Shown in pieces: positions 1-64,000 of a DNA stretch of 64,000 nt. The position numbers were made by a program, and so were the translations under genes. The notes beneath the pieces were generated by a model. The model did no database searches and was not told the DNA's origin. It saw only the letters and a list, made by a program, of their open reading frames with translations. Within the stretch, counting starts at the first letter, position 1. Each line of letters begins with the position of its first letter. Source of the DNA: Consotaella salsifontis (GTDB lineage Bacteria; Pseudomonadota; Alphaproteobacteria; Rhizobiales; Rhizobiaceae); the NCBI RefSeq assembly GCF_900167365.1, contig NZ_FUXL01000008.1, forward strand, positions 1 to 64,000, given 5' to 3'.

Positions 1-2
1 AA

Positions 3-191
3 ATGCCGAAGTTCGAAGACAACCGCCGCAAGATCGTCGCCCGGCTCCTCTCTGAGGGTTGGACTAGCATCGGCGGCGGCGAACATGAGAACTTTGTCAA
101 AGACGGCCTCCGGATGATCCAAGTGCCTCGGCATCGCACCCTCTCGCAGGGCGTCGCCCGTTCGATCGCCAAGGCCGCTGGCTGGAAATAG
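3..191 (+). CDS. hicA: HicA-type mRNA interferase toxin
   Basis: This 62-residue protein matches the size and layout of HicA toxins, small double-stranded-RNA-binding-fold endoribonucleases that cleave mRNA. Visible family features are the N-terminal helix with RRKIVARLL, the GGEHENF segment that carries the catalytic histidine (about residue 28), and the basic C-terminal end GVARSIAKAAGWK. It is followed after 11 bases by hicB, the usual toxin-antitoxin order. The start codon is only two bases from the window edge, so its promoter and ribosome-binding site cannot be seen, but the length is normal for the family. In a prophage such a pair can act in stability or in abortive defence against other phages; which applies here is inference. 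Confidence 0.85.
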   Translation: MPKFEDNRRKIVARLLSEGWTSIGGGEHENFVKDGLRMIQVPRHRTLSQGVARSIAKAAGWK

Positions 192-202
192 GAGAGCTCA
201 CC

Positions 203-601
203 ATGACCACTCGATATCTTGGACTGCTCGATGGCGGGGACGGCGCATACGGCATTGCATTCCCCGACGCTCCAGGATGCACCGCGATGGGCAAGACGAT
301 CGACGAGGCGATCGCCAATGCCGCTTCGGCTCTTGCTGAATGGGCATCTCGTGAAGGCGCCCCGGCCGCTCGCACTGCGGCTGAAATGAAAGCCGATCCC
401 GATGTCGTCGAGCAGTTGGAAGGCGGATCGGCCTTCGTGGTGGTTCCGTTGATCGCCGAAAGCGGACGGTCCGTGAGGGCCAATCTGTCGATCGATGCCG
501 GCTTGCTGGCCGCAATCGACGAGGCGGCGAACGCGGTCAGGCTCACCAGATCCGCTTTCTTGGCGAGCGCGGCACGGGCAAAAATCCTTTCTGGGGTTTA
601 A
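203..601 (+). CDS. hicB: HicB-type antitoxin
   Basis: This 132-residue protein has the two-domain layout of HicB antitoxins. Residues about 1-55 are the degraded RNase-H-like domain that binds and blocks HicA (GAYGIAFPDAPGC, then IDEAIANAASALAEW). Residues about 90-130 form a ribbon-helix-helix DNA-binding domain (VRANLSIDAGLLAAIDEAAN) that usually autoregulates the operon. A GGAGAG ribosome-binding site lies upstream of the ATG. It lies directly downstream of hicA and converges with the methyltransferase locus; a hairpin beginning at the stop codon probably ends transcription from both sides. Confidence 0.88.
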   Translation: MTTRYLGLLDGGDGAYGIAFPDAPGCTAMGKTIDEAIANAASALAEWASREGAPAARTAAEMKADPDVVEQLEGGSAFVVVPLIAESGRSVRANLSIDAGLLAAIDEAANAVRLTRSAFLASAARAKILSGV

Positions 602-635
602 GCTGACAGTTGGTCATGCTGCCAACTTATCAGCT
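601..635. terminator. Hairpin between convergent hicB and methyltransferase locus
   Basis: The arms AGCTGACAGTTGG (601-613) and CCAACTTATCAGCT (622-635) pair with one bulge around an 8-base loop. They lie where hicB and the leftward methyltransferase frames end, as expected for a shared bidirectional terminator. No long T run follows on either strand, so efficiency is uncertain. Confidence 0.5.
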
Positions 636-1786
636 ATGCCGTTGTCGTTGGCTGGGGCGAGTTCTTCGGCTTCAAGGAACGCCGCGATGAAGTCGCGCGT
701 GGCTTCCGCGTCGACCGCGTTGCCGTAGGCGCGCAGTCGTCCCACTCGGGAGGGAGCCCCATGAGCCAGCGGGAATGTGCCGGGTTCAACTGGCCGCCAC
801 TTTCCATCCCGGCAGAAGAGCCAGTCAGCATCTCGCCAGAAGCCGTTAGTCGGGCCGGGCTCGCCATATCGGCAGCGGTCGGAAGGTTGCTCGGCGTCGC
901 TCGGCCTTCCCGTAGCATCCGCGCTTCCTGTCGTTCGACGTTGCTGGTGCAGTCCAGAGCTTTCGGCGTTGGCCAGCCTGCCAGATGCACCGCCTGATTG
1001 TTCAGTTGTTCGCCCTTCTTCCCGCCACCTCTCTCCGACCACGGAAGGGCATTCGCGTGGCGGTAGTCGCGCTGTGTCGGCGTCGCCCATCCCGTCATCG
1101 CCGCATCCGCTGGCAGCGCTCCGCCCGATTGGTTCGGGCCGCCGTTCGATCCATCCGTCGCGCGGGGCGTGTTCCAGCCGGTCAGTTGCGCCGCGTCAGC
1201 TGGATTGAGGCCAAATCCCTTCGCCTTCCTCGCATCGGCTGTCTCGCCCTGACCGTGGTTTGTCACAGTTGGCGTCGGCCAACCGCTTCGCCGCGAATCG
1301 CAGTCTTTGCCGGATGTGCGGGGCGCCACTGCCCGCAGAGCAGGTATCGACCGCCCCGAAGGCGTAGCCCGCTCCTTCCATGTCAGCCGATACAAGGTCG
1401 AGCCAGCCAAGGCCGTCCTTGCTCGCAACCTGCTCGCCAAAGACGATTGCAGGGCGGCACTGGCTGATGAGGTGGAACCATGCGGGCCATAGGTGCCGCT
1501 CGTCAGCAAACCCGCCGCCTTTGCCTGCCGCGCTGAAAGGCTGGCAAGGACAGGAGCCGGTCCATACAGGACGGTCGTCGGGCCATCCGGCGTTTCGGAG
1601 AGCGTAGGACCAGACACCGATTCCGGCGAAGAAGTGGCACTGAGTATATCCAGAAAGCTCGTCTGGACGGACATCTTCGATGCTCCGCTCGTCAACGTCG
1701 CCCGGCGCGATGTGCCCGGCGGAAATAAGGTTGCGCAGCCATTGAGCCGCGAACGGATCGATTTCATTGTAATAGGCGTGAGGCAT
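614..1786 (-). pseudogene. DNA cytosine-5 methyltransferase, interrupted by an in-frame TGA
   Basis: The frame starting at ATG 1786 has C5-methyltransferase motifs: motif I FFAGIG (about residue 54), the catalytic PCQPFS loop (about 83), a GEQV segment at the ENV position, and PHIRQRLRF at motif VIII. It then hits TGA at 1196-1198. The same frame is open from 1195 to 614 and holds the family's C-terminal part, including the AYGNAV motif X near 700. So one nonsense codon splits an otherwise complete protein of about 390 codons, inside the variable target-recognition region. The fragments may be non-functional or may work by readthrough or as a split enzyme. A second long frame overlaps (634-1674). 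The ATG overlaps the stop of the upstream zinc protein (ATGA), so the locus belongs to the early operon. Confidence 0.75.
634..1674 (-). CDS. Overlapping phage ORF with GWxTP repeats, lying over the C5 methyltransferase
   Basis: This 346-codon frame runs unbroken over almost the whole C5-methyltransferase gene in another register. It starts at ATG 1674 with GGAG eight bases upstream. The N-terminal third is rich in Ser/Thr/Ala/Pro. Then come four modules beginning GWPTP, GWNTP, GWATP and GWPTP, spaced about 30-40 residues. The end, [19 protein letters not shown], resembles the NPxxxxWLMGxP segment I know from phage cytosine methyltransferases. From memory, proteins of this kind are widely annotated in proteobacterial phages; this is recollection, not a search. 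Either it is real and the locus is dual-coding, or it is a conserved shadow of the repeats in the true frame. I think expression is plausible but unproven. Confidence 0.5.
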
Positions 1787-2133
1787 CAAAACGGCGCCTC
1801 CCCCTCGCTGAGCGTCTTGTGCAGCCGATCAGCGCAGCCGCGCCAGATCGTGCCGACGAACCGCAACACCTGATCTTCAGACCATTCGGAAAGGTCGGCG
1901 CCGAACTCCTCCACGAGCGGCGCGGCAGCATCCATGCCGCCCTCGCGCGCCTTCATCTCGTATGGATCGAACCGCCGCACCTCGCGGATGCGCTCCAAAA
2001 GCGTGAGGCATTCAGAGCACAGATAACGCGGATCGCCGGTAGGCTTGCCAATGCCGATGCCGACGGCATGCATGCCGCAGACATGGCAGACGGTCGGCGT
2101 GCCATCCTTGGCCGCTGTTGGAGTGAAGGTCAC
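1786..2133 (-). CDS. Small zinc-finger protein, function unknown
   Basis: This 115-residue protein starts at GTG 2133 and overlaps the stop of the upstream methyltransferase by GTGA. Its clear feature is a probable zinc site near the N-terminus: CHVCGMH at about residues 16-22 and CSEC at about 39-42. The rest is a charged, helical region without a recognised fold. The stop overlaps the start of the C5 methyltransferase, so the three genes are translationally coupled. A role as an accessory to DNA modification is a guess from position only. Confidence 0.7.
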   Translation of the reverse strand: MTFTPTAAKDGTPTVCHVCGMHAVGIGIGKPTGDPRYLCSECLTLLERIREVRRFDPYEMKAREGGMDAAAPLVEEFGADLSEWSEDQVLRFVGTIWRGCADRLHKTLSEGEAPF

Positions 2134-3176
2134 GCCGCCGCCCTCGCAGCGCCGTTGTCGTTGTCAGCCAAATGATCGAATAGATCGGCGGCTGGCTGCT
2201 TGGGCGTGCCAAGCGCGGCGATGTTTTTCGCTGCCTGGCGGAAATAGCTCGGCTTGAGCTCGAACCCGACGCCGCGCCGGCCCATCTCGACAGCGCTATA
2301 GACCTCGCTGCCGATGCCAAGGAACGGCGTCAGCACCGTCTCGCCGGGTAGTGACCAAAGGTCGATGCACCGCTCGATGACGTCGAGTTGCAGCGGCGAG
2401 ATGTGCTGTTCGTCTTGCTCATCGCGAGCAGACCGATATTGCAGCGTACGCGTCTGGCGAATGTCGGACCAGACCGGCGAGGCGTAGCGCTGCCAGACCA
2501 ACACCGACTTCCACATATCGAACGGCCAAGGCTTGCGGCCATTTGCGATGGTCTCGGCGGCGTGCCGGTCGTAAGCCTCGCGGCTGATGTCGAGGCTGCC
2601 GTCTCCGACCCACTGCTCAAGCATGCCGGCCACGGGCGCGTCGTTGTCGCCGGGTTTGCGAAAGCTCACGATGTAGTCGGCCAACCCCTGCCCCGAAATG
2701 CAACTGTCCCTCGTGAGCTGCTTGTGCAGGAGCCGGATGCTCTTCGTGCGCTGCTGGGCGACGACGGGATCTTTCCAAATGCAAACCTCGCTGTGGAAGA
2801 TCCACCCCGCATCCTGATAGGCCCTGATGATCTCGCCGCGGAAGTCGCGCATACCGATGAAGCCGTCGCGCCGCTTGCTGGCCGGCAGTTGCATGCAATG
2901 GACGGAGTGGATTCGGCCCGGCTTGGTGACGCGCAGTAGCTCCTGAATGAGGAAGGCGTAGTGCTCCCAAAAGGCGCCGCCCTCATTGTTGCTGATGTCG
3001 CGGTCGGAAGCGCTGAATTTGTAGAGCCCCTCGAATGGCGGGGAGTGAATGCCGAAGTCGACGCTGTCGCCCGGCACCGCGCGAATGAGCTCGCAGCTAT
3101 CGCCCTCGTAGATGGCATACTTGTCCGTCACGACCTGGTTGACGGCGCAAATGTCGGCTGTGGTGGTGGTCAGCAT
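2130..3176 (-). CDS. DNA N6-adenine/N4-cytosine methyltransferase (beta-type order)
   Basis: The protein (348 residues from ATG 3176) has the catalytic motif IV SPPF at about residues 45-48 near the N-terminus and the S-adenosylmethionine-binding motif FLGIGS near residue 300. This is the beta order of amino-methyltransferases. SPPF fits the (D/N/S)PP(Y/F/W) consensus; Ser first favours N4-cytosine but does not prove it. GGAGAA lies five bases before ATG 3176, so I prefer this start to the longer frame. No restriction endonuclease is adjacent, so it is likely an orphan phage methyltransferase protecting against host restriction or altering regulation. The C-terminus carries a DNDN version of the tetrapeptide seen in several prophage proteins. 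A small XRE-like regulator is divergently transcribed next to it. Confidence 0.85.
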   Translation of the reverse strand: MLTTTTADICAVNQVVTDKYAIYEGDSCELIRAVPGDSVDFGIHSPPFEGLYKFSASDRDISNNEGGAFWEHYAFLIQELLRVTKPGRIHSVHCMQLPASKRRDGFIGMRDFRGEIIRAYQDAGWIFHSEVCIWKDPVVAQQRTKSIRLLHKQLTRDSCISGQGLADYIVSFRKPGDNDAPVAGMLEQWVGDGSLDISREAYDRHAAETIANGRKPWPFDMWKSVLVWQRYASPVWSDIRQTRTLQYRSARDEQDEQHISPLQLDVIERCIDLWSLPGETVLTPFLGIGSEVYSAVEMGRRGVGFELKPSYFRQAAKNIAALGTPKQPAADLFDHLADNDNGAARAAA

Positions 3177-3195
3177 GGATTCTCCATCAAACGGC

Positions 3196-3224
3196 TTGAC
3201 ACTGTGACGTTGGCACAGTAAATT
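3196..3224 (+). promoter_or_regulatory. Sigma-70-like promoter with internal inverted repeat
   Basis: TTGACA (3196-3201) and TAAATT (3219-3224) are separated by 17 bases, close to the consensus. The spacer holds the inverted repeat CTGTG (3202-3206) / CACAG (3214-3218), which would suit a dimeric regulator. It faces the two small rightward genes and lies in the divergent region with the N6/N4 methyltransferase. Confidence 0.6.
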
Positions 3225-3251
3225 GAACCCAATAGAGCAAAGGGAAAGTCG

Positions 3252-3419
3252 ATGTCTCCCCGGATGCAAATCGTTTGGTCAGTCCTCGAAGCCGCCAAAG
3301 ACGCAGGTGATGAGCTGATTATCGCTGCGTGCCGCCGGATCATCGTGGCGGATCGCATCGGGTGGAGGAAGCATGGCAACCCCGCTGATTATCGGCTGGT
3401 GTTGGACTTCTACGGGTGA
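3252..3419 (+). CDS. Small phage protein, 55 residues, unknown
   Basis: An ATG at 3252 with AGGGAAAG upstream opens a 55-codon frame. The product has a basic, amphipathic middle (IIAACRRIIVADRIGWRK) and ends with LVLDFYG. Its stop overlaps the GTG start of the following HTH gene (GTGA), which suggests translational coupling and supports it being a real gene. It is the first gene after the 3196-3224 promoter. I recognise no family. Confidence 0.55.
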   Translation: MSPRMQIVWSVLEAAKDAGDELIIAACRRIIVADRIGWRKHGNPADYRLVLDFYG

Positions 3420-3616
3420 GCCCCGATGATTTTCGGTCTTGGCGTGAACGGCTGAATCTCACCCAGGCGCAAGCGGCGATGGCCCTCGGCCTCGCCCTGA
3501 CCAAAGACGGCACAACCTCAGATGCGGTTCGTCATTATGAGCGAGGGAGCCGCGCAATCCCTGAGACCGTGGCGAAGCTCTGCCGATATATCGAACGGTA
3601 TGGCGTTCTCGACTGA
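3416..3616 (+). CDS. Small XRE-family helix-turn-helix protein
   Basis: This 66-residue protein is essentially one Cro/C1-type helix-turn-helix domain: FRSWRERLNLTQAQAAMALGL is helix 1 and the scaffold helix, and VRHYERGSRAIPETVAKLC covers the end of the recognition helix and helix 4. It starts with GTG overlapping the stop of the preceding small gene and ends one base before the stop of the convergent Snf2-like helicase. It runs against the surrounding leftward operon. Its size and position beside a methyltransferase resemble controller proteins of restriction-modification systems, but an ordinary phage regulator is equally possible. Confidence 0.75.
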   Translation: MSPDDFRSWRERLNLTQAQAAMALGLALTKDGTTSDAVRHYERGSRAIPETVAKLCRYIERYGVLD

Positions 3617-5017
3617 TCATGCGGCAGCCCCAAGCCAATTGGGAATTTGCATCGGCATAGTCGGGCTGTAGACTGCCACGTCGCGGGCCTGAGCGTTGAT
3701 GATGCCCTTCGTGATGTTGGCGGTATGGAGCACCATCGCCGCCGCCATGCGCTCGGCGTCGGCCTCCTTGCGCTTGATGTTGGCGACGACGGCGCCTTCG
3801 GTCTCGGCCGCGATGAAGTGGGCCGTTACCTCGCACTCCTGGCCAAATCGCCAGAAGCGGCGGACGGCCTGATAGATTTGCTCAAAGCTATCGTTGAGCC
3901 CGACAAATCCGGTATCGGCGCAGTGCTGCCAGTTCATTCCGAATCCGCAAATCGAAGGCTTTGTGATCAGGACGCGGATGCGACCTTCCGAGAAATCGAC
4001 AAGCTTGCGCTCCTTATCGTCGTCTCGATCCGATCCCCTGACCTCGACAGCGCCGGGAATGGCCTTGGCCAGCGCCTCGCTCTCGGAATTGAGGTTGCAC
4101 CACCAGACGAACTGACGATCCGTCGGCGTGATGCTGGCGGCAAATGCCACGCGATCGTCGACGCTCTCTCGCCGCGCCCTGATGCGCTCTTGCAGCGTCG
4201 CCGCCCGGCCGCCGAGAAGATAAGGCGCAAGCGACGGAACTTCGACAGTGTGATGGATCTGGTGAAGCGCCGGCAGCTGGTATGCGCCATCCTCGTAGCC
4301 AAGATCTGACGGCTTGCGCAGCATGACCGACCATGACGCCATCCACCGCCAGAAATCGTTCTCGGCGTGGCCCTTGAGCCGCCATTTCTGCGTCTCACCG
4401 CCGTCGTGGGTGAAGAACGTGGATAGCATGTCGGTGTAGCTCATCACGCCCAGGAACTCGGCGTGGTTGCCAAGCTCCATGAAGTCGTTTGGCGCCGGCG
4501 TCGCGGTTGCGGCCAGCCGAAACGGCACAGCGGAGCATACCGCGATGAGGTCGGTGCGATACTTGCCGGTCTCCGACTTTAGGATGCTGCTTTCGTCGAG
4601 GATGACCGCGATAAACTCGGCGAGATCGAAGTGTTCAATCTTCTGGTAATTGGTCACGTTGATGCCGGGACCGCAGTCGGCCTGGCATCGCACGAGCCGG
4701 GCCGGGATGCCGAACTTTGCGGCCTCGCGGATGATCTGCGTCGATACGGCCAGCGGTGCGAACAGCAAGACCATCCCGCCGTGCGCCGCATGGATGGCCG
4801 AGCCCCACGCCAACTCCATCAGCGTCTTGCCAAGACCGGTGCCAGCGAATAGCGCGGCGCGTCCGCGCTTGAGCGACCACCGCACGATGTCACGCTGGAA
4901 CGGGAAAAGCGCCGACGGCAGGTCTGGGATGTCGGCCAGTCCGGTTGGCGGATCGACCATAGCTTTCTTGGCGAGGAACGCCGCATAGGCATCCTCGGCT
5001 GGCATGGTGGTGGTCAT
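3617..5017 (-). CDS. Phage Snf2/SF2-like helicase
   Basis: The 466-residue protein is a superfamily 2 helicase of the Snf2-like type often found beside phage methyltransferases. Visible motifs are the Q-like segment LFPFQRDIVRWSLKRG (about 38-52), Walker A AGTGLGKT (58-65), Walker B DESS (141-144), motif III ATATP (about 170), and motif VI QAVRRFWRFGQ (about 380-390). It lacks any visible nuclease domain. The ATG 5017 is preceded by GAGGAG. It probably remodels or translocates on DNA during replication or recombination; the exact role is not known. Confidence 0.85.
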   Translation of the reverse strand: MTTTMPAEDAYAAFLAKKAMVDPPTGLADIPDLPSALFPFQRDIVRWSLKRGRAALFAGTGLGKTLMELAWGSAIHAAHGGMVLLFAPLAVSTQIIREAAKFGIPARLVRCQADCGPGINVTNYQKIEHFDLAEFIAVILDESSILKSETGKYRTDLIAVCSAVPFRLAATATPAPNDFMELGNHAEFLGVMSYTDMLSTFFTHDGGETQKWRLKGHAENDFWRWMASWSVMLRKPSDLGYEDGAYQLPALHQIHHTVEVPSLAPYLLGGRAATLQERIRARRESVDDRVAFAASITPTDRQFVWWCNLNSESEALAKAIPGAVEVRGSDRDDDKERKLVDFSEGRIRVLITKPSICGFGMNWQHCADTGFVGLNDSFEQIYQAVRRFWRFGQECEVTAHFIAAETEGAVVANIKRKEADAERMAAAMVLHTANITKGIINAQARDVAVYSPTMPMQIPNWLGAAA

Positions 5018-5053
5018 GCAGTCTCCTCGATGTGGTGGTTAGGCGGCGGGCGG

Positions 5054-5320
5054 CTAGATCAAATCCCACATGCCACGATGAAGCTTGTGGTCGTGCGGCA
5101 CGGCTCGCCAATAGGTGTCGCCGCACCCTCCGAGCCCGCCCTTGTCGTTCATGGCGTTGGCGATCCTTTCCGCGAGCTTTCCAGAACGAACGTCCCGGCA
5201 AAGGATGAAGTCATCGACCGAATCGCGGTTGAAGTTATCCACGCCGATTACCATCCACCCCGTACCTGCTCGCTGTTCATCGTTGAGGCCGAAGGGTTCT
5301 GGTGGGGATTCATCGGACAT
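5054..5320 (-). CDS. Hypothetical phage protein
   Basis: This 88-residue protein starts at ATG 5320, which overlaps the TGA of the upstream gene (ATGA). It is soluble and acidic. Conserved-looking segments are GWMVIGVDNFNRDSVDDFILC and WRAVPHDHKL. No domain is recognised. Its tight coupling with the next gene upstream suggests the two act together. Confidence 0.6.
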   Translation of the reverse strand: MSDESPPEPFGLNDEQRAGTGWMVIGVDNFNRDSVDDFILCRDVRSGKLAERIANAMNDKGGLGGCGDTYWRAVPHDHKLHRGMWDLI

Positions 5321-5775
5321 CACGCGGCCTCGCGGGTGGCGTTGGGGTGAGACACGACGACATATTCGTCATTGCGCATGGCGCTCGATGTTCGACACGT
5401 GAAGACGAGCCCATGTGCCGCTTGCCATTCATCGCATGCTGCCTTGATCCGCGACGCTAGATCGACTTCTTGCTCGTGAGAGCATTCGAAGTACGGTCCT
5501 TCGTCGCCTTCATATCCCGTGCGGTCGCTCTCGCTCAGGTCCTCTTCGGCGCGCTCGATCAAGCATTCAACGTCGATCCAATCGGCCAGCCGCAGCGGAT
5601 CGTTACGAGCCTCGACGACATGAACGCCGACCTTCCAGACGCCATCGGCGTCTTGGAATTCTCCCCCAGCGTCTTCCCGCCCCGCGTTGACGGCCTCTTC
5701 CTTGGTGTCGAAAGGCCCCCAAAGCATGGTTTCTTCGTCGTAACCAGCCCACCAATTCCAGCCATCGTTCGCCAT
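5320..5775 (-). CDS. Hypothetical phage protein, tryptophan-rich N-terminus
   Basis: The product (151 residues from ATG 5775) begins MANDGWNWWAGY and is strongly acidic in the middle (ERAEEDLSESDRTGYEGDEG). Its ATG overlaps the TGA of the Gp157-like gene. The N-terminal half (WNWWAGYDEETMLWGPFDTKEEAVNAG) resembles small phage proteins that fold as an alpha-beta domain, but I cannot assign a family. It is part of the early operon. Confidence 0.6.
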   Translation of the reverse strand: MANDGWNWWAGYDEETMLWGPFDTKEEAVNAGREDAGGEFQDADGVWKVGVHVVEARNDPLRLADWIDVECLIERAEEDLSESDRTGYEGDEGPYFECSHEQEVDLASRIKAACDEWQAAHGLVFTCRTSSAMRNDEYVVVSHPNATREAA

Positions 5776-6308
5776 CACGCCGCCCTCACACTGAGGACCT
5801 CACCAGGCTCACTCATTTTGGCGCCGCGCACTTTCTCGCCGGCATCGAGGGCTGACTTGATTGCGGTCTTGTCGGGTGTCGTCGTAACCTTCATGAACCG
5901 CTTCGGGACCTTCGTTTCATCGACGATCTCGACTGACGCGCGGCCCTTGCCGATCGACAGCGTCGCTTCTGCCAAGTTGACCTTGCTGAGAGCTCCGGCC
6001 TTCATCAGTCGAAACAGTAGCGCGCGCATGGCGTCCTTGCGCCGCTCGTATCGCGCTTTCCGCACTTGAAGGTCTTTGACGCGCTCGCCGACGGCCGCCA
6101 TCATGCTGTTGGCGTCGCGCTCGATCGCCACGATCTTCGAAAGAACTCGGTGCGCGTCGGTCTCGCCCTCGATGGTGTCAGCCCGCAGCGTCTCGTCTTC
6201 GACGAGTTCGGGATATGCGGCGAGCAGGTCGGCGAACTCTCGCTCGAGCAGCGTCACGTCGTAGGCGAGATAATTGGGATTGGGCGCACGATTGTCGTTG
6301 GCCGGCAT
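5775..6308 (-). CDS. Siphovirus Gp157-like protein
   Basis: This 177-residue protein has the signature of the siphovirus Gp157 family: an N-terminal helix, a long charged coiled-coil centre (ERDANSMMAAVGERVKDLQ, RRKDAMRALLFRLMKAG), and a beta-rich C-terminal end with VPKRFMKVTTTPDKTAIKSAL. Gp157 of a Streptococcus thermophilus phage was linked to phage resistance, and family members usually sit near recombination genes. I chose ATG 6308 over the longer frame because GAGGAG lies ten bases upstream. The leader has an operator-like GTAAAATGGT copy, so CI may control an internal promoter here. The N-terminus carries the ANDN tetrapeptide. Confidence 0.75.
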   Translation of the reverse strand: MPANDNRAPNPNYLAYDVTLLEREFADLLAAYPELVEDETLRADTIEGETDAHRVLSKIVAIERDANSMMAAVGERVKDLQVRKARYERRKDAMRALLFRLMKAGALSKVNLAEATLSIGKGRASVEIVDETKVPKRFMKVTTTPDKTAIKSALDAGEKVRGAKMSEPGEVLSVRAA

Positions 6309-6330
6309 GGTGTCGGATCTCCTCATGATA

Positions 6331-6349
6331 TGGTAAAATGGTGATTTTA
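6331..6349. promoter_or_regulatory. Operator-like site before the Gp157 gene
   Basis: The segment TGGTAAAATGGTGATTTTA contains the 10-mer GTAAAATGGT (6333-6342) that occurs twice upstream of the rightward accessory operon at 18148 and 18167, and as variants at 17187 and 17315. It lies between the RNA ligase stop and the Gp157 ribosome-binding site, consistent with an internal repressed promoter. Confidence 0.5.
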
Positions 6350-7447
6350 GGCGCACCAACGCGCGCCGTGCAGAGTGCGGCATTCGTCCACGCCGCTTTG
6401 GCTGGTTGCCCTTGCGATCAGCCGTGCGCGGATCGCGGTGTCTGCGTTCATACCGCGCCGCACGAGGAAGGCGAGCGAACGCAGTTCTGGAGCGAGCAAC
6501 TGAACAGGCCCAGTCGCAAAATCCTTCTGCGGCAGGTTGTCATTCGCCGCCACGAACCCGCAGAGTTCTGCGGCAGTGCGCCGGATGCCGGCCATAACGT
6601 CATCGCGATAGCGCCTGGCAGCATCGGCGTCGGCGTCATCAAGAAGGGGCAGAACGTCATCAAGCCCACCGCCGAGAACGAGCGCCAGGATGTTTTTCTC
6701 CTGCAAGATGCCGTCCTTAGCCCGGTGCTTGAGCACGTAATCTTCGCCCTTGGCCTTGACCATCGTGCCATCGTCCCACCGCACGACGAAGCCTTCCTTG
6801 CCGACGACGGCGCGTGCGAAGGCGATGAAGTCGGCGGCGGTGGAGTAGCTGGACTGGAAAACCGGAGCGCACGGCATGCCGGTTCGGACAATCGCGTCGT
6901 GTGGCCAATATGATCCGTCGACCGTGTTGCGCACAGCCAGCAGCGTCAGCGCGCTTTTCTCGTATCGCACGACGATTCGGTTGTCGGGCGCGGTCCATTC
7001 GAAGATCGGCGTCGCGCCGCCGAGCAAAAGGCCGCAGCAGAATTCACGGACGCTTGGCGTCAAGTGCCGCTCGGCTTTTTGGGCATGCTCGGTGCGCCCC
7101 ATGCGCGTCATGAGCACAACCTCGCCATCGATGATGGCCGGGTGGATCATGGTGCCGTCGAGCTTCTCCAGGACAGTGTGTGGCCGGCTAAAATCAAGCA
7201 TGCGCGGCAGTGTTTCGCGCCGCTCGCCGACGTTGAAGAACTTGTGGAGCGGCCGCGCCAGAACCGAACCGTCTGGCGAGAATTTGATGCCGCGGCACTC
7301 GCCCCGGATTGGATCGTCGAAACTGTCGTCGATCGCAAAGACGTAATCGATCACGGTGTAGTCGCCCTTGTCGGCGACAACGAACTCGGGGCGACCCTCA
7401 ACATGGGGCAAAACGTCGTTGATGTGGCGGATCTTCGGAAAGGTCAT
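6347..7447 (-). CDS. T4 Rnl1-type RNA ligase
   Basis: This 366-residue protein is an ATP-dependent RNA ligase closely resembling T4 RNA ligase 1. Visible features are HKFFNVGE at about 69-75 (T4 has KFFNLTE), the nucleotidyl-lysine motif I EKLDGT with Lys95, motif IIIa FEWTAPDNRIV at 149-159, motif IV EGFVVRW at 218-224, and motif V MVKAKGEDY with Lys231/Lys233. It seals 5'-phosphate to 3'-hydroxyl RNA ends, for example cleaved tRNA anticodon loops. Its ATG overlaps the TGA of the kinase-phosphatase gene (ATGA), so the two steps of RNA repair are made together. The C-terminal region contains an ANDN tetrapeptide. I am confident of the family; the natural substrate is inferred from T4. Confidence 0.92.
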   Translation of the reverse strand: MTFPKIRHINDVLPHVEGRPEFVVADKGDYTVIDYVFAIDDSFDDPIRGECRGIKFSPDGSVLARPLHKFFNVGERRETLPRMLDFSRPHTVLEKLDGTMIHPAIIDGEVVLMTRMGRTEHAQKAERHLTPSVREFCCGLLLGGATPIFEWTAPDNRIVVRYEKSALTLLAVRNTVDGSYWPHDAIVRTGMPCAPVFQSSYSTAADFIAFARAVVGKEGFVVRWDDGTMVKAKGEDYVLKHRAKDGILQEKNILALVLGGGLDDVLPLLDDADADAARRYRDDVMAGIRRTAAELCGFVAANDNLPQKDFATGPVQLLAPELRSLAFLVRRGMNADTAIRARLIARATSQSGVDECRTLHGARWCA

Positions 7448-8379
7448 GCGGCTGCCCTCATCCCAATCCCGCGAAGATCCACCACCGCCACATGCGGCAG
7501 GCCGTCACCGGCCAAAATGTCTCGCAACGCCGATTGCATCCGCTCGTGGTGAGCCTCGATCAACGTCTTGTCGCCAACCATCACGTCGTTGCGCCATCCG
7601 CCGTCGCGCGCCTTCTCGGCGAGCGGCCGGTCGATCACGATGTACCGCACACCAGCCCCAGCCGGCGCGAGAGCCACGCACGCCAGACGATCGCGTCGCC
7701 GTAGGTTGGTCGCGTCGATAGTAACCGGCAGACCGCTGTCGAGCCGCGCCTTAGCGATGCGATGCAGTGCCGTAAAAACGTCGTCATTGCGCGATTGGTC
7801 GGCGATGGACCCGGTGTAGTCGTAGCGGAGAAGATCGCTCGACAAGTATCCGGCCATGTCGCGAGCATAGCTCGTCTTCCCTGCCCCGCTCGGCCCCACC
7901 ATAACGGTGAGCAGCGGGTTGCAAACCGGCGCGATAATGCGGCGATCGCCATCCCAATCGGCCACGACTTGAAAACACGGCACGCCCTCGGCGCGCCACA
8001 TATCGACGATCCGTTGCCGGTCGTCATAGACGAGATCGGGTCGACAGTATTCTTGATTGAGCCAGAATCGCTTGAGCTCGACATCTGGCGTATTGTCCCA
8101 TATCGCCCGCATGTGTCGGAGTAAGGACGGGTCGATCCCAACAGACGCGAGCCATGATTTCGTTTCGTCGCGAACGATGGCCGACCTGGCCGACCAGATC
8201 TCGACACGATGACCGGCGGCGATGTGCGCACGCAAACTGTCGATGACATGCGGCACCGGCAGATCGTCGACGCACGCTTTGAAGAATGCATCCCAATCAG
8301 GCTTGCGCGTGCCTCGCACGAAGTGGACGCGATGGCCGATATTGGCGATCGTGCCGTCGAGATCGAATATGACGAACAC
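7444..8379 (-). CDS. Polynucleotide 3'-phosphatase / 5'-kinase (Pnkp), phosphatase first
   Basis: The protein (311 residues) is a two-domain RNA end-healing enzyme. Residues 1-145 form a HAD phosphatase with DLDGT (6-10), WSAR (about 62-65), and YDDRQRIVDMWR (118-129), closely like the C-terminal domain of T4 Pnkp. Residues about 155-311 form a P-loop kinase with GPSGAGKTS (162-170), a D-x-x-x-R pair in SSDLLRYDY, and TIDATNLRRRDR. It would remove 3' or 2',3'-cyclic phosphates and phosphorylate 5'-OH ends before the ligase acts. T4 has the opposite order, kinase then phosphatase. I chose GTG 8379 because AGGAGAG lies just upstream; the longer TTG frame would overlap that site. Confidence 0.9.
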   Translation of the reverse strand: MFVIFDLDGTIANIGHRVHFVRGTRKPDWDAFFKACVDDLPVPHVIDSLRAHIAAGHRVEIWSARSAIVRDETKSWLASVGIDPSLLRHMRAIWDNTPDVELKRFWLNQEYCRPDLVYDDRQRIVDMWRAEGVPCFQVVADWDGDRRIIAPVCNPLLTVMVGPSGAGKTSYARDMAGYLSSDLLRYDYTGSIADQSRNDDVFTALHRIAKARLDSGLPVTIDATNLRRRDRLACVALAPAGAGVRYIVIDRPLAEKARDGGWRNDVMVGDKTLIEAHHERMQSALRDILAGDGLPHVAVVDLRGIGMRAAA

Positions 8380-8424
8380 CGGTGCTCTCCTCAGTGGCAA
8401 TGGGGTGGCGATTTCCTTACCCTA

Positions 8425-8443
8425 TTACAATTTCACCATTTCG
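8425..8443. promoter_or_regulatory. Operator-like site before the RNA-repair genes
   Basis: TTACAATTTCACCATTTCG reads GGTGAAATTGTAA on the minus strand, an 8-of-10 match to the GTAAAATGGT operator core. It lies in the short gap between the helicase stop and the Pnkp start, where a separate repressed promoter for the RNA-repair pair could act. Confidence 0.35.
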
Positions 8444-8447
8444 TCAA

Positions 8448-10160
8448 TCAAAATGGTATCTCGTCAGCATCGTTCCACGGTACGTTGTCGTTTGCCGCGT
8501 CGTCGCCGACGACGCGCGCGCCTGGTCTATGCCCCTTGACATCGGGATATTTGCTCGACTGAGAGTAATCGAGCTGGATCTCGGCCGTTGGCAGAAGTTC
8601 GCCTTGCCTGCTCAGCCATTCGTCAACCGCCGTCGGGCAAGGCAATGCGCCGCCATGCTGACGCCAGAAGCGGTCAGCCTTGGTCTTCGGGAACTGCCGG
8701 CTGCGCGGGTTGGGATGCTCCATGTGCTGAGGGCACACCCACTCGTTTACCGTCTTCATTCCCACCATGTACGTGACCTTCACGCTTGGCGGGTTGCTCT
8801 CGATCTTGGGTGGGTGAAATCTGAAAGTGCGAGACTTGACGGTCGCCCACGCCGCGCCCTCGGTCGAAAGCACCGGCACATATTCGGCCTCGCGCGAAAG
8901 CTTCTCCTCCTTCTCCGGCTCGGGGAAGATGAAGCCGCAGTCAACGCACACCCTCGCGCTGGCGTGGTTGATCGAGCCGCATCCACATCTGCCGGTCGGA
9001 TCGGTTCCGTCACGCGGGCAAAGCCGTACAGGCGCTTCGCCGGTGCCGCTGCGCGGCGCGCTTGGCGTCACCGCATCGATCGGCCCATGCTTGGAGACGT
9101 TGCCGGCGAAATCCAGCACAAGGCAGTTCTCCTTCCCTGGCGCCAGCCTGAGGCCGCGCCCGATCATCTGGACGTACAGGCTCGCCGAGAGGGTCGGGCG
9201 CATCATCGCGAGCAAGTCGATTCCAGGGATGTTCGTGCCGGTCGTCATCACGGCGTTATTGGTCACGGCCCTGATGCGTCCCGCCTTGAACTCTTCCAGG
9301 ATGCGGCGGCGCTCATCCGATGGCGTCTCGCCGGCAACCGTCTCGCAGCTGATGCCGCGCGACCTGATCTCATCGCGAACGTGATATGCGTGCTCAAGTC
9401 CAGAGCAGAAAAGCAACCACGTTTTGCGGTCGTGGCCATAAGCGCAGACTTCGTCGATTGCCGCCCGCGTCACCTCAAACTTATCGACGGCGGCCTGCAG
9501 CGCATTCTGCTTATAGTCGCCGCCGAGCTTGCCGACGCCGGTCAGATCGTATCTGGTGGCCATGCCTTTGCTGATCGGGCGAGACAGCCATTTTTCCTCG
9601 ATCATCTCGCCGATCGGCTTTTCATAGGCGATGGCGTCGAAGATTGCGCCATCGCCCTCCGTGAGCAGCCCTTCGCCGAGCCGAAATGGCGTGGCCGTCA
9701 TGCCGACCAACCGCAAATCCTGGTTGATGGACCGCAGACCTGCGAGCAGCTGGCCATATTGCGTCTCGGCGTTACGCGGCAAGAGATGGGCTTCATCGAC
9801 CATGACGAGATCGAAATGGCCGAGATTCGTCGCCTTGCGCGAGATCGTTTGAACTCCGGCGAAGAGGATCTGCGCATGGGCATCCCGGCGGCCGAGCCCG
9901 GCAGAGTAGATGCCGGCTGGCGCCAGTGGCCAGATGCCGACAAGCTCGCGGTAGTTGCTCTCGATCAGCTCCTTGACGTGCGTCACTATCATGATGCGCA
10001 TGTCTGGATAATCGCGGATGAGCTCCTGGCAAATCGTGGCCAGGATGAGGCTCTTCCCGCCGCCAGTCGGCACGACGATGAGCGGCGAACCGCCTTCCCG
10101 ACCCCAATAGTCATAGAGGGCATCGATGGCGTCTCGCTGGTAGTCTCGCAGCTTGAGCAT
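8448..10160 (-). CDS. DEAH-box SF2 helicase with zinc ribbon and SSB-like tail
   Basis: This 570-residue helicase has Walker A VPTGGGKS (30-37), DEAH (122-125), motif III GMTATP (about 151-156) and motif VI QMIGRGLRLAPGK (about 350). A cysteine-rich zinc ribbon follows near residue 395 (GRCGCGS, CVDCGF). The last residues, NDADEIPF, match the acidic, Phe-ended tip of bacterial SSB (DDIPF type), which recruits repair and replication proteins. ATG 10160 overlaps the TAA of the upstream gene (TAATG), so I prefer it to the longer frame. Phage helicases of this type act in replication restart or recombination. The C-terminal tail also has an ANDN tetrapeptide. Confidence 0.88.
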   Translation of the reverse strand: MLKLRDYQRDAIDALYDYWGREGGSPLIVVPTGGGKSLILATICQELIRDYPDMRIMIVTHVKELIESNYRELVGIWPLAPAGIYSAGLGRRDAHAQILFAGVQTISRKATNLGHFDLVMVDEAHLLPRNAETQYGQLLAGLRSINQDLRLVGMTATPFRLGEGLLTEGDGAIFDAIAYEKPIGEMIEEKWLSRPISKGMATRYDLTGVGKLGGDYKQNALQAAVDKFEVTRAAIDEVCAYGHDRKTWLLFCSGLEHAYHVRDEIRSRGISCETVAGETPSDERRRILEEFKAGRIRAVTNNAVMTTGTNIPGIDLLAMMRPTLSASLYVQMIGRGLRLAPGKENCLVLDFAGNVSKHGPIDAVTPSAPRSGTGEAPVRLCPRDGTDPTGRCGCGSINHASARVCVDCGFIFPEPEKEEKLSREAEYVPVLSTEGAAWATVKSRTFRFHPPKIESNPPSVKVTYMVGMKTVNEWVCPQHMEHPNPRSRQFPKTKADRFWRQHGGALPCPTAVDEWLSRQGELLPTAEIQLDYSQSSKYPDVKGHRPGARVVGDDAANDNVPWNDADEIPF

Positions 10161-10504
10161 TATTCGCCCCCTGCCTCGATACGCGCCATGAACTGATCGA
10201 AGTGCTCGCTCTCGCGCCGGCCTTCGCGCCACATGCGCAGGTACTCAGTGCGCGCGATCAAAAAATCTGGATCGTCGCGGCGGCTGTTGAAATAACGCGC
10301 GAGCGTCCGACGCCTGCGGGCGCGGTGCGCTGCCGCCCACTCTGGATCTTTTGACGCTTTCTCGCGCTCTCGCTCTTTGCGGCGCCTTGCGATGGCCGCC
10401 CGCTCATCTGGCGTCATCGCCGCATATCGCCTGGCCATCCGCTCGCGCGTAGCGGCACGCTCGCGCTCGCGGTGTGCATCGGAATATCCACTGCGATCGG
10501 CCAT
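10160..10504 (-). CDS. Small Arg-rich phage protein
   Basis: A 114-residue, highly basic and helical protein full of Arg/Ala/Glu (HRERERAATRERMARRYAAM, ARRRKEREREKASKD). The composition suggests a coiled coil or nucleic-acid contact. Its start overlaps the stop of the sigma-like gene (ATGA) and its stop overlaps the helicase start. No family is recognised; similar Arg-rich ORFs near phage nucleases exist, but I cannot assign a function. Confidence 0.6.
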   Translation of the reverse strand: MADRSGYSDAHRERERAATRERMARRYAAMTPDERAAIARRRKEREREKASKDPEWAAAHRARRRRTLARYFNSRRDDPDFLIARTEYLRMWREGRRESEHFDQFMARIEAGGE

Positions 10505-11004
10505 CAGGAGGCCATCCCAATCAGCCGGCGGCGCTCCTGCTTAATGACATAGCGAACGCGCGTCGGCGCCGTGCCATGCCTGTCGGCTATTTCTGCGTAG
10601 TGATCACCCATGGCCGACGCCATGAGCATGTCTCCGGGCACCCCCGACGATCGGCCCGCGATGATCGAAAGGTCTGCCGCTGCCTCTTGCGCTGGATTGA
10701 TCGAGACGACAGTGGCTATGGCGTCATCCATGCTGATTGTCGTGATGGATTTGCGCCGCCGCTGGTTAGACGCGATCCCCCGCATGGTCACGGATAACCA
10801 CGCCCAAAAACCGATATCCGTCGGGGAGCCGCGGAAATTCACCCACCGCTCACAGACGAGCGCGACCGTGTCGTTGACCAGATCATCGGCGTTGTGCGGG
10901 GCGATCCGCTTGGCCAGCCGCCGCAGGCCGGGCAAATAGGCGACAAGGCGATTGTCAAACTCGGCGGGTCGATCTGATGGGATGTTGTCGTTGGCGCTGA
11001 TCAT
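10504..11004 (-). CDS. Phage-encoded sigma-70/ECF-like factor
   Basis: The 166-residue product resembles an ECF sigma factor. Residues about 17-75 look like region 2: a helix with LPGLRRLAKRIAPHNADDLVNDTVALVCERW, then the FWAWLSVTMRGIASNQRRR stretch. Residues about 125-160 look like a region 4 helix-turn-helix (YAEIADRHGTAPTRVRYVIKQERRRL). ATG 11004 overlaps the nuclease stop (ATGA) and is preceded by GAGAGGGAAAG, so I use it instead of the longer frame. It may direct host RNA polymerase to late or middle phage promoters. The N-terminus begins MISANDN, another ANDN copy. The sigma assignment rests on pattern only. Confidence 0.65.
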   Translation of the reverse strand: MISANDNIPSDRPAEFDNRLVAYLPGLRRLAKRIAPHNADDLVNDTVALVCERWVNFRGSPTDIGFWAWLSVTMRGIASNQRRRKSITTISMDDAIATVVSINPAQEAAADLSIIAGRSSGVPGDMLMASAMGDHYAEIADRHGTAPTRVRYVIKQERRRLIGMAS

Positions 11005-11930
11005 GACTTTCCCTCTCCGTCCACCCACGTCTCACCGTTGCGAAGGCGGTATGTGATGGTCTCGGATTCTTCGTTGACGTCGACTTGTTCGCCGGGCACG
11101 AGCGAGGGGATAAAAAGGTGGGCCTCGCATGCAACCTTCTGCTCATCGAATGAAAGCGGCTTGGCCCACCGCGCACATGACCAGTGTGCGTCTCCGCACG
11201 TCTCCGGCGTCGAGTGAATGCACGACCGGCACGTCACGCGTGGCCACGCGCCATCGTGGCAGGCAGATCGATGCTTGCAGAACAGGCACGGCGGGATGTC
11301 CGGGTTGTCGCTGACACGCGATGGCGGCTCTGGCGTGTTGATGATGCGATCGAGACGCGCCAACAGCCGCAGCGTGAATTCGGCGTCATAGGTGATGCGC
11401 TCGGCATAGAGGGTGTCGTCGTTCTTGCAGCTGACGAGGTATAGGCACCGCGACAGGCCAAAGGCGTGCATTCCAAGCTGGCACTGGCCAAAATGGAGAG
11501 GCTTCGCCTTCTGGCATCCGTGCTTGATGATCTCCTTCATGCCCTTCTCGTTGGAGCTCTTGAACTCCAGCAAGTGCTCGGTCTTCGGCGCCTCCGGCAG
11601 ACCAGTGACCTTGCCGTCGCACTTGCCACGGACGTGGGAACCGACGAGGCGGATGCGGTCTTGCTGACCGTAAACATCGACGCCGATCCGCCGCAGATCA
11701 TCGACGAGACGATCCTCTTCGATGTTGCCGGTCTCAAAGAGGCGCAGCTGGCGGCCGTGGTGCTTTTCAAGTGGCGATGCCCACCGGAAAGAGTACCAGA
11801 GCTGCCGATCGCATTCGGCGTTGGCCTCGCCGACCGATATGCCCAGGCTGTCCCATGATTCGGCCGCCGCCTCGTAGGCCGCGTAGATCGCGCGTACTGT
11901 CGAAGCCTGCGGCTTGGGAAGCGGGGCCAT
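11001..11930 (-). CDS. PD-(D/E)XK nuclease with Cas4/AddB-like Fe-S cysteines
   Basis: This 309-residue protein carries the core PD-(D/E)XK residues: Asp105 in GKCDGKV, the E-x-K pair in LLEFKSS (Glu122, Lys124), and Gln in FGQCQLGMHAFG (about 149-151). A cysteine near the N-terminus (Cys40, ECDRQLWY) and a C-terminal CLFCKHRSAC group (215, 218, 224) match the 4Fe-4S arrangement of Cas4 and AddB nucleases. A further cluster CRSC ... C ... C follows at 234-252. It probably makes single-stranded ends for the Sak4-like recombinase. The stop overlaps the sigma-like gene and the start overlaps the upstream TAA. Confidence 0.82.
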   Translation of the reverse strand: MAPLPKPQASTVRAIYAAYEAAAESWDSLGISVGEANAECDRQLWYSFRWASPLEKHHGRQLRLFETGNIEEDRLVDDLRRIGVDVYGQQDRIRLVGSHVRGKCDGKVTGLPEAPKTEHLLEFKSSNEKGMKEIIKHGCQKAKPLHFGQCQLGMHAFGLSRCLYLVSCKNDDTLYAERITYDAEFTLRLLARLDRIINTPEPPSRVSDNPDIPPCLFCKHRSACHDGAWPRVTCRSCIHSTPETCGDAHWSCARWAKPLSFDEQKVACEAHLFIPSLVPGEQVDVNEESETITYRLRNGETWVDGEGKS

Positions 11931-12199
11931 TAAGGCCGCCCCCGCTTCTCCTGCATCGCCGCTTGATAGGCGTGTTCGGCCGCAGACGAATCCATAAACT
12001 TCGGCGCGAACTCGCGATCAAGAGCAATGATGGCGTCATCGATCCGCCCCGCCCTTAAGTCTGCAATGGCGTCAATGACGACGGCGTCATTCCGGAGGTT
12101 GTAGCCACGGCGCGCAGCGGCGGAGACCAATTCGTCAGTGGTCATCTCCCGGATAATGTTGCTGAGCTTCGTGTTGATCGAGATGTAGCGGTCGCCCAT
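11930..12199 (-). CDS. Small phage protein, unknown
   Basis: An 89-residue protein starting at ATG 12199, chosen over the longer frame because GAGGG lies eight bases upstream and the clamp gene ends just before it. It is helical (TKLSNIIREMTTDELVSAAARRGY, IDAIADLRAGRIDDAIIAL). No family is recognised. It lies between the sliding clamp and the nuclease and overlaps the latter's start (TAATG), so it is part of the replication-recombination block. Confidence 0.6.
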   Translation of the reverse strand: MGDRYISINTKLSNIIREMTTDELVSAAARRGYNLRNDAVVIDAIADLRAGRIDDAIIALDREFAPKFMDSSAAEHAYQAAMQEKRGRP

Positions 12200-12201
12200 C
12201 T

Positions 12202-13269
12202 TCACACCCTCATCGGCATGAGGACGCCGAGCCATTCCGGATCGGCCTGGCTGGTGAAGAGTGCTGGCGCTCCACCGTCGTCGAGCGCAATCTGAACGGG
12301 TCCTTCGGGAGCCGCGGCCAGCATCTCGCTCAGATACCGACTGGAAAAACCAATGCCGATCTCACTACCGCTGAATGCGATCGCGATCGCGTCCTCGGCG
12401 TCTCCGTCACCATGAGACGACAGAGCGCATTCATCGGATGCGAACGCGAGCTTAATGCCGCTCCCTTGTTGCTTTGACACCACCGAGACGCGATCGACCG
12501 CGGCGACGAGGTCGTCACGATCGACGGTTGCCACGCTCTCATTGTTGCGCGGGATAACGCGCTTGAAGTCAGGGTATGTCCCGTCGACCAGCCGCGAAGT
12601 GATGATGGTGCTGCCGGATGTCAGCCGAATCCTGGATTCGCTGACCGCAACGGTAATCCTCCCCTTCGGGATGAGCTTCAGCGTCTCGCGCGGGACAATG
12701 ATCCCGGCGGACAGAACGCCTGGCGCAATCTCGCCGGCGGCAATCGCGTTGCGAGCCAGGCGGTGGCCGTCAGTTCCAACCGTGACGATCTTGCCTTCGT
12801 CGTGGTGAAGCAGCACGCCGTTGAGGTAAAAGCGGGTTGAATCCGTCGAGACCGCGAACGCCACCGGCGCGATCAAAGCCGCGAGGTCGATCTCGAATTC
12901 AGCGTCGAATTGCTGATCCGCGATATCCGGGAAATCCTCGGCAGGAAACGTCGGCAGCTTGTACCGGCTTCTGCCGGACTTCAGAATGAGCTGCGAATCC
13001 TTCAGCTCCAGGGTGATGGTCTCCGACGAGACCTTGCGCACGGCATCGGTGAGTGTCTTCGCGCTGACACAGACGGCGCCAGGTTCGCACTCAAGCGCGA
13101 TTGAATTCTTGATTTCCACGTTCAGATCGGTTGATCTGATTTCCAATCCTTGGAAAGTCGCATTCAGAAGCACCGTCGCAAGGATTGGAATGGTGTTTCT
13201 CGACTGGACAACCAAAGAATTCGATGTTAACAGACGCATGAATTCGGTGCGCTCTATCTCAATTCGCAT
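12202..13269 (-). CDS. dnaN: Bacterial-type DNA polymerase III beta sliding clamp (phage copy)
   Basis: The 355-residue product aligns along its whole length with DnaN: N-terminal MRIEIERTEFMRLL, domain 1 SRNTIPILATVLLNA, the TDGHRLA segment (about residue 167-173), a domain 3 YLSEMLAAAPEGPVQIALDD, and the canonical end VLMPMRV. Clamps form ring dimers that tether polymerases and bind many partners through short clamp-binding motifs. It is slightly shorter than the usual 366-372. It lies inside the prophage recombination block, so it is a phage copy separate from the host gene. No phage DNA polymerase is visible here, suggesting that it serves host polymerase or recruits phage partners. The leader carries GGTCTAGCGG, shared with the DUF669 gene. 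Confidence 0.93.
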   Translation of the reverse strand: MRIEIERTEFMRLLTSNSLVVQSRNTIPILATVLLNATFQGLEIRSTDLNVEIKNSIALECEPGAVCVSAKTLTDAVRKVSSETITLELKDSQLILKSGRSRYKLPTFPAEDFPDIADQQFDAEFEIDLAALIAPVAFAVSTDSTRFYLNGVLLHHDEGKIVTVGTDGHRLARNAIAAGEIAPGVLSAGIIVPRETLKLIPKGRITVAVSESRIRLTSGSTIITSRLVDGTYPDFKRVIPRNNESVATVDRDDLVAAVDRVSVVSKQQGSGIKLAFASDECALSSHGDGDAEDAIAIAFSGSEIGIGFSSRYLSEMLAAAPEGPVQIALDDGGAPALFTSQADPEWLGVLMPMRV

Positions 13270-13282
13270 CGATTCTCCTCAG

Positions 13283-13292
13283 GGTCTAGCGG
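13283..13292 (-). repeat. Leader 10-mer copy 1 (before clamp gene)
   Basis: GGTCTAGCGG (CCGCTAGACC on the coding strand) lies 14 bases before the clamp ATG. An identical 10-mer lies 12 bases before the DUF669 gene. It overlaps the region where ribosomes or an RNA-binding regulator would bind. Confidence 0.45.
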
Positions 13293-13398
13293 CCCTATGT
13301 GGTGAGACGGGGTAGGTCGTGGTGGGCTGATCCGTCAGGAATACCGGGCGACGTTTCTCGTGGTGGGGAAGCGTCGCCCTTTCATTATGGGTGAATTG

Positions 13399-13992
13399 TC
13401 ACTTCCCCCATGGACGCTTCTTGGCCGGGCCTGATGAGGCACCCGCCTGCGCCGCGCGGCTGGCTGACTGACCATGGCGGGCCGGTGGTGTGGCGCCGCC
13501 ATGGCTTGAAGGTCGCTCAGCCGCAGGCGATGCTGCCTCAGGTTCAGGCACATTACCCTCATCGGGGTAGAAGTAGCGCTTCACCTCGGCGCGCGCCGGG
13601 TACCTTGGATTCCCGCTTTCGTCCTTCTCCTTGGAAGGCTTGCCGAGGCCGATCTTTACGACGTAGCTGCGGAAGTGCAGCTCCTCGCTGTCCTCAACCT
13701 CAACCACGCCGATGGCGCGGCAGAGCTGGGCGAACTGGCGCTGGCCGATCTCCTGCGCCTGCGGGTTGCTGTGTTCGAGGTTGAAGGTGTCGAAGAACTT
13801 TCGATCCTTGAACTCTTCGGGGCGGAGGACGACCGCCGTCGTCTTCAGGATCGTCCCGTTGCCTTTTGAGTTTTCCTTGACTTCGGAAGCCTCGATTTCG
13901 AGCTCGTAGATGCCATCGGGCAATTCATCGTACTGCCCATGCGAGTCGGTATCGTGCTCGCTGGCATCGAATTTTCTGCCAAGATTTGCCAT
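13399..13992 (-). CDS. DUF669 family phage protein (single-strand-binding-like)
   Basis: The 197-residue protein opens MANLGRKFDASEHDT and contains DGIYELEIEASEVKENSKGNG and YVVKIGLGKPSKEK, typical of the DUF669 family, which occurs next to phage recombinases and is thought to bind single-stranded DNA. The C-terminal 60 residues are low-complexity (Pro, Ala, Ser, Gly) and end in PAKKRPWGK. It lies between the Sak4-like gene and the clamp gene, the usual place for an annealing or recombination accessory. The binding function is inferred from context. Confidence 0.78.
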   Translation of the reverse strand: MANLGRKFDASEHDTDSHGQYDELPDGIYELEIEASEVKENSKGNGTILKTTAVVLRPEEFKDRKFFDTFNLEHSNPQAQEIGQRQFAQLCRAIGVVEVEDSEELHFRSYVVKIGLGKPSKEKDESGNPRYPARAEVKRYFYPDEGNVPEPEAASPAAERPSSHGGATPPARHGQSASRAAQAGASSGPAKKRPWGK

Positions 13993-14003
13993 TTTCTCTC
14001 TGT

Positions 14004-14013
14004 GGTCTAGCGG
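14004..14013 (-). repeat. Leader 10-mer copy 2 (before DUF669 gene)
   Basis: A second GGTCTAGCGG, followed upstream by several CCACCAC/GTGGTGG units up to about 14070. It lies 12 bases from the start codon, nearly the same spacing as before the clamp gene. The rest of the 14014-14175 gap shows no gene. Confidence 0.45.
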
Positions 14014-14175
14014 TGATTGTGGTGGTTCGTGGTGGGTGGATAGGCTGTGGTCTGGTGATCGTCGTGGTGGTTGATGGTGTCCTAAAGTCCGCCTTCCTTA
14101 TAGCAGCATGACCGTAGGTCACTTCGCGTTGCGCGCGTAAAAATCAAGTCACGGCTAACGATCTTTAGACGGCTG

Positions 14176-14946
14176 TTACTGGGCGCCAGTGGGATGGGGG
14201 AAGTGCTGGCAGAGCTTCGAGTAGCCCTCCCCCTTTCGGTATGGAATCACGTCCGGCATCCCGTACCGGTTCTTGGCCGTGAAGCCGGCGCGCTCGGCAA
14301 GATGGATCTGTCGCTCCTGCCCACCCTCGGCGTGCGCGACTTTTGTCTGCCGCGCCACTTCCTTTTCTTTGATGCTAATGCGGTAGTTCATGAAGGCGAC
14401 GATGTCGGCCTTTTCGCGCACGAGAGCATTCGCCCGCTTGTGTAGCTTGATCCCATATCTGCTGTATGGATCGCTGATCGGACTGTCGAAGCGCACAATC
14501 TCGGGGTGCGCCAGTTGCACGACAGCAACACCCCTCGATTTCAGCGCCAGCACAGCCGACAGGTACTCCAACCATTCGGTATCGGCCTCGACATACCCCT
14601 TGCCGAATCCGGGCTCCTCGATCGACGATACGCCAAGCCGGCGGCACGTGGCCTGCCAGACGAGATTTTCCAGGCCGTCGAGGCTATCGACGATGGCGGT
14701 CTTGCGGTCGTGCTCCTCCGTGAGAAGCTCGGCGAAAAGATTGAGCAGATCGTCGAAACTCTCGATCGTTCCCGGTGTTGGCATCTCGATATCCGACGGC
14801 GGCTCCTCGCCTTCCGTCGGCAGGTAGATCGGATCGGGGAACTCGGCGGCAAGTGATGTCTTGCCGACACCATCGACACCGTAGATCAGGAACACGGGCG
14901 GCTTGTCGCTTTTGGTGGTCTTCATTCCGGCAAGGCTGATGGCCAT
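14176..14946 (-). CDS. Sak4-like RecA-fold ATPase (phage recombinase)
   Basis: This 256-residue AAA/RecA-type ATPase has Walker A YGVDGVGKTSLA (about 23-34) and Walker B AIVDSLDGLENL (about 84-95). The central part ends VVQLAHPEIVRFD. It matches the small, single-domain Sak4 recombinases of phages, which work with DUF669/SSB-like partners, exactly as placed here. The start ATG 14946 lies after AAGAGGGC. Another ATPase of the AAA_24 group with a different job cannot be excluded, but the neighbours favour recombination. Confidence 0.82.
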   Translation of the reverse strand: MAISLAGMKTTKSDKPPVFLIYGVDGVGKTSLAAEFPDPIYLPTEGEEPPSDIEMPTPGTIESFDDLLNLFAELLTEEHDRKTAIVDSLDGLENLVWQATCRRLGVSSIEEPGFGKGYVEADTEWLEYLSAVLALKSRGVAVVQLAHPEIVRFDSPISDPYSRYGIKLHKRANALVREKADIVAFMNYRISIKEKEVARQTKVAHAEGGQERQIHLAERAGFTAKNRYGMPDVIPYRKGEGYSKLCQHFPHPTGAQ

Positions 14947-15007
14947 GATGCCCTCTTGATTGGCTCTCGTAGTGGACTTTACGCCGGCACCGGCGAGCGG
15001 GGATAAG

Positions 15008-15109
15008 TCAGCCGAACGATCGACCGATCAGAACTCCTGCCCCATAGAAGGCAAGAAAAGACACCGCAGACACGGCGGCTATTCCCACGGCCACAGTGCG
15101 ACCGACCAT
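15008..15109 (-). CDS. Possible 33-residue single-span membrane peptide
   Basis: In the gap between two phage genes, ATG 15109 opens a 33-codon frame. Almost all of it is one hydrophobic segment (VAVGIAAVSAVSFLAFYGAGVL) with Arg residues on both flanks, as in small phage membrane proteins. There is no good ribosome-binding site, so it may be translated by coupling or may be a chance frame. Confidence 0.35.
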   Translation of the reverse strand: MVGRTVAVGIAAVSAVSFLAFYGAGVLIGRSFG

Positions 15110-15171
15110 TTCGAAGCTGGCGGCGTGTCGTCATCGTCAGAGATGAAGTCTTCCAACGTGCATCCTCCGGT

Positions 15172-15192
15172 CCTGCCGGCAAGGCCGGCAGG
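15172..15192. other. Perfect GC-rich hairpin in early-operon gap
   Basis: CCTGCCGGC (15172-15180) and GCCGGCAGG (15184-15192) form a perfect 9-base-pair stem with a three-base loop. It lies about 30 bases past the stop of the 447-residue gene. No T run follows in the direction of transcription, so it looks more like an RNA-stabilising or processing element than a terminator. Confidence 0.5.
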
Positions 15193-15223
15193 GTTGATGG
15201 ATTGATTGGGGTGGATTGGGTGA

Positions 15224-16567
15224 TCAGGCGGCTTCGCGCTTTAGCCAATCATCTACGGCGTCTTTGGTCGTCGCGAGGCCCATGCCCGTCATCGATCGCA
15301 GCATCTTGATCGCTTCAATCTTTCTGCCGCACGCTGCGAGACGCTGCCATTCGTAATCATAGGTCTTTTCGACCTTGCGATTGGCGACCATCTCGAACAC
15401 TGCGAACTCGGCGCCCTTGATCACGTTCGCCAGCCGGCTAGCTTCGGCTTCAGCCGCCGACTTCGATGGATGGACGCACGGGTGCAGCGACGGCTTGGGC
15501 TGTGTGCCGTCCATCTTGGCGACGATCCAGACAGGGCTGATTGCCGCCGCATCGTCATCGACGATGTCGAAAATTTCATTGTACACGAGCCGTTCGTCGC
15601 CGTCGTTGTCGCGGAAGAAGGCGCAATCTCCATTAACTCGTGTGATGGTAAGGACGTCTCCGGCGACATAGCCGTTGCACCAATCGCTATCCTTGGCGCG
15701 GATTTTCATGCCGACGCGGAAGGCGCTCACCGCGGGATCGGTCGGTTCGTTGTCGTTGGCCGGTGCCCTGTCCAGGCGGCTGGCAGGCAGCCACCACCCA
15801 GAATAGTCTGGCGTCTTGCCGCCACCAGAATGGCCACCAGTCCAGCCGTCGAAGCTGATCAGGTAAGACGAATAATCGACCTCGACGACCGTACCGACAG
15901 CGTCAGTCGGGTCGCCATCCCTGGATTTCACGCGATCGCCGACGCGGAATGTCGTGCCCCCGCTGGTCGCACCATCGCTGGCCAGCACGGGCGCGGCGAT
16001 TCTTGGCATCACATACCATTTGCCGTCGCCCCTGATCTCCCTGTCGAAGCGAACGAGCAGAATGCCGGATTGGGTGATGTCGACGACCTCGCCCTCGTCA
16101 CCCTCGGCTCCGAACCCGCCATTGTCGGCCGTCAGCCGAACGCGATCGCCGATCTTGAACGCATGATCAGGCCCTTTGTCCCACCCGACAAACGGGTCAA
16201 CGACGTCGATATGCTTGTCGTCGACCCATCCGATCATGCCGGCGATATCGACGCCATAATTTATGCCGGAGCCTTCATCGCAGACAACAGAGATCACGCC
16301 GTCCTTGTGGTCCGTATGCGGCCCAAAGAACCAACTGCTAGAGCATTCGTCGGTGAATTTGACCTTTGCGCCGACCGGCAGAGTGACGGGCTCGAAGCAG
16401 TAGGTCGGCTGGCGGGTTGGGTCGCCGTCGTCGTCTGCAACGACGACCACGCAATTGTCGATATCGACATCTCCGACCTTATAGATCTTGCCTTCGGTGA
16501 ACCATGAGATATCAGCCCTGACGCATCGCACGAGATCGCCGGACTTGAATTCGGTGTCGTTACCCAT
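15224..16567 (-). CDS. Repeated SH3/Tudor-like phage protein with L7/L12-like C-terminus
   Basis: This 447-residue protein is built from repeated small beta-barrel-like units, each starting with a G-D-x-V turn (KSGDLVRCV, KIGDRVRLT, RVGDRVKSRD, RVGMKIRAKD) and containing a Trp/Gly-rich loop, as in KOW, Tudor or MIB/HERC2-type SH3 folds. A linker with PANDNEP separates the third and fourth units. The last 34 residues (about 414-447) contain KIEAIKMLRSMTGMGLATTK, strongly like the L7/L12 ribosomal stalk C-terminal domain (K-x3-IK-x2-R-x2-TG-x-GL-x3-K). It is early in the operon after the HTH gene. Function is unknown; it could bind RNA polymerase, ribosome or nucleic acid. Confidence 0.7.
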   Translation of the reverse strand: MGNDTEFKSGDLVRCVRADISWFTEGKIYKVGDVDIDNCVVVVADDDGDPTRQPTYCFEPVTLPVGAKVKFTDECSSSWFFGPHTDHKDGVISVVCDEGSGINYGVDIAGMIGWVDDKHIDVVDPFVGWDKGPDHAFKIGDRVRLTADNGGFGAEGDEGEVVDITQSGILLVRFDREIRGDGKWYVMPRIAAPVLASDGATSGGTTFRVGDRVKSRDGDPTDAVGTVVEVDYSSYLISFDGWTGGHSGGGKTPDYSGWWLPASRLDRAPANDNEPTDPAVSAFRVGMKIRAKDSDWCNGYVAGDVLTITRVNGDCAFFRDNDGDERLVYNEIFDIVDDDAAAISPVWIVAKMDGTQPKPSLHPCVHPSKSAAEAEASRLANVIKGAEFAVFEMVANRKVEKTYDYEWQRLAACGRKIEAIKMLRSMTGMGLATTKDAVDDWLKREAA

Positions 16568-16569
16568 GC

Positions 16570-16845
16570 TTATGCTCTCCCCGTCGCTCGCACCTTGGCG
16601 AGATCGATGACGTTGTTGGATTCGCGATTGCCTTGGTCGATCGTTCCAGCCGCGTCAGCGGCGATCGGGGATGCAGTTGGCATCAGCTCGACGTCTCTGA
16701 ACCAGATCTCCATCGTGGTTCCGGCGATACGGACGAGGTATTCGCATCCCCAGTCCCGTTCGTTGATGACCTGGCCAGTGACCATGCCTCCGTAGCCGAC
16801 GAGATGCACCATCTCGCCGCGGAAGAACCCTTCATTCTCTTCCAT
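16570..16845 (-). CDS. Small SH3-like phage protein
   Basis: This 91-residue protein starts at ATG 16845, overlapping the HTH stop (ATGA), and ends 2 bases before the next gene. Its first half (GEMVHLVGYGGMVTGQVI ... CEYLVRIAGTTMEIWFRDVEL) reads as one small beta barrel similar to the units of its larger neighbour. The tail is polar. It may be an independent copy of that repeat. Function unknown. Confidence 0.6.
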   Translation of the reverse strand: MEENEGFFRGEMVHLVGYGGMVTGQVINERDWGCEYLVRIAGTTMEIWFRDVELMPTASPIAADAAGTIDQGNRESNNVIDLAKVRATGRA

Positions 16846-17129
16846 CAGGCAGCGGCCCCATCTTCAGCGACGCCATCAATGGTCGGGACGCGTCGAAGGG
16901 TTACGGGAGCGAGGCCGGATGCGGTCGAGCATCCTCCGTTGAACGGCACGACCCGCGTCACGACATTGCGTCTGTCGATGTTCGAATTTGCTGCTACCGA
17001 AGGTCGCTTGGCTTTCCGCTGGCCGCCGAGGCGGTAGAACACCGCCTGGCGCGTGATCCCGGCCGATTGCGCGATATCGGCCAGCGACACGCGCATGCCT
17101 CGCATGCGGCGCATCTCCGCAGTTTGCAT
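16845..17129 (-). CDS. Cro-position HTH protein
   Basis: Divergent from the CI-like repressor, this 94-residue protein begins MQTAEMRRMRGMRVSLADIAQSAGITRQAVFYRLGG, a helix-turn-helix like those of resolvase/AraC-type small regulators (ADIAQSAGITRQAVFYRL). I place the start at ATG 17129 because GAGGAG ends six bases upstream; ATG 17135 overlaps that site. As first gene of the leftward operon opposite CI it holds the Cro position, but its fold is not the classical Cro. The remaining C-terminal part is polar and unassigned. Confidence 0.65.
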   Translation of the reverse strand: MQTAEMRRMRGMRVSLADIAQSAGITRQAVFYRLGGQRKAKRPSVAANSNIDRRNVVTRVVPFNGGCSTASGLAPVTLRRVPTIDGVAEDGAAA

Positions 17130-17184
17130 ATGCATCTCCTCATGATGTGTGGCGCGACAACGGCTAATATGGTGGGCCGTCATC

Positions 17185-17325
17185 TGGTAAATTGGTAACG
17201 TAAACGCCCCACGTCGGGCAAGTGGGGAAAAATATCACGTGTGGATATCGCGTCGCGGGTAGCGCTGGACGGCCCTTGACCTCGCTCCAAACCACAGCCA
17301 TCTACCATTGCAGTACAATGTTACG
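17185..17325. promoter_or_regulatory. Divergent control region with CI-type operators
   Basis: Between the HTH gene (starts 17129, leftward) and CI (starts 17336, rightward) are GTAAATTGGT at 17187-17196 and an inverted pair TACCATTGCAGTACAATGTTAC at 17303-17324, which contains GTAACATTGT on the minus strand. These match the GTAAAATGGT copies elsewhere in the prophage. A plausible CI promoter is TTGACC (17276-17281) with CATCTA 17 bases on. A leftward promoter probably overlaps 17165-17200. Confidence 0.55.
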
Positions 17326-17335
17326 GGATATTCCG

Positions 17336-18133
17336 ATGACCACTCGCTTGGCGGCCATGCTGCGTGATAGAATGAACGAGATGGGTCTCAGCCAGACTGA
17401 GTTGGCGGCCAGGATCGGATCAGCGCAACAGGCGATCAGCGCCCTGCTGAACGGCGATGTGGCGGCGCCCCGCAAGTGGCGCGATATCGCTCGAATCCTT
17501 CAGATCCCAGAGGAGCAAATGCGGGCCTTGATGATCGAGGCGGCGAGGGACACGGACAAAAACACTCGCATCCCGAAGTCGCTGAAGAGCAGGGAGTTTC
17601 TTCAGGTCGTTCCCACCCCTCCGCTCGGCGGCAATGTCGTGCCGTATCGCGATGATCGACGCGATCTTGCGAAGGCCGAGAAGAGCCGCAACATGGCTCG
17701 GCGGCTCAAGACCACGCCGCTAACGGAATGGGGCCGGGTGCAGCTACCCGTCCTCGGGCAAGCCGTCGCCGGCAGCGATGGCCGATACATCTTCAATGGC
17801 GACATCGTTGATTGGGTCCCGATGCCTCCTCAGCTCGACGGCGTCAAAGGCGCGTATGGCGTCTATGTCGATGGTGAATCGATGACGCCAAGGTATATGC
17901 CAGGTGAATTGGTGCACGTTCATCCAAACCGCCCGCCGCGACGCGGAGATGATGTTGTCGTGCAGGTGGCGTGTGACGACATGGAACACGGCGGCGCGCC
18001 GTGGGGCTTCATAAAGCGGTTCGAGGGCTTTTCCGGGAGTAAGCTCGTGCTGTTTCAATACAACCCCGCCATGACGCTCGAGTTCGATCGCGATGACGTC
18101 GTGAGCGTCCATACCATTGTCGGCCGCATGTAG
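17336..18133 (+). CDS. CI/LexA-like phage repressor (HTH + S24 peptidase)
   Basis: From ATG 17336 the protein is 265 residues. Residues about 3-55 form an XRE helix-turn-helix (GLSQTELAARIGSAQQAISALLNG). Residues about 135-262 form a LexA/S24 peptidase domain with a probable Ala-Gly self-cleavage site (AVAG, 145-146), catalytic Ser182 in DGESMTP and Lys227 in GFIKRFEG. It ends VHTIVGRM, a common end of CI proteins. It should hold the prophage silent and be inactivated by RecA after DNA damage. Longer frames exist upstream, but GGG eight bases before 17336 and the normal length of the HTH favour this start. Confidence 0.88.
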   Translation: MTTRLAAMLRDRMNEMGLSQTELAARIGSAQQAISALLNGDVAAPRKWRDIARILQIPEEQMRALMIEAARDTDKNTRIPKSLKSREFLQVVPTPPLGGNVVPYRDDRRDLAKAEKSRNMARRLKTTPLTEWGRVQLPVLGQAVAGSDGRYIFNGDIVDWVPMPPQLDGVKGAYGVYVDGESMTPRYMPGELVHVHPNRPPRRGDDVVVQVACDDMEHGGAPWGFIKRFEGFSGSKLVLFQYNPAMTLEFDRDDVVSVHTIVGRM

Positions 18134-18146
18134 CTCGCCTCTAAAC

Positions 18147-18187
18147 GGTAAAATGGTATTGCATTTGTAAAATGGTGATCCTATAGT
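18147..18187 (+). promoter_or_regulatory. Promoter and paired operators of the rightward accessory operon
   Basis: Two copies of GTAAAATGGT lie at 18148-18157 and 18167-18176, 19 bases apart, on the same strand. TTGCAT (18159-18164) and TATAGT (18182-18187) with 17 bases between form a promoter whose spacer contains the second copy. Binding of CI would therefore block this promoter. Confidence 0.6.
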
Positions 18188-18216
18188 GAGGTCTCCCACC
18201 ACGACGGAGATCCACT

Positions 18217-18414
18217 ATGAGGACGTCCATCCCACCGAACGCAACCACCATCGAAGATGTCGTTCGCCACGCCATTCCGTGGTGGCGGCTCGCGGCTGTC
18301 GCCAACTGGCATTCAGCGCGCGCCGACGCTCGCGGCACCCGACGTAACTTCGATCTTGCACGGTACTATCGACGGCTGGCGGACGAGGTTCGCGGCGCCG
18401 GAACCCGGCCATGA
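18217..18414 (+). CDS. Small phage protein, unknown
   Basis: A 65-residue basic protein, first gene after the operator-bearing promoter, with CGGAGAT upstream of ATG 18217. Segments are IEDVVRHAIPWWRLAAVANWH and a basic helical tail (FDLARYYRRLADEV). Its stop overlaps the next start (ATGA). No domain is recognised. Confidence 0.6.
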   Translation: MRTSIPPNATTIEDVVRHAIPWWRLAAVANWHSARADARGTRRNFDLARYYRRLADEVRGAGTRP

Positions 18415-18812
18415 GCAATGATCTGGTAGAGCGGCTGCGCGCTCGGGCAGACCGCTACATGCGGCTCATGGGCAACTGGTACATCTATTCAGGGGCCGAC
18501 GCAGAGCTTGACCGCGAAGCCGCCGAAGCCCTCGCCCGCCCTGTGGCGGAGGGGTGGCTGCCGTCAAAGGCGGAAATCGAGCGTGCTCTGGCCGAAACTT
18601 GGCATCAATGGGGCGGCTGGCACGCGACCGAGAGCGGCTTGGTCAATATGACGGGGGTTTTGGCGGACAGCATGCTTGATCTATTCGCAGCGCCAGCCCC
18701 GGCAGCCGGGGAGAGGCAACTCCGCATTCTGACACCGGCAGAAAGAGACGGAATGGAAGAAGCCCTGTACGCATCTGCCGCCCCTTCCGCCCCGGCAGAG
18801 GGGGAGCGGTGA
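18411..18812 (+). CDS. Hypothetical phage protein
   Basis: This 133-residue protein begins MSNDLVERLRARADRYMRLM, an opening shared in part with the gene at 20398 (MSDLVERL), and has a Pro/Ala-rich C-terminal part (LFAAPAPAAGERQ, ASAAPSAPAEGER). Short modular phage proteins with this opening are common in the accessory region near integrases of rhizobial prophages, from memory. Function unknown. Confidence 0.6.
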   Translation: MSNDLVERLRARADRYMRLMGNWYIYSGADAELDREAAEALARPVAEGWLPSKAEIERALAETWHQWGGWHATESGLVNMTGVLADSMLDLFAAPAPAAGERQLRILTPAERDGMEEALYASAAPSAPAEGER

Positions 18813-19321
18813 TGATCGAGCTCCGGCCAATCACGCGTGACGAGGCGCAAGCTTTTGTCCGTGAGCATCATCGTCACCACGGCGCCCCGGTCGGCGACAT
18901 ATGGCGGCATGCCGTCCACGATGACAGCGGCGTTCTAGTGGGCGTCGCTATCGTCGGGCGACCGGTAGCGCGCGGCCTGGACGATGGACTGACCGTCGAG
19001 GTGACGAGGCTCTGCACGGTGGATGCGCCAAACGCAGACAGCATGCTCTATGGAGCGGCGCGGCGCGCGGCTGATGCGAAGGGGTACCGCCGTGGTCTGA
19101 CGTACATCCTGGCAAGCGAATGGGACCGCCTCGACGAGGCAGGCCGTCGCATTGGCGGAGTTGGGGCACGAGCTGCCGGATACCGCTTCCTGTGGAGAGT
19201 TCGCGGCAGAAGTTGGGATTGCCCGTCTCGTCCGCGCGCCGACAAGCATCCGACCGAAGACAAGGTCGCGCTCGGCTGGGGCGCCTGGCCTGCACAGATC
19301 GAGGAGCCTCGCCATGACTGA
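18812..19321 (+). CDS. XF1762-like (GNAT-fold) phage protein
   Basis: The 169-residue product matches the XF1762 family, seen in phages and thought to have a GNAT-like fold: LRPITRDEAQAFVREHHRHH at the N-terminus, VGVAIVGRPVARGLDDG, then EVTRLCTVDAPNADSMLYGA and AADAKGYRRGLTYIL. Its acyl acceptor, if any, is unknown. GGGGGAG lies just upstream; both GTG 18809 and ATG 18812 could be used, and I take the ATG. The end overlaps the start of the next gene. Confidence 0.75.
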   Translation: MIELRPITRDEAQAFVREHHRHHGAPVGDIWRHAVHDDSGVLVGVAIVGRPVARGLDDGLTVEVTRLCTVDAPNADSMLYGAARRAADAKGYRRGLTYILASEWDRLDEAGRRIGGVGARAAGYRFLWRVRGRSWDCPSRPRADKHPTEDKVALGWGAWPAQIEEPRHD

Positions 19322-20183
19322 AGCCATCAAGCAGGCCCGCGAGGCGCCGGAGCCGTTCGCTGACGCTTGGAAGCATTCAGAAAACGACTATACCGCGTCC
19401 AGGCCACGCCTGGAGCCTGTTACCGATCCGGAAGCATACGTCGCGGTTCTATCCGCATTGACCGCGATCGACGCCGCCCTCTCTGCCGAGCCGGGGGCGG
19501 GGCGGGTGATCGAACTGACCCTTCCAGAGGCTCCCAAAGGCTGGCCGACAGCCACAGACCAGCATCGCAAGCAGGAATCGTTCCGCTGGCTTCCGATCGT
19601 TGTAGCCCGCCCGACTGGCGTTTCTGATTATCTGGTTCTCACCCCAGACGGTACCCAGACCATTATCAGTGATGAAGACTACGAAGCGTCCGTTCCTATG
19701 GAGCCCAAGCCAGCGCGAGAGCCGGACACCGATGACCTCCTCGCCATCGCATACCAGCAAGGGTATGCCGAGGGTAAGGCGCGGGCAAAGCAGCCGGTGG
19801 CGGGCGAATGGATCGAATGGTGGCAGGGCTCCGGCCCGGAGCGGGGCGACCACATCATGCGGCTCAAGCCAAGCGGTCTCGGCTATGCCGGCGAGGTGGC
19901 ATACATCGGAGACCAGCACCATGACGCAGCAGGTGCGATCGTAGCAGCGCACAACGCGGCCATCAGCGCCGCCGAGGCAGAGATAGCCGCGCTGAAGGAG
20001 GCGGTGGAGCGGCTGAAGCGTGAGAAGACCGCTGGCGCGGCTGAAGCTTTCGACGCTCTCGATGTAGCCGACCGGATCATTGGCCACGCCTACGGAACGG
20101 ACACTCCTGCCGAATGGCATCGGGCTTACCGCAAAGTAGCCCGCGCCCGCGCCGCCCTCGGCAAGGGAGGCTCCCCAGAATGA
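19314..20183 (+). CDS. Hypothetical phage protein with coiled-coil tail
   Basis: I start this gene at ATG 19314 (289 residues) inside the end of the XF1762-like gene, after GAGGAGCC; the longer frame shadows the upstream gene. The N-terminal third is acidic and unassigned. The middle contains VAGEWIEWWQGSGPERGDHI. A coiled coil of Ala/Glu follows (ISAAEAEIAALKEAVERLKR, about 225-245). The end, AALGKGGSPE, is encoded over the junction repeat at 20151-20170. Likely a mosaic accessory protein; no function can be given. Confidence 0.6.
   Translation: MTEAIKQAREAPEPFADAWKHSENDYTASRPRLEPVTDPEAYVAVLSALTAIDAALSAEPGAGRVIELTLPEAPKGWPTATDQHRKQESFRWLPIVVARPTGVSDYLVLTPDGTQTIISDEDYEASVPMEPKPAREPDTDDLLAIAYQQGYAEGKARAKQPVAGEWIEWWQGSGPERGDHIMRLKPSGLGYAGEVAYIGDQHHDAAGAIVAAHNAAISAAEAEIAALKEAVERLKREKTAGAAEAFDALDVADRIIGHAYGTDTPAEWHRAYRKVARARAALGKGGSPE
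20151..20170 (+). repeat. Gene-junction repeat, copy 1
   Basis: GCCGCCCTCGGCAAGGGAGG encodes ALGKGG at the end of one gene and provides the GGGAGG ribosome-binding site nine bases before the next ATG (20180). Copy 2 is identical with identical spacing. Confidence 0.8.
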
Positions 20184-20401
20184 CCCCGAAGCAAATCGAG
20201 GCCCTTCGCGCAGTCGAGGCCGGCGAGGTCTATCAGCACAATTGCGGATCGGCGGCATGGCGCATCTTTGGCGCAAGCCCAACCGTCGTTGGCCGGCTGA
20301 CCTCAATGGGGCTCGTACGGTGGACGAAGGTAATTGGCGGCAAAGCCGAGTTGACCGACGCCGGCAGAGCCGCCCTCGGCAAGGGAGGGGCAGAGGGATG
20401 A
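20180..20401 (+). CDS. Small winged-helix-like phage protein
   Basis: The 73-residue product reads MTPKQIEALRAVEAGEVYQH ... TVVGRLTSMGLVRWTKVIGGKAELTDAGRAAL, which has the pattern of a small winged helix (helices, then a beta wing ending in a T-D-A-G-R-x-A-L segment as in PadR/MarR-type proteins). The start overlaps the upstream TGA (ATGA). The end ALGKGGAEG is encoded by junction repeat copy 2. It may bind DNA; no target is known. Confidence 0.6.
   Translation: MTPKQIEALRAVEAGEVYQHNCGSAAWRIFGASPTVVGRLTSMGLVRWTKVIGGKAELTDAGRAALGKGGAEG
20369..20388 (+). repeat. Gene-junction repeat, copy 2
   Basis: This is identical over 20 bases to 20151-20170 and again nine bases before an ATG (20398). The distance from copy 1 is exactly 218 bases. 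Confidence 0.8.
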
Positions 20402-20613
20402 GCGACCTTGTGGAACGTCTCAAGAAAACTCGCGTCTGCATCCGATGCAAATGCCCCGACTGCACGAGAGGGGGATTCGGAGAGCTGCATGATCATGTCT
20501 GCACCGATGGTCCGAACTGCATCGAGAGCAGAGAGAAGCTTCGGGAGCGCGTCAAATATCTGCGGTGGTTGTGCTCTCAGGCGGCCGAAGCCCTCGGCAA
20601 GGGAGGCGAGTGA
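20398..20613 (+). CDS. Small cysteine-rich phage protein
   Basis: A 71-residue protein with a probable zinc site: CIRCKCPDC at about residues 14-22, then C-x-x-x-x-x-C in HVCTDGPNC near residues 35-41. It opens MSDLVERLKKTR, like the product of the gene at 18411, and ends EALGKGGE over junction repeat copy 3. ATG 20398 overlaps the preceding stop. Function unknown. Confidence 0.6.
   Translation: MSDLVERLKKTRVCIRCKCPDCTRGGFGELHDHVCTDGPNCIESREKLRERVKYLRWLCSQAAEALGKGGE
20590..20606 (+). repeat. Gene-junction repeat, copy 3
   Basis: GCCCTCGGCAAGGGAGG, the 17-base core of the junction repeat, lies 218 bases after copy 2 and eight bases before ATG 20615. Confidence 0.75.
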
Positions 20614-20614
20614 G

Positions 20615-20995
20615 ATGGATCACGACGACATTCCCATGACGCTTGATCAGGCTTGCGCTGAGGTGTTCTCAGGGGCAATCCGTCCAGCAACATTGCGAGC
20701 CGAAGCGTCGCGGGGCAATTTGATCATGGAGAGAGTCGGCCGCCGCTACTTCGTGACCAGAGCCGCACTTAGAGAAATGAGAGAAAAATGCCGCGTCCAG
20801 CCAAAGGAATCCGGTTGTGGGCAGACAAGGCCGCCGGCTACTGGGTCATCCGAGATGGATCGCGCAAGCGCGGCACAGGCTGCCGCCTTGAAGAGCGCGA
20901 AGGCGCTGAGAAAGCCCTCGCAGAGTACATCGCGGAGCGGTACGAGCCGCCAAGCGACCATCGTGCGTCCAAGCTTCTCGTCGCGGACGTTCTGA
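20615..20995 (+). CDS. Excisionase-like HTH protein overlapping the integrase
   Basis: The first 55 residues (MTLDQACAEVFSGAIRPATL ... GNLIMERVGRRYFVTRAALREM) match the winged MerR/AlpA-like helix-turn-helix of excisionases and similar adaptor proteins. The frame continues to 126 codons, and residues from about 59 on are read over the first 208 bases of the integrase in another register. The tail is basic and Ser-rich and probably not a folded domain. Such proteins bend DNA at the attachment site to favour excision. Junction repeat copy 3 gives its ribosome-binding site. Confidence 0.72.
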   Translation: MDHDDIPMTLDQACAEVFSGAIRPATLRAEASRGNLIMERVGRRYFVTRAALREMREKCRVQPKESGCGQTRPPATGSSEMDRASAAQAAALKSAKALRKPSQSTSRSGTSRQATIVRPSFSSRTF

Positions 20996-21903
20996 CCTAT
21001 TACGCTCGCGAGATCGCCCCAGGGCAAAAATCAAGCGCTACGAGCTACGCCGTCGAAAACCTGATCGGCTGGTGGAAGTCTCGCCCGCTATCCGACGTGA
21101 GGCGATCGACATGCCAAGCCTATGTGATGCATCGAACATCGCAACCAATCCCCCAGGCGAAGACGGAAGAGGCCAAGAAGCGCAAGGTGAGCGCGGAGAC
21201 AGCCAGGCGAGAGCTGACGGTCCTTCGCGCCGCCATCAACGCCTATCATGCAGAGACGCCGCTTGATGCATTGCCCGTAGTCACGCTACCGGAGGCATCC
21301 CCCCCACGAGACAGATGGATGACGAGGCAAGAGGCTGCCTCTCTCCTCCGCGCGGCTCGCAAACTGGATGACCGGGATTCCGGCCGCGCCTTGGCCCGCT
21401 TCATCATTCTCGGGATCTACACCGGCTCACGCTCTGGGGTGATTCGACGGCTCGGCTGGTTGCCGAACACCATCGGCGGGTGGATCGACTTGACGTCTGG
21501 TGTCATCCACCGCCGCGCCGACGGGGAGACGGAAACGAAGAAGCGAAGGCCGCCGGTCCGTATTCCTGGTAGGATGATCGGGTTCCTGAGGCGCTGGCGC
21601 GCCGAGGACATGCGTCAGTCAGAGGACCACAAGCCTATTCCGTTCGTGATCCACTACCGGGGAAAGCCGGTGGATAAGCAACGCAAGGCATGGGCCGAGG
21701 CCTGCCGCGTTGCCGGTCTTGGTAATGACGTGATGCCGCACATTCTTCGCCACACCGCCGTGACCTGGATGATGCAGGCTGGCAACGACCCATGGGACGT
21801 GTCCGGATACGTCGGGATGAGCCTGAAAATGCTTGAGGATGTCTACGGGCACCACCATCCCGACCATCAAAAAGGCATCGCTGGCCGCATCGGTCGGAAG
21901 TGA
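20788..21903 (+). CDS. int: Tyrosine-family phage integrase
   Basis: The 371-residue protein has an N-terminal SAM-like core-binding domain (about 60-155) and a C-terminal catalytic domain. Catalytic residues visible are Arg215 in YTGSRSG, His318-x-x-Arg321 in MPHILRHTAV, and Tyr353 in EDVYGHHHPDH. At the second His position the sequence reads YVGMS, a variation I recall from related rhizobial integrases. It lies 61 bases from the tRNA-Thr gene and is transcribed toward it, as expected for integration into the tRNA 3' end. Confidence 0.92.
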   Translation: MPRPAKGIRLWADKAAGYWVIRDGSRKRGTGCRLEEREGAEKALAEYIAERYEPPSDHRASKLLVADVLTYYAREIAPGQKSSATSYAVENLIGWWKSRPLSDVRRSTCQAYVMHRTSQPIPQAKTEEAKKRKVSAETARRELTVLRAAINAYHAETPLDALPVVTLPEASPPRDRWMTRQEAASLLRAARKLDDRDSGRALARFIILGIYTGSRSGVIRRLGWLPNTIGGWIDLTSGVIHRRADGETETKKRRPPVRIPGRMIGFLRRWRAEDMRQSEDHKPIPFVIHYRGKPVDKQRKAWAEACRVAGLGNDVMPHILRHTAVTWMMQAGNDPWDVSGYVGMSLKMLEDVYGHHHPDHQKGIAGRIGRK

Positions 21904-21904
21904 G

Positions 21905-21964
21905 TTTCTGTCAGGGTTTCTGTCAGAGGCAATTTGAGCGAAGCGCTGAAAACCCTGAAAGAAA
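21905..21964. other. Inverted repeat between integrase and tRNA (terminator and/or attachment-site arm)
   Basis: TTTCTGTCAGGGTTT (21905-21919) is repeated inverted, with one mismatch, as AAACCCTGAAAGAAA (21950-21964), which touches the tRNA CCA. A direct 11-base repeat GTTTCTGTCAG occurs at 21904 and 21916. The structure could terminate both the integrase and tRNA transcripts, or hold integrase-binding sites; both are possible at once. Confidence 0.55.
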
Positions 21965-22039
<75 letters not shown>

Positions 22040-22487
22040 CCTTAACATGGTCGCGGCCAACGCCGCCGACCAGGATGCGTCTACCGCCCGAACCTTGCGC
22101 GAAAGCTTCGCTCCCGGCCATCGGTGGCGACGACGGATGGCCTTCTGCCACAGAGCGGGGACCGTTTCAAGGCGATGATCCATCGAAGCGTCGGAAATTC
22201 GGCGGGCATTGATCCACTCCCCCCACGTCCACCATACCCTCAATGCGAAGCCGCCGAAGGCGCCCCCGCGACCTTGCGCGGCTTGACGCTCGGCGCCACC
22301 TCCTGTAACAGGCGCGACAAAGGCACGGGAAACCGCGCCTCTTTTTGCGTGGGCACAGCGCCTCGCGCATTGGGCTGGCGACAGCCCGTTTCCTTCCGTC
22401 CGGCGCCTTAGCGGGACGGGCAACGAAACCGACTGACAAGAAGACGGCCCGGTCATTTGCCCGAGAGCCGGACGAACGAGGACCAGA
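22040..22487. other. Gene-free leader region before rplU
   Basis: I see no credible gene here. It should hold the tRNA-Thr promoter (leftward) and the rplU promoter (rightward). For the latter TTGACG (22283-22288) and TAACAG (22306-22311) with 17 bases between are a candidate. A hairpin follows directly (see 22310-22346). Confidence 0.5.
22310..22346 (+). promoter_or_regulatory. Terminator-like hairpin in the rplU leader
   Basis: AGGCGCG (22310-22316) pairs perfectly with CGCGCCT (22334-22340), followed by CTTTTT. This has the form of an intrinsic terminator located upstream of rplU with no gene before it, so it could be an attenuator of the ribosomal protein operon. Confidence 0.35.
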
Positions 22488-22901
22488 ATGTTCGCAGTCA
22501 TCAAAACCGGGGGCAAGCAGTATCGCGTTGCGCCCGCCGACGAATTCACCATCGAGCGCGTTCCTGGCGAAGCCGGCGACAGCATCACCTTCAGCGAAGT
22601 GCTGATGGTCGATTCGACCGTCGGAGCACCGCTGGTGGACGGCGCCTCCGTCACTGCCGAGATCATCGAGCAGACCCGTGGCCCGAAGGTCATCTCCTTC
22701 AAGAAGCGCCGTCGGCAGAACTCCAAGCGTTCGCGCGGTCATCGCCAGGATCTGACGCTGATCCGCATCGGCGAAATCCTCACGGGCGGCGCAACGGCCA
22801 AGGCGGCCGCGGAGACGTCTGCCGAGGGCGAGCCCGCCAAGAAGCCGCGCGCCCGCAAGGCGAAGGCCGCCGAGAGCGAGCCCGCCGCAGCGGAAGAATA
22901 A
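22488..22901 (+). CDS. rplU: 50S ribosomal protein L21
   Basis: The 137-residue product begins [18 protein letters not shown] and has the L21 signature [19 protein letters not shown] near residues 73-91, contacting 23S rRNA in the large subunit. A Lys/Ala/Glu-rich extension of about 35 residues follows the core, common in alphaproteobacteria. It is followed by rpmA after 33 bases; the two are cotranscribed up to a terminator at 23282. Confidence 0.97.
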
Positions 22902-22934
22902 GCCGGTATTTCGAAGAGATCAGGAGACTGAACC

Positions 22935-23204
<270 letters not shown>

Positions 23205-23281
23205 CGCCTGGCATGATTGCGCCGGCGTCCCAAGGCCCCGGCGTTTGAGTCAGCTTCGGATAGGCTGACTGAAATGGCTCG

Positions 23282-23313
23282 AAAGGGGAGATGGGACGCC
23301 GTCTCCCCTTTTT
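23282..23313 (+). terminator. Intrinsic terminator of rplU-rpmA
   Basis: AAAGGGGAGA (23282-23291) pairs with TCTCCCCTTT (23302-23311), followed by more Ts, about 80 bases after the rpmA stop. Confidence 0.85.
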
Positions 23314-23333
23314 CGTCTTTAGGATAGCCCCCC

Positions 23334-23909
23334 GTGACCGAGGATGAAGTCGACCGCACCGAAACGATAGAGCTGCCGGTCCTGACGACCGAAAGGCTGG
23401 TGCTCCGCCCGCTTGTCACAGCCGATGCGCCTGCCATGGCCGCTCTGGCGAACGATCTGCGAGTCGCGGAAATGGTCGCTTCCATTCCCCATCCCTATAG
23501 CGAAGATGACGCCTTGGACTTCATCGCCAGCGTCGCCGGCCACCCCGCCTTCGCCATCACCTCACGGGACGAGGGAAGGCTGATGGGCGTCGTCAATCTG
23601 CGGCCCTGTTCCACGCCCGGCGCCGCCGAACTCGGCTATTGGCTCGGCCATGACTATTGGGGCGAGGGCTACGCCACAGAGGCAGCGCACGCGATCATCG
23701 ACTTCGGCTTCCGCCAGTTCGGCCTGCCGCTGGTCGAAGTTGCCTGCCGCGCGGTCAACAACGCCTCGCGCCGGGTCATCCAGAAGTGCGGCTTCCAGTA
23801 TATCGGCACGGGCATGACCCGCACGCTCGCGGCCGGCAGCGTCGCCACGGAGCGCTACCGCATGGACAAGCGGCTTTGGCAGGCGATCAAGGCGTGGGGT
23901 CGTTCGTGA
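23334..23909 (+). CDS. GNAT N-acetyltransferase (RimJ/RimL type)
   Basis: This 191-residue GNAT protein begins with the RimJ-type opening LTTERLVLRPLVTADAPAMA. It contains ELGYWLGHDYWGEGYATEAA (motif A, acetyl-CoA binding, about 102-121) and the late VNNASRRVIQKCGFQYIG motif. The family acetylates protein N-termini or small molecules; the substrate is unknown. It lies between rpmA and obgE, a usual place in this order. Starts with GTG 23334. Confidence 0.88.
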   Translation: MTEDEVDRTETIELPVLTTERLVLRPLVTADAPAMAALANDLRVAEMVASIPHPYSEDDALDFIASVAGHPAFAITSRDEGRLMGVVNLRPCSTPGAAELGYWLGHDYWGEGYATEAAHAIIDFGFRQFGLPLVEVACRAVNNASRRVIQKCGFQYIGTGMTRTLAAGSVATERYRMDKRLWQAIKAWGRS

Positions 23910-24481
23910 GTTCGTTGCAGCACGTCCGTTGGCTGCGCCGCGCGGTGCTCAGCCTGTTCGCCTTCGTCATGCTCGCCGCCACGGCTGGGGCCAATGCAGC
24001 GGATTCGCAGAATGCGCCGTTCCGGCCCGAGACGTTTTTTCTCGGCATCACCCGCAGTACGGGCGAAATCCACACGCTGGGCTTCATTCGCCGCCCCTTC
24101 ACCGCGCGCCTGAAGGGCCACATGGCGGGACACTGGCTGATCCTCGACGAGCGCTTCGCCTTTCCTGACGGCAACCGCCGCCAGCTCTGGCGGTTGAAGC
24201 GCGTCGGCGATGCCTATGAAGGCACGGTCCGCACGGAGACCGAAAACGGCGTGCTCGCGCCCGCTGTTCCGGTCAAAGGGAAGGTCACGGAGACAGGCGT
24301 CGTCCTCACCTACGAGGGCAGGTCTCCCGGCGGCAGCACGCGTCTTCATTTCCGTCACGAGATCGAGACCACCGGTCCAGGCAAAGCCAGCAACCACGTG
24401 GTGATCTCGCGCTTCGGGCTACCGATCGCCAGCGCCAACGTCACGTTTTCGAAGCCGAGGCATGGACGACCGCGACGCTGA
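23906..24481 (+). CDS. DUF3833-like exported protein
   Basis: The product (191 residues from GTG 23906, overlapping the GNAT stop) has a signal peptide: Arg residues, then AVLSLFAFVMLAATAGANA with cleavage around residue 32. The mature part carries FFLGITRSTGEIHTLGFIRRPF and LDERFAFPDGNRRQLWRLKR, which resemble the DUF3833 lipoprotein-like family, although no lipobox cysteine is present. The role is unknown, probably periplasmic. Confidence 0.65.
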   Translation: MSSLQHVRWLRRAVLSLFAFVMLAATAGANAADSQNAPFRPETFFLGITRSTGEIHTLGFIRRPFTARLKGHMAGHWLILDERFAFPDGNRRQLWRLKRVGDAYEGTVRTETENGVLAPAVPVKGKVTETGVVLTYEGRSPGGSTRLHFRHEIETTGPGKASNHVVISRFGLPIASANVTFSKPRHGRPRR

Positions 24482-24539
24482 CGCCATCCGGTCCTCAAGC
24501 CGCCCCTGGCGGATCGATTTTCTGCCGCGATCCCTTTAA

Positions 24540-26879
<2,340 letters not shown>

Positions 26880-26887
<8 letters not shown>

Positions 26888-28163
26888 CGGTATGATCGCG
26901 AGCGAGGCGCTTTCCCGGCTCATGCTGGATATGGGCCAACGTGCCCGCGCCGCGGCGAGGGTTCTCGCTCTCGCCGACACAGAAACCAAGAACAAGGCGC
27001 TTATCGCCATGGCCGAAGCCGTCGAGGCGGCGGTGCCGGCGATTCTGGCTGCCAACGCGGCGGACCTCAACGAGGCGAAGGCGCGTGACATGGCAGCGTC
27101 GTTCATCGACCGCCTGACGCTAACGGAAGCGCGCATCGCCGCTATTCCGGAGGGACTGCGCGCCGTCGCCGCCCTGCCCGACCCCGTCGGCTCGGTCATC
27201 GCCTCGTGGGAACGGCCAAACGGCCTCAGGATCGACCGCGTGAGGACGCCGCTCGGCGTCATCGGCGTCATCTACGAAAGCCGGCCCAACGTCACGGCGG
27301 ACGCCGGGGCGCTCTGCCTCAAGGCCGGCAACGCCGTCATCCTGCGCGGCGGCTCGGACTCGGCCGCCTCGTCGGGGGCCATTCACGAGGCGCTGCAGAA
27401 GGGGCTGGCGAGCGCCGACCTGCCGGAGGACGCGATCCAGCTCGTTCCGACGCGTGATCGCGCGGCCGTCGGCGAAATGCTGAAGGGTCTTGCCGGCGCT
27501 ATCGACGTTATCGTGCCGCGCGGCGGCCGCTCGCTCGTCGCCCGTGTCCAGGAAGAGGCGCGCGTTCCGGTTTTCGCCCATCTAGAGGGTCTCTGCCATG
27601 TCTATATCGACGCGGCGGCTGACCTCGACATGGCAGTGTCGGTGACGGTCAACGCCAAGATGCGACGCACCGGGATCTGCGGCGCGGCGGAAACCCTGCT
27701 CATCGATCGCGCGGTGCTCGGCACCCACCTCGTGCCGATCCTGTCGGCGCTCGAGGACAAGGGCTGCGAGATCAGGGGCGACGAGACCATTTGCGCGATC
27801 TATTCCGCCGCCAAGCCGGCCACGGAAGAGGACTGGCGCACCGAATATCTCGACGCCATCATCTCGGTGAAGGCGGTCGACGGCGTCGACGGCGCGGTCG
27901 AGCACATCGAGCGCTATTCCTCGCACCACACCGAGGCGATCATCACCGACGACGCGGCGGCCGCGGAGAAGTTTCTTTCCTCGATCGACTCCGCGATTCT
28001 CCTCCACAACGCTTCCACCCAGTTTGCCGACGGCGGCGAATTCGGCATGGGCGGCGAGATCGGCATCGCCACCGGCAAGATGCACGCGCGTGGCCCCGTC
28101 GGCGTCGAGCAGCTGACTTCGTTCAATTATCGTGTCCACGGCTCGGGTCAGGTCCGCCCGTGA
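26880..28163 (+). CDS. proA: Gamma-glutamyl phosphate reductase
   Basis: The 427-residue product is ProA, the NADPH-dependent second enzyme of proline synthesis. Visible features are [21 protein letters not shown] (about 131-151), and the catalytic cysteine region [15 protein letters not shown] near 264. I chose ATG 26880 after GAGAGAGCACC; it overlaps the end of proB by 8 bases, consistent with coupling. Confidence 0.95.
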
Positions 28164-28807
28164 GGCATCGGGACGTGACTGTGACGGAGGGCGTTCCCGC
28201 CGACGCCCTCAAGCTTCCCCATACCGAGCCCGGCCTTCGCGTCGGGCTCTTCGGCGGCTCGTTCAACCCGCCCCATGCGGGCCATCTGCTCGTCGCCGAA
28301 ACCGCGATGAGAAAGCTCGGGCTCGACCGCCTATGGTGGATGGTGACGCCTGGCAATCCGCTAAAGAGCCATGGCGAGCTCGCGCCGCTGGCCGAGCGCC
28401 TTGCCGCCTCCAGGATCGTCGCGCGCAATCCTCGCATAGATGTGACCGCGTTTGAGGCGGCCCACCGCATCCGCTACACCGCTGATGCCCTCGCCCTGAT
28501 CAAGGCCAAAAAGCCGGATATCGCATTTGTCTGGATCATGGGGGCGGACAGTCTGGCCACCTTCCATCTCTGGCAGCGCTGGCGCTGGATCGCGAGAACC
28601 TTCGCGTTGGCTGTGGTCGATCGCCCCGGCGCGACGCTGTCGTTCCTGTCCTCGCCGATGGCGGTAACGTTTCAGCGATCGCGCGTCGACGAGGAGCAGG
28701 CGGCCTCCGTTCTCTCGCGCGAGCCGCCGGCCTGGGTGTTTCTACACGGCCCGCGCTCCGCGCTTTCTTCCACCGCCTTAAGAAAGAGCAACGTGCGACA
28801 CTCTTGA
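28160..28807 (+). CDS. nadD: Nicotinate-nucleotide adenylyltransferase
   Basis: NadD makes deamido-NAD from nicotinate mononucleotide and ATP. The nucleotidyltransferase signature [15 protein letters not shown] (about 30-44) and the late SSTALRK segment are present. The frame begins at GTG 28160 overlapping the proA stop; a few residues may be extra if a later GTG is used. It precedes rsfS, a common pairing in bacteria. Confidence 0.94.
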
Positions 28808-28878
28808 AACTGTCATACTTCACTGCCACACTTAATACTGGCTGGTGGTAGACACCCGCCATTGCCACGAAAGGGGAA

Positions 28879-29301
28879 ATGACACTGCGAGAAATGGCTG
28901 AAGCGAAGGTCGTGACCAAAACCACACCTTCTGAAGCGCCCTCCGTCGACCGCGCGTCGGCCGAAAACGCGCTCGAAACCGTCCTAGCCAGTCTGGAAGA
29001 CTCCAAGGGCGAGGATATCGTCTCCATCGACATGAACGGAAAGTCGGCGCTGGCCGATTTCATGGTGGTCGCGTCCGGCCGCTCGCACCGTCATGTCGGC
29101 GCTGTCGCCGAAAGGCTCCTGCGCGACCTCAAGGACGCCGGCCACAAGACCAAGGTGGAAGGCCTCCAGAACGGCGATTGGGTTCTGATCGACACGGGCG
29201 ACATTATCGTCCACATCTTCAGGCCCGAAGTGCGCGCCTTCTACAACATCGAAAAGATGTGGTCGGTCGGCGGCATGGGCGAGGCGGCGACGATCCATTG
29301 A
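28879..29301 (+). CDS. rsfS: Ribosomal silencing factor
   Basis: The 140-residue product is RsfS (YbeB): GEDIVSIDMNGKSALADFMVVASGRSHRHV and EGLQNGDWVLIDTGDIIVHIF are diagnostic. It binds L14 and blocks subunit joining in starvation. An N-terminal extension of about 28 residues is variable. It lies between nadD and rlmH as in many bacteria. Confidence 0.95.
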   Translation: MTLREMAEAKVVTKTTPSEAPSVDRASAENALETVLASLEDSKGEDIVSIDMNGKSALADFMVVASGRSHRHVGAVAERLLRDLKDAGHKTKVEGLQNGDWVLIDTGDIIVHIFRPEVRAFYNIEKMWSVGGMGEAATIH

Positions 29302-29423
29302 TCGAGGGCGTGGCCGGGGCCTGCCCGGAGCGGTCCTCCTGACGCTTGAGCTTCAAGCGGAAATTTGACCCGGAAAGCCTCTGCTTTCCGGTGAGCCGCG
29401 TTTTGCGCGGCACGAGCGAATTA

Positions 29424-29906
29424 ATGAAGTTGACCATCGCGGCGGTCGGCCGCATGAAATCCGGCCCCGAGCGCGAACTGGCAGAGCGATATCTGGCGCG
29501 TCTGAAGAAGACCGGCGGAGCGGTGGCGCTCGACTATGCCGGTCTCGTCGAACTGCCCGAGGGACGCGGCGGCACGGCCGACGAGCGCAAGCGCGACGAG
29601 GCGGCGCGGCTCGCCGCAGCCGTGGGCGAGAGCGCCGTCGTGATCGCCCTCGACGAGCGGGGAAAGACCTTGTCCTCCGAGGAATTCGCCAGCGACCTCG
29701 CGGGCCGGCGCGACGCGGGGGCCCGCGATCTTGCTCTTTTGATCGGCGGCCCGGACGGTCTTGCCGATAGCCTGAGGCAGCGCGCTGACCTCACCCTCTC
29801 CTTCGGCCGCATGACCCTGCCGCACCAGCTGGTGCGCGTGGTGCTCGCCGAGCAGCTCTACCGCGCTGTCACTATTCTTTCCGGCCATCCCTACCACCGC
29901 GCCTGA
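29424..29906 (+). CDS. rlmH: 23S rRNA pseudouridine-1915 N3-methyltransferase
   Basis: From ATG 29424 the protein has 160 residues and the SPOUT fold of RlmH: MKLTIAAVGRMKSGPERELA, ALDERGKTLSSEEFA, the knot LLIGGPDGL (about 108-116), and the end LPHQLVRVVLAEQLYRA. It methylates pseudouridine 1915 in helix 69. The longer frame upstream has no good start context. Confidence 0.95.
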   Translation: MKLTIAAVGRMKSGPERELAERYLARLKKTGGAVALDYAGLVELPEGRGGTADERKRDEAARLAAAVGESAVVIALDERGKTLSSEEFASDLAGRRDAGARDLALLIGGPDGLADSLRQRADLTLSFGRMTLPHQLVRVVLAEQLYRAVTILSGHPYHRA

Positions 29907-30054
29907 TTCGATCCCGCGCCGGCAAGGCGTGGCAGCCGCGCCACAGTGCGGCGAAATCGGCACGGATCACTCCCAGCCATCCGAGTTCCGCCGCATGGTT
30001 GATGTTTCATTAGGCGGTCGATCTCTATCCTCGCCCAGCAATGCGGGAGTTTGT

Positions 30055-31551
30055 GTGACCGAGGCCAAGCGGAGAGTGGGCAAGCCGTTTTGTCGCCGTG
30101 CGCGGGGCCGCGCTGCGGTGCTCTTGGCGTTCGCCATCGCTTTGGCCACGCCAGCCGCCTCGCCCATGGCCAAGGCCGCGCCCGCCGACACCGAATCACT
30201 GGCCGCCGTGCTCGACCGCCTCTCCCTCATCGAGGAGCAGCGCGCGGCCCGCTCGAAGGAACTCGATCAGCTTTCCGAGGAGCTGACGCTCACCGGCGAA
30301 ACCGTGCGCAAGCTCGACGAGGAAGTCGCCGCGCTCGCCGAGGACCGGGAGAAGATCAGAACCGCCATCATCGATGCCGCCGCTGCCCAGCAGCAGGCCA
30401 GCGCCAGGATCGGCGAGAGCGAGCAGCGAATCGGCGAACTGGCCGGGCAGGAGGCGAGCCTCAAATCATCCCTTCTGGAACGCCGCGGGCTTCTGGCCGA
30501 GGTTCTGGCGGCGCTGGAGCGGATGGGCCGCGCGCCGCCCCCGGCCCTCCTCGTCAAGCCGGATGACGCTCTCGGATCGGTGCGCAGCGCCATTCTTCTG
30601 GGCGCCGTTGTGCCGTCGATCCGCACCGAGACGCAGAAGCTGGCCGACGATCTTTCCAAGCTCGCGAGCGTACGCCAGGACATGGAGGTCGAGCGCCAGC
30701 GCTTCGTGGCCGCCCTGACGCGCCAGCGCGAGGAAGAGGCGCGCCTCAAGAAGCTCTCCGAGGAAAAGGAACGGCTGGAGGCGGAAAGCCGGGATCGGCT
30801 CGGCAATGCCAACCGCCGGGCGCAGGACCTCGCCGCCAAGGCGACCAGCCTCAACGAGCTCATCGCCTCCCTCGACGCCGACCTCAAGAAGACGCGGGCC
30901 GCCGAGGATGCCGCGCGCCAGCGCGCCGAGGAGGCGCGCCTCAAGGCCGAGGAAGAGCAGAAGCGACGCGAGGCGGCGGAGAAAGCGGCCGGTTCCGACA
31001 CCAACGATGCGCGGCCGGAGCCAAGCGCGGAAGGGGAAGAACCTTCCTACGATATCGCGTCACTTCGGCGTGACATGATGCGCATTGACGAGCCCGCCGC
31101 CCCATTTTCGACATTGAAAGGCCGTTTGTCGGCACCGGTGACAGGTGGATTGCGCAGTCGCTTCGGCGCCGAGGACAGCATGGGACGGCCGGCTTCCGGC
31201 GAAACCTATGCGGCGGCGCCAGGTGCTCTGGTGACGGCGCCGGCCGATGCCTCGGTGCTTTATGCCGGTGCGTTTCGTTCCTACGGTCAACTCTTGATCC
31301 TGGACGCGGGCGACGGGTATCATATCGTCTTGGCCGGGTTGGACGAGATCGACGTGGACGTCGGCCAGTTCGTGCTCACCGGCGAGCCCGTGGGCGCCAT
31401 GGGCGCAAAGCGGTTGGCGAGCGCGGCAAGCGATGGGTTTGATGCGGCCACGCCCTCGCTTTATGTAGAGTTTCGCAAGGACGGGAACCCGGTCGATCCG
31501 TCCCCCTGGTGGACGGCAGGACCTTCTGGAAGGACGAGGAATGATCCGTAA
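30055..31551 (+). CDS. EnvC-like murein hydrolase activator (degenerate M23)
   Basis: The protein (498 residues from GTG 30055, with GGGAG five bases upstream) has a signal segment (AAVLLAFAIALATPAASPMA), long coiled coils (about 55-325, many Glu/Arg/Leu heptads) and a C-terminal LytM/M23-like domain (about 365-490). The domain retains G-x-R-S-R-F-G and VTAPADASVLYAG, but the zinc-binding H-x-x-x-D is replaced by SGETYA and the usual LHFEIR is LYVEFR. So it is probably an activator of cell-wall amidases at division, like EnvC, not an enzyme. It overlaps ctpA, its usual neighbour. Confidence 0.88.
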   Translation: MTEAKRRVGKPFCRRARGRAAVLLAFAIALATPAASPMAKAAPADTESLAAVLDRLSLIEEQRAARSKELDQLSEELTLTGETVRKLDEEVAALAEDREKIRTAIIDAAAAQQQASARIGESEQRIGELAGQEASLKSSLLERRGLLAEVLAALERMGRAPPPALLVKPDDALGSVRSAILLGAVVPSIRTETQKLADDLSKLASVRQDMEVERQRFVAALTRQREEEARLKKLSEEKERLEAESRDRLGNANRRAQDLAAKATSLNELIASLDADLKKTRAAEDAARQRAEEARLKAEEEQKRREAAEKAAGSDTNDARPEPSAEGEEPSYDIASLRRDMMRIDEPAAPFSTLKGRLSAPVTGGLRSRFGAEDSMGRPASGETYAAAPGALVTAPADASVLYAGAFRSYGQLLILDAGDGYHIVLAGLDEIDVDVGQFVLTGEPVGAMGAKRLASAASDGFDAATPSLYVEFRKDGNPVDPSPWWTAGPSGRTRNDP

Positions 31552-32893
31552 GCTCTCGATCTTGTTCGCTGGCGCGCTGATGGGCGCGACGGCGATGACC
31601 GTCATCGCGACGGAGCAGTCGGGCGTCGCCAATGCAGCCGGCTCCGACACCTATCGCCAGCTTGCGATCTTCGGCGACGTCTTCGAGCGCGTGCGTGCCC
31701 AGTATGTCGACCAGCCCGACGACCAGAAGCTCGTCGAGTCGGCCATCAACGGCATGCTCACCTCGCTCGATCCCCATTCGAGCTACATGAACGCCGAGCA
31801 GGCGGCCGACATGCGCACCGAGACGCGGGGCGAGTTCGGCGGACTCGGCATCGAGGTGACCATGGAGAACGAGCTGGTCAAGGTCGTCTCCCCCTTCGAG
31901 GGCACCCCGGCCGACAAGGCGGGCATCCTCGCTGGCGATCTCATCGCCGAGATCGACGGGCAGCAGGTGCGCGGCCTCACCCTTTCCGATGCCGTCGACA
32001 AGATGAAGGGCGACATCGGCACCAAGGTCGAACTGACGATCCTGCGCGAGGGCGCCACCAAGCCCATCCGAATCAGCCTCGTCCGCGACGAGATCAAGGT
32101 GCCGTCCGTCCGCCACTCGGTGGAAGGCGACGTCGGCTATATCAAGCTCATCAAGTTCAACGAGCAGACCACCGTCGGCCTCGAGGACGCCATCAAGGAC
32201 ATCAAGTCCAAGCTGCCGGGCGACAAGCTCAAGGGCTACGTCCTTGATCTTCGTCGCAACCCCGGCGGTCTTCTCGACGAGGCGGTGAGCGTTTCCGACG
32301 CCTTCCTGAAGAGCGGGGAGATCGTCTCGACGCGGGGCCGCAACCCCGAGGAGACCCGGCGCTACAACGCCCGCTCGGGCGACGACATCGACGGCAAGCC
32401 GCTGGTGGTGCTCGTCAACGGCGGTTCTGCCTCGGCCTCGGAGATCGTCGCCGGCGCCCTTCAGGATCAGCGCCGCGCGACCGTGGTCGGCTCGCGCTCT
32501 TTCGGCAAGGGCTCGGTGCAGACAATCATCCCGCTCGGGGCCAACGGCGCGCTCCGCCTGACGACGGCGCTCTATTACACGCCATCCGGCCGCTCCATCC
32601 AGGGCCGCGGCATCGAGCCGGACATCGCCGTCGAGCAACCGCTGCCCGACGAGATCAAGAAGCAGATGGGCCTTGATGCCGATGAGCAGGTCGTGCGCGG
32701 CGAATCCTCGCTGCGCGGCCACATCACCGGCGAAAGCGAAACCGAGGAGGGCTCCGGGTCGCTCGACTACGTGCCACCGGAGAAGAAGGACGATCTCCAG
32801 CTTCAGTACGCGCTGGACCTTCTGCGTGGCGTCAAGACCAATGCCGCCTTCCCGCCCCATGGCGACACGGCAGAGGCGACAACCGCCAACTGA
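31541..32893 (+). CDS. ctpA: C-terminal processing protease (S41)
   Basis: This 450-residue periplasmic protease has a signal/anchor segment (LSILFAGALMGATAMTVIA), a PDZ domain (about 100-185), and the S41 catalytic core with nucleophile Ser in NGGSASASE (about 293-301) and Lys323 in SRSFGKGS. CtpA trims periplasmic proteins and cell-wall hydrolases. It starts 11 bases before the EnvC-like stop, so the two are coupled. A terminator follows. Confidence 0.95.
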   Translation: MIRKLSILFAGALMGATAMTVIATEQSGVANAAGSDTYRQLAIFGDVFERVRAQYVDQPDDQKLVESAINGMLTSLDPHSSYMNAEQAADMRTETRGEFGGLGIEVTMENELVKVVSPFEGTPADKAGILAGDLIAEIDGQQVRGLTLSDAVDKMKGDIGTKVELTILREGATKPIRISLVRDEIKVPSVRHSVEGDVGYIKLIKFNEQTTVGLEDAIKDIKSKLPGDKLKGYVLDLRRNPGGLLDEAVSVSDAFLKSGEIVSTRGRNPEETRRYNARSGDDIDGKPLVVLVNGGSASASEIVAGALQDQRRATVVGSRSFGKGSVQTIIPLGANGALRLTTALYYTPSGRSIQGRGIEPDIAVEQPLPDEIKKQMGLDADEQVVRGESSLRGHITGESETEEGSGSLDYVPPEKKDDLQLQYALDLLRGVKTNAAFPPHGDTAEATTAN

Positions 32894-32919
32894 CGGTCAA
32901 TTCCTGACGAGACATTCCG

Positions 32920-32954
32920 CCCCGGCCTTTCCTCGCGAAAGGTCGGGGCTTTTT
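32920..32954 (+). terminator. Intrinsic terminator after ctpA
   Basis: CCCCGGCCTTTC (32920-32931) pairs with GAAAGGTCGGGG (32937-32948), followed by CTTTTT. Confidence 0.85.
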
Positions 32955-33000
32955 GCATTCTGGTGAGGCTCGCGCCAGTTGGTTTGTCTAAAGAACGATC

Positions 33001-34143
33001 ATGCCGATTGATCTCTACCGCCCTCTCGGCCTCGAAGAGCCGCAGCCGCCCCGCCCTCCCCGCCGCTTCACCGCGAGGGGTGTCGGCGTGGCCGTGCTGT
33101 TCGTGATGCTCGCGGCCGGATCGGCGGCGACAGCCCTTCTGCAGCCGGAGCGGCGCGAGGCGCGCTACGACCCGACGGCGGCATCGGCAACGCCCGTCGC
33201 GGTGGAACGCGAGGCGATGCCCTCGCTTCCCTCGACGCCCGTCCCCACCATCCAGCGCGGCCCGGAGGATATCGGCACGCCGGCGGTCGGTGCGGCACCC
33301 CTCGTGGTCAGCGAGCCGGGTTCGCTGCGGCAAGCCCCACAGCAGGCGCACATCCCGGACGACGCTCTCATCGAATCCTCGCCCTTCGGGCCGCTGCCGG
33401 TGCGCGGACCGGACGGCCGACGCCCTCTGGACGTCTATGCCGGCGCGCCGGCGCAAAACCTTGGCACGAGGATCGCCATTGTGGTCGGCGGCCTCGGCAT
33501 CAGCCAGACCGGCTCCCAATATGCCATCAACCGCCTGCCAGCGGGTGTCACCCTAGCCTTCGCCTCGGCAGGAAACAGCCTTTCCCGCTGGATGCAGGAC
33601 GCGCGCCGGGAAGGCCACGAGCTCATCCTTCAGGTGCCGATGGAGCCCTTCGGGTATCCCAATGTCACGCCCGGCGAGCACACCGTGACGGTCGACGACG
33701 TCAACGCCGGGCAAATGGACGATCTCGACTGGTCGCTCGGGCGAATGACCAACTATGTCGGCATCATGCCCTTCATGGGCGCGCGAGTGACCTCTGACGA
33801 GGCAGCCACGAAGGCGCTTCTGGACGAGACGGCGCGCCGGGGGCTTCTGTTCTTCGACGACGGGGCTTCCGCGCGCAGCCTTGCCCAGGAAACCGCGGTC
33901 AATGAGCAGGCGCCTTTCGCACGGGCCGATATCCAGATCGATCAGAGCCGCACGGCGGCCGACCTCCAGTCCCAGCTCGACGCGCTGGAGCGCACCGCCA
34001 GGGCCAAAGGCTCGGCCATCGGCATCGCCTCCGCCTTCAGGGAGTCGGTGGACGCCATCGCATCCTGGATCGACGAGGCGCGCGAGCGGGGCGTCGAGGT
34101 CGTGCCGGTCTCGGACCTCGCTCTCGACCCGGAACGGCGCTGA
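33001..34143 (+). CDS. Divergent polysaccharide deacetylase (YibQ type)
   Basis: The 380-residue product has one N-terminal membrane segment (GVGVAVLFVMLAAGSAATALL, about 28-48), a Pro-rich linker and a C-terminal divergent polysaccharide deacetylase domain: IAIVVGGLGISQTGSQYAI, LILQVPMEPFGYPN, and LLFFDDGASARS. The family (YibQ) accompanies EnvC and CtpA in many proteobacteria and probably acts on the cell wall. Some usual metal ligands of true deacetylases are missing, so catalysis is uncertain. Confidence 0.9.
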   Translation: MPIDLYRPLGLEEPQPPRPPRRFTARGVGVAVLFVMLAAGSAATALLQPERREARYDPTAASATPVAVEREAMPSLPSTPVPTIQRGPEDIGTPAVGAAPLVVSEPGSLRQAPQQAHIPDDALIESSPFGPLPVRGPDGRRPLDVYAGAPAQNLGTRIAIVVGGLGISQTGSQYAINRLPAGVTLAFASAGNSLSRWMQDARREGHELILQVPMEPFGYPNVTPGEHTVTVDDVNAGQMDDLDWSLGRMTNYVGIMPFMGARVTSDEAATKALLDETARRGLLFFDDGASARSLAQETAVNEQAPFARADIQIDQSRTAADLQSQLDALERTARAKGSAIGIASAFRESVDAIASWIDEARERGVEVVPVSDLALDPERR

Positions 34144-34211
34144 CGCCTGTCTTTCCTTTGTGACGGCGGCGCTATAAGTCCGAGGGCACGTCGTTCAAAA
34201 CCGGTTCATTC

Positions 34212-34718
34212 ATGCCCGCCACCCAACTCCCCTACCGCCCCTGCGTCGGCATCATGGTCCTTAATCGTGAGGGGCTCGTCTGGGTCGGCCGCCGGAAGGT
34301 CGGGGAACAGCACGAGCTGTCGGGCTCGACGCAGCTCTGGCAGATGCCCCAGGGCGGCACTGATTCAGGCGAGGAGCCGCTCGTCGCCGCCAAGCGCGAG
34401 CTCTACGAGGAGACCGGCATCCGCTCCGTCGAGCTTCTGGCGGAAACCAAAGGCTGGATCAATTACGATCTGCCGCCGGAGCTGGTCGGTGTCGCGCTGA
34501 AAGGCCGGTTCCGTGGACAAACCCAGAAGTGGTTCGCTTTCCGCTTCCATGGCGAGAACAGCGAGATTGAGATCGATCCACCCCCCGGCGGCCACGAGAC
34601 GGAGTTTCAGGCCTGGGATTGGAAGTCGATGGATGAGGTCCTGGAGCTGATCGTGCCGTTCAAGCGCCCGGTCTACGACGCCGTCATCGCCGAATTCCGC
34701 CATCTGGAGCACGCATAG
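34212..34718 (+). CDS. rppH: RNA pyrophosphohydrolase (Nudix)
   Basis: The 168-residue protein carries the Nudix box [20 protein letters not shown] (about 48-67) and the RppH-specific opening [13 protein letters not shown] with WQMPQGG. RppH removes pyrophosphate from triphosphorylated mRNA 5' ends and starts decay. Members of this family in alphaproteobacteria include Ap4A hydrolases (IalA), an alternative name here. Confidence 0.93.
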
Positions 34719-34805
34719 CAAACCGCCAACCGGTCCGGTCGCGGCGCGCCCCATCGGCCGCCCAGCGCCTCCCGATTCTCAATTCCGGAAACGACGTCGC
34801 TCCAC

Positions 34806-36116
34806 ATGGCTGTTCCCAAACCCGCAGAGAGAATTGAGTACATCGTCGAGGGCGGTCATCGCCTCTCCGGGTCAATCGAGCCCTCGGGCAACAAGAATGC
34901 GGCCCTACCCATCATCGCGGCCGCCCTGCTCACGGATCAGCCGGTAGAGCTCTCCAACGTGCCGCGGATCCGCGATGTCGAGGCTCTGGTGCAGTTGTTG
35001 TCCTCGCTCGGCGTCGAAGCGGAATGGACTGGCAGAAACGCCTTACGCGTTCATGCGCGCGAGGTTCACCCAACGGACCTCGACCCGGATCTGTGGTCGC
35101 GCATCCGCGCCTCCATCCTCCTCGCCGGCCCGGTTCTGGCCCGCTGCGGCCAGATTACGTTGCCGCCGCCGGGCGGAGACGTGATCGGCCGGCGGCGCCT
35201 GGACAGCCATTTCCTCGCGCTCCGTCAGCTCGGGGCCGAGATCAACCTCGAAGGCGTATACAATTTCCGTGCGGGCAAACTCGTCGGCGCGGACGTCTTT
35301 CTCGACGAGCCGTCCGTAACGGCGACGGAAAACGCGATGTGCGCCGCCGCTGCCGCCGAGGGAACGACCGTCCTGCGCAATTGCGCGTCGGAGCCGCACG
35401 TGCAGGACCTGGCCCTCTTCCTCGTTGCGATCGGTGTGCGGATCGAAGGCATCGGCACCAATTGCATGACGATCCACGGAGGCGGCCAGCTGTCGGGAGC
35501 AGCATACAGGATCGGTCCCGACCACATCGAGGTGGGGTCGCTCATCGGTTTGGCGGCCGTGACCAATTCGGAAATTCGAATCACCAATGCCGGCGTACGC
35601 CACTTGCGCTCGACCCTGATGGGATTCGAGCGGCTGGGAATCGTGTGCGACATCGATGGCGACGACTTGGTCGTCCACGCCGACCAATCGAAAAAGATCG
35701 TGCCGGACTTCGGGGGCCACGTGCCGAAGATCGAGGATCAGCCTTGGCCGGCTTTTCCAGCGGACACCATGTCGATCGCCATCGTCACGGCGACGCAATG
35801 CGACGGCATGGTGCTGATGTTCGAGAAGATGTTCGAGTCGCGAATGTTCTTCGTCGACAAGCTGATCGCAATGGGCGCGCGCATCGTTCTCTGCGATCCG
35901 CATCGGGCGGTCGTTTCGGGCCCCACCCAACTGAAGGCGGCTCGCCTGGAAAGCCCGGACATCCGTGCCGGAATGGCGATGCTGATCGCGGCGATGGGCG
36001 CGGAAGGCACGTCGACGATCAACAACGCGCAACAGATTGAGCGGGGTTACGAACGTATCGAGGAGCGGCTGAACGCCATCGGCGCGCGAATCAAACGCGT
36101 CCCGGCTCGCCAATAG
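34806..36116 (+). CDS. murA: MurA family enolpyruvyl transferase with Asp at the catalytic Cys site
   Basis: The 436-residue product is of the UDP-N-acetylglucosamine 1-carboxyvinyltransferase family: SGNKNAALPI with Lys30, PGGDVIGRRRLDSHF in the active loop (about 122-136), FPADTMSIAIVTATQ with the general-base Asp, and DIRAGMAML with the conserved Arg. It would start peptidoglycan synthesis by adding enolpyruvate. In E. coli the loop reads GGCTIG with Cys115; here the residue is Asp125. Asp at this site occurs in mycobacterial and chlamydial MurA and prevents fosfomycin alkylation. It may be a second MurA, since it lies beside a TetR/cupin pair rather than wall genes; this cannot be decided here. 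Confidence 0.85.
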   Translation: MAVPKPAERIEYIVEGGHRLSGSIEPSGNKNAALPIIAAALLTDQPVELSNVPRIRDVEALVQLLSSLGVEAEWTGRNALRVHAREVHPTDLDPDLWSRIRASILLAGPVLARCGQITLPPPGGDVIGRRRLDSHFLALRQLGAEINLEGVYNFRAGKLVGADVFLDEPSVTATENAMCAAAAAEGTTVLRNCASEPHVQDLALFLVAIGVRIEGIGTNCMTIHGGGQLSGAAYRIGPDHIEVGSLIGLAAVTNSEIRITNAGVRHLRSTLMGFERLGIVCDIDGDDLVVHADQSKKIVPDFGGHVPKIEDQPWPAFPADTMSIAIVTATQCDGMVLMFEKMFESRMFFVDKLIAMGARIVLCDPHRAVVSGPTQLKAARLESPDIRAGMAMLIAAMGAEGTSTINNAQQIERGYERIEERLNAIGARIKRVPARQ

Positions 36117-36166
36117 AGCATCTAAGGGAGGCCAAAGCCCGCGCGGCTCTTGCGCGTTCGCGCGGT

Positions 36167-36769
36167 TCACCCGCCGGCGCGGCACTGGGCCAGGACAGCA
36201 CGCGTCAGCCAGCGCGCGGTTGCGTGGATTTCCTCCTCGTCCAGACCGCAGACGTCTTTGAAGACGATGATCGTCTCGATGCCGACGGTCAGCGAGAGAG
36301 CATTCACGGCACGCGCGAATGCGGCCTCTCCCAGCGCTTCACGCATCGGCTCCATCGCCTCCTTCAGCCATCCGATACGGCGTGCGCCTCGGCGTCGGGC
36401 AGAACCGCTTCCCAACGTCACGCCGAGGTAGGTGCGGAACATTTTCTCGTTTTCGATGACCATCCCCAATACCGAGGAGACGACTTCTTCCACCCGCGTC
36501 TCGGCATCTTCGATCCGCATGACGGAGCTCAGGTCGACCTTCTCCAGCTCGCCCGCGATCGCGTCGAGAACGGCCTCCTCCGCCAACTCCTCTGGGTTGG
36601 AGAAATAGCGATAGGCCGTGGCCCGTGAGATTTCGGCCCGGTCGGCCGCTTCAGGAACAGTCGGCTGATGTCCCTCCGCCAGGAGCTCCCGTGTGGCGGC
36701 CAGGAGGGCGCTGCGGGTACGGCGCTTCTGCGCCACACGCTCGCCGGTGACTTGACTCATGCTGCTCAT
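36167..36769 (-). CDS. TetR family transcriptional regulator
   Basis: The 200-residue product has an N-terminal TetR helix-turn-helix (RSALLAATRELLAEGHQPTV, AADRAEISRATAYRYFSN, about 18-58) and an all-helical ligand domain. It is divergent from a cupin gene and a palindrome lies between them, so it very likely represses itself and the cupin. The ligand is unknown. Start may be ATG 36769 or 36760. Confidence 0.9.
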   Translation of the reverse strand: MSSMSQVTGERVAQKRRTRSALLAATRELLAEGHQPTVPEAADRAEISRATAYRYFSNPEELAEEAVLDAIAGELEKVDLSSVMRIEDAETRVEEVVSSVLGMVIENEKMFRTYLGVTLGSGSARRRGARRIGWLKEAMEPMREALGEAAFARAVNALSLTVGIETIIVFKDVCGLDEEEIHATARWLTRAVLAQCRAGG

Positions 36770-36774
36770 CCAGT

Positions 36775-36794
36775 TATGAGACGATTGTCTCGTT
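36775..36794. promoter_or_regulatory. Probable TetR operator
   Basis: TATGAGACGATTGTCTCGTT contains the inverted repeat GAGAC (36778-36782) / GTCTC (36787-36791) around GATT, within the short divergent region between the TetR and cupin genes. Confidence 0.65.
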
Positions 36795-36829
36795 AAGCGA
36801 CATCAATATCATAACGTAAGGAGCAGGTC

Positions 36830-37306
36830 ATGACCATCGCAGTCTCATACGCTCCGCCCAAGGTCGGAGACATCGTCCATCTTCTCGGAACCCTCATCAC
36901 GTTCAAGGCCACGGCAGCGGAAACGGAAGGCGCGTTCTCCCTGGTCGAGGTAAAGACCGGCACCGGCCAGGGAACCCCTCCCCACCTCCAGCGCGACGAC
37001 GCCGAGGCCTTCTATGTCCTGGAAGGGCACTACCGTTTCTTCCTGGACGGGAAGACGCGCGTGGCCGGGCCGGGAGAGTTCATCTACGTCCCGCGCGGCA
37101 CCCCGCACGGCTTCTGGAACGATGAAGACACGCCTTCGCGCATGCTCATCATCAATGTGCCCGCTGGCATTCACGACCGCTTCTTCATCGAGGCGGGTGA
37201 TCCGGTCGAGAGTGCTGATGCCGCCCCGCCGATGGCCCCGCCCGACATCCCGAGGCTGATGACAGCGGCGGGCCGGTACGGAATCGAGATGCTGCCTCAG
37301 GAGTAG
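36830..37306 (+). CDS. Cupin-domain protein
   Basis: This 158-residue single cupin resembles quercetin-dioxygenase-like proteins. The first cupin motif is GTPPHLQRDDAEAFYVLEG (about 45-63) and the second PGEFIYVPRGTPHGFWND (about 81-98), giving possible metal ligands His, Glu and His with one His of the usual set replaced. The reaction is unknown. AAGGAGCAGGTC lies upstream. It is probably controlled by the divergent TetR protein. Confidence 0.85.
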   Translation: MTIAVSYAPPKVGDIVHLLGTLITFKATAAETEGAFSLVEVKTGTGQGTPPHLQRDDAEAFYVLEGHYRFFLDGKTRVAGPGEFIYVPRGTPHGFWNDEDTPSRMLIINVPAGIHDRFFIEAGDPVESADAAPPMAPPDIPRLMTAAGRYGIEMLPQE

Positions 37307-37391
37307 CAGGCGACGCTCCGGCGAGGACGATCCGCCGGAGCGCCCAGTGCGGGACGCGTTCGCGCGGTTCGGAAGCGACGGGCATCGCCTT

Positions 37392-38096
37392 TCAGTCAGT
37401 CGTTGCGCCAAGCGCCATCTCAACCGCCGCCTCGGCGTGGAGCGTCGTCGTATCGAAGAGCGGAACGGCGCTGTCCTCCGGCTTCACCAGCAGCATGATC
37501 TCCGTGCATCCAAGGATGATCGCCTCGGCGCCCTCTGCGATCAGTCGCTCAATGATCTCACGATAGATCGACCGCGATTGCGGGTTCACGATGCCGGCGA
37601 CGAGCTCGCGATAGATGATCTCGTGAACGCGCGCGCGATCGTCGGCTTCAGGAACTAGCACCTCCAGTCCGTGAGAATCGGTAAGGCGATCCTTGTAGAA
37701 GGGCTGCTCCATGGTAAAAGCCGTGCCGAGCAAACCGACTCTGCGAAGCCCGGCCTTGCGGATCGCTTCGGCCGTCGGGTCGGCGATATGGAGCAGCGGA
37801 ATTGCGACCGCCGAGGCAACCTCCTCGGCCATTCGGTGCATCGTGTTGGTGCAGATCAGAAGGAAATCCGCCCCACCGCGCTCCAGCGCCCGCGCCGCGC
37901 TGACCAGCTCATCCGTCAGGGCGGACCAGTCGCCGGCATGTTGCAGCCGCTCGATCTCGCCGAAATCGACCGACAGCATGAGGCTGCGCGCCGAATGGAC
38001 GCCGCCGACACGTTCGCGCACGCGGCGGTTGATGATCCGGTAGTATTCGGCCGAGCTCTCCCAGCTCATTCCGCCGATCAGGCCGATGGTCTTCAT
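37392..38096 (-). CDS. Aspartate/glutamate racemase family protein
   Basis: The 234-residue product has the PLP-independent racemase fold: IGLIGGMSWESSAEYYRIIN at the N-terminus, the first catalytic Cys in LICTNTMHRM (about 80-89) and the second in ILGCTEIMLL (about 193-202). It closely resembles YgeA/RacD-type enzymes acting on aspartate or other amino acids. It lies downstream of the ATP synthase terminator and appears to be its own unit. Confidence 0.9.
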   Translation of the reverse strand: MKTIGLIGGMSWESSAEYYRIINRRVRERVGGVHSARSLMLSVDFGEIERLQHAGDWSALTDELVSAARALERGGADFLLICTNTMHRMAEEVASAVAIPLLHIADPTAEAIRKAGLRRVGLLGTAFTMEQPFYKDRLTDSHGLEVLVPEADDRARVHEIIYRELVAGIVNPQSRSIYREIIERLIAEGAEAIILGCTEIMLLVKPEDSAVPLFDTTTLHAEAAVEMALGATTD

Positions 38097-38114
38097 GTCA
38101 AAGCTCCCAAATGC

Positions 38115-38140
38115 AAAAGGCCGGCGCTAGGCCGGCCCTT
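38115..38140 (-). terminator. Terminator of the atpHAGDC operon
   Basis: On the minus strand AAGGGCCGGC / GCCGGCCTTTT form a 7-base-pair GC stem around a short loop, followed by TTTT, just past the atpC stop. Confidence 0.8.
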
Positions 38141-38165
38141 CTCACGCTTCGTTATTGAAGCCGCG

Positions 38166-38570
38166 TCACATGCCGAGAACATCGCGCACGTTGCGGAGCT
38201 CGGCAAGCTGAAGCTGCGCCTTCATGCGCGCCTCGTCCGTCGCGGCGTCGGCGACATCCTCTTCGGTGTCCCGGATCTGCTGCTCGATATCGGCCTCGCT
38301 GAACTCCTCCATCGGGACCGCCTGCTCGGCAAGCAGAGTGCAGGACTCCAGCGTCACGTCGGCGAATCCACCGCGCACGTAGAACCGCTTCTCTCCACCG
38401 CTGGCGAGTGTGCCGACGACAAGCCCCGGCTTCATGGTCGCGATGAGCGGCTGATGATGCGCCATCACGGTCATGTAGCCCTCGCTGCCGGGGACGATGA
38501 CCGCCGTCACGTCCTCCGACAGAAGCAGCCGCTCGGGAGACACCAGCTCCAGACGAAACGCATCAGCCAT
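38166..38570 (-). CDS. atpC: ATP synthase epsilon subunit
   Basis: The 134-residue product is the epsilon subunit: LELVSPERLLLSEDVTAVIVPGSEG and YMTVMAHHQPLIATMKPG form its N-terminal beta sandwich; a short helical tail follows. It couples and regulates F1 rotation. Last gene of the operon. Confidence 0.96.
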   Translation of the reverse strand: MADAFRLELVSPERLLLSEDVTAVIVPGSEGYMTVMAHHQPLIATMKPGLVVGTLASGGEKRFYVRGGFADVTLESCTLLAEQAVPMEEFSEADIEQQIRDTEEDVADAATDEARMKAQLQLAELRNVRDVLGM

Positions 38571-38603
38571 CGGTGTTCCTCCGTAGCAGCGCCGCAGCCG
38601 CCA

Positions 38604-40076
<1,473 letters not shown>

Positions 40077-40958
40077 TCAGAGCGCTTCCGCGCCCGAGAT
40101 GATCTCGATGAGTTCGGTGGTGATCTGCGCCTGACGCTGCCGGTTGTACGAGATCGTCAGCTTGTCGATCATGTCGCCGGCGTTGCGGGTGGCGTTGTCC
40201 ATCGCGCTCATGCGCGCGCCCTGCTCGGACGCGGCGTTTTCCAGGAGCGCGCGGTAGATCTGGATCTTGATGTTGCGCGGAATGAGATCTTCGAGGATCG
40301 CGACAGGATCGGGCTCGTAGTCGTAGACCGCGCCCCCTGCCGTTGCCGTCTGCGGCGCCTCCTCCGTCTCCACCACCGCCGGGATCACCTGCAGCGCCGT
40401 CGGCACCTGCGTGATGACGTTCTGGAAGGTGGCGAAGAAGATGGTGCAGACGTCGAACTCCCCGGCGTTGAATCGCTCGATGATGCGGCTGCCAATCTGG
40501 TCGGCGTTCGAAAAGCCGATCTGCTTGACCTCGCGCATGTCGGTGCGGTCGACGATCTTGTCGGTGAGGTCGCGCCGCATCAGGTCGAACGCCTTGCGTC
40601 CGACAGCGACGAACTTCACCGTCTTGCCCTCCGCCTCGAGCCGGCGCTGGTGCGCCCGCGCCAGCTTGACGATGTTGGCGTTGAAGCTGCCGGCCAGACC
40701 GCGGTCGGAGGCGAAAACGACCAGAAGATGGGTGTCGGACTTGCCCGTCCCCGTCATCAGCGTCGGCGCGTCCCCCTCCATGGCGCCGGCGATATTAGCC
40801 AGCACCTTGGCCATGCGTTCTGCATAGGGCCGCGCCGCCTCGGCCGCTTCCTGGGCACGGCGGAGCTTGGCCGCCGCGACCATCTGCATGGCCTTGGTGA
40901 TCTTCTGCGTCGCCTTGACCGAGGCGATGCGGTTTCGAAGGTCCTTTAGCGAAGGCAT
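40077..40958 (-). CDS. atpG: ATP synthase gamma subunit
   Basis: The 293-residue rotor shaft begins [20 protein letters not shown] and ends with the conserved helix [25 protein letters not shown]. The centre ([21 protein letters not shown]) is typical. The operon order alpha-gamma-beta-epsilon is standard. Confidence 0.97.
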
Positions 40959-40998
40959 GGCGAGGTGCCGTCTCCCCTTTGAGCTGCAGGTTCAGCGA

Positions 40999-42527
<1,529 letters not shown>

Positions 42528-42528
<1 letters not shown>

Positions 42529-43088
42529 CAGCCGACCTCTTTCAGTGCGAGCTTAAGGGAATTCAATTTGGTGCGAATCGAGGTGTCGATCTGGCGCGAG
42601 CCAACACGAACCACGAGCCCGCCGAGAATATCGGGATCGACACGCTCACGAAGCGTGACGGACTTGCCGGAATAGGCCGCGATGGCCTCAGCCAGATCCC
42701 GGCGCTGCACATCGGTGAGCGCCTCGGCGCTGACGACCTCCGCCTCGGCCTCGCCCCGGCCCTCGGCTGCGAGGCGGTGGAAAGCCTTGATCATGGAGGG
42801 CAGCGCAAAGAGGCGCCGATTGGCGGCGATGACCTTGAGGAAGTTGCTGGTCAGCTCGCTCGAACCGATCTTGACGGCGATAGCCGAGACGGCGCGAAGC
42901 TGCTCCTCGGAAGAGAAGACAGGACTTTCCACCAGACGGCGGAAATCCTCGCTCTCTTCCACCAGCCGACCGAACGCGTCGAGTTCAGTCTCGACGGCAC
43001 TGATCCTGTTCTCGTCACGAGCGAGTTCGTAGAGCGACTGGGCGTAGCGTTCTGCAACTCCCGATACCGGAGAGGATGACTGTGACAC
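42528..43088 (-). CDS. atpH: ATP synthase delta subunit
   Basis: From GTG 43088 the protein has 186 residues, the normal size of the delta subunit ([22 protein letters not shown] ... [24 protein letters not shown]). The longer frame upstream adds a basic, unrelated stretch, so I prefer the GTG start. It fixes F1 to the stator. First gene of the operon; the Fo genes lie elsewhere, as usual in this group. Confidence 0.94.
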
Positions 43089-43331
43089 GGACGATCGTTT
43101 CTCTTCATTCCATCCCAGGCGCCACCTCGTCGAGCGGAAGTGACCGACCAGCGCCTTGAAGCCTCGACCCTTTTTCCGCCTTCCGACTGCCAAGTGGGCA
43201 TATTCTCTTACGGAAATGAGGACCGTCTAGCATAGGCATTTGCCCGCGACAACACGCCAAAAGCCTCATCCAACAGGCTCTTGGTGCAGCTGGCGCGATC
43301 ATGCGTCAGGCCGTTGCCAGATGCGCTGAAA

Positions 43332-43739
43332 TCAGACCGGAAGATAGCCGAGCGGCGGGGCGAGACTGAGACCCGCCAGGGCGAGACTGACGAGCAGCCG
43401 AACGGCGTTCTCGAACGCGAAGCTGCGGTCCGCGGCCAGCGAGACGAGGCGGCCGAAGGCAGCGATCAACCAGCCCGCGCCGAGGGCGAGCTGGAGAAAG
43501 GGCTGGTCGTACATGGCCAGAACCATCAGCCCGACGCCGAGGTGAAAGCCGCCGATGTCACCCCGTGCGCTCGCGAGGGAGCGGGCATGATAGCGGCGGT
43601 CGCGCTCGCCGATGGTCTGGAACGCCATGCCCGGCGCGATCAGCACCCAGAGTCCGTAGAGCACCGTCACAAGAGCGGCGGCGAAAGGCAGCCAATCGGC
43701 CAAGGACTGAGGCAGCACGAATTGCATGGCGTGACGCAT
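43332..43739 (-). CDS. Small four-helix membrane protein (DUF4345-like)
   Basis: The 135-residue product has four hydrophobic segments (about 14-34, 63-82, 85-105, 110-130), with IGERDRRYHARSLASARGDI in the first loop. It resembles DUF4345-type integral membrane proteins. Between priA's group and atpH. Function unknown. Confidence 0.7.
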   Translation of the reverse strand: MRHAMQFVLPQSLADWLPFAAALVTVLYGLWVLIAPGMAFQTIGERDRRYHARSLASARGDIGGFHLGVGLMVLAMYDQPFLQLALGAGWLIAAFGRLVSLAADRSFAFENAVRLLVSLALAGLSLAPPLGYLPV

Positions 43740-43876
43740 CCTTCACGATCATGAGCCGGGCCGCTCAAAGGCAAGGGGCGGCATCGACGCCGTCTTCGGC
43801 GGGTCGCTTATAGCGGGCTTCCTGACACAAAAGGAAGGCGCCCGTCGGCGCTGTGACGCTAGCGCGTTCGAAGCCC

Positions 43877-44443
43877 TCAGTTCTGGCAGCGGCCGAGAAC
43901 GTCGAGCACCTCTTTCTTGTCGCCCCAGAAGAGCGTCATCTGTCCCTTGAAATTCACCACATTGCCGGATTTTCCGTCATCGATGAGCTTCATGTTGACG
44001 TTGATGCGCGGCTCGCCAGCGCTTCGCCAAACGGTGACGGTGTTGCCCTCGCCATCGGGGGCCGACTTCACCTTTTCCAGCTCGCGCAAGAGCCCGTTGG
44101 TCATGACGTAGCCGTGTTCAAGCGGCTGGGCGTCGCCTTTCGCGCCGCGCGTCTCACGCATCGTGATGAAGACGAACTGCCAGGTGTCCGGCTGATTCTC
44201 GGCGAAGGCCGCGTGCCCGTCGGCGGTAAAGAAGGTGCACGCGGCATCCACGGGATACCAATGGATCTGACCGATGGCGAGCGGCCCGGTGGCCTGTCCC
44301 TCGTTCGTCGGCTGCTGCTCCTGCCCCGGCTTGGCCGCCGCATCCTGAGCCGCCGCCGGCAGCGCCGTCATGTTTGTCATCAGGAACGCCGCCATGGCGC
44401 TCGCCGCCCATCCGATTCGCATCACGCTCGCAATTCGCCGCAT
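43877..44443 (-). CDS. Exported hypothetical protein
   Basis: A 188-residue protein with a signal peptide (MRRIASVMRIGWAASAMAAF, cleavage near AAAQD, about residue 33). The mature part includes WYPVDAACTFFTADGHAAFA and a beta-rich end (INVNMKLIDDGKSGNVVNFK). No domain is recognised. It lies just downstream of priA on the same strand. Confidence 0.65.
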   Translation of the reverse strand: MRRIASVMRIGWAASAMAAFLMTNMTALPAAAQDAAAKPGQEQQPTNEGQATGPLAIGQIHWYPVDAACTFFTADGHAAFAENQPDTWQFVFITMRETRGAKGDAQPLEHGYVMTNGLLRELEKVKSAPDGEGNTVTVWRSAGEPRINVNMKLIDDGKSGNVVNFKGQMTLFWGDKKEVLDVLGRCQN

Positions 44444-44473
44444 TGGTCCTCCGCCCTTTCTGGCGCGACCATC

Positions 44474-46687
44474 TCATAGAAAGCTCTGTGGGTCGACATC
44501 GATCGCCACGTCCACCGAGCCGCGCGGGCGCGGGGCCTGCCGGATCATGGCGCGCAGGTAGGCCTGAAGAGGCGCCTTGCGAGGCGCCTGGCACAGGAGG
44601 CGAAAACGATAGCGCCCGCGCAGCAGCGCCAAAGGAGCCTCCGCCGGGCCGAGAACTTCGATGCCCTCGACCGTCGGCGCGGCTTGGCGCAGGGCGCGCG
44701 CTTGTTCCTCGGCTTCGCGCCGGCTGCCGGCGGAGACGATGAGGCTGGCGAGGCGCCCGAAGGGTGGCAGACCGGATCGCTGGCGCTCCGCGATCTCGCG
44801 GGCATAGAAAAGCTCGGGATCGCCCGAGGCGATCGCCTGCATCACCGGATGCTCCGGCTGAAAGGTCTGAATGAGGCCGCGGCTTGCCCGCCCGCTTCGC
44901 CCGGCGCGCCCCGTCACCTGATGGAGAAGCTGGAACGTGCGCTCAGCGGCGCGCGGATCGCCGTTCTGAAGCCCGAGATCGGCGTCCACGGCCCCGACCA
45001 GCGTCATCTTGGGAAAATGATGCCCCTTGGCGACGAGCTGGGTCCCGACGACGATGTCCGCGTCTCCCTCCGCGATCGCCTCCAGCTCCCGCCGCAGCCG
45101 CCGCGTACCGCCCGGCAGGTCCGACGAGAGGAGAATCGTGCGAGCATCGGGGAAGAGCTCCAGCATCTCCTCCGCCACCCGCTCAACGCCGGGGCCGCAA
45201 GCGACGAGATGGTCGAGCGTGCCGCATTCCGGGCAGGCCTCGGGGCGCGGCGTGCTGTAGCCGCAATGGTGGCACTGGAGCTGGCCGCGCAGGCGGTGAT
45301 CCACCAGCCAGGTCGAGCAGTTGGGGCATTCGAAGCGGTGGCCGCAGACCCGGCAGAGGGTCAGCGGCGCATAGCCGCGTCGATTGAGAAACAGCAGCGC
45401 CTGCTCGCCCCGCGCGATCGTCTCGCCGATGGCGGTCGTCAAGACCGGCGAAATGAACCGGCCGCGCGGCGGCGGCGAGCGGCGCATGTCGACGAGGCCG
45501 AGATCGGGCAGCGCCGCCTCGGCATAGCGCCCCGACAGGCGAACATGGGCATAGCGGCCCGACGAGGCGTTCACCCGGCTTTCGATGGAGGGTGTGGCCG
45601 AGGCGAGAATCACCGGAAAGTCGGAGAGCGATCCTCGCACCACCGCCATGTCGCGCGCATGATAGATGATGCGTTCTTCCTGCTTGTAGGCAGGGTCGTG
45701 CTCCTCATCGACGATGACGAGACCGAGATTCTCGAACGGCAGGAACAGCGCGGACCGGGCACCCGCGACGACGCGCACCCGCCCTTCCGTCACCTGACGC
45801 CAGATTCTTTCGCGCGTTCTGGGGGCGATGTCGGAATGCCATTCGGCGGGCGGCGCGCCGAAACGGGCATGGAAGCGGTCGAGAAAGCTCTGCGTCAGTG
45901 CGATCTCCGGCAAGAGAATGAGCACCTGCCGCCCCTTCTCCAATGCCTTGGCCACCGCCTCGAAATAGACCTCGGTCTTGCCGGAGCCGGTGACACCCTC
46001 GAGGAGCGTCACCGAAAAGCCGTCGTTGGCGACCGCATCGGCGAGTCTTGAGGCCGCCTCCCCCTGCTCCCCGCTCAGCTCCGCCCGGCCATAGGAGACG
46101 TCGGGAGCCGCAACCACCGGCGGCGGCGGCATTCTGACCCGCTCGAAAGCCCCCGCCCCGATCAGCCCGTCCACCACGGAGGCGGAAACGCCGGCGGCGT
46201 GAACGAGGCCGAGGCGTGACCAGGAGGGTGCATCTTCGGCCGTGTCGAGAACCCGGCGCCTTGCCGCCGTCAGCCGCTCGGGCACCGCGCCGGTCAGCCG
46301 CAATCCCTCGATCCAGGGTTCGGGATCGAAGGCCGCCGGGGCGCGCAGCGCCATGCGCGCCACCAGACCCGGCGGCGAGATCGTGTACTCGGCCACCCAG
46401 TCGATGAAACGGCGCATCGACTCTGCCAGCGGCGGGCAATCGAAGACCTGGGTGATCGGTCTCAGTTTCTTGGGATCGACCTCGTCACCATCGCCATCCC
46501 AGACGATGCCGGCCACCTGGCGCGGCCCGAGCGGCACCTGGACGATGGAGCCCGGCACGACCGTCATGCCTTCCGGCACGGCATAGGAATAGGGCCGCTC
46601 CGTCGGCAGGGGCACGAGCACACGCACCGTCGCCACGGGAGAAGGCGCGGGGTCACGATCGAACAACTGGGAATCGGGCGGATGCAT
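44474..46687 (-). CDS. priA: Primosomal protein N' (replication-restart helicase)
   Basis: The 737-residue helicase has the N-terminal 3'-DNA-binding domain (VRVLVPLPTERPYSYAVPEG), Walker A GVTGSGKTEVYFE (about 228-240), DEEHD (about 328-332), and the zinc-binding cysteine set CRVCGHRFECPNC ... CHHCGY ... CPECGT. It reloads the replisome at stalled forks. priA beside atpHAGDC is the conserved arrangement in Rhizobiales. Confidence 0.95.
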   Translation of the reverse strand: MHPPDSQLFDRDPAPSPVATVRVLVPLPTERPYSYAVPEGMTVVPGSIVQVPLGPRQVAGIVWDGDGDEVDPKKLRPITQVFDCPPLAESMRRFIDWVAEYTISPPGLVARMALRAPAAFDPEPWIEGLRLTGAVPERLTAARRRVLDTAEDAPSWSRLGLVHAAGVSASVVDGLIGAGAFERVRMPPPPVVAAPDVSYGRAELSGEQGEAASRLADAVANDGFSVTLLEGVTGSGKTEVYFEAVAKALEKGRQVLILLPEIALTQSFLDRFHARFGAPPAEWHSDIAPRTRERIWRQVTEGRVRVVAGARSALFLPFENLGLVIVDEEHDPAYKQEERIIYHARDMAVVRGSLSDFPVILASATPSIESRVNASSGRYAHVRLSGRYAEAALPDLGLVDMRRSPPPRGRFISPVLTTAIGETIARGEQALLFLNRRGYAPLTLCRVCGHRFECPNCSTWLVDHRLRGQLQCHHCGYSTPRPEACPECGTLDHLVACGPGVERVAEEMLELFPDARTILLSSDLPGGTRRLRRELEAIAEGDADIVVGTQLVAKGHHFPKMTLVGAVDADLGLQNGDPRAAERTFQLLHQVTGRAGRSGRASRGLIQTFQPEHPVMQAIASGDPELFYAREIAERQRSGLPPFGRLASLIVSAGSRREAEEQARALRQAAPTVEGIEVLGPAEAPLALLRGRYRFRLLCQAPRKAPLQAYLRAMIRQAPRPRGSVDVAIDVDPQSFL

Positions 46688-47844
46688 TATCCGGAGGTGT
46701 CACGGCCGCGCGCCGATACGCAAGCCCTTTGGTATTTTGCGAGGAAAACGCCGTCGAGCCGGCGCTTCCACCATCCCATCGCCCGCCCAGGAAACCACAG
46801 CCGACCGCGGAGGGCGAGGCCCGCGCCGTCGCCGAGGTCGAGGATCGACAGGAAACGGCGCTGCGGCCGATAGGAGCGAAGGGGGGCGCCGGAAAGGCTG
46901 GAGAGGAGATTGGCGAGGAGGACCGGCGCGGCACGAACGCCATAAACGCCAACCTTGGGAAGCGGATGGCCGTCGATTGCAGCGCAGTCGCCCGCCGCGA
47001 AGACACGCGCGTCGGCAAGGGAGGCGAGAGTGGGCGCGACGAGAAGGCCGCCGGCGGGATCGACCGGCAGTCCCAGCCGGCCGACCAGCGGCGCGGCGAC
47101 CAGGCCCGTTGCCAGCACACAATGATCGAAGGCCAGCGCCCCGCCATCGTCCAGAACCACCCGCTGCCCCTGAACCGAGTCGACCTTTCGGCCAAGGACG
47201 AGCCGGCACCCTCCCGCGCGCAACCGCCGCTCCATATAGGCACCGGCGCCGCTCGGTGCCGAGGGGAGGAGCCGCTCCCCCCGCCCCACTAGCGTGATGT
47301 GAAGGTCGAGGCGCCGACGCTCCGCGAGTCCGGCGAGGTTGGCCGCAATCTCGCAGCCGCTGGCCCCGCCTCCGACGACGATGATGGAGATGGGCCGGCG
47401 CGCCGCCTCCAGGGCCTGGCGCAGCCGCAGCAAGCCAGAGACCGGCTTCACCGGCCAGACATTGTCCGAGCGGACGGGAAACGGCGCGCCGACGACGCTG
47501 CCGACATTGAACGAAGCCAGATCGTAGCCGACCGGTTGACCCTCCTCAAGGAACACCGTCCGCTCACGACCGTCGAGGCCGACGGCCCGCCCCGTTATCA
47601 GGCGAACCCCACAAGCGGCGCACAGCTCTCCGATGTTCACCGTATCTTCGTCTGCCTCGATCGTGCCGCCGAGGAGCGCGGAGGCGCGGCCCGAATACCA
47701 AAAGCGTCCGGGATCGACGATCACCAGTTCGGCGCCGGCTGAGCGGAAGCGATCGGCGGCAAGGATCAGCGCGAGATGCGCATGCCCCGCTCCGACCAGC
47801 ACGACGCGACGCGCATCTGGCTTGGCCTTGGACGCGACGTTCAA
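46687..47844 (-). CDS. FAD-dependent NAD(P)H oxidoreductase (NDH-2-like)
   Basis: The 385-residue flavoprotein has the FAD-binding GAGHAHLALI (about 18-27), the NAD(P)H-binding IVVGGGASGCEIAANL (about 153-168), and the second FAD motif VFAAGDCAAIDG (about 285-296). The GHAHL opening is like the oxidoreductase domain found fused to SelD in some bacteria and like type II NADH dehydrogenases. Substrate unknown. Its ATG overlaps the antiporter stop and its stop overlaps the priA start. Confidence 0.8.
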   Translation of the reverse strand: MNVASKAKPDARRVVLVGAGHAHLALILAADRFRSAGAELVIVDPGRFWYSGRASALLGGTIEADEDTVNIGELCAACGVRLITGRAVGLDGRERTVFLEEGQPVGYDLASFNVGSVVGAPFPVRSDNVWPVKPVSGLLRLRQALEAARRPISIIVVGGGASGCEIAANLAGLAERRRLDLHITLVGRGERLLPSAPSGAGAYMERRLRAGGCRLVLGRKVDSVQGQRVVLDDGGALAFDHCVLATGLVAAPLVGRLGLPVDPAGGLLVAPTLASLADARVFAAGDCAAIDGHPLPKVGVYGVRAAPVLLANLLSSLSGAPLRSYRPQRRFLSILDLGDGAGLALRGRLWFPGRAMGWWKRRLDGVFLAKYQRACVSARGRDTSG

Positions 47845-49127
47845 TGCGCTGCGGCCGCTTCGCCGCCCTCATCGGGACGGACCACGCGGCGCACCAGGCG
47901 CGCCAGCGTCAATCCCTGAACAAGGATCGAGAAGATAACGACGACATAGGTGGCCGTGACGATCAGATCGCGCTCCGGCCCGCTCGGCAGCGACAAGGCG
48001 AGTGCCACCGAGATACCGCCGCGCACGCCGCCCCAGACCAGCACGGCGACCGTGCCGGGGGAAAAACTCTCGCGAAGCCGCACCACCTGGAACGGCAACA
48101 AGACCGAGAAAAAGCGGGCCAGAAGCACGATCGGGATGGCTGTCAGCGCCAGGTAGATACGCCCGATCTCGAACTCGATCACCAGAAGCTCCAACCCGAT
48201 GAGCATAAAGAGAAAGGCGTTGAGGATCTCGTCGATCAGCAGCCAGAAGCCGGTGATGTAGCGCTGGGTGGTCTCGCTCATGGCGTAGGCAAAGCCGCGC
48301 TCGCCGATGAGCAGACCCGCCACGACCACCGAGATCGGCCCCGAAAGATGCAAGCTTTGTGCGGCCGTATAGGTGCCCATCACCAGCGCGAGCGAGATCA
48401 GGACCTCGACCGCGAACTCGTCGATGGCATGCATCATCCGGTAGGCGATATAGCCCATGGCGAATCCGAACGCCGCTCCTCCCAGTGCCTCGACGACGAA
48501 AAGCTCCGCGACGTCCGCCACCCCGGGCGTCTCGCCGGTTGAATCAGCCGTGGCGAAGGTCAAAAGGATGGTGAAGACCACCACGCCCACGCCATCGTTG
48601 AACAGTGATTCGCCGGCCATATCGAGTTCGAGGCGCTTGGGGACCTGAACCGCTTTAAGCGTTGCGAGCACCGCGACCGGATCGGTCGGGCTGATCAGCG
48701 CGCCGAAGACCAGAGCCCAGGAATAGGAGATGGGCACCCCGGCAAAGCTTAGGATGCCGTAAAAGGCCGACCCTACAATGACAGTGGAGATCAAGACGCC
48801 GAAGGTGGCCATGAGCCCGACCGAGAGTCCCCTGCCCTTCAACCCCTGCCAATCGACGTGCAGCGCCCCGGCGAAGAGCAGGAAGCCGAGCATCCCATTC
48901 ATCAAGGTCTCGTTGAAATTGATCGCGTCGACCGTCCGCGCGAGGTCGGTGGGAAAGCTGAGGCCGGGCGCGAGCGCGTGGAGCGCGACCAGAAGAAGCG
49001 AGGCCGAGAGCCCGAGTACCAGCAGCCCGATACTGACCGGCAAGCCGATGAAGCGTCGGTTGGCCCAGGCGAGGACGGCCGTGATGGTCAAAAGCAGGGC
49101 GATGAACTGATTGAGCGACAGCATCAA
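47841..49127 (-). CDS. CPA1-type sodium/proton antiporter
   Basis: The 428-residue integral membrane protein has about 12 hydrophobic segments and CPA1 signatures: FLLFAGALHVDWQ, ALISPTDPVAVLATLK with the ND-type region LFNDGVGVVVF, and VWGGVRGGISVALALSLP. It exchanges Na+ (or K+) for H+. It overlaps the flavoprotein gene by four bases, suggesting a functional link that I cannot define. Confidence 0.9.
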   Translation of the reverse strand: MMLSLNQFIALLLTITAVLAWANRRFIGLPVSIGLLVLGLSASLLLVALHALAPGLSFPTDLARTVDAINFNETLMNGMLGFLLFAGALHVDWQGLKGRGLSVGLMATFGVLISTVIVGSAFYGILSFAGVPISYSWALVFGALISPTDPVAVLATLKAVQVPKRLELDMAGESLFNDGVGVVVFTILLTFATADSTGETPGVADVAELFVVEALGGAAFGFAMGYIAYRMMHAIDEFAVEVLISLALVMGTYTAAQSLHLSGPISVVVAGLLIGERGFAYAMSETTQRYITGFWLLIDEILNAFLFMLIGLELLVIEFEIGRIYLALTAIPIVLLARFFSVLLPFQVVRLRESFSPGTVAVLVWGGVRGGISVALALSLPSGPERDLIVTATYVVVIFSILVQGLTLARLVRRVVRPDEGGEAAAAH

Positions 49128-49272
49128 GCCATGATGGCGCTATCGACGGGACTCTCAAGGAGCATCAGCCCAAACGCAGCCGCTCGTTAAGCCTTCCGAA
49201 GGGTTCGGCTTGCCCGCTCGCGGCTGATCCGTATCATCGTCAGCCGACGAACGAAATTTAGGTCGTAAGCCC

Positions 49273-49581
49273 ATGCTGGAACGTCGCCGCAGAGATCGCC
49301 GCCGCGTCTGCCTCGGCGCGACCATGACCACTTCGCTCGCGGGACCGCCGATCACCGTCAGGCTGCGCAATCTCAACGAAAAGGGCGCCGAGGTGGTGGT
49401 GCCCGGAGGGACGATCGACGCCGAGGAGGTGGAGATCAAGCTGCCCAACGAGGATCGCGTGCGGCGCGCCCGGGTTGTCTGGCGGCGGCTGGATCATTTC
49501 GGCCTCAAGTTCCTCAGCCTCTATGAGGAGGCCAAGGAGGACGAGGCGTTCGAAACGCTTTCGCTGAGGATGTCCGACTGA
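49273..49581 (+). CDS. PilZ-domain protein
   Basis: This 102-residue protein is a single PilZ-like domain: the basic opening RRRRDRRRV supplies the R-x-x-x-R of c-di-GMP binding, and VRLRNLNEKGAEVVVPGG stands at the (D/N)-x-S-x-x-G position with NEKGA, so binding may be weakened. VRRARVVWRRLDHFGLKF ends the barrel. Possibly a c-di-GMP effector; the only cyclase seen here is at 56307. Confidence 0.8.
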   Translation: MLERRRRDRRRVCLGATMTTSLAGPPITVRLRNLNEKGAEVVVPGGTIDAEEVEIKLPNEDRVRRARVVWRRLDHFGLKFLSLYEEAKEDEAFETLSLRMSD

Positions 49582-49634
49582 TCAGGCGCGAGTGAGCACA
49601 ATCGCGCCCTCGACAAGGGGGACGGCAACGGGAC

Positions 49635-50276
49635 TCAGCTTCCGTGGTTCTGAAGCCCGAGATGGGCCTTGTCGCCCCAGAGTTCCTTGATGCGCTGGTC
49701 GCGCCCGCAGTTCCAGCGATAGTATTTGTAGCGCAGCGGGTTCTTCTCGTAATAGTCCTGGTGATAGTCCTCGGCCGGGTAGAAGGCGCCCGCCTTGGTG
49801 ATTGTTGTCGCCACCGGCTGCTTGAGCTCGTTCTCGATCGCCTTCTTGGAGGCCTCCGCCTCCTTCAGCTGCTCGTCGTTCTCGGCAAAGATCGCCGTGC
49901 GGTAGGACGCGCCCCGGTCGCAAAACTGGCCGCCAGCATCCACCGGATCGACCGAATGCCAGAAGGCCGTGAGCAGCTGCTCGTAGCTGACCTTCGAGGG
50001 ATCGAACGTCACTTCCACCGATTCATAGTGACCCGTGCCGCCGGCCGAAACCTGATGATAGGTCGGGTTCTTCAGGCTGCCCCCGGTGTAGCCAGAGATC
50101 GTCTTGAGGACCCCAGGGACGCGGTCGAAGTCCGATTCCACGCACCAGAAGCAGCCGCCGGCGAAGATCGCCTTTTCGGAGGCCGCGAGCGCGGGACGAG
50201 ACGAGAACCCGCCAAAGGCCGACACCATGGCGGCGGCAAGCGCCAGCGCGCCTATCCTGCTTGCGTGAAACCTCAT
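49635..50276 (-). CDS. msrA: Exported peptide-methionine (S)-S-oxide reductase
   Basis: From ATG 50276, with AAGGGAGAG upstream, the 213-residue protein has a signal peptide (IGALALAAAMVSAFGGFSS) and an MsrA domain with catalytic Cys in AGGCFWCVESDFD, HYESVEVTFDPSKVSYEQLL and FYPAEDYHQDYYEKNP. It repairs oxidised methionine. The signal peptide points to a periplasmic role. Confidence 0.93.
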   Translation of the reverse strand: MRFHASRIGALALAAAMVSAFGGFSSRPALAASEKAIFAGGCFWCVESDFDRVPGVLKTISGYTGGSLKNPTYHQVSAGGTGHYESVEVTFDPSKVSYEQLLTAFWHSVDPVDAGGQFCDRGASYRTAIFAENDEQLKEAEASKKAIENELKQPVATTITKAGAFYPAEDYHQDYYEKNPLRYKYYRWNCGRDQRIKELWGDKAHLGLQNHGS

Positions 50277-50442
50277 GCGGCTCTCCCTTGGCGCTGCGGC
50301 GGCCGGCAGGTTCTGAGCCCTGCGTTCCGCGAAGTTGGAGAAGAAAACGTGCCGCGCCCTCGCCACGAGAACAAGTCACGGCTGCGCGCGGCTGGTGACG
50401 CTTTCGTGAGGGAACCCCGGATGCGGTTGCCCCCGCCCGGCA

Positions 50443-51663
50443 TCAAGCCGCAACGCGCTCCGCCATGAGCCGGCGGGAAACCAGCGCCATCAGCGCGGCG
50501 GCGGCGAGGCTGTAGATTCCCATCACAGCCAGCTGGAACTCGAAATCGACGCCGATATCGATGAGCCAGCCCGTGAGGCCGGGGCCGATCGCCGTGGCGA
50601 TCACCATGGCGGAAACCACGAGCGAGCGGATCGCTCCGAGATGCCGGGTGCCATAGATTTCCGGCCACATTGCGCCGGAAAGGGTCGAGGAAAAGCCATA
50701 GCTGATGCCGAGCAGAGCCATGAACAGGAAGATGGTCCAGTCCGCCTTCATCCATGCGACGACGAAGCAGGCGAGCGCCATGGGCAGCAGAAACGACGGA
50801 AGAAACCGCACCGACGAATAGCGGTCGATCAGCCAGCCCGACAAGAGCGAGAAGAACACGTTCGTCACCGACATCACCGCGAAGCCGGCGGCAAAGAGCT
50901 GGAGGGACCAGCCCTTGATTTCCGTCAGATAGACCTGATGGAAGAAGACGGTCGTGCCGATGAAGGCCGGGGCGAGGACGCCGAGGCAAATCGCATAGAA
51001 TTTTGGGTCTCGCAGCACTTCGCTCGCCGTCCAGTCCCTGGCGCTCAGGTGTTCGTGCGAACTGGCCTCCCCCTTGGGATTGCGCTCCCGCCGAACCAGC
51101 CAGCCGATCAAGGGAAGCGCGAGCGCCAGCACCGCCACTGCGGCCGCAAGCCACGCGTTGCGCCAGCCGATCGCCGCCGCCACCGCGACAAAAACGAAGG
51201 GGAGCAGGCCTTCCCCCGCCCTTTGCCCGAGCGTGGCGAGCGCGACCGCGCGGCCCCTGTTGGCGGCAAACCACCGCCCCGTGGCGGTGAAGGCGATCTC
51301 GGTCATCATGCCCTGGCCGAACAGGCGAAGGAGATAGAGCGCGAAGACGAGGCTCGGAATGCTCCAGACCAGACCGAGGGCAAGTGCCGCGGCGGCCAGC
51401 GCGATAAGCGAGCCGACCGTCACGGCGAAAGTTGAATACCGATCGAGAAGACGACCCATGAAAGGCAGCGTCGCGGCACTGCAAAGGGTCGCGATCATGT
51501 AGAGGCCGCCGAACCCGCCATTGCTGAGCGCAAAGGCACTCCGGATTTCGGCGTTCGACAGGGCGATAAAGAATGTCTGCCCGACGGACGAGAAGAACGT
51601 GAGAAGAAATCCGGCGGCGATCCAACGCAGGTTGATCACCACGAAGCGGCCGAAAGATTGCAT
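50443..51663 (-). CDS. MFS transporter
   Basis: The 406-residue protein has 12 hydrophobic segments in two halves and an MFS loop with GRLLDRYS (2-3 loop) and GWLIDRYSSVRFL (8-9 loop). It resembles the monocarboxylate/OFA group. Substrate unknown. I start at ATG 51663 (MQSFGRF). Confidence 0.85.
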   Translation of the reverse strand: MQSFGRFVVINLRWIAAGFLLTFFSSVGQTFFIALSNAEIRSAFALSNGGFGGLYMIATLCSAATLPFMGRLLDRYSTFAVTVGSLIALAAAALALGLVWSIPSLVFALYLLRLFGQGMMTEIAFTATGRWFAANRGRAVALATLGQRAGEGLLPFVFVAVAAAIGWRNAWLAAAVAVLALALPLIGWLVRRERNPKGEASSHEHLSARDWTASEVLRDPKFYAICLGVLAPAFIGTTVFFHQVYLTEIKGWSLQLFAAGFAVMSVTNVFFSLLSGWLIDRYSSVRFLPSFLLPMALACFVVAWMKADWTIFLFMALLGISYGFSSTLSGAMWPEIYGTRHLGAIRSLVVSAMVIATAIGPGLTGWLIDIGVDFEFQLAVMGIYSLAAAALMALVSRRLMAERVAA

Positions 51664-51811
51664 CGAATGCTCTTGAGATGGTCCGCGCAATGCGGCCTCG
51701 GGAAAAGTACACCTGGCTTAGATTGGCCGCATGGCATTCCGTCAAGGGTTGGGTCGACGCTTTCTTCCGATCTTCCGCTTCGCTCGATTGTTCTCCCCGC
51801 ATCTCTCAAAC

Positions 51812-51843
51812 GAAAGAAGCGGCCACCAGGGCCGCTTCTTCGG
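51812..51843 (-). terminator. Terminator of the sdhCDAB operon
   Basis: On the minus strand GAAGAAGCGGCC and GGCCGCTTCTTTC form a near-perfect stem around CTGGT, 28 bases past the sdhB stop. Confidence 0.8.
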
Positions 51844-51870
51844 TCTTGATCGTCTGCCGGAGACCTGCGC

Positions 51871-52653
51871 TCAGAAAGCGCTGCGCTTGACCATCATGGC
51901 GCGGATGGCGTTGATCGCCAGCGCCGGGTTCAGCCCCTTCGGGCAGGTCTGCGTGCAGTTCATGATGTTGTGGCAGCGATAAAGACGGTACGGGTCCTCG
52001 AGGATTTCGAGGCGCTCGCCGGTCGCCTCGTCGCGGCTGTCCGCCAGCCAGCGATAGGCCTGGAGCAGAATGGCCGGGCCGAGATAACGCTCGGGATTCC
52101 ACCAGTAGGACGGGCACGAGGTCTGGCAGCAGAAGCACAGGATGCACTCGTAGAGGCCATCCAGCTTGGCGCGGTCCTCATGGCTCTGGCGCCATTCCTT
52201 TTGAGGCTCCGGCGTCTCCGTCTGGAGCCAAGGCTGGATCATGGTGAGCTGCGCGTAGGGCAGCGACAGATCCGGCACCAAGTCCTTGATCACCGGCATG
52301 TGCGGCAGCGGATAGATGGTGATCGTTCCCGACACCTCTTCCATGCCCTTGGTGCAGGCCAGCGTGTTCTCGCCGTCGATGTTCATGGCGCAGGAGCCGC
52401 AAATGCCCTCGCGGCAGGAGCGGCGCAGCGTCAGCGTCGGATCGACATTGTCCTTGATCCACAAAAGGGCGTCGAGGATCATCGGCCCGCAATCTTCGGT
52501 GGGCACGGTGAACGTGTCCATCCGGGGATTGGAGTCGTCGTCCGGCGACCAGCGGTAGATCCGAAACTCGCGCGTCTTCGTGGCACCGGCCGGCTTGCCC
52601 CAGACCTTGCCTTCGGTGAGCGTGGAATTCTTGGGAAGAGTGAACTCGACCAT
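51871..52653 (-). CDS. sdhB: Succinate dehydrogenase iron-sulfur subunit
   Basis: The 260-residue protein has the 2Fe-2S motif [16 protein letters not shown] (about 79-94) and the two C-terminal clusters [16 protein letters not shown] and [17 protein letters not shown]. It passes electrons from SdhA to quinone. Last gene of sdhCDAB; terminator follows. Confidence 0.97.
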
Positions 52654-52769
52654 CTGTCTTGCCTAATCCCGTTTGGTTTGGCGTCCGCCGGGAGACGGCG
52701 CCATCTTCGCCCCTCACCCCGGCACTCGAAAACCTGCCGGCGCTCCCAAAAGAGCGCCGGTCGGCACGC

Positions 52770-54608
52770 TCAGTAGACGCGTTTCTTCGGTTTGATGTAC
52801 TCGATCTCGTTGGACATCGTGTAGGTGTGCACCGGCCGGTCTTCGAGGCGGATGGCCTTGTTGTCGGTGTCGCAATAGACGAGCGTGTGCTTCATCCAAT
52901 TGGCGTCGTCCCGGTCGGGATAGTCCTCGCGGGCGTGGGCGCCGCGTGATTCCGTGCGGGCCTGGGCTGAATCCATCGTCACCACTGCCTGGATGATGAG
53001 GTTCTCATATTCCAGGGATTCCACCAGATCTGTGTTCCAGATCAGGGAGCGGTCGGTGGTGGCGATGTCGTCGGACCCCTGCCAGACCTTGTGGATCAGC
53101 GTGTGGCCCTCGTCCAGCACCTCGCCCGTGCGGAAGACGGCGCAGTTGGACTGCATGGTCTTCTGCATGTCGAGGCGAAGCTTGGCCGTGGGCGTGCCAC
53201 CGGAAGCATAGCGCACCCGGTCGAGGCGCGAGACTGCCAGATCGCCGGCGCCGGCGGGAAGCGGAGCCTGCTCCTCGTTGGCGTCGATAGTCTCGGCGCA
53301 GCGCTGACCTGCCGCGCGCCCGAAGACGACGAGGTCGATCAGCGAGTTGGAGCCAAGCCGGTTGGCTCCGTGGACCGACACGCACGCCGCTTCGCCCACC
53401 GCCATCAGGCCGGGCACGACAGTGTCGGCGTTGCCATCCTTCTTGGTCAGAACCTCGCCGTAATAGTTCGTCGGGATGCCGCCCATGTTGTAGTGGACGG
53501 TCGGCAGAACCGGGATCGGCTCCTTGGTGACATCGACGCCGGCGAAGATCTTGGCCGACTCCGAAATGCCCGGCAGACGCTCGTGCAGGATCGCCGGGTC
53601 AAGGTGGTCGAGATGCAGGAAGATGTGGTCCTTGTTCTTGCCAACGCCACGACCCTCGCGGATTTCAACCGTCATCGAGCGTGAGACGACATCGCGCGAG
53701 GCAAGGTCCTTGGCCGAGGGCGCATAACGCTCCATGAAGCGTTCACCCTCGGAATTGGTCAGATAACCACCCTCGCCGCGCGAGCCCTCGGTGATGAGGC
53801 AGCCGGCGCCATAGATGCCGGTCGGGTGGAACTGGACGAACTCCATGTCCTGGAGAGGCAGGCCGGCACGCAGCACCATCGCGTTGCCGTCGCCCGTGCA
53901 GGTGTGGGCCGAGGTCGCAGAGAAATAGGCGCGGCCATAGCCGCCGGTGGCCAGGATCGTCTGCTTGGCGGCGAAACGATGGAGCGTCCCATCCTCGAGG
54001 CAGAGCGCGACGACGCCGCGGCAAGCGCCCTCCTCGTCCATGATCAGGTCGATGGCGAAGTATTCGATGAAGAACTCGGTCGAATAGCGCACCGACTGGC
54101 CGTAGAGGGTGTGCAGCATGGCGTGGCCAGTACGGTCGGCGGCCGCGCAGGTGCGCTGGGCCGGCGGCCCCTCGCCGAACTCGGTGGTCATGCCGCCGAA
54201 GGGCCGCTGATAGATGCGCCCGTCCTCGGTCCGCGAGAAGGGCAGTCCGAAATGCTCCAGCTCGTAGACGGCGGCCGGCGCGTTGCGGACGAGATATTCA
54301 ATGGCGTCCTGATCGCCCAGCCAGTCCGACCCCTTGACGGTGTCGTACATGTGCCAGCGCCAGTCGTCCCGACCCATGTTGCCGAGCGAGGCGGCGATGC
54401 CGCCCTGTGCCGCCACGGTGTGCGAGCGCGTCGGGAAGACCTTGGTGATACAGGCGGTCTTGAGGCCCGCCTGGGCGCAGCCGAGAGTGGCGCGCAAGCC
54501 GGCGCCGCCCGCCCCCACGACCACGACGTCGAAGCGATGGTCGACAAAGGGATAGGCGCGGCCGTTGATACCGGGCGTGGAACCGGCGGAAGACTTCATC
54601 TCAGCCAT
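52770..54608 (-). CDS. sdhA: Succinate dehydrogenase flavoprotein subunit
   Basis: From ATG 54608 the protein has 612 residues, with FAD-binding [16 protein letters not shown], flavinylation His in [14 protein letters not shown], and [16 protein letters not shown]. It oxidises succinate in the TCA cycle. ATG overlaps the sdhD stop; the longer frame includes the sdhD end and is rejected. Confidence 0.97.
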
Positions 54609-54988
54609 CACAAAACTCCGAAGCTCATCTTGATGAGCGCGAACAGGCAGGCGGCGGCGATCATGAGACAGAAGCCGGTGTTGGCCAGGGTCAGGCCGAG
54701 CTTCCATGTCTTGGGACCGTATTCCATGATGACTTCCTGCGCCCCGATATACATGTGGTAGACGAAGGAGATCACGGTGAGCGCCATCCAGCCGCCGACG
54801 AGCGGATTGGCGAAGGTAGCCCTGACTTCAGCGTAGGTGCTGGTGGCCAGTGTCAGCAGGATGAAGATCATGCCGATGGCCAGCACGAGGCTGGTGACGG
54901 AGGTGACGCGCTGGTGCCAGAACTCGCCGACGCCGTGGCCTGCGGCGCCCATGCCGCGGGCGCGACCCATTGGGGTGCGAATGCTCAT
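54608..54988 (-). CDS. sdhD: Succinate dehydrogenase membrane anchor D
   Basis: The 126-residue product has three membrane segments; [18 protein letters not shown] is the typical heme/quinone region and [14 protein letters not shown] carries the conserved His. AAGGAGTTTACC precedes ATG 54988. Confidence 0.94.
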
Positions 54989-54999
54989 GGTAAACTCCT

Positions 55000-55392
55000 T
55001 CAAGCGACGATCAGCACGACGAGCCACAGCAGGATGGTGATCGCGACCGATGCGATGATCGTGCCGATCGCCCACCGCATCGACGCTTCCTTGGAAAGCC
55101 CGATGCCCAGATCCCAGATGAGATGGCGCACGCCACCGACAGCATGGTGGATAAGGCCCCAGGAAAACCCGAGCATCACGATGTAGCCGAGGAAGGAGCC
55201 GAAGAACCACGAGGCCCAGCCGAAAGCATTCGGGCCCGATGCCGCCGCCACCAACCACCAGGTGAGGAAGACCATGCCGAAATAGAGGGCGAGGCCGGTC
55301 GCTCGGTGGAAGCCCGACATCAGCATGGTCATGCGCAGCCGGTAGATCATGATATGCGGCGACAGAGGCCGCGGCTTCTGAATTTGGGACAT
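55000..55392 (-). CDS. sdhC: Succinate dehydrogenase cytochrome b subunit
   Basis: The 130-residue product begins with the SdhC signature RPLSPHIMIYRLRMTM and SGFHRATGLALYFG and has the heme-ligand His in GLIHHAVGGVRHLIWD. First gene of sdhCDAB. The 160 bases upstream probably hold the operon promoter. Confidence 0.95.
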   Translation of the reverse strand: MSQIQKPRPLSPHIMIYRLRMTMLMSGFHRATGLALYFGMVFLTWWLVAAASGPNAFGWASWFFGSFLGYIVMLGFSWGLIHHAVGGVRHLIWDLGIGLSKEASMRWAIGTIIASVAITILLWLVVLIVA

Positions 55393-55552
55393 GCAAACCT
55401 TCCCGTCGCTATGCGGCCTAAAACGATTTGGGCTGCCATATACGGCCCATTCGCTTTAGCCGACCTCCGTTACTGCGCAAGGCGCGCCTTCCGCAAGTAC
55501 GCCAAATGTTCCATTTTGTCCCACCACTCCTCTCAGCGGCGAGACACCCCCA

Positions 55553-56026
55553 TCAATTCGGCTCGCGATCGACGAAGCGAATCACATAGGTTGTCCAGTC
55601 TGCCGGCTCAGCCACCCGCGCGTAAAGGTTGCGCGCAATTCCGGGATGGCGCGGCGAACGCAGAACGAGGCGCGACCATCCGCGACGATCGGCCTGCTCC
55701 GCCAGAAGATCGATCATCGCCTTGGCGATGCCCATGCGCCGGTTCTTGTGCTCGACGAAGATGTGCTCCGCCAATCCCGACCGCATTCCGGTCCAAGGGT
55801 CTGGAAGATCGTAGAACATCAGAAAGGCGACGAGGCGTCCATCGAGGCGCGCGCCAAGGATTTCGGCTGCGGGGTCCTGGAGCAGCGCTTCGGCGTAATA
55901 GCTGTCGGGCGCGGGCGGCGCACCGCGGAAAATATCCTGATTGTATGCCGAAAGAAGAGGCGCAAGCTCTCGTGCGTCGTCCAAACGCAACAAGGCGATC
56001 TCGATATCGGGCGCAACTCGTTCCAT
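55553..56026 (-). CDS. GNAT N-acetyltransferase
   Basis: This 157-residue GNAT has LLRLDDARELAPLLSAYN at the start and the acetyl-CoA-binding region LAEHIFVEHKNRRMGIAKAMI (about 85-105). Substrate unknown. Divergent from the diguanylate cyclase gene. Confidence 0.82.
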   Translation of the reverse strand: MERVAPDIEIALLRLDDARELAPLLSAYNQDIFRGAPPAPDSYYAEALLQDPAAEILGARLDGRLVAFLMFYDLPDPWTGMRSGLAEHIFVEHKNRRMGIAKAMIDLLAEQADRRGWSRLVLRSPRHPGIARNLYARVAEPADWTTYVIRFVDREPN

Positions 56027-56306
56027 GGAACACGCCTTTCTCGCGGATTCCGCTCCGCGTCAAGCCATGCCTTCGCCGCAGGGCTGTCGCGAGACGCATC
56101 GTTTGCGCGCAAGCAGGAGCGCGCGGCATCGAAATAGAAATCTGCGAGAATTTTATCCGTCCGGCAGTCAAATCCTATCGGCTTCAACGATTGCGACTTG
56201 CCATCATTGCGCGCGGGCGATTATTTGCTTGGCGAATCGATTGGCAGTCTGCTCGATCGGTTATCCTATGACCGAATCGGGTTGCCTCCCGCCTTGGGAG
56301 AAAGCG

Positions 56307-57629
56307 ATGAGCCAAGCCGAAATTCTTGCCTGGACACTGCCCGCGGCGTTCGTGGGAATATCGCTGATCTTCTTCCTCGTGCATCTCCAGGTGCGCGGCG
56401 CCTTCTGGTGGGGTATTGCCTATATCGTCGCCGCTGCGGGCTTTGCCGTGCTGATCACCGATCTTCCGTCGGTGGACGACGCCAAGTCCGTCACCGAGGA
56501 CGTGCTGCTGCTGAGCGCGCTGGTGGCAATGGCACGGGGGATTTCGCAGCGATTCGACAGGCCGTCACACGACGGCCTTCTGCTCGCCTTGGTCGCGGTC
56601 ACGGGCGTCGGGCTGGCAGTCGCGTTGTTCAAGTATCATAGCGATCCGGCGCAATACGTGATCGGCCAGCTTTGTGCGGGGATCATTCTTCTGTTCTGCG
56701 CCTGGCAGATGCGCGGCGGGCTGCGGAAGACGATCAACAAGGCGCTCTTCGTCGTCATTCTGCTTCTGGCCATGAGCATGATCCTGCAGCAGGGCTACTA
56801 TCTCATGTCGCCCTTCGACACGCTGCTGGACCCGAACTGGCGCAAGACGCAGTGGATGTTCTTCTTCCAGTTCGGCTCGGGGCTCTTCGGCCTTGCCTTT
56901 GCCTTTCTCGCCCTCATCGCAATCTGCCTCGACGCGATCGAGAGCTTCCGCACGTCTGCCCGCACCGACCCGTTGAGCGGCCTTCTAAACCGGCGCGGCT
57001 TTGAAGAAAGGATCGATCAGCTTCCAGCTCTGAGCGCTACGGTTGCCTCGGTCGCCATCGTCGACATCGACCACTTCAAGAAGATCAACGACACTTTTGG
57101 CCATAACGCCGGCGACATGGTCATCGTGGCACTGGGCACACTGCTGAGCGAGCTCGTCGGGCAAGGCGGGTCCGTCGCGCGGATCGGCGGCGAGGAGTTC
57201 GCGCTACACTTCAAGGACTTGGACGCGCAGAGTGCCGCAGAGGCAGCCCAGACCATTCGCCGCGCCTTCGCGGCGATCGAATGGCCGCGGCCCCTCACAG
57301 CCCAACGCCTGACGGTCAGCGCGGGCGTGGCCGAGATCGCAAGCGGCGGAACCCTGGCGGATGCGCTCGGCCGCGCCGATGCCTGTCTCTATCAGGCAAA
57401 GCGCGGCGGGCGCGACCGCGTGGTGGCGGAGCGGCGCGCAGATCGCGAAAATTCCGAACGCTCGTCACTGCGATCCGACGGGGCATCGGCCAGCGGCGAC
57501 CATTCCGCCACGGACGGGCGACCGAGCCTTTTCAATCCGTTCCCAATCCTGGGGCGTCTTCTCGGAAAATCGCTGAGCGTCACGCCCCGGCGTCGTTCCG
57601 GTGACCTGACGTCCGGCCAAGCGCTCTGA
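56307..57629 (+). CDS. Membrane diguanylate cyclase (GGDEF)
   Basis: The 440-residue protein has about seven N-terminal membrane segments (about 10-220) and a GGDEF domain (about 228-385): TDPLSGLLNRRGFEERI, DIDHFKKINDTFGHNAGDM, and the active-site RIGGEEFALHF. I see no R-x-x-D inhibitory site before GGEEF. It makes c-di-GMP. The last 55 residues are polar and disordered. ATG 56307 is chosen for GGGAG seven bases upstream. Confidence 0.9.
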   Translation: MSQAEILAWTLPAAFVGISLIFFLVHLQVRGAFWWGIAYIVAAAGFAVLITDLPSVDDAKSVTEDVLLLSALVAMARGISQRFDRPSHDGLLLALVAVTGVGLAVALFKYHSDPAQYVIGQLCAGIILLFCAWQMRGGLRKTINKALFVVILLLAMSMILQQGYYLMSPFDTLLDPNWRKTQWMFFFQFGSGLFGLAFAFLALIAICLDAIESFRTSARTDPLSGLLNRRGFEERIDQLPALSATVASVAIVDIDHFKKINDTFGHNAGDMVIVALGTLLSELVGQGGSVARIGGEEFALHFKDLDAQSAAEAAQTIRRAFAAIEWPRPLTAQRLTVSAGVAEIASGGTLADALGRADACLYQAKRGGRDRVVAERRADRENSERSSLRSDGASASGDHSATDGRPSLFNPFPILGRLLGKSLSVTPRRRSGDLTSGQAL

Positions 57630-57764
57630 TGGGTCTCGGACGAGCGCCGCATGATCGCGGCGGCTATAAGGCCGGCAGGGAAAAGCCCCGCCGGCCGAGG
57701 TGCGCCATCTCAGAGAGGCAGCAAAAAGCACGGATGCGGTGAGCTGTGCCGCGTTCTCAAGCCC

Positions 57765-59180
57765 TCAACGCCACTCCCTGACGTCGACAAAGCGCCCCGC
57801 GATAGCGGCCGCCGCCGCCATGGCGGGAGAGACGAGATGGGTGCGGCCCTTGTAGCCCTGCCGCCCCTCGAAATTGCGGTTGGAGGTGGAGGCGCAGCGC
57901 TCGTGCGGCGCGAGCCGGTCCTCGTTCATGCCGAGGCACATCGAACAGCCGGGCTCACGCCAGTCAAAGCCGGCATCCTTGAACACCTTGTCGAGGCCCT
58001 CTGCCTCGGCCTGCGCCTTCACGAGGCCCGATCCGGGCACCACCATGGCCGAGACGCGCTCGGCGATCTTCTGGCCACCGATCATCGCTGCGGCGGCGCG
58101 AAGATCCTCAATGCGCCCGTTGGTGCAGGAGCCGATGAAGACGCGATCGACCGGAATGTCGGTCATCCTCGTTCCCGGCTTCAGCCCCATGTAGTCGAGG
58201 GCGCGCCATTTCGACGCCCGCTTGACCTCGTCCGCGATATCGTCCGGATTCGGCACGACTCCGTTGACGGACACGACATCCTCCGGGCTGGAGCCCCAGG
58301 AGACGATCGGCGGCAGGTTGGCGCCGTCGAGGCGCACGATCTTGTCGTAATGGGCACCCTCGTCGCTCTTCAGCGTTCGCCAATAGGCCAGCGCCTTCTC
58401 CAAAGCGGCGCCCTGGGGGGCGCGCGGCCGCCCCTGGATATAGGCGAATGTCGTCTCGTCCGGCGCCACCAGGCCGGCGCGCGCGCCGCCCTCGATGGTC
58501 ATGTTGCAGACGGTCATGCGCCCTTCCATCGACAGCGAACGGATCGCCTCGCCGGCGAACTCGATAACATGGCCGGTGCCGCCCGCCGTGCCGATCTCGC
58601 CGATGATGGCGAGAATGACATCCTTGGCGGTGATGCCATCGGGCAGCGCGCCATTGACCTCCACCAGCATGTTCTTCGCCTTGGCCTGGATCAGCGTCTG
58701 GGTCGCGAGCACATGCTCGACCTCGGACGTGCCGATGCCATGGGCGAGCGCGCCGAAAGCGCCGTGGGTCGAGGTGTGGCTGTCGCCGCAGACGATGGTC
58801 ATGCCCGGCAGCGTAAAGCCTTGTTCGGGACCGACGATGTGGACGATCCCCTGCCGCCGGTCCGCCTCGTTATAGTATTCGATGCCGAAATCGGCGGCGT
58901 TCTTCGCCAGCGTCTCGACCTGGATGCGGCTTTCGTCGTTCTTGATGCCGAACACGCGAGAGGGATCGGTCGGCACGTTGTGGTCGACCACCGCCAGCGT
59001 GCGTTCCGGCTGGCGCACCTTGCGGCCGGCGAGCCGCAGTCCCTCGAACGCCTGCGGGCTCGTCACCTCATGGACGAGGTGGCGGTCGATATAGATGATG
59101 GAGAGGCCGTTTTCCTCGCTGGAGACGACATGGTCGTCCCAGATCTTGTCATAGAGGGTGCGGGGCTTTGCCTGTTTCAT
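57765..59180 (-). CDS. leuC: 3-isopropylmalate dehydratase large subunit
   Basis: LeuC (471 residues from ATG 59180) isomerises isopropylmalate in leucine synthesis. Family hallmarks are [44 protein letters not shown], and 4Fe-4S cysteines in [13 protein letters not shown] and [10 protein letters not shown]. leuD is not adjacent in the window. A 315-base leader precedes it. Confidence 0.96.
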
Positions 59181-59495
59181 GGGAGGCTGTCCTTCCAACG
59201 CCGGCTCCTCGAGCCGGTCCTTCAGCAGTCGTCAAACCAGATGGATGGATACGGGCCGCAGCGCGGCCGCTATCCGGTCAGGCGCTGCCGGAGGCAATGA
59301 AGCGGTAGAAGAAGCGGCCCGGCAGACGCGCATGGTCCGACAGCGGGGCAAAGCCCTCGCTGGTCGGCAAGCGTCGGCGCGCCTTGTTTTTTCGGACAGC
59401 CGTCATGAGCGACAAAATAGCAATGGATCGCCGTCGCGGCAACGGCGGCGGGAGACCCGCCGCCGTTGCTTCCGTAAAAGGCCGAAGTTCGGCGC
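59181..59495. other. Leader between leuC and typA, with a possible small ORF
   Basis: No clear gene. A 42-codon leftward frame (59406-59278, beginning MTAVRKNKARRRLPT and ending FFYRFIASGSA) lies upstream of leuC without a good ribosome-binding site and without a run of Leu codons, so it is not an obvious leucine attenuator peptide. A GC-rich imperfect hairpin lies at about 59249-59273. The typA hairpin is at 59439-59469. Confidence 0.4.
59439..59469. terminator. Perfect 14-bp hairpin after typA
   Basis: GCAACGGCGGCGGG (59439-59452) pairs perfectly with CCCGCCGCCGTTGC (59456-59469) around AGA, 27 bases past the typA stop. There is no T run, so it may end transcription with Rho or protect the 3' end. 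Confidence 0.65.
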
Positions 59496-61325
<1,830 letters not shown>

Positions 61326-61769
61326 AAATCACCGAAAAAAGGTTAGCGCGCTCAACAGGAGCGTACGGGGAGCCGAAAGCCATGCGGCTCGCAAATCGAG
61401 ACCGACATACCGGTTCTTCAGCGCCGGCGAAAGCCCCGACGATGCATGGCAGCCTCCGCGCGATGTGAAGTTTTTGCATCCACATTCCCACCCCGTGAAT
61501 AAGTATGGAGCCGTGAAATAGAGGCAACCTTCATATTCTCGCCGGGACGGGCCGCGACACACAAGCGTGTGAATACGTATTCTCACGTACTTTTATTCAT
61601 CGCGCTTCAAGAATTATAGCATGATATTCAGAGGACCACGCCCGTTCACGAGCCACGTGGCCGACCGAAATCGGGCTGAACCTTGAGGACCGACAGTGCG
61701 TTGACCTTTAGATTGCGCCGCGCAGCCCGGCGGCGCCAAGTACTCGAAAGCCATTCCAGGAGGAAAATC
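61326..61769. other. Divergent intergenic region typA / MarR
   Basis: There is no credible gene. It holds the typA promoter and the marR-type promoter. It contains the palindrome GTGTGAATACGTATTCTCAC at 61567-61586 (20 bases, one mismatched pair), a candidate site for a dimeric regulator. AT-rich sequence at about 61585-61640 suits promoters. Confidence 0.5.
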
Positions 61770-62288
61770 ATGAGCGATCATCTACCCAACAACAATTCCT
61801 TCGGCTTCCTCCTGACCGACGTCTCCCGCCTGTTCCGGCAGACCTTCGAGAAGGCCATCATGGAGGCCGGCATTGACCTGACGCCGGGCGAGGTGCGCGC
61901 CCTCGCCCATGTGGCGCGCGCCCCTGGCTCGCGACAGGCGACGATAGCCGAGCGCATGGGCGTCGAGCCCATGACGCTCTCGGCCTACCTCGATCGCCTG
62001 GAATCGCGGCGCCTGATCAACCGCGAGACCGATCCGAGCGATCGCCGCGCCAAGATCGTGACGCTGACGGACGAGTCCGAGGAGGTTTTCAAGCGCGTCC
62101 AACCGGTCGCCGAGGCGATCTACCGCCAAACGGTCGATGGCATTGATCCGGCCGTTCAGGACGCCGTGGGCGCGGCACTGGCCCGGATGCGGGGCAATCT
62201 GGCGAGCAGCGATCCCCTGCTGCGCCAGCCCTGGTCGTCACGGGCCGAGCACGTCCGGAGCGATTCGCGCCCGGCCTCGGCCGACTAG
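61770..62288 (+). CDS. MarR family transcriptional regulator
   Basis: From ATG 61770 (AGGAGG seven bases upstream) the 172-residue protein has a MarR winged helix: LTPGEVRALAHVARAPGSRQ, IAERMGVEPMTLSAYLDRLE, and the wing INRETDPSDRRAKIVTLTDE (about 85-104). Ligand and targets are unknown. Its stop overlaps the convergent M50 protease end by four bases. Confidence 0.9.
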   Translation: MSDHLPNNNSFGFLLTDVSRLFRQTFEKAIMEAGIDLTPGEVRALAHVARAPGSRQATIAERMGVEPMTLSAYLDRLESRRLINRETDPSDRRAKIVTLTDESEEVFKRVQPVAEAIYRQTVDGIDPAVQDAVGAALARMRGNLASSDPLLRQPWSSRAEHVRSDSRPASAD

Positions 62289-63406
62289 AACGGTCCAGGC
62301 TCCGTCTGGCGCGGTGTCCGCTTGGCGAGCGCGCCAGTTTGAGCCAACATCATGAACTCGCCGAGATTTTCCGGCGTCACATAACCGACGAGCCGATTGT
62401 CGCCATCGACGACGCCGATGGCCGGCTTCCCCGCCTCCTGCATGAGGCGCGTCGCCTGCGACAGTGCGATGTGGCCGCGCACCAGAGGGATTTCGGTGTC
62501 CATGGCCTCAATCGCCGGCGTATCGCGTCCACTTCGGGCAAGCGCCCTCATCATGCCTTTGCGCGTGAGAATGCCGCGCAACTGGCCTGCTCCGTCGACG
62601 ATGGGAAACTCGTGCTGCGTCGTGCGCAGCAGAGCATCGGCTGCCGTCGTCAGGGTCGCGTTCGTCGCCAAAGTCTCGAACTCGGTGATCATCACGTCGC
62701 GTACGCAGACGGAGCGCGAGGCGTCTTCCATGCCGACCTGATAGCTCTCCCCGGCGGCGGCCATGTAAACGAACACGGCGATGAAGACGAGAAGGACATT
62801 GCCGCTCATCAGCCCGAGAAAACCGAGCGCGAAGGCCAAGGCCTGGCCGGCGCGGGCGGCATACCGCGTTGCGTCGGCGCGCGGATATTTCAGCGCGAGC
62901 AGCGCCCTCAGCACCCGGCCGCCGTCCATGGGAAAGGCCGGGATGAGGTTGAATACCACCAGGAAAATGTTGAGCGAGGCGAGGCGCACGAGGAAGCCGG
63001 CGCCGGAATTTTCCAGCGATGCCAGCGTCTGCGCATCGAAACCCACGCCCGCGATCAGCATCAGCACGCCGGCGATGACCACGTTGACCGCCGGGCCGGC
63101 CAGGGCGACGATGATCTCCTGAACCGGCCGCTCAGGCATCTTTTCCAGCCGCGCCATGCCGCCGATGGGCAGAAGGGTGATGTCCGGCGTCGCGATGCCG
63201 TAGCGCCGCGCGGCCAGCGCGTGGCCGAGCTCATGGGCGACGACGCAGGCAAAGATCGCAAGGACGAAGCCGACGCTGTCGACGGCCGCCACCGCGCCGC
63301 CCGCCCCATAGGCCGCGACGCCCACCCACACCAGCAGGATGAGAAAGGTGATGTGGATGCGAATCTCCGAGCCGAAGAGACGGCCGATGGAGAGAGACCA
63401 GGGCAT
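62285..63406 (-). CDS. Site-2 protease (M50) with CBS pair
   Basis: The 373-residue membrane metalloprotease has HELGHA (about 60-65) and FPMDGGRVLRALL (about 157-169), the zinc-binding HExxH and DG motifs of the SpoIVFB-like M50 group, then two CBS domains (about 235-350). Such proteases cleave membrane-bound regulators; the CBS pair may sense nucleotides. Substrate unknown. Confidence 0.9.
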   Translation of the reverse strand: MPWSLSIGRLFGSEIRIHITFLILLVWVGVAAYGAGGAVAAVDSVGFVLAIFACVVAHELGHALAARRYGIATPDITLLPIGGMARLEKMPERPVQEIIVALAGPAVNVVIAGVLMLIAGVGFDAQTLASLENSGAGFLVRLASLNIFLVVFNLIPAFPMDGGRVLRALLALKYPRADATRYAARAGQALAFALGFLGLMSGNVLLVFIAVFVYMAAAGESYQVGMEDASRSVCVRDVMITEFETLATNATLTTAADALLRTTQHEFPIVDGAGQLRGILTRKGMMRALARSGRDTPAIEAMDTEIPLVRGHIALSQATRLMQEAGKPAIGVVDGDNRLVGYVTPENLGEFMMLAQTGALAKRTPRQTEPGPF

Positions 63407-63445
63407 CGAGAGCGCTCCTTATCCTGCGATCAAACCCGGCAGATT

Positions 63446-64000
63446 TCAGCCGGGCAGGGAGCCGAAGATATCCGCGGCGATCTCGAACGATCTCAGCCGC
63501 GCCGCGTGATCGTGGATCTGGCCGGTGACGATCACCTCGTCGGGCCGCGTCCTCTCGATAAGCGCTATCACTTGGCTTCGGACGGTATCGGGAGAGCCCG
63601 CCGCCGAGCAGGCGAGCGCGTGGGAAACCTGGGCGATCTCGGCGGGGTCCAGCACATCCTCAATCCGCTCGACCGGGCGCGGCAAGAGTCCCGGCCGGCC
63701 GCGCCGCAGATAAGCGAAAGCCTGCTGCATCGAGGTCTGGAGATAGCGGCCCTCCTCGTCGCTCGCGGCGGCGAAGATGTTCATCGCCAGCATGAAGTGC
63801 GGCTTTTCCAGAAAGATCGAGGGCCGGAACGTCTCGCGATAGATCGCCAGCGCCTCGTCGAGGGCGGCGGGGGCGAAATGGGAGGCGAAGGCGTAGGGCA
63901 GGCCGAGATGGGCCGCGAGTTGGGCGCCGTAGAGGCTCGATCCCAAAATCCAGATGGGAACGCGCGTGCCGGCGCCGGGAATGGCCCGGATGCGCTGGTC
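63446..64000 (-). CDS. Luciferase-like (LLM) flavin oxidoreductase, 5' end outside window
   Basis: The last 185 codons of a leftward gene are present; the start lies beyond 64000. WILGSSLYGAQLAAHLGLPYAFASHF and GSPDTVRSQVIALIERT are typical of LLM-class flavin-dependent oxidoreductases of the group 2 type. Substrate unknown. Confidence 0.88.
   Translation of the reverse strand, partial: DQRIRAIPGAGTRVPIWILGSSLYGAQLAAHLGLPYAFASHFAPAALDEALAIYRETFRPSIFLEKPHFMLAMNIFAAASDEEGRYLQTSMQQAFAYLRRGRPGLLPRPVERIEDVLDPAEIAQVSHALACSAAGSPDTVRSQVIALIERTRPDEVIVTGQIHDHAARLRSFEIAADIFGSLPG

Follow-up and report, generated by a model that had tools for sequence, protein, structure and literature searches.

When SSB coats DNA, its C-terminal tip, MDFDDDIPF in E. 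coli, is understood as the means by which the coated DNA calls in host repair proteins. A phage locus in the genome of Consotaella salsifontis raises the question why a tip of this kind should stand at the end of a helicase, and which protein it would serve to reach. The locus lies in the window analysed here, a stretch of 64,000 nucleotides (contig NZ_FUXL01000008.1, positions 1 to 64,000). We describe the helicase and its tip, trace the tip through related phages and weigh the partners on which it may dock.

The helicase of the window and its C-terminal tip

The helicase closes a phage cassette encoded throughout on the minus strand, in the gene order Sak4-like annealing protein, DUF669 SSB, sliding clamp, Cas4-domain exonuclease, sigma-like protein and helicase. 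The features of the window that enter the argument are the following.

1786..2133, minus strand: DUF6511 protein with the end GEAPF, in the phage of the window a second and looser candidate for a tip (ORF translation)
8448..10160, minus strand, stop codon included: RadD-like SF2 (DEAH) helicase, 570 aa (ORF, Pfam, PHROGs, RadD comparisons)
8451..8474, minus strand: SSB-type C-terminal tip NDADEIPF (helicase translation, genome pattern search)
8475..8540, minus strand: variable, predicted-disordered linker between core and tip, holding ANDN at 8484-8495 (alignment, pLDDT)
11001..11930, minus strand: Cas4-domain exonuclease (phrog_1990, E 7e-97)
12202..13269, minus strand: phage sliding clamp, DnaN-like (Pfam, PHROGs)
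13399..13992, minus strand: phage SSB (DUF669), ending RPWGK, without an acidic IPF tip (Pfam, PHROGs, translation)
14176..14946, minus strand: Sak4-like annealing protein, a possible phage partner of the tip (Pfam, PHROGs)

The mechanical ORF of the helicase spans 8448-10232 and begins with GTG. Intact close relatives begin with the motif M/V/L-L-x-LR-x-YQ, and from this motif we placed the start at base 10160 and chose the length of 570 aa. Pfam finds the domains ResIII and Helicase_C and, among its matches to the protein, no SSB-family domain; the phrog_16 DNA helicase profile matches over the core (residues 23-568, E 5.8e-97). An antisense open frame of 604 aa on the plus strand (window 8382-10196) spans the entire gene and is probably a by-product of codon bias.

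By sequence, the nearest solved relative is E. coli RadD (YejH; phmmer E 1.6e-68). The two proteins are alike in sequence and fold: the SF2 motor, the zinc region and the C-terminal domain of RadD are all found, and four cysteines, invariant among the helicases, lie in the region of RadD's zinc ribbon. Comparison of the predicted model with RadD (PDB 8h5y/6jde/7r7j) gives Z 37.2 over 454 aligned residues (model residues 1-549) at an rmsd of 13.0 Å, a deviation which may reflect a different domain arrangement of the model. Since the score of 286 bits falls below the curated NCBIfam equivalog cut-off of 720 bits, we call the protein RadD-like and not RadD.

The C-terminus reads DDAANDNVPWNDADEIPF, followed by the stop codon. 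The preliminary description had claimed an SSB-like tip at this end, and the tip is real. Phe occupies the C-terminus, Pro position -2 and an aliphatic residue position -3, acidic residues stand just before this hydrophobic end (NDADEIPF), and the whole sits at the end of a variable, predicted-disordered linker. The bacterial SSB motif is built in the same way, with a C-terminal Phe, Pro at -2, Ile, Val, Leu or Met at -3, acidic residues at -4 to -6 and a variable linker. It differs in its carrier, which is an OB-fold SSB and not, as among the phages, an SF2 helicase, a four-cysteine protein, a clamp or an exonuclease. The SSB of the host itself ends SHDLDDEIPF. In the host's family and order (41 genomes searched, 30 loci kept), the SSB tip is DDEIPF in 21 genomes, DDDIPF in seven and DDEVPF in two.

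The motif is rare in the host genome. As a degenerate DNA pattern for [DE][DE]-x-P-F-stop, where x is I, V, L, M or F (T at the second codon position), GANGANNTNCCNTTYTRR matches the 4,652,084 bases twice, once at the helicase stop and once at the end of host ssb; GANGANNTNCCNTTYTRR read backwards matches once. The host ssb is also the only match to PF00436, the bacterial SSB family, in the 33 contigs of the genome. Between the helicase (GACGAGATACCATTT) and host ssb (GACGAAATCCCGTTC), four of the five DEIPF codons have different third bases, and the helicase tip was therefore not copied recently from the end of ssb.

The AlphaFold model of the helicase has a mean pLDDT of 89.7, against 60 and 54 for the final two ten-residue blocks; these low values suggest that the tail is disordered. 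The start of the linker, at about residue 541, was set by eye. The claim of a disordered tail with the motif ANDN before the tip thus stands for the variable, low-pLDDT linker that holds ANDN. We reject ANDN itself as part of the tip device; it is present in the linker and not tied to the tip. The peptide occurs in six minus-strand ORFs of the phage, in four of them near the protein end (window 641-652, 6291-6302, 6536-6547, 8484-8495, 10984-10995 and 15749-15760). Its DNA pattern has 23 matches in the host genome (two in the backwards control), among them the six in the window, six in C15:90180-116018 and one in the tmRNA gene. The tag encoded by the host tmRNA is ANDNYAEARLAA, so ANDN equals the start of this degradation tag. 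Docking of an SspB-type adaptor is what we take to be a possible meaning of ANDN; a literature search for SspB together with AANDN found no paper.

Conservation and distribution of the tip among related helicases

Relatives of 44-62% identity keep the tip (DDDIPF, DDEIPF, DAVPF, DEVPF and similar ends), while their linkers vary in length and sequence. Free variation of the tail in close homologues, which the preliminary description had named as evidence against the tip, is thus seen in the linker and not in the tip. At this identity or higher the tip is missing from locus L019, with DDEINDAMYL at its C-terminus, and from L037 and L052, where the reading frame stops early; in L032, L035, L038 and L042 the contig breaks off before the C-terminus is complete. 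The end DDEINDAMYL is shared by L019, L237 and L242 (a viral contig and two Brucella/Ochrobactrum records), close relatives of which end DDDIPF. None of the distant helicases L054-L060 (25-33% identity) has the tip.

For a wider count, incomplete, cut or partly matching frames were removed. This left 191 complete helicases followed by 500 bases or more, of which 104 form a non-redundant set (<85% identity). Defined strictly, with Phe and Pro fixed and D, E or N required just before the aliphatic residue, the tip is present in 43 of these 104 helicases and absent from 61. Position -3 in the 43 is Ile in 33, Val in seven, Leu in two and Met in one. Acidic residues occupy position -4 in 86%, position -5 in 95% (Asp in 40 of 43) and position -6 in 79%, and beyond about -10 no clear positional conservation was found in this set. 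The fixed residues are encoded by both codons for Phe and by all four for Pro. In Sinorhizobium phage 16-3 (L080) the helicase, p088, has the end LDDEVPF.

Presence of the tip goes with the length of the tail: 43 of the 64 helicases with tails of at least 15 residues are tipped, and none of the 40 whose tails are shorter. Of the 21 tailed but tipless helicases, six have in common S/T/G/A-rich tails ending TSxxGxxA, and four of these are followed by a DUF6511 frame with a tip-like xPF end that closes 221 bases further on. The helicases of L167, L170, L171 and L173 end INDEIVF, MNDGIPY, INDSIQY and FNDSIPY, which look like degenerate or altered tips.

We also applied a looser tip expression, in which Ala is allowed at -3 as well, to the fetched loci. 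It matches 51 of 129 distinct helicase ends as against 65 of 12,635 other distinct stop-to-stop frames; most of the 65 resemble DUF6511 proteins, and the rest include host ssb and other tip carriers. DUF6511 relatives in related phages often end xPF. As a strict tip carrier the family was rejected for now, its ends ranging over EVPF, EAPF, DDPPF, SECPF, RFP and others.

On a helicase tree from a quick maximum-likelihood search under a simple model, the tip occupies two deep clades and scattered rows. Parsimony requires eight changes of state, six of them forced by starred branches.

A small four-cysteine protein and further carriers

Overlapping the 3' end of part of the tipless helicases, or near it, lies a four-cysteine protein 61-87 residues long, which mostly ends IPF or VPF. 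It belongs to phrog_23504, a PHROGs family without assigned function. Most of the members examined have an IPF or VPF tip like that of the window, on a separate protein, whereas the tip of the window is on the helicase itself. The clade with this protein includes many phages of Gammaproteobacteria, and its tipless helicases mostly stop at the folded core. Ten aligned members from named phages have ten invariant columns, namely the four cysteines, N34, P55, P56, G63 and the final Pro and Phe. The predicted model of the protein is poor (mean pLDDT 53).

Within 1.5 kb downstream, the small protein accompanies none of the 43 tipped helicases and 16 of the 61 tipless ones. Fifteen of the 16 end IPF or VPF, and two (L083, L096) belong with phrog_31018, a related family. 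Eleven of the 16 are seeds of the profile, picked from tipless loci for ending in a tip, and a fair test is therefore limited to the eight distinct profile hits that are not seeds: four have an acidic IPF or VPF tip, two IPF without an acid, one APF and one no tip. A less circular sign that the end of phrog_23504 is kept may be seen in the alignments: all 40 tblastn rows among the matches listed reach the C-terminal residue of the query, and likewise the match to the PHROGs profile covers its final position. In all, 50 phage records contain a tblastn match to the phrog_23504 protein.

Searched over whole records, several of which may be fragments, none of 13 tipped phages had phrog_23504 at a credible score. 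The one match in the L079 record (21 residues, broken by a stop, E 0.006) was discounted. Three tipless positive controls were found, but all three are members of the alignment used as the query. The genome of the window has no credible match either. Conversely, the helicase is tipless in 14 of the 14 named phages with a phrog_23504 gene that were examined (Halfdan, Langgrundblatt1, R3, birk, Kharn, Vibrio 1.117, Baskent_P4_1, ply2008005c, ART, PBPA162, XAJ2, Pavpe01, nyashin_LB6 and PSASB_03). In Halfdan, on E. coli K-12, the gene overlaps that of the helicase, whereas PBPA162 has it between queE and queC, at a distance from the helicase. Among the Queuovirinae, PaMx25 and Seurat have the tip on the helicase, and Vibrio 1.117 has the small protein instead. 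Unannotated phrog_23504-like frames were seen in Pseudomonas phage Baskent_P4_1 (L247:2968-3165), Stenotrophomonas phage ply2008005c (L248:1638-1835) and Pseudomonas phage PSASB_03 (L286).

The exclusion of helicase tip and small protein has its limits. Fisher's test of tipped and tipless helicases against the small protein gives p = 1.3e-4, a value which ignores kinship and is not independent evidence; it overstates the exclusion because the latter follows clades, with few evolutionary switches. A test of independent pairs on the tree yields six pairs, in almost none of which the small protein differs, so that significance is unreachable. For 42 of the 61 tipless helicases, DUF6511 apart, the 1.5 kb downstream contain no small protein and no other tipped ORF, and no tip was found in L180, L206 and L217, which sit among carriers on the tree.

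Other members of the cassette can carry the tip as well. In LPPA15 (L095) it is the clamp, which ends FEDDIPF, and no small protein was seen there. With their families checked, the DUF669 SSB bears the tip in L030 and L144 and the Cas4-domain exonuclease does so in L157 and L175. L144 and L157 combine this with a tipless helicase, L030 and L175 with a tipped one. One tip per cassette is consequently not a rule, as L030 has tips on helicase and SSB and L175 on helicase and exonuclease.

The tipped DUF669 proteins are exceptions in their own family. Of 137 distinct C-termini, 125 have PW within the last 12 residues, two end DDDIPF, one EPPF and nine have neither. A PW or PPW motif near the C-terminus is thus common to phage DUF669 SSBs (125 of 137) and is apparently a tail motif of their own.

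Possible docking partners of the tip

The reading that we favour, and to which we give an even chance, is that the tip serves as a docking tag, by which the phage recombination module is joined to SSB-binding proteins of the host, the identity of its carrier being secondary. The preliminary description, which suggested that a helicase with this tip could hijack the host SSB interactome or compete with host SSB, is supported in part, for the type of the motif and for the presence of SSB partners in the host; hijack and competition are conjectural. The tip would be a working copy of the bacterial SSB docking motif on the flexible tail of a RadD-like helicase. The phage DUF669 SSB, by its sequence without such a tip, would coat the phage DNA, and the helicase would supply the tip to a recombination and replication module of Sak4, SSB, Cas4-type exonuclease and clamp. 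Docking on the pockets of host SSB-interacting proteins, for example RecO or Pol III chi, both of which the host encodes, would then bring these proteins to phage DNA. The range of such partners is wide in E. coli, where the SSB tip docks on ExoI, RecO, RecQ, chi, PriA, PriC, RNase HI and RadD according to the excerpt of PMC10238739 on which we draw. We infer a host protein as target because the helicase tip has kept to the consensus of the host, unlike the tail of the phage SSB. If another protein of the cassette bears a host-type tip, the docking site that the phage SSB is without would be back in place, and that the module has a tip would matter more than which protein bears it, the different carriers being presumably equivalent in function.

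More tentatively, this reading may be extended to the related phages. The tips would be a relocatable plug of those cassettes whose SSB is without a host-type tip, would recruit host partners, and phrog_23504 would be a dedicated carrier.

The main rival places the partner within the phage. The tip would dock on Sak4, or on another protein of the cassette, and hold the recombination complex together without host proteins. It is the main rival because of phage HK620, where the DUF669 SSB acts through its tip to stimulate the cognate Sak4; in the excerpted text of PMC5928155, the last six residues of that SSB, NDYPPF, are needed for most of the stimulation. HK620 has the same kind of cassette as the window, and there an SSB-like tip matters for recombination (PMC5928155, same excerpt). 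It differs in the carrier: NDYPPF stands on the phage SSB, whereas here the phage SSB ends RPWGK and the helicase bears the tip. A Sak4-like gene and a DUF669 SSB are both present in the cassette of the window, and six of 18 annotated phage records label the gene at that place Sak4-like, the others having ATPase/AAA or hypothetical entries. Against a phage partner speak the Sak4-labelled genes in phages with tipless helicases (L083, L090), and the consensus itself, since a co-evolving phage pocket would not need a host-type tip, and phage SSB tails are of the PW type. We regard a phage partner as unlikely, though as a reading to be taken seriously.

Clamp binding is another conceivable function for a motif of this kind; yet in L095 the clamp itself bears the tip.

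The tip could further be a decoy, occupying the pockets of host SSB partners and thereby keeping host repair proteins off the phage DNA. It has the sequence of the host tip, and an isolated SSB-Ct peptide binds to E. coli RadD with a KD of 5.4 uM (PMC10238739, in the excerpt). A decoy would, however, call for a high copy number and for no place on the helicase, clamp or SSB of one recombination cassette, and a micromolar motif on an enzyme would compete only weakly with abundant SSB. We consider this improbable.

As RadD itself receives the SSB tip, we also considered whether the helicase binds its own. The tip would fold back into a RadD-type pocket of the same protein and, as a tethered activator acting in cis, stimulate the ATPase in place of host SSB. 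The excerpt of PMC10238739 describes the precedent: RadD binds SSB-Ct in a pocket of motor domain 1, lined by T16, L17, F20, L44, L113 and L147 with the three arginines R21, R49 and R145, of which R21 and R49 are both needed in E. coli, and binding stimulates the RadD ATPase. RadD is in this respect the receiver of a tip (PMC10238739), whereas the phage helicase, its homologue, bears one. The hydrophobic half of the pocket is kept in the helicases. The frame of three arginines is not: the helicase of the window has G at the position of R21 and R at those of R49 and R145, two of three. Among the 43 tipped helicases the R145 position is K or R in 41, but those of R21 and R49 are basic in only nine each; in the 61 tipless ones the counts are six for R21, 16 for R49 and 60 for R145, which is no telling difference. 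The low pLDDT of the tail (60 and 54) corresponds to no confident docking in the AlphaFold model, and the same tip occurs on other proteins too. Self-docking is thus supported neither by residue conservation nor by the predicted fold, and we hold it to be very improbable.

Least probable of all is a functionless chance product of a short acidic disordered tail: short motifs do arise easily, and 21 of the 64 relatives with tails of at least 15 residues are without the strict tip, but the pattern matches only twice in 4.65 Mb, both times in a gene and once in ssb, the end is kept amid free variation of the linker, and its several changes of state on the tree (eight by parsimony, six forced by starred branches) speak against chance.

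As single elements, SSB tip, RadD fold and Sak4/DUF669 cassette are already known. Apparently new are a host-type SSB tip carried by a RadD-like helicase of a phage and the exchange of this tip with a small neighbouring gene. The literature matches listed, which cover few subscription papers and are thus weak evidence of absence, contain no report of an SSB-type tip on a phage helicase or of its exchange with a neighbouring gene, and the excerpts of PMC7861564, PMC11253446 and PMC11981726 mention no helicase, as a protein distinct from SSB, with such a tip.

Phages that coat their DNA with a tipless SSB would cut themselves off from the call to host repair that the SSB tip provides. If the helicase or its tiny neighbour restores the tip, this would explain how such phages still reach the repair and restart proteins of the host, and it would provide a function for the anonymous family phrog_23504. 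The occurrence of the tip on the helicase in some phages and on a small neighbour in others suggests, as far as sequences can tell, that these phages plug into the host repair machinery in this way.
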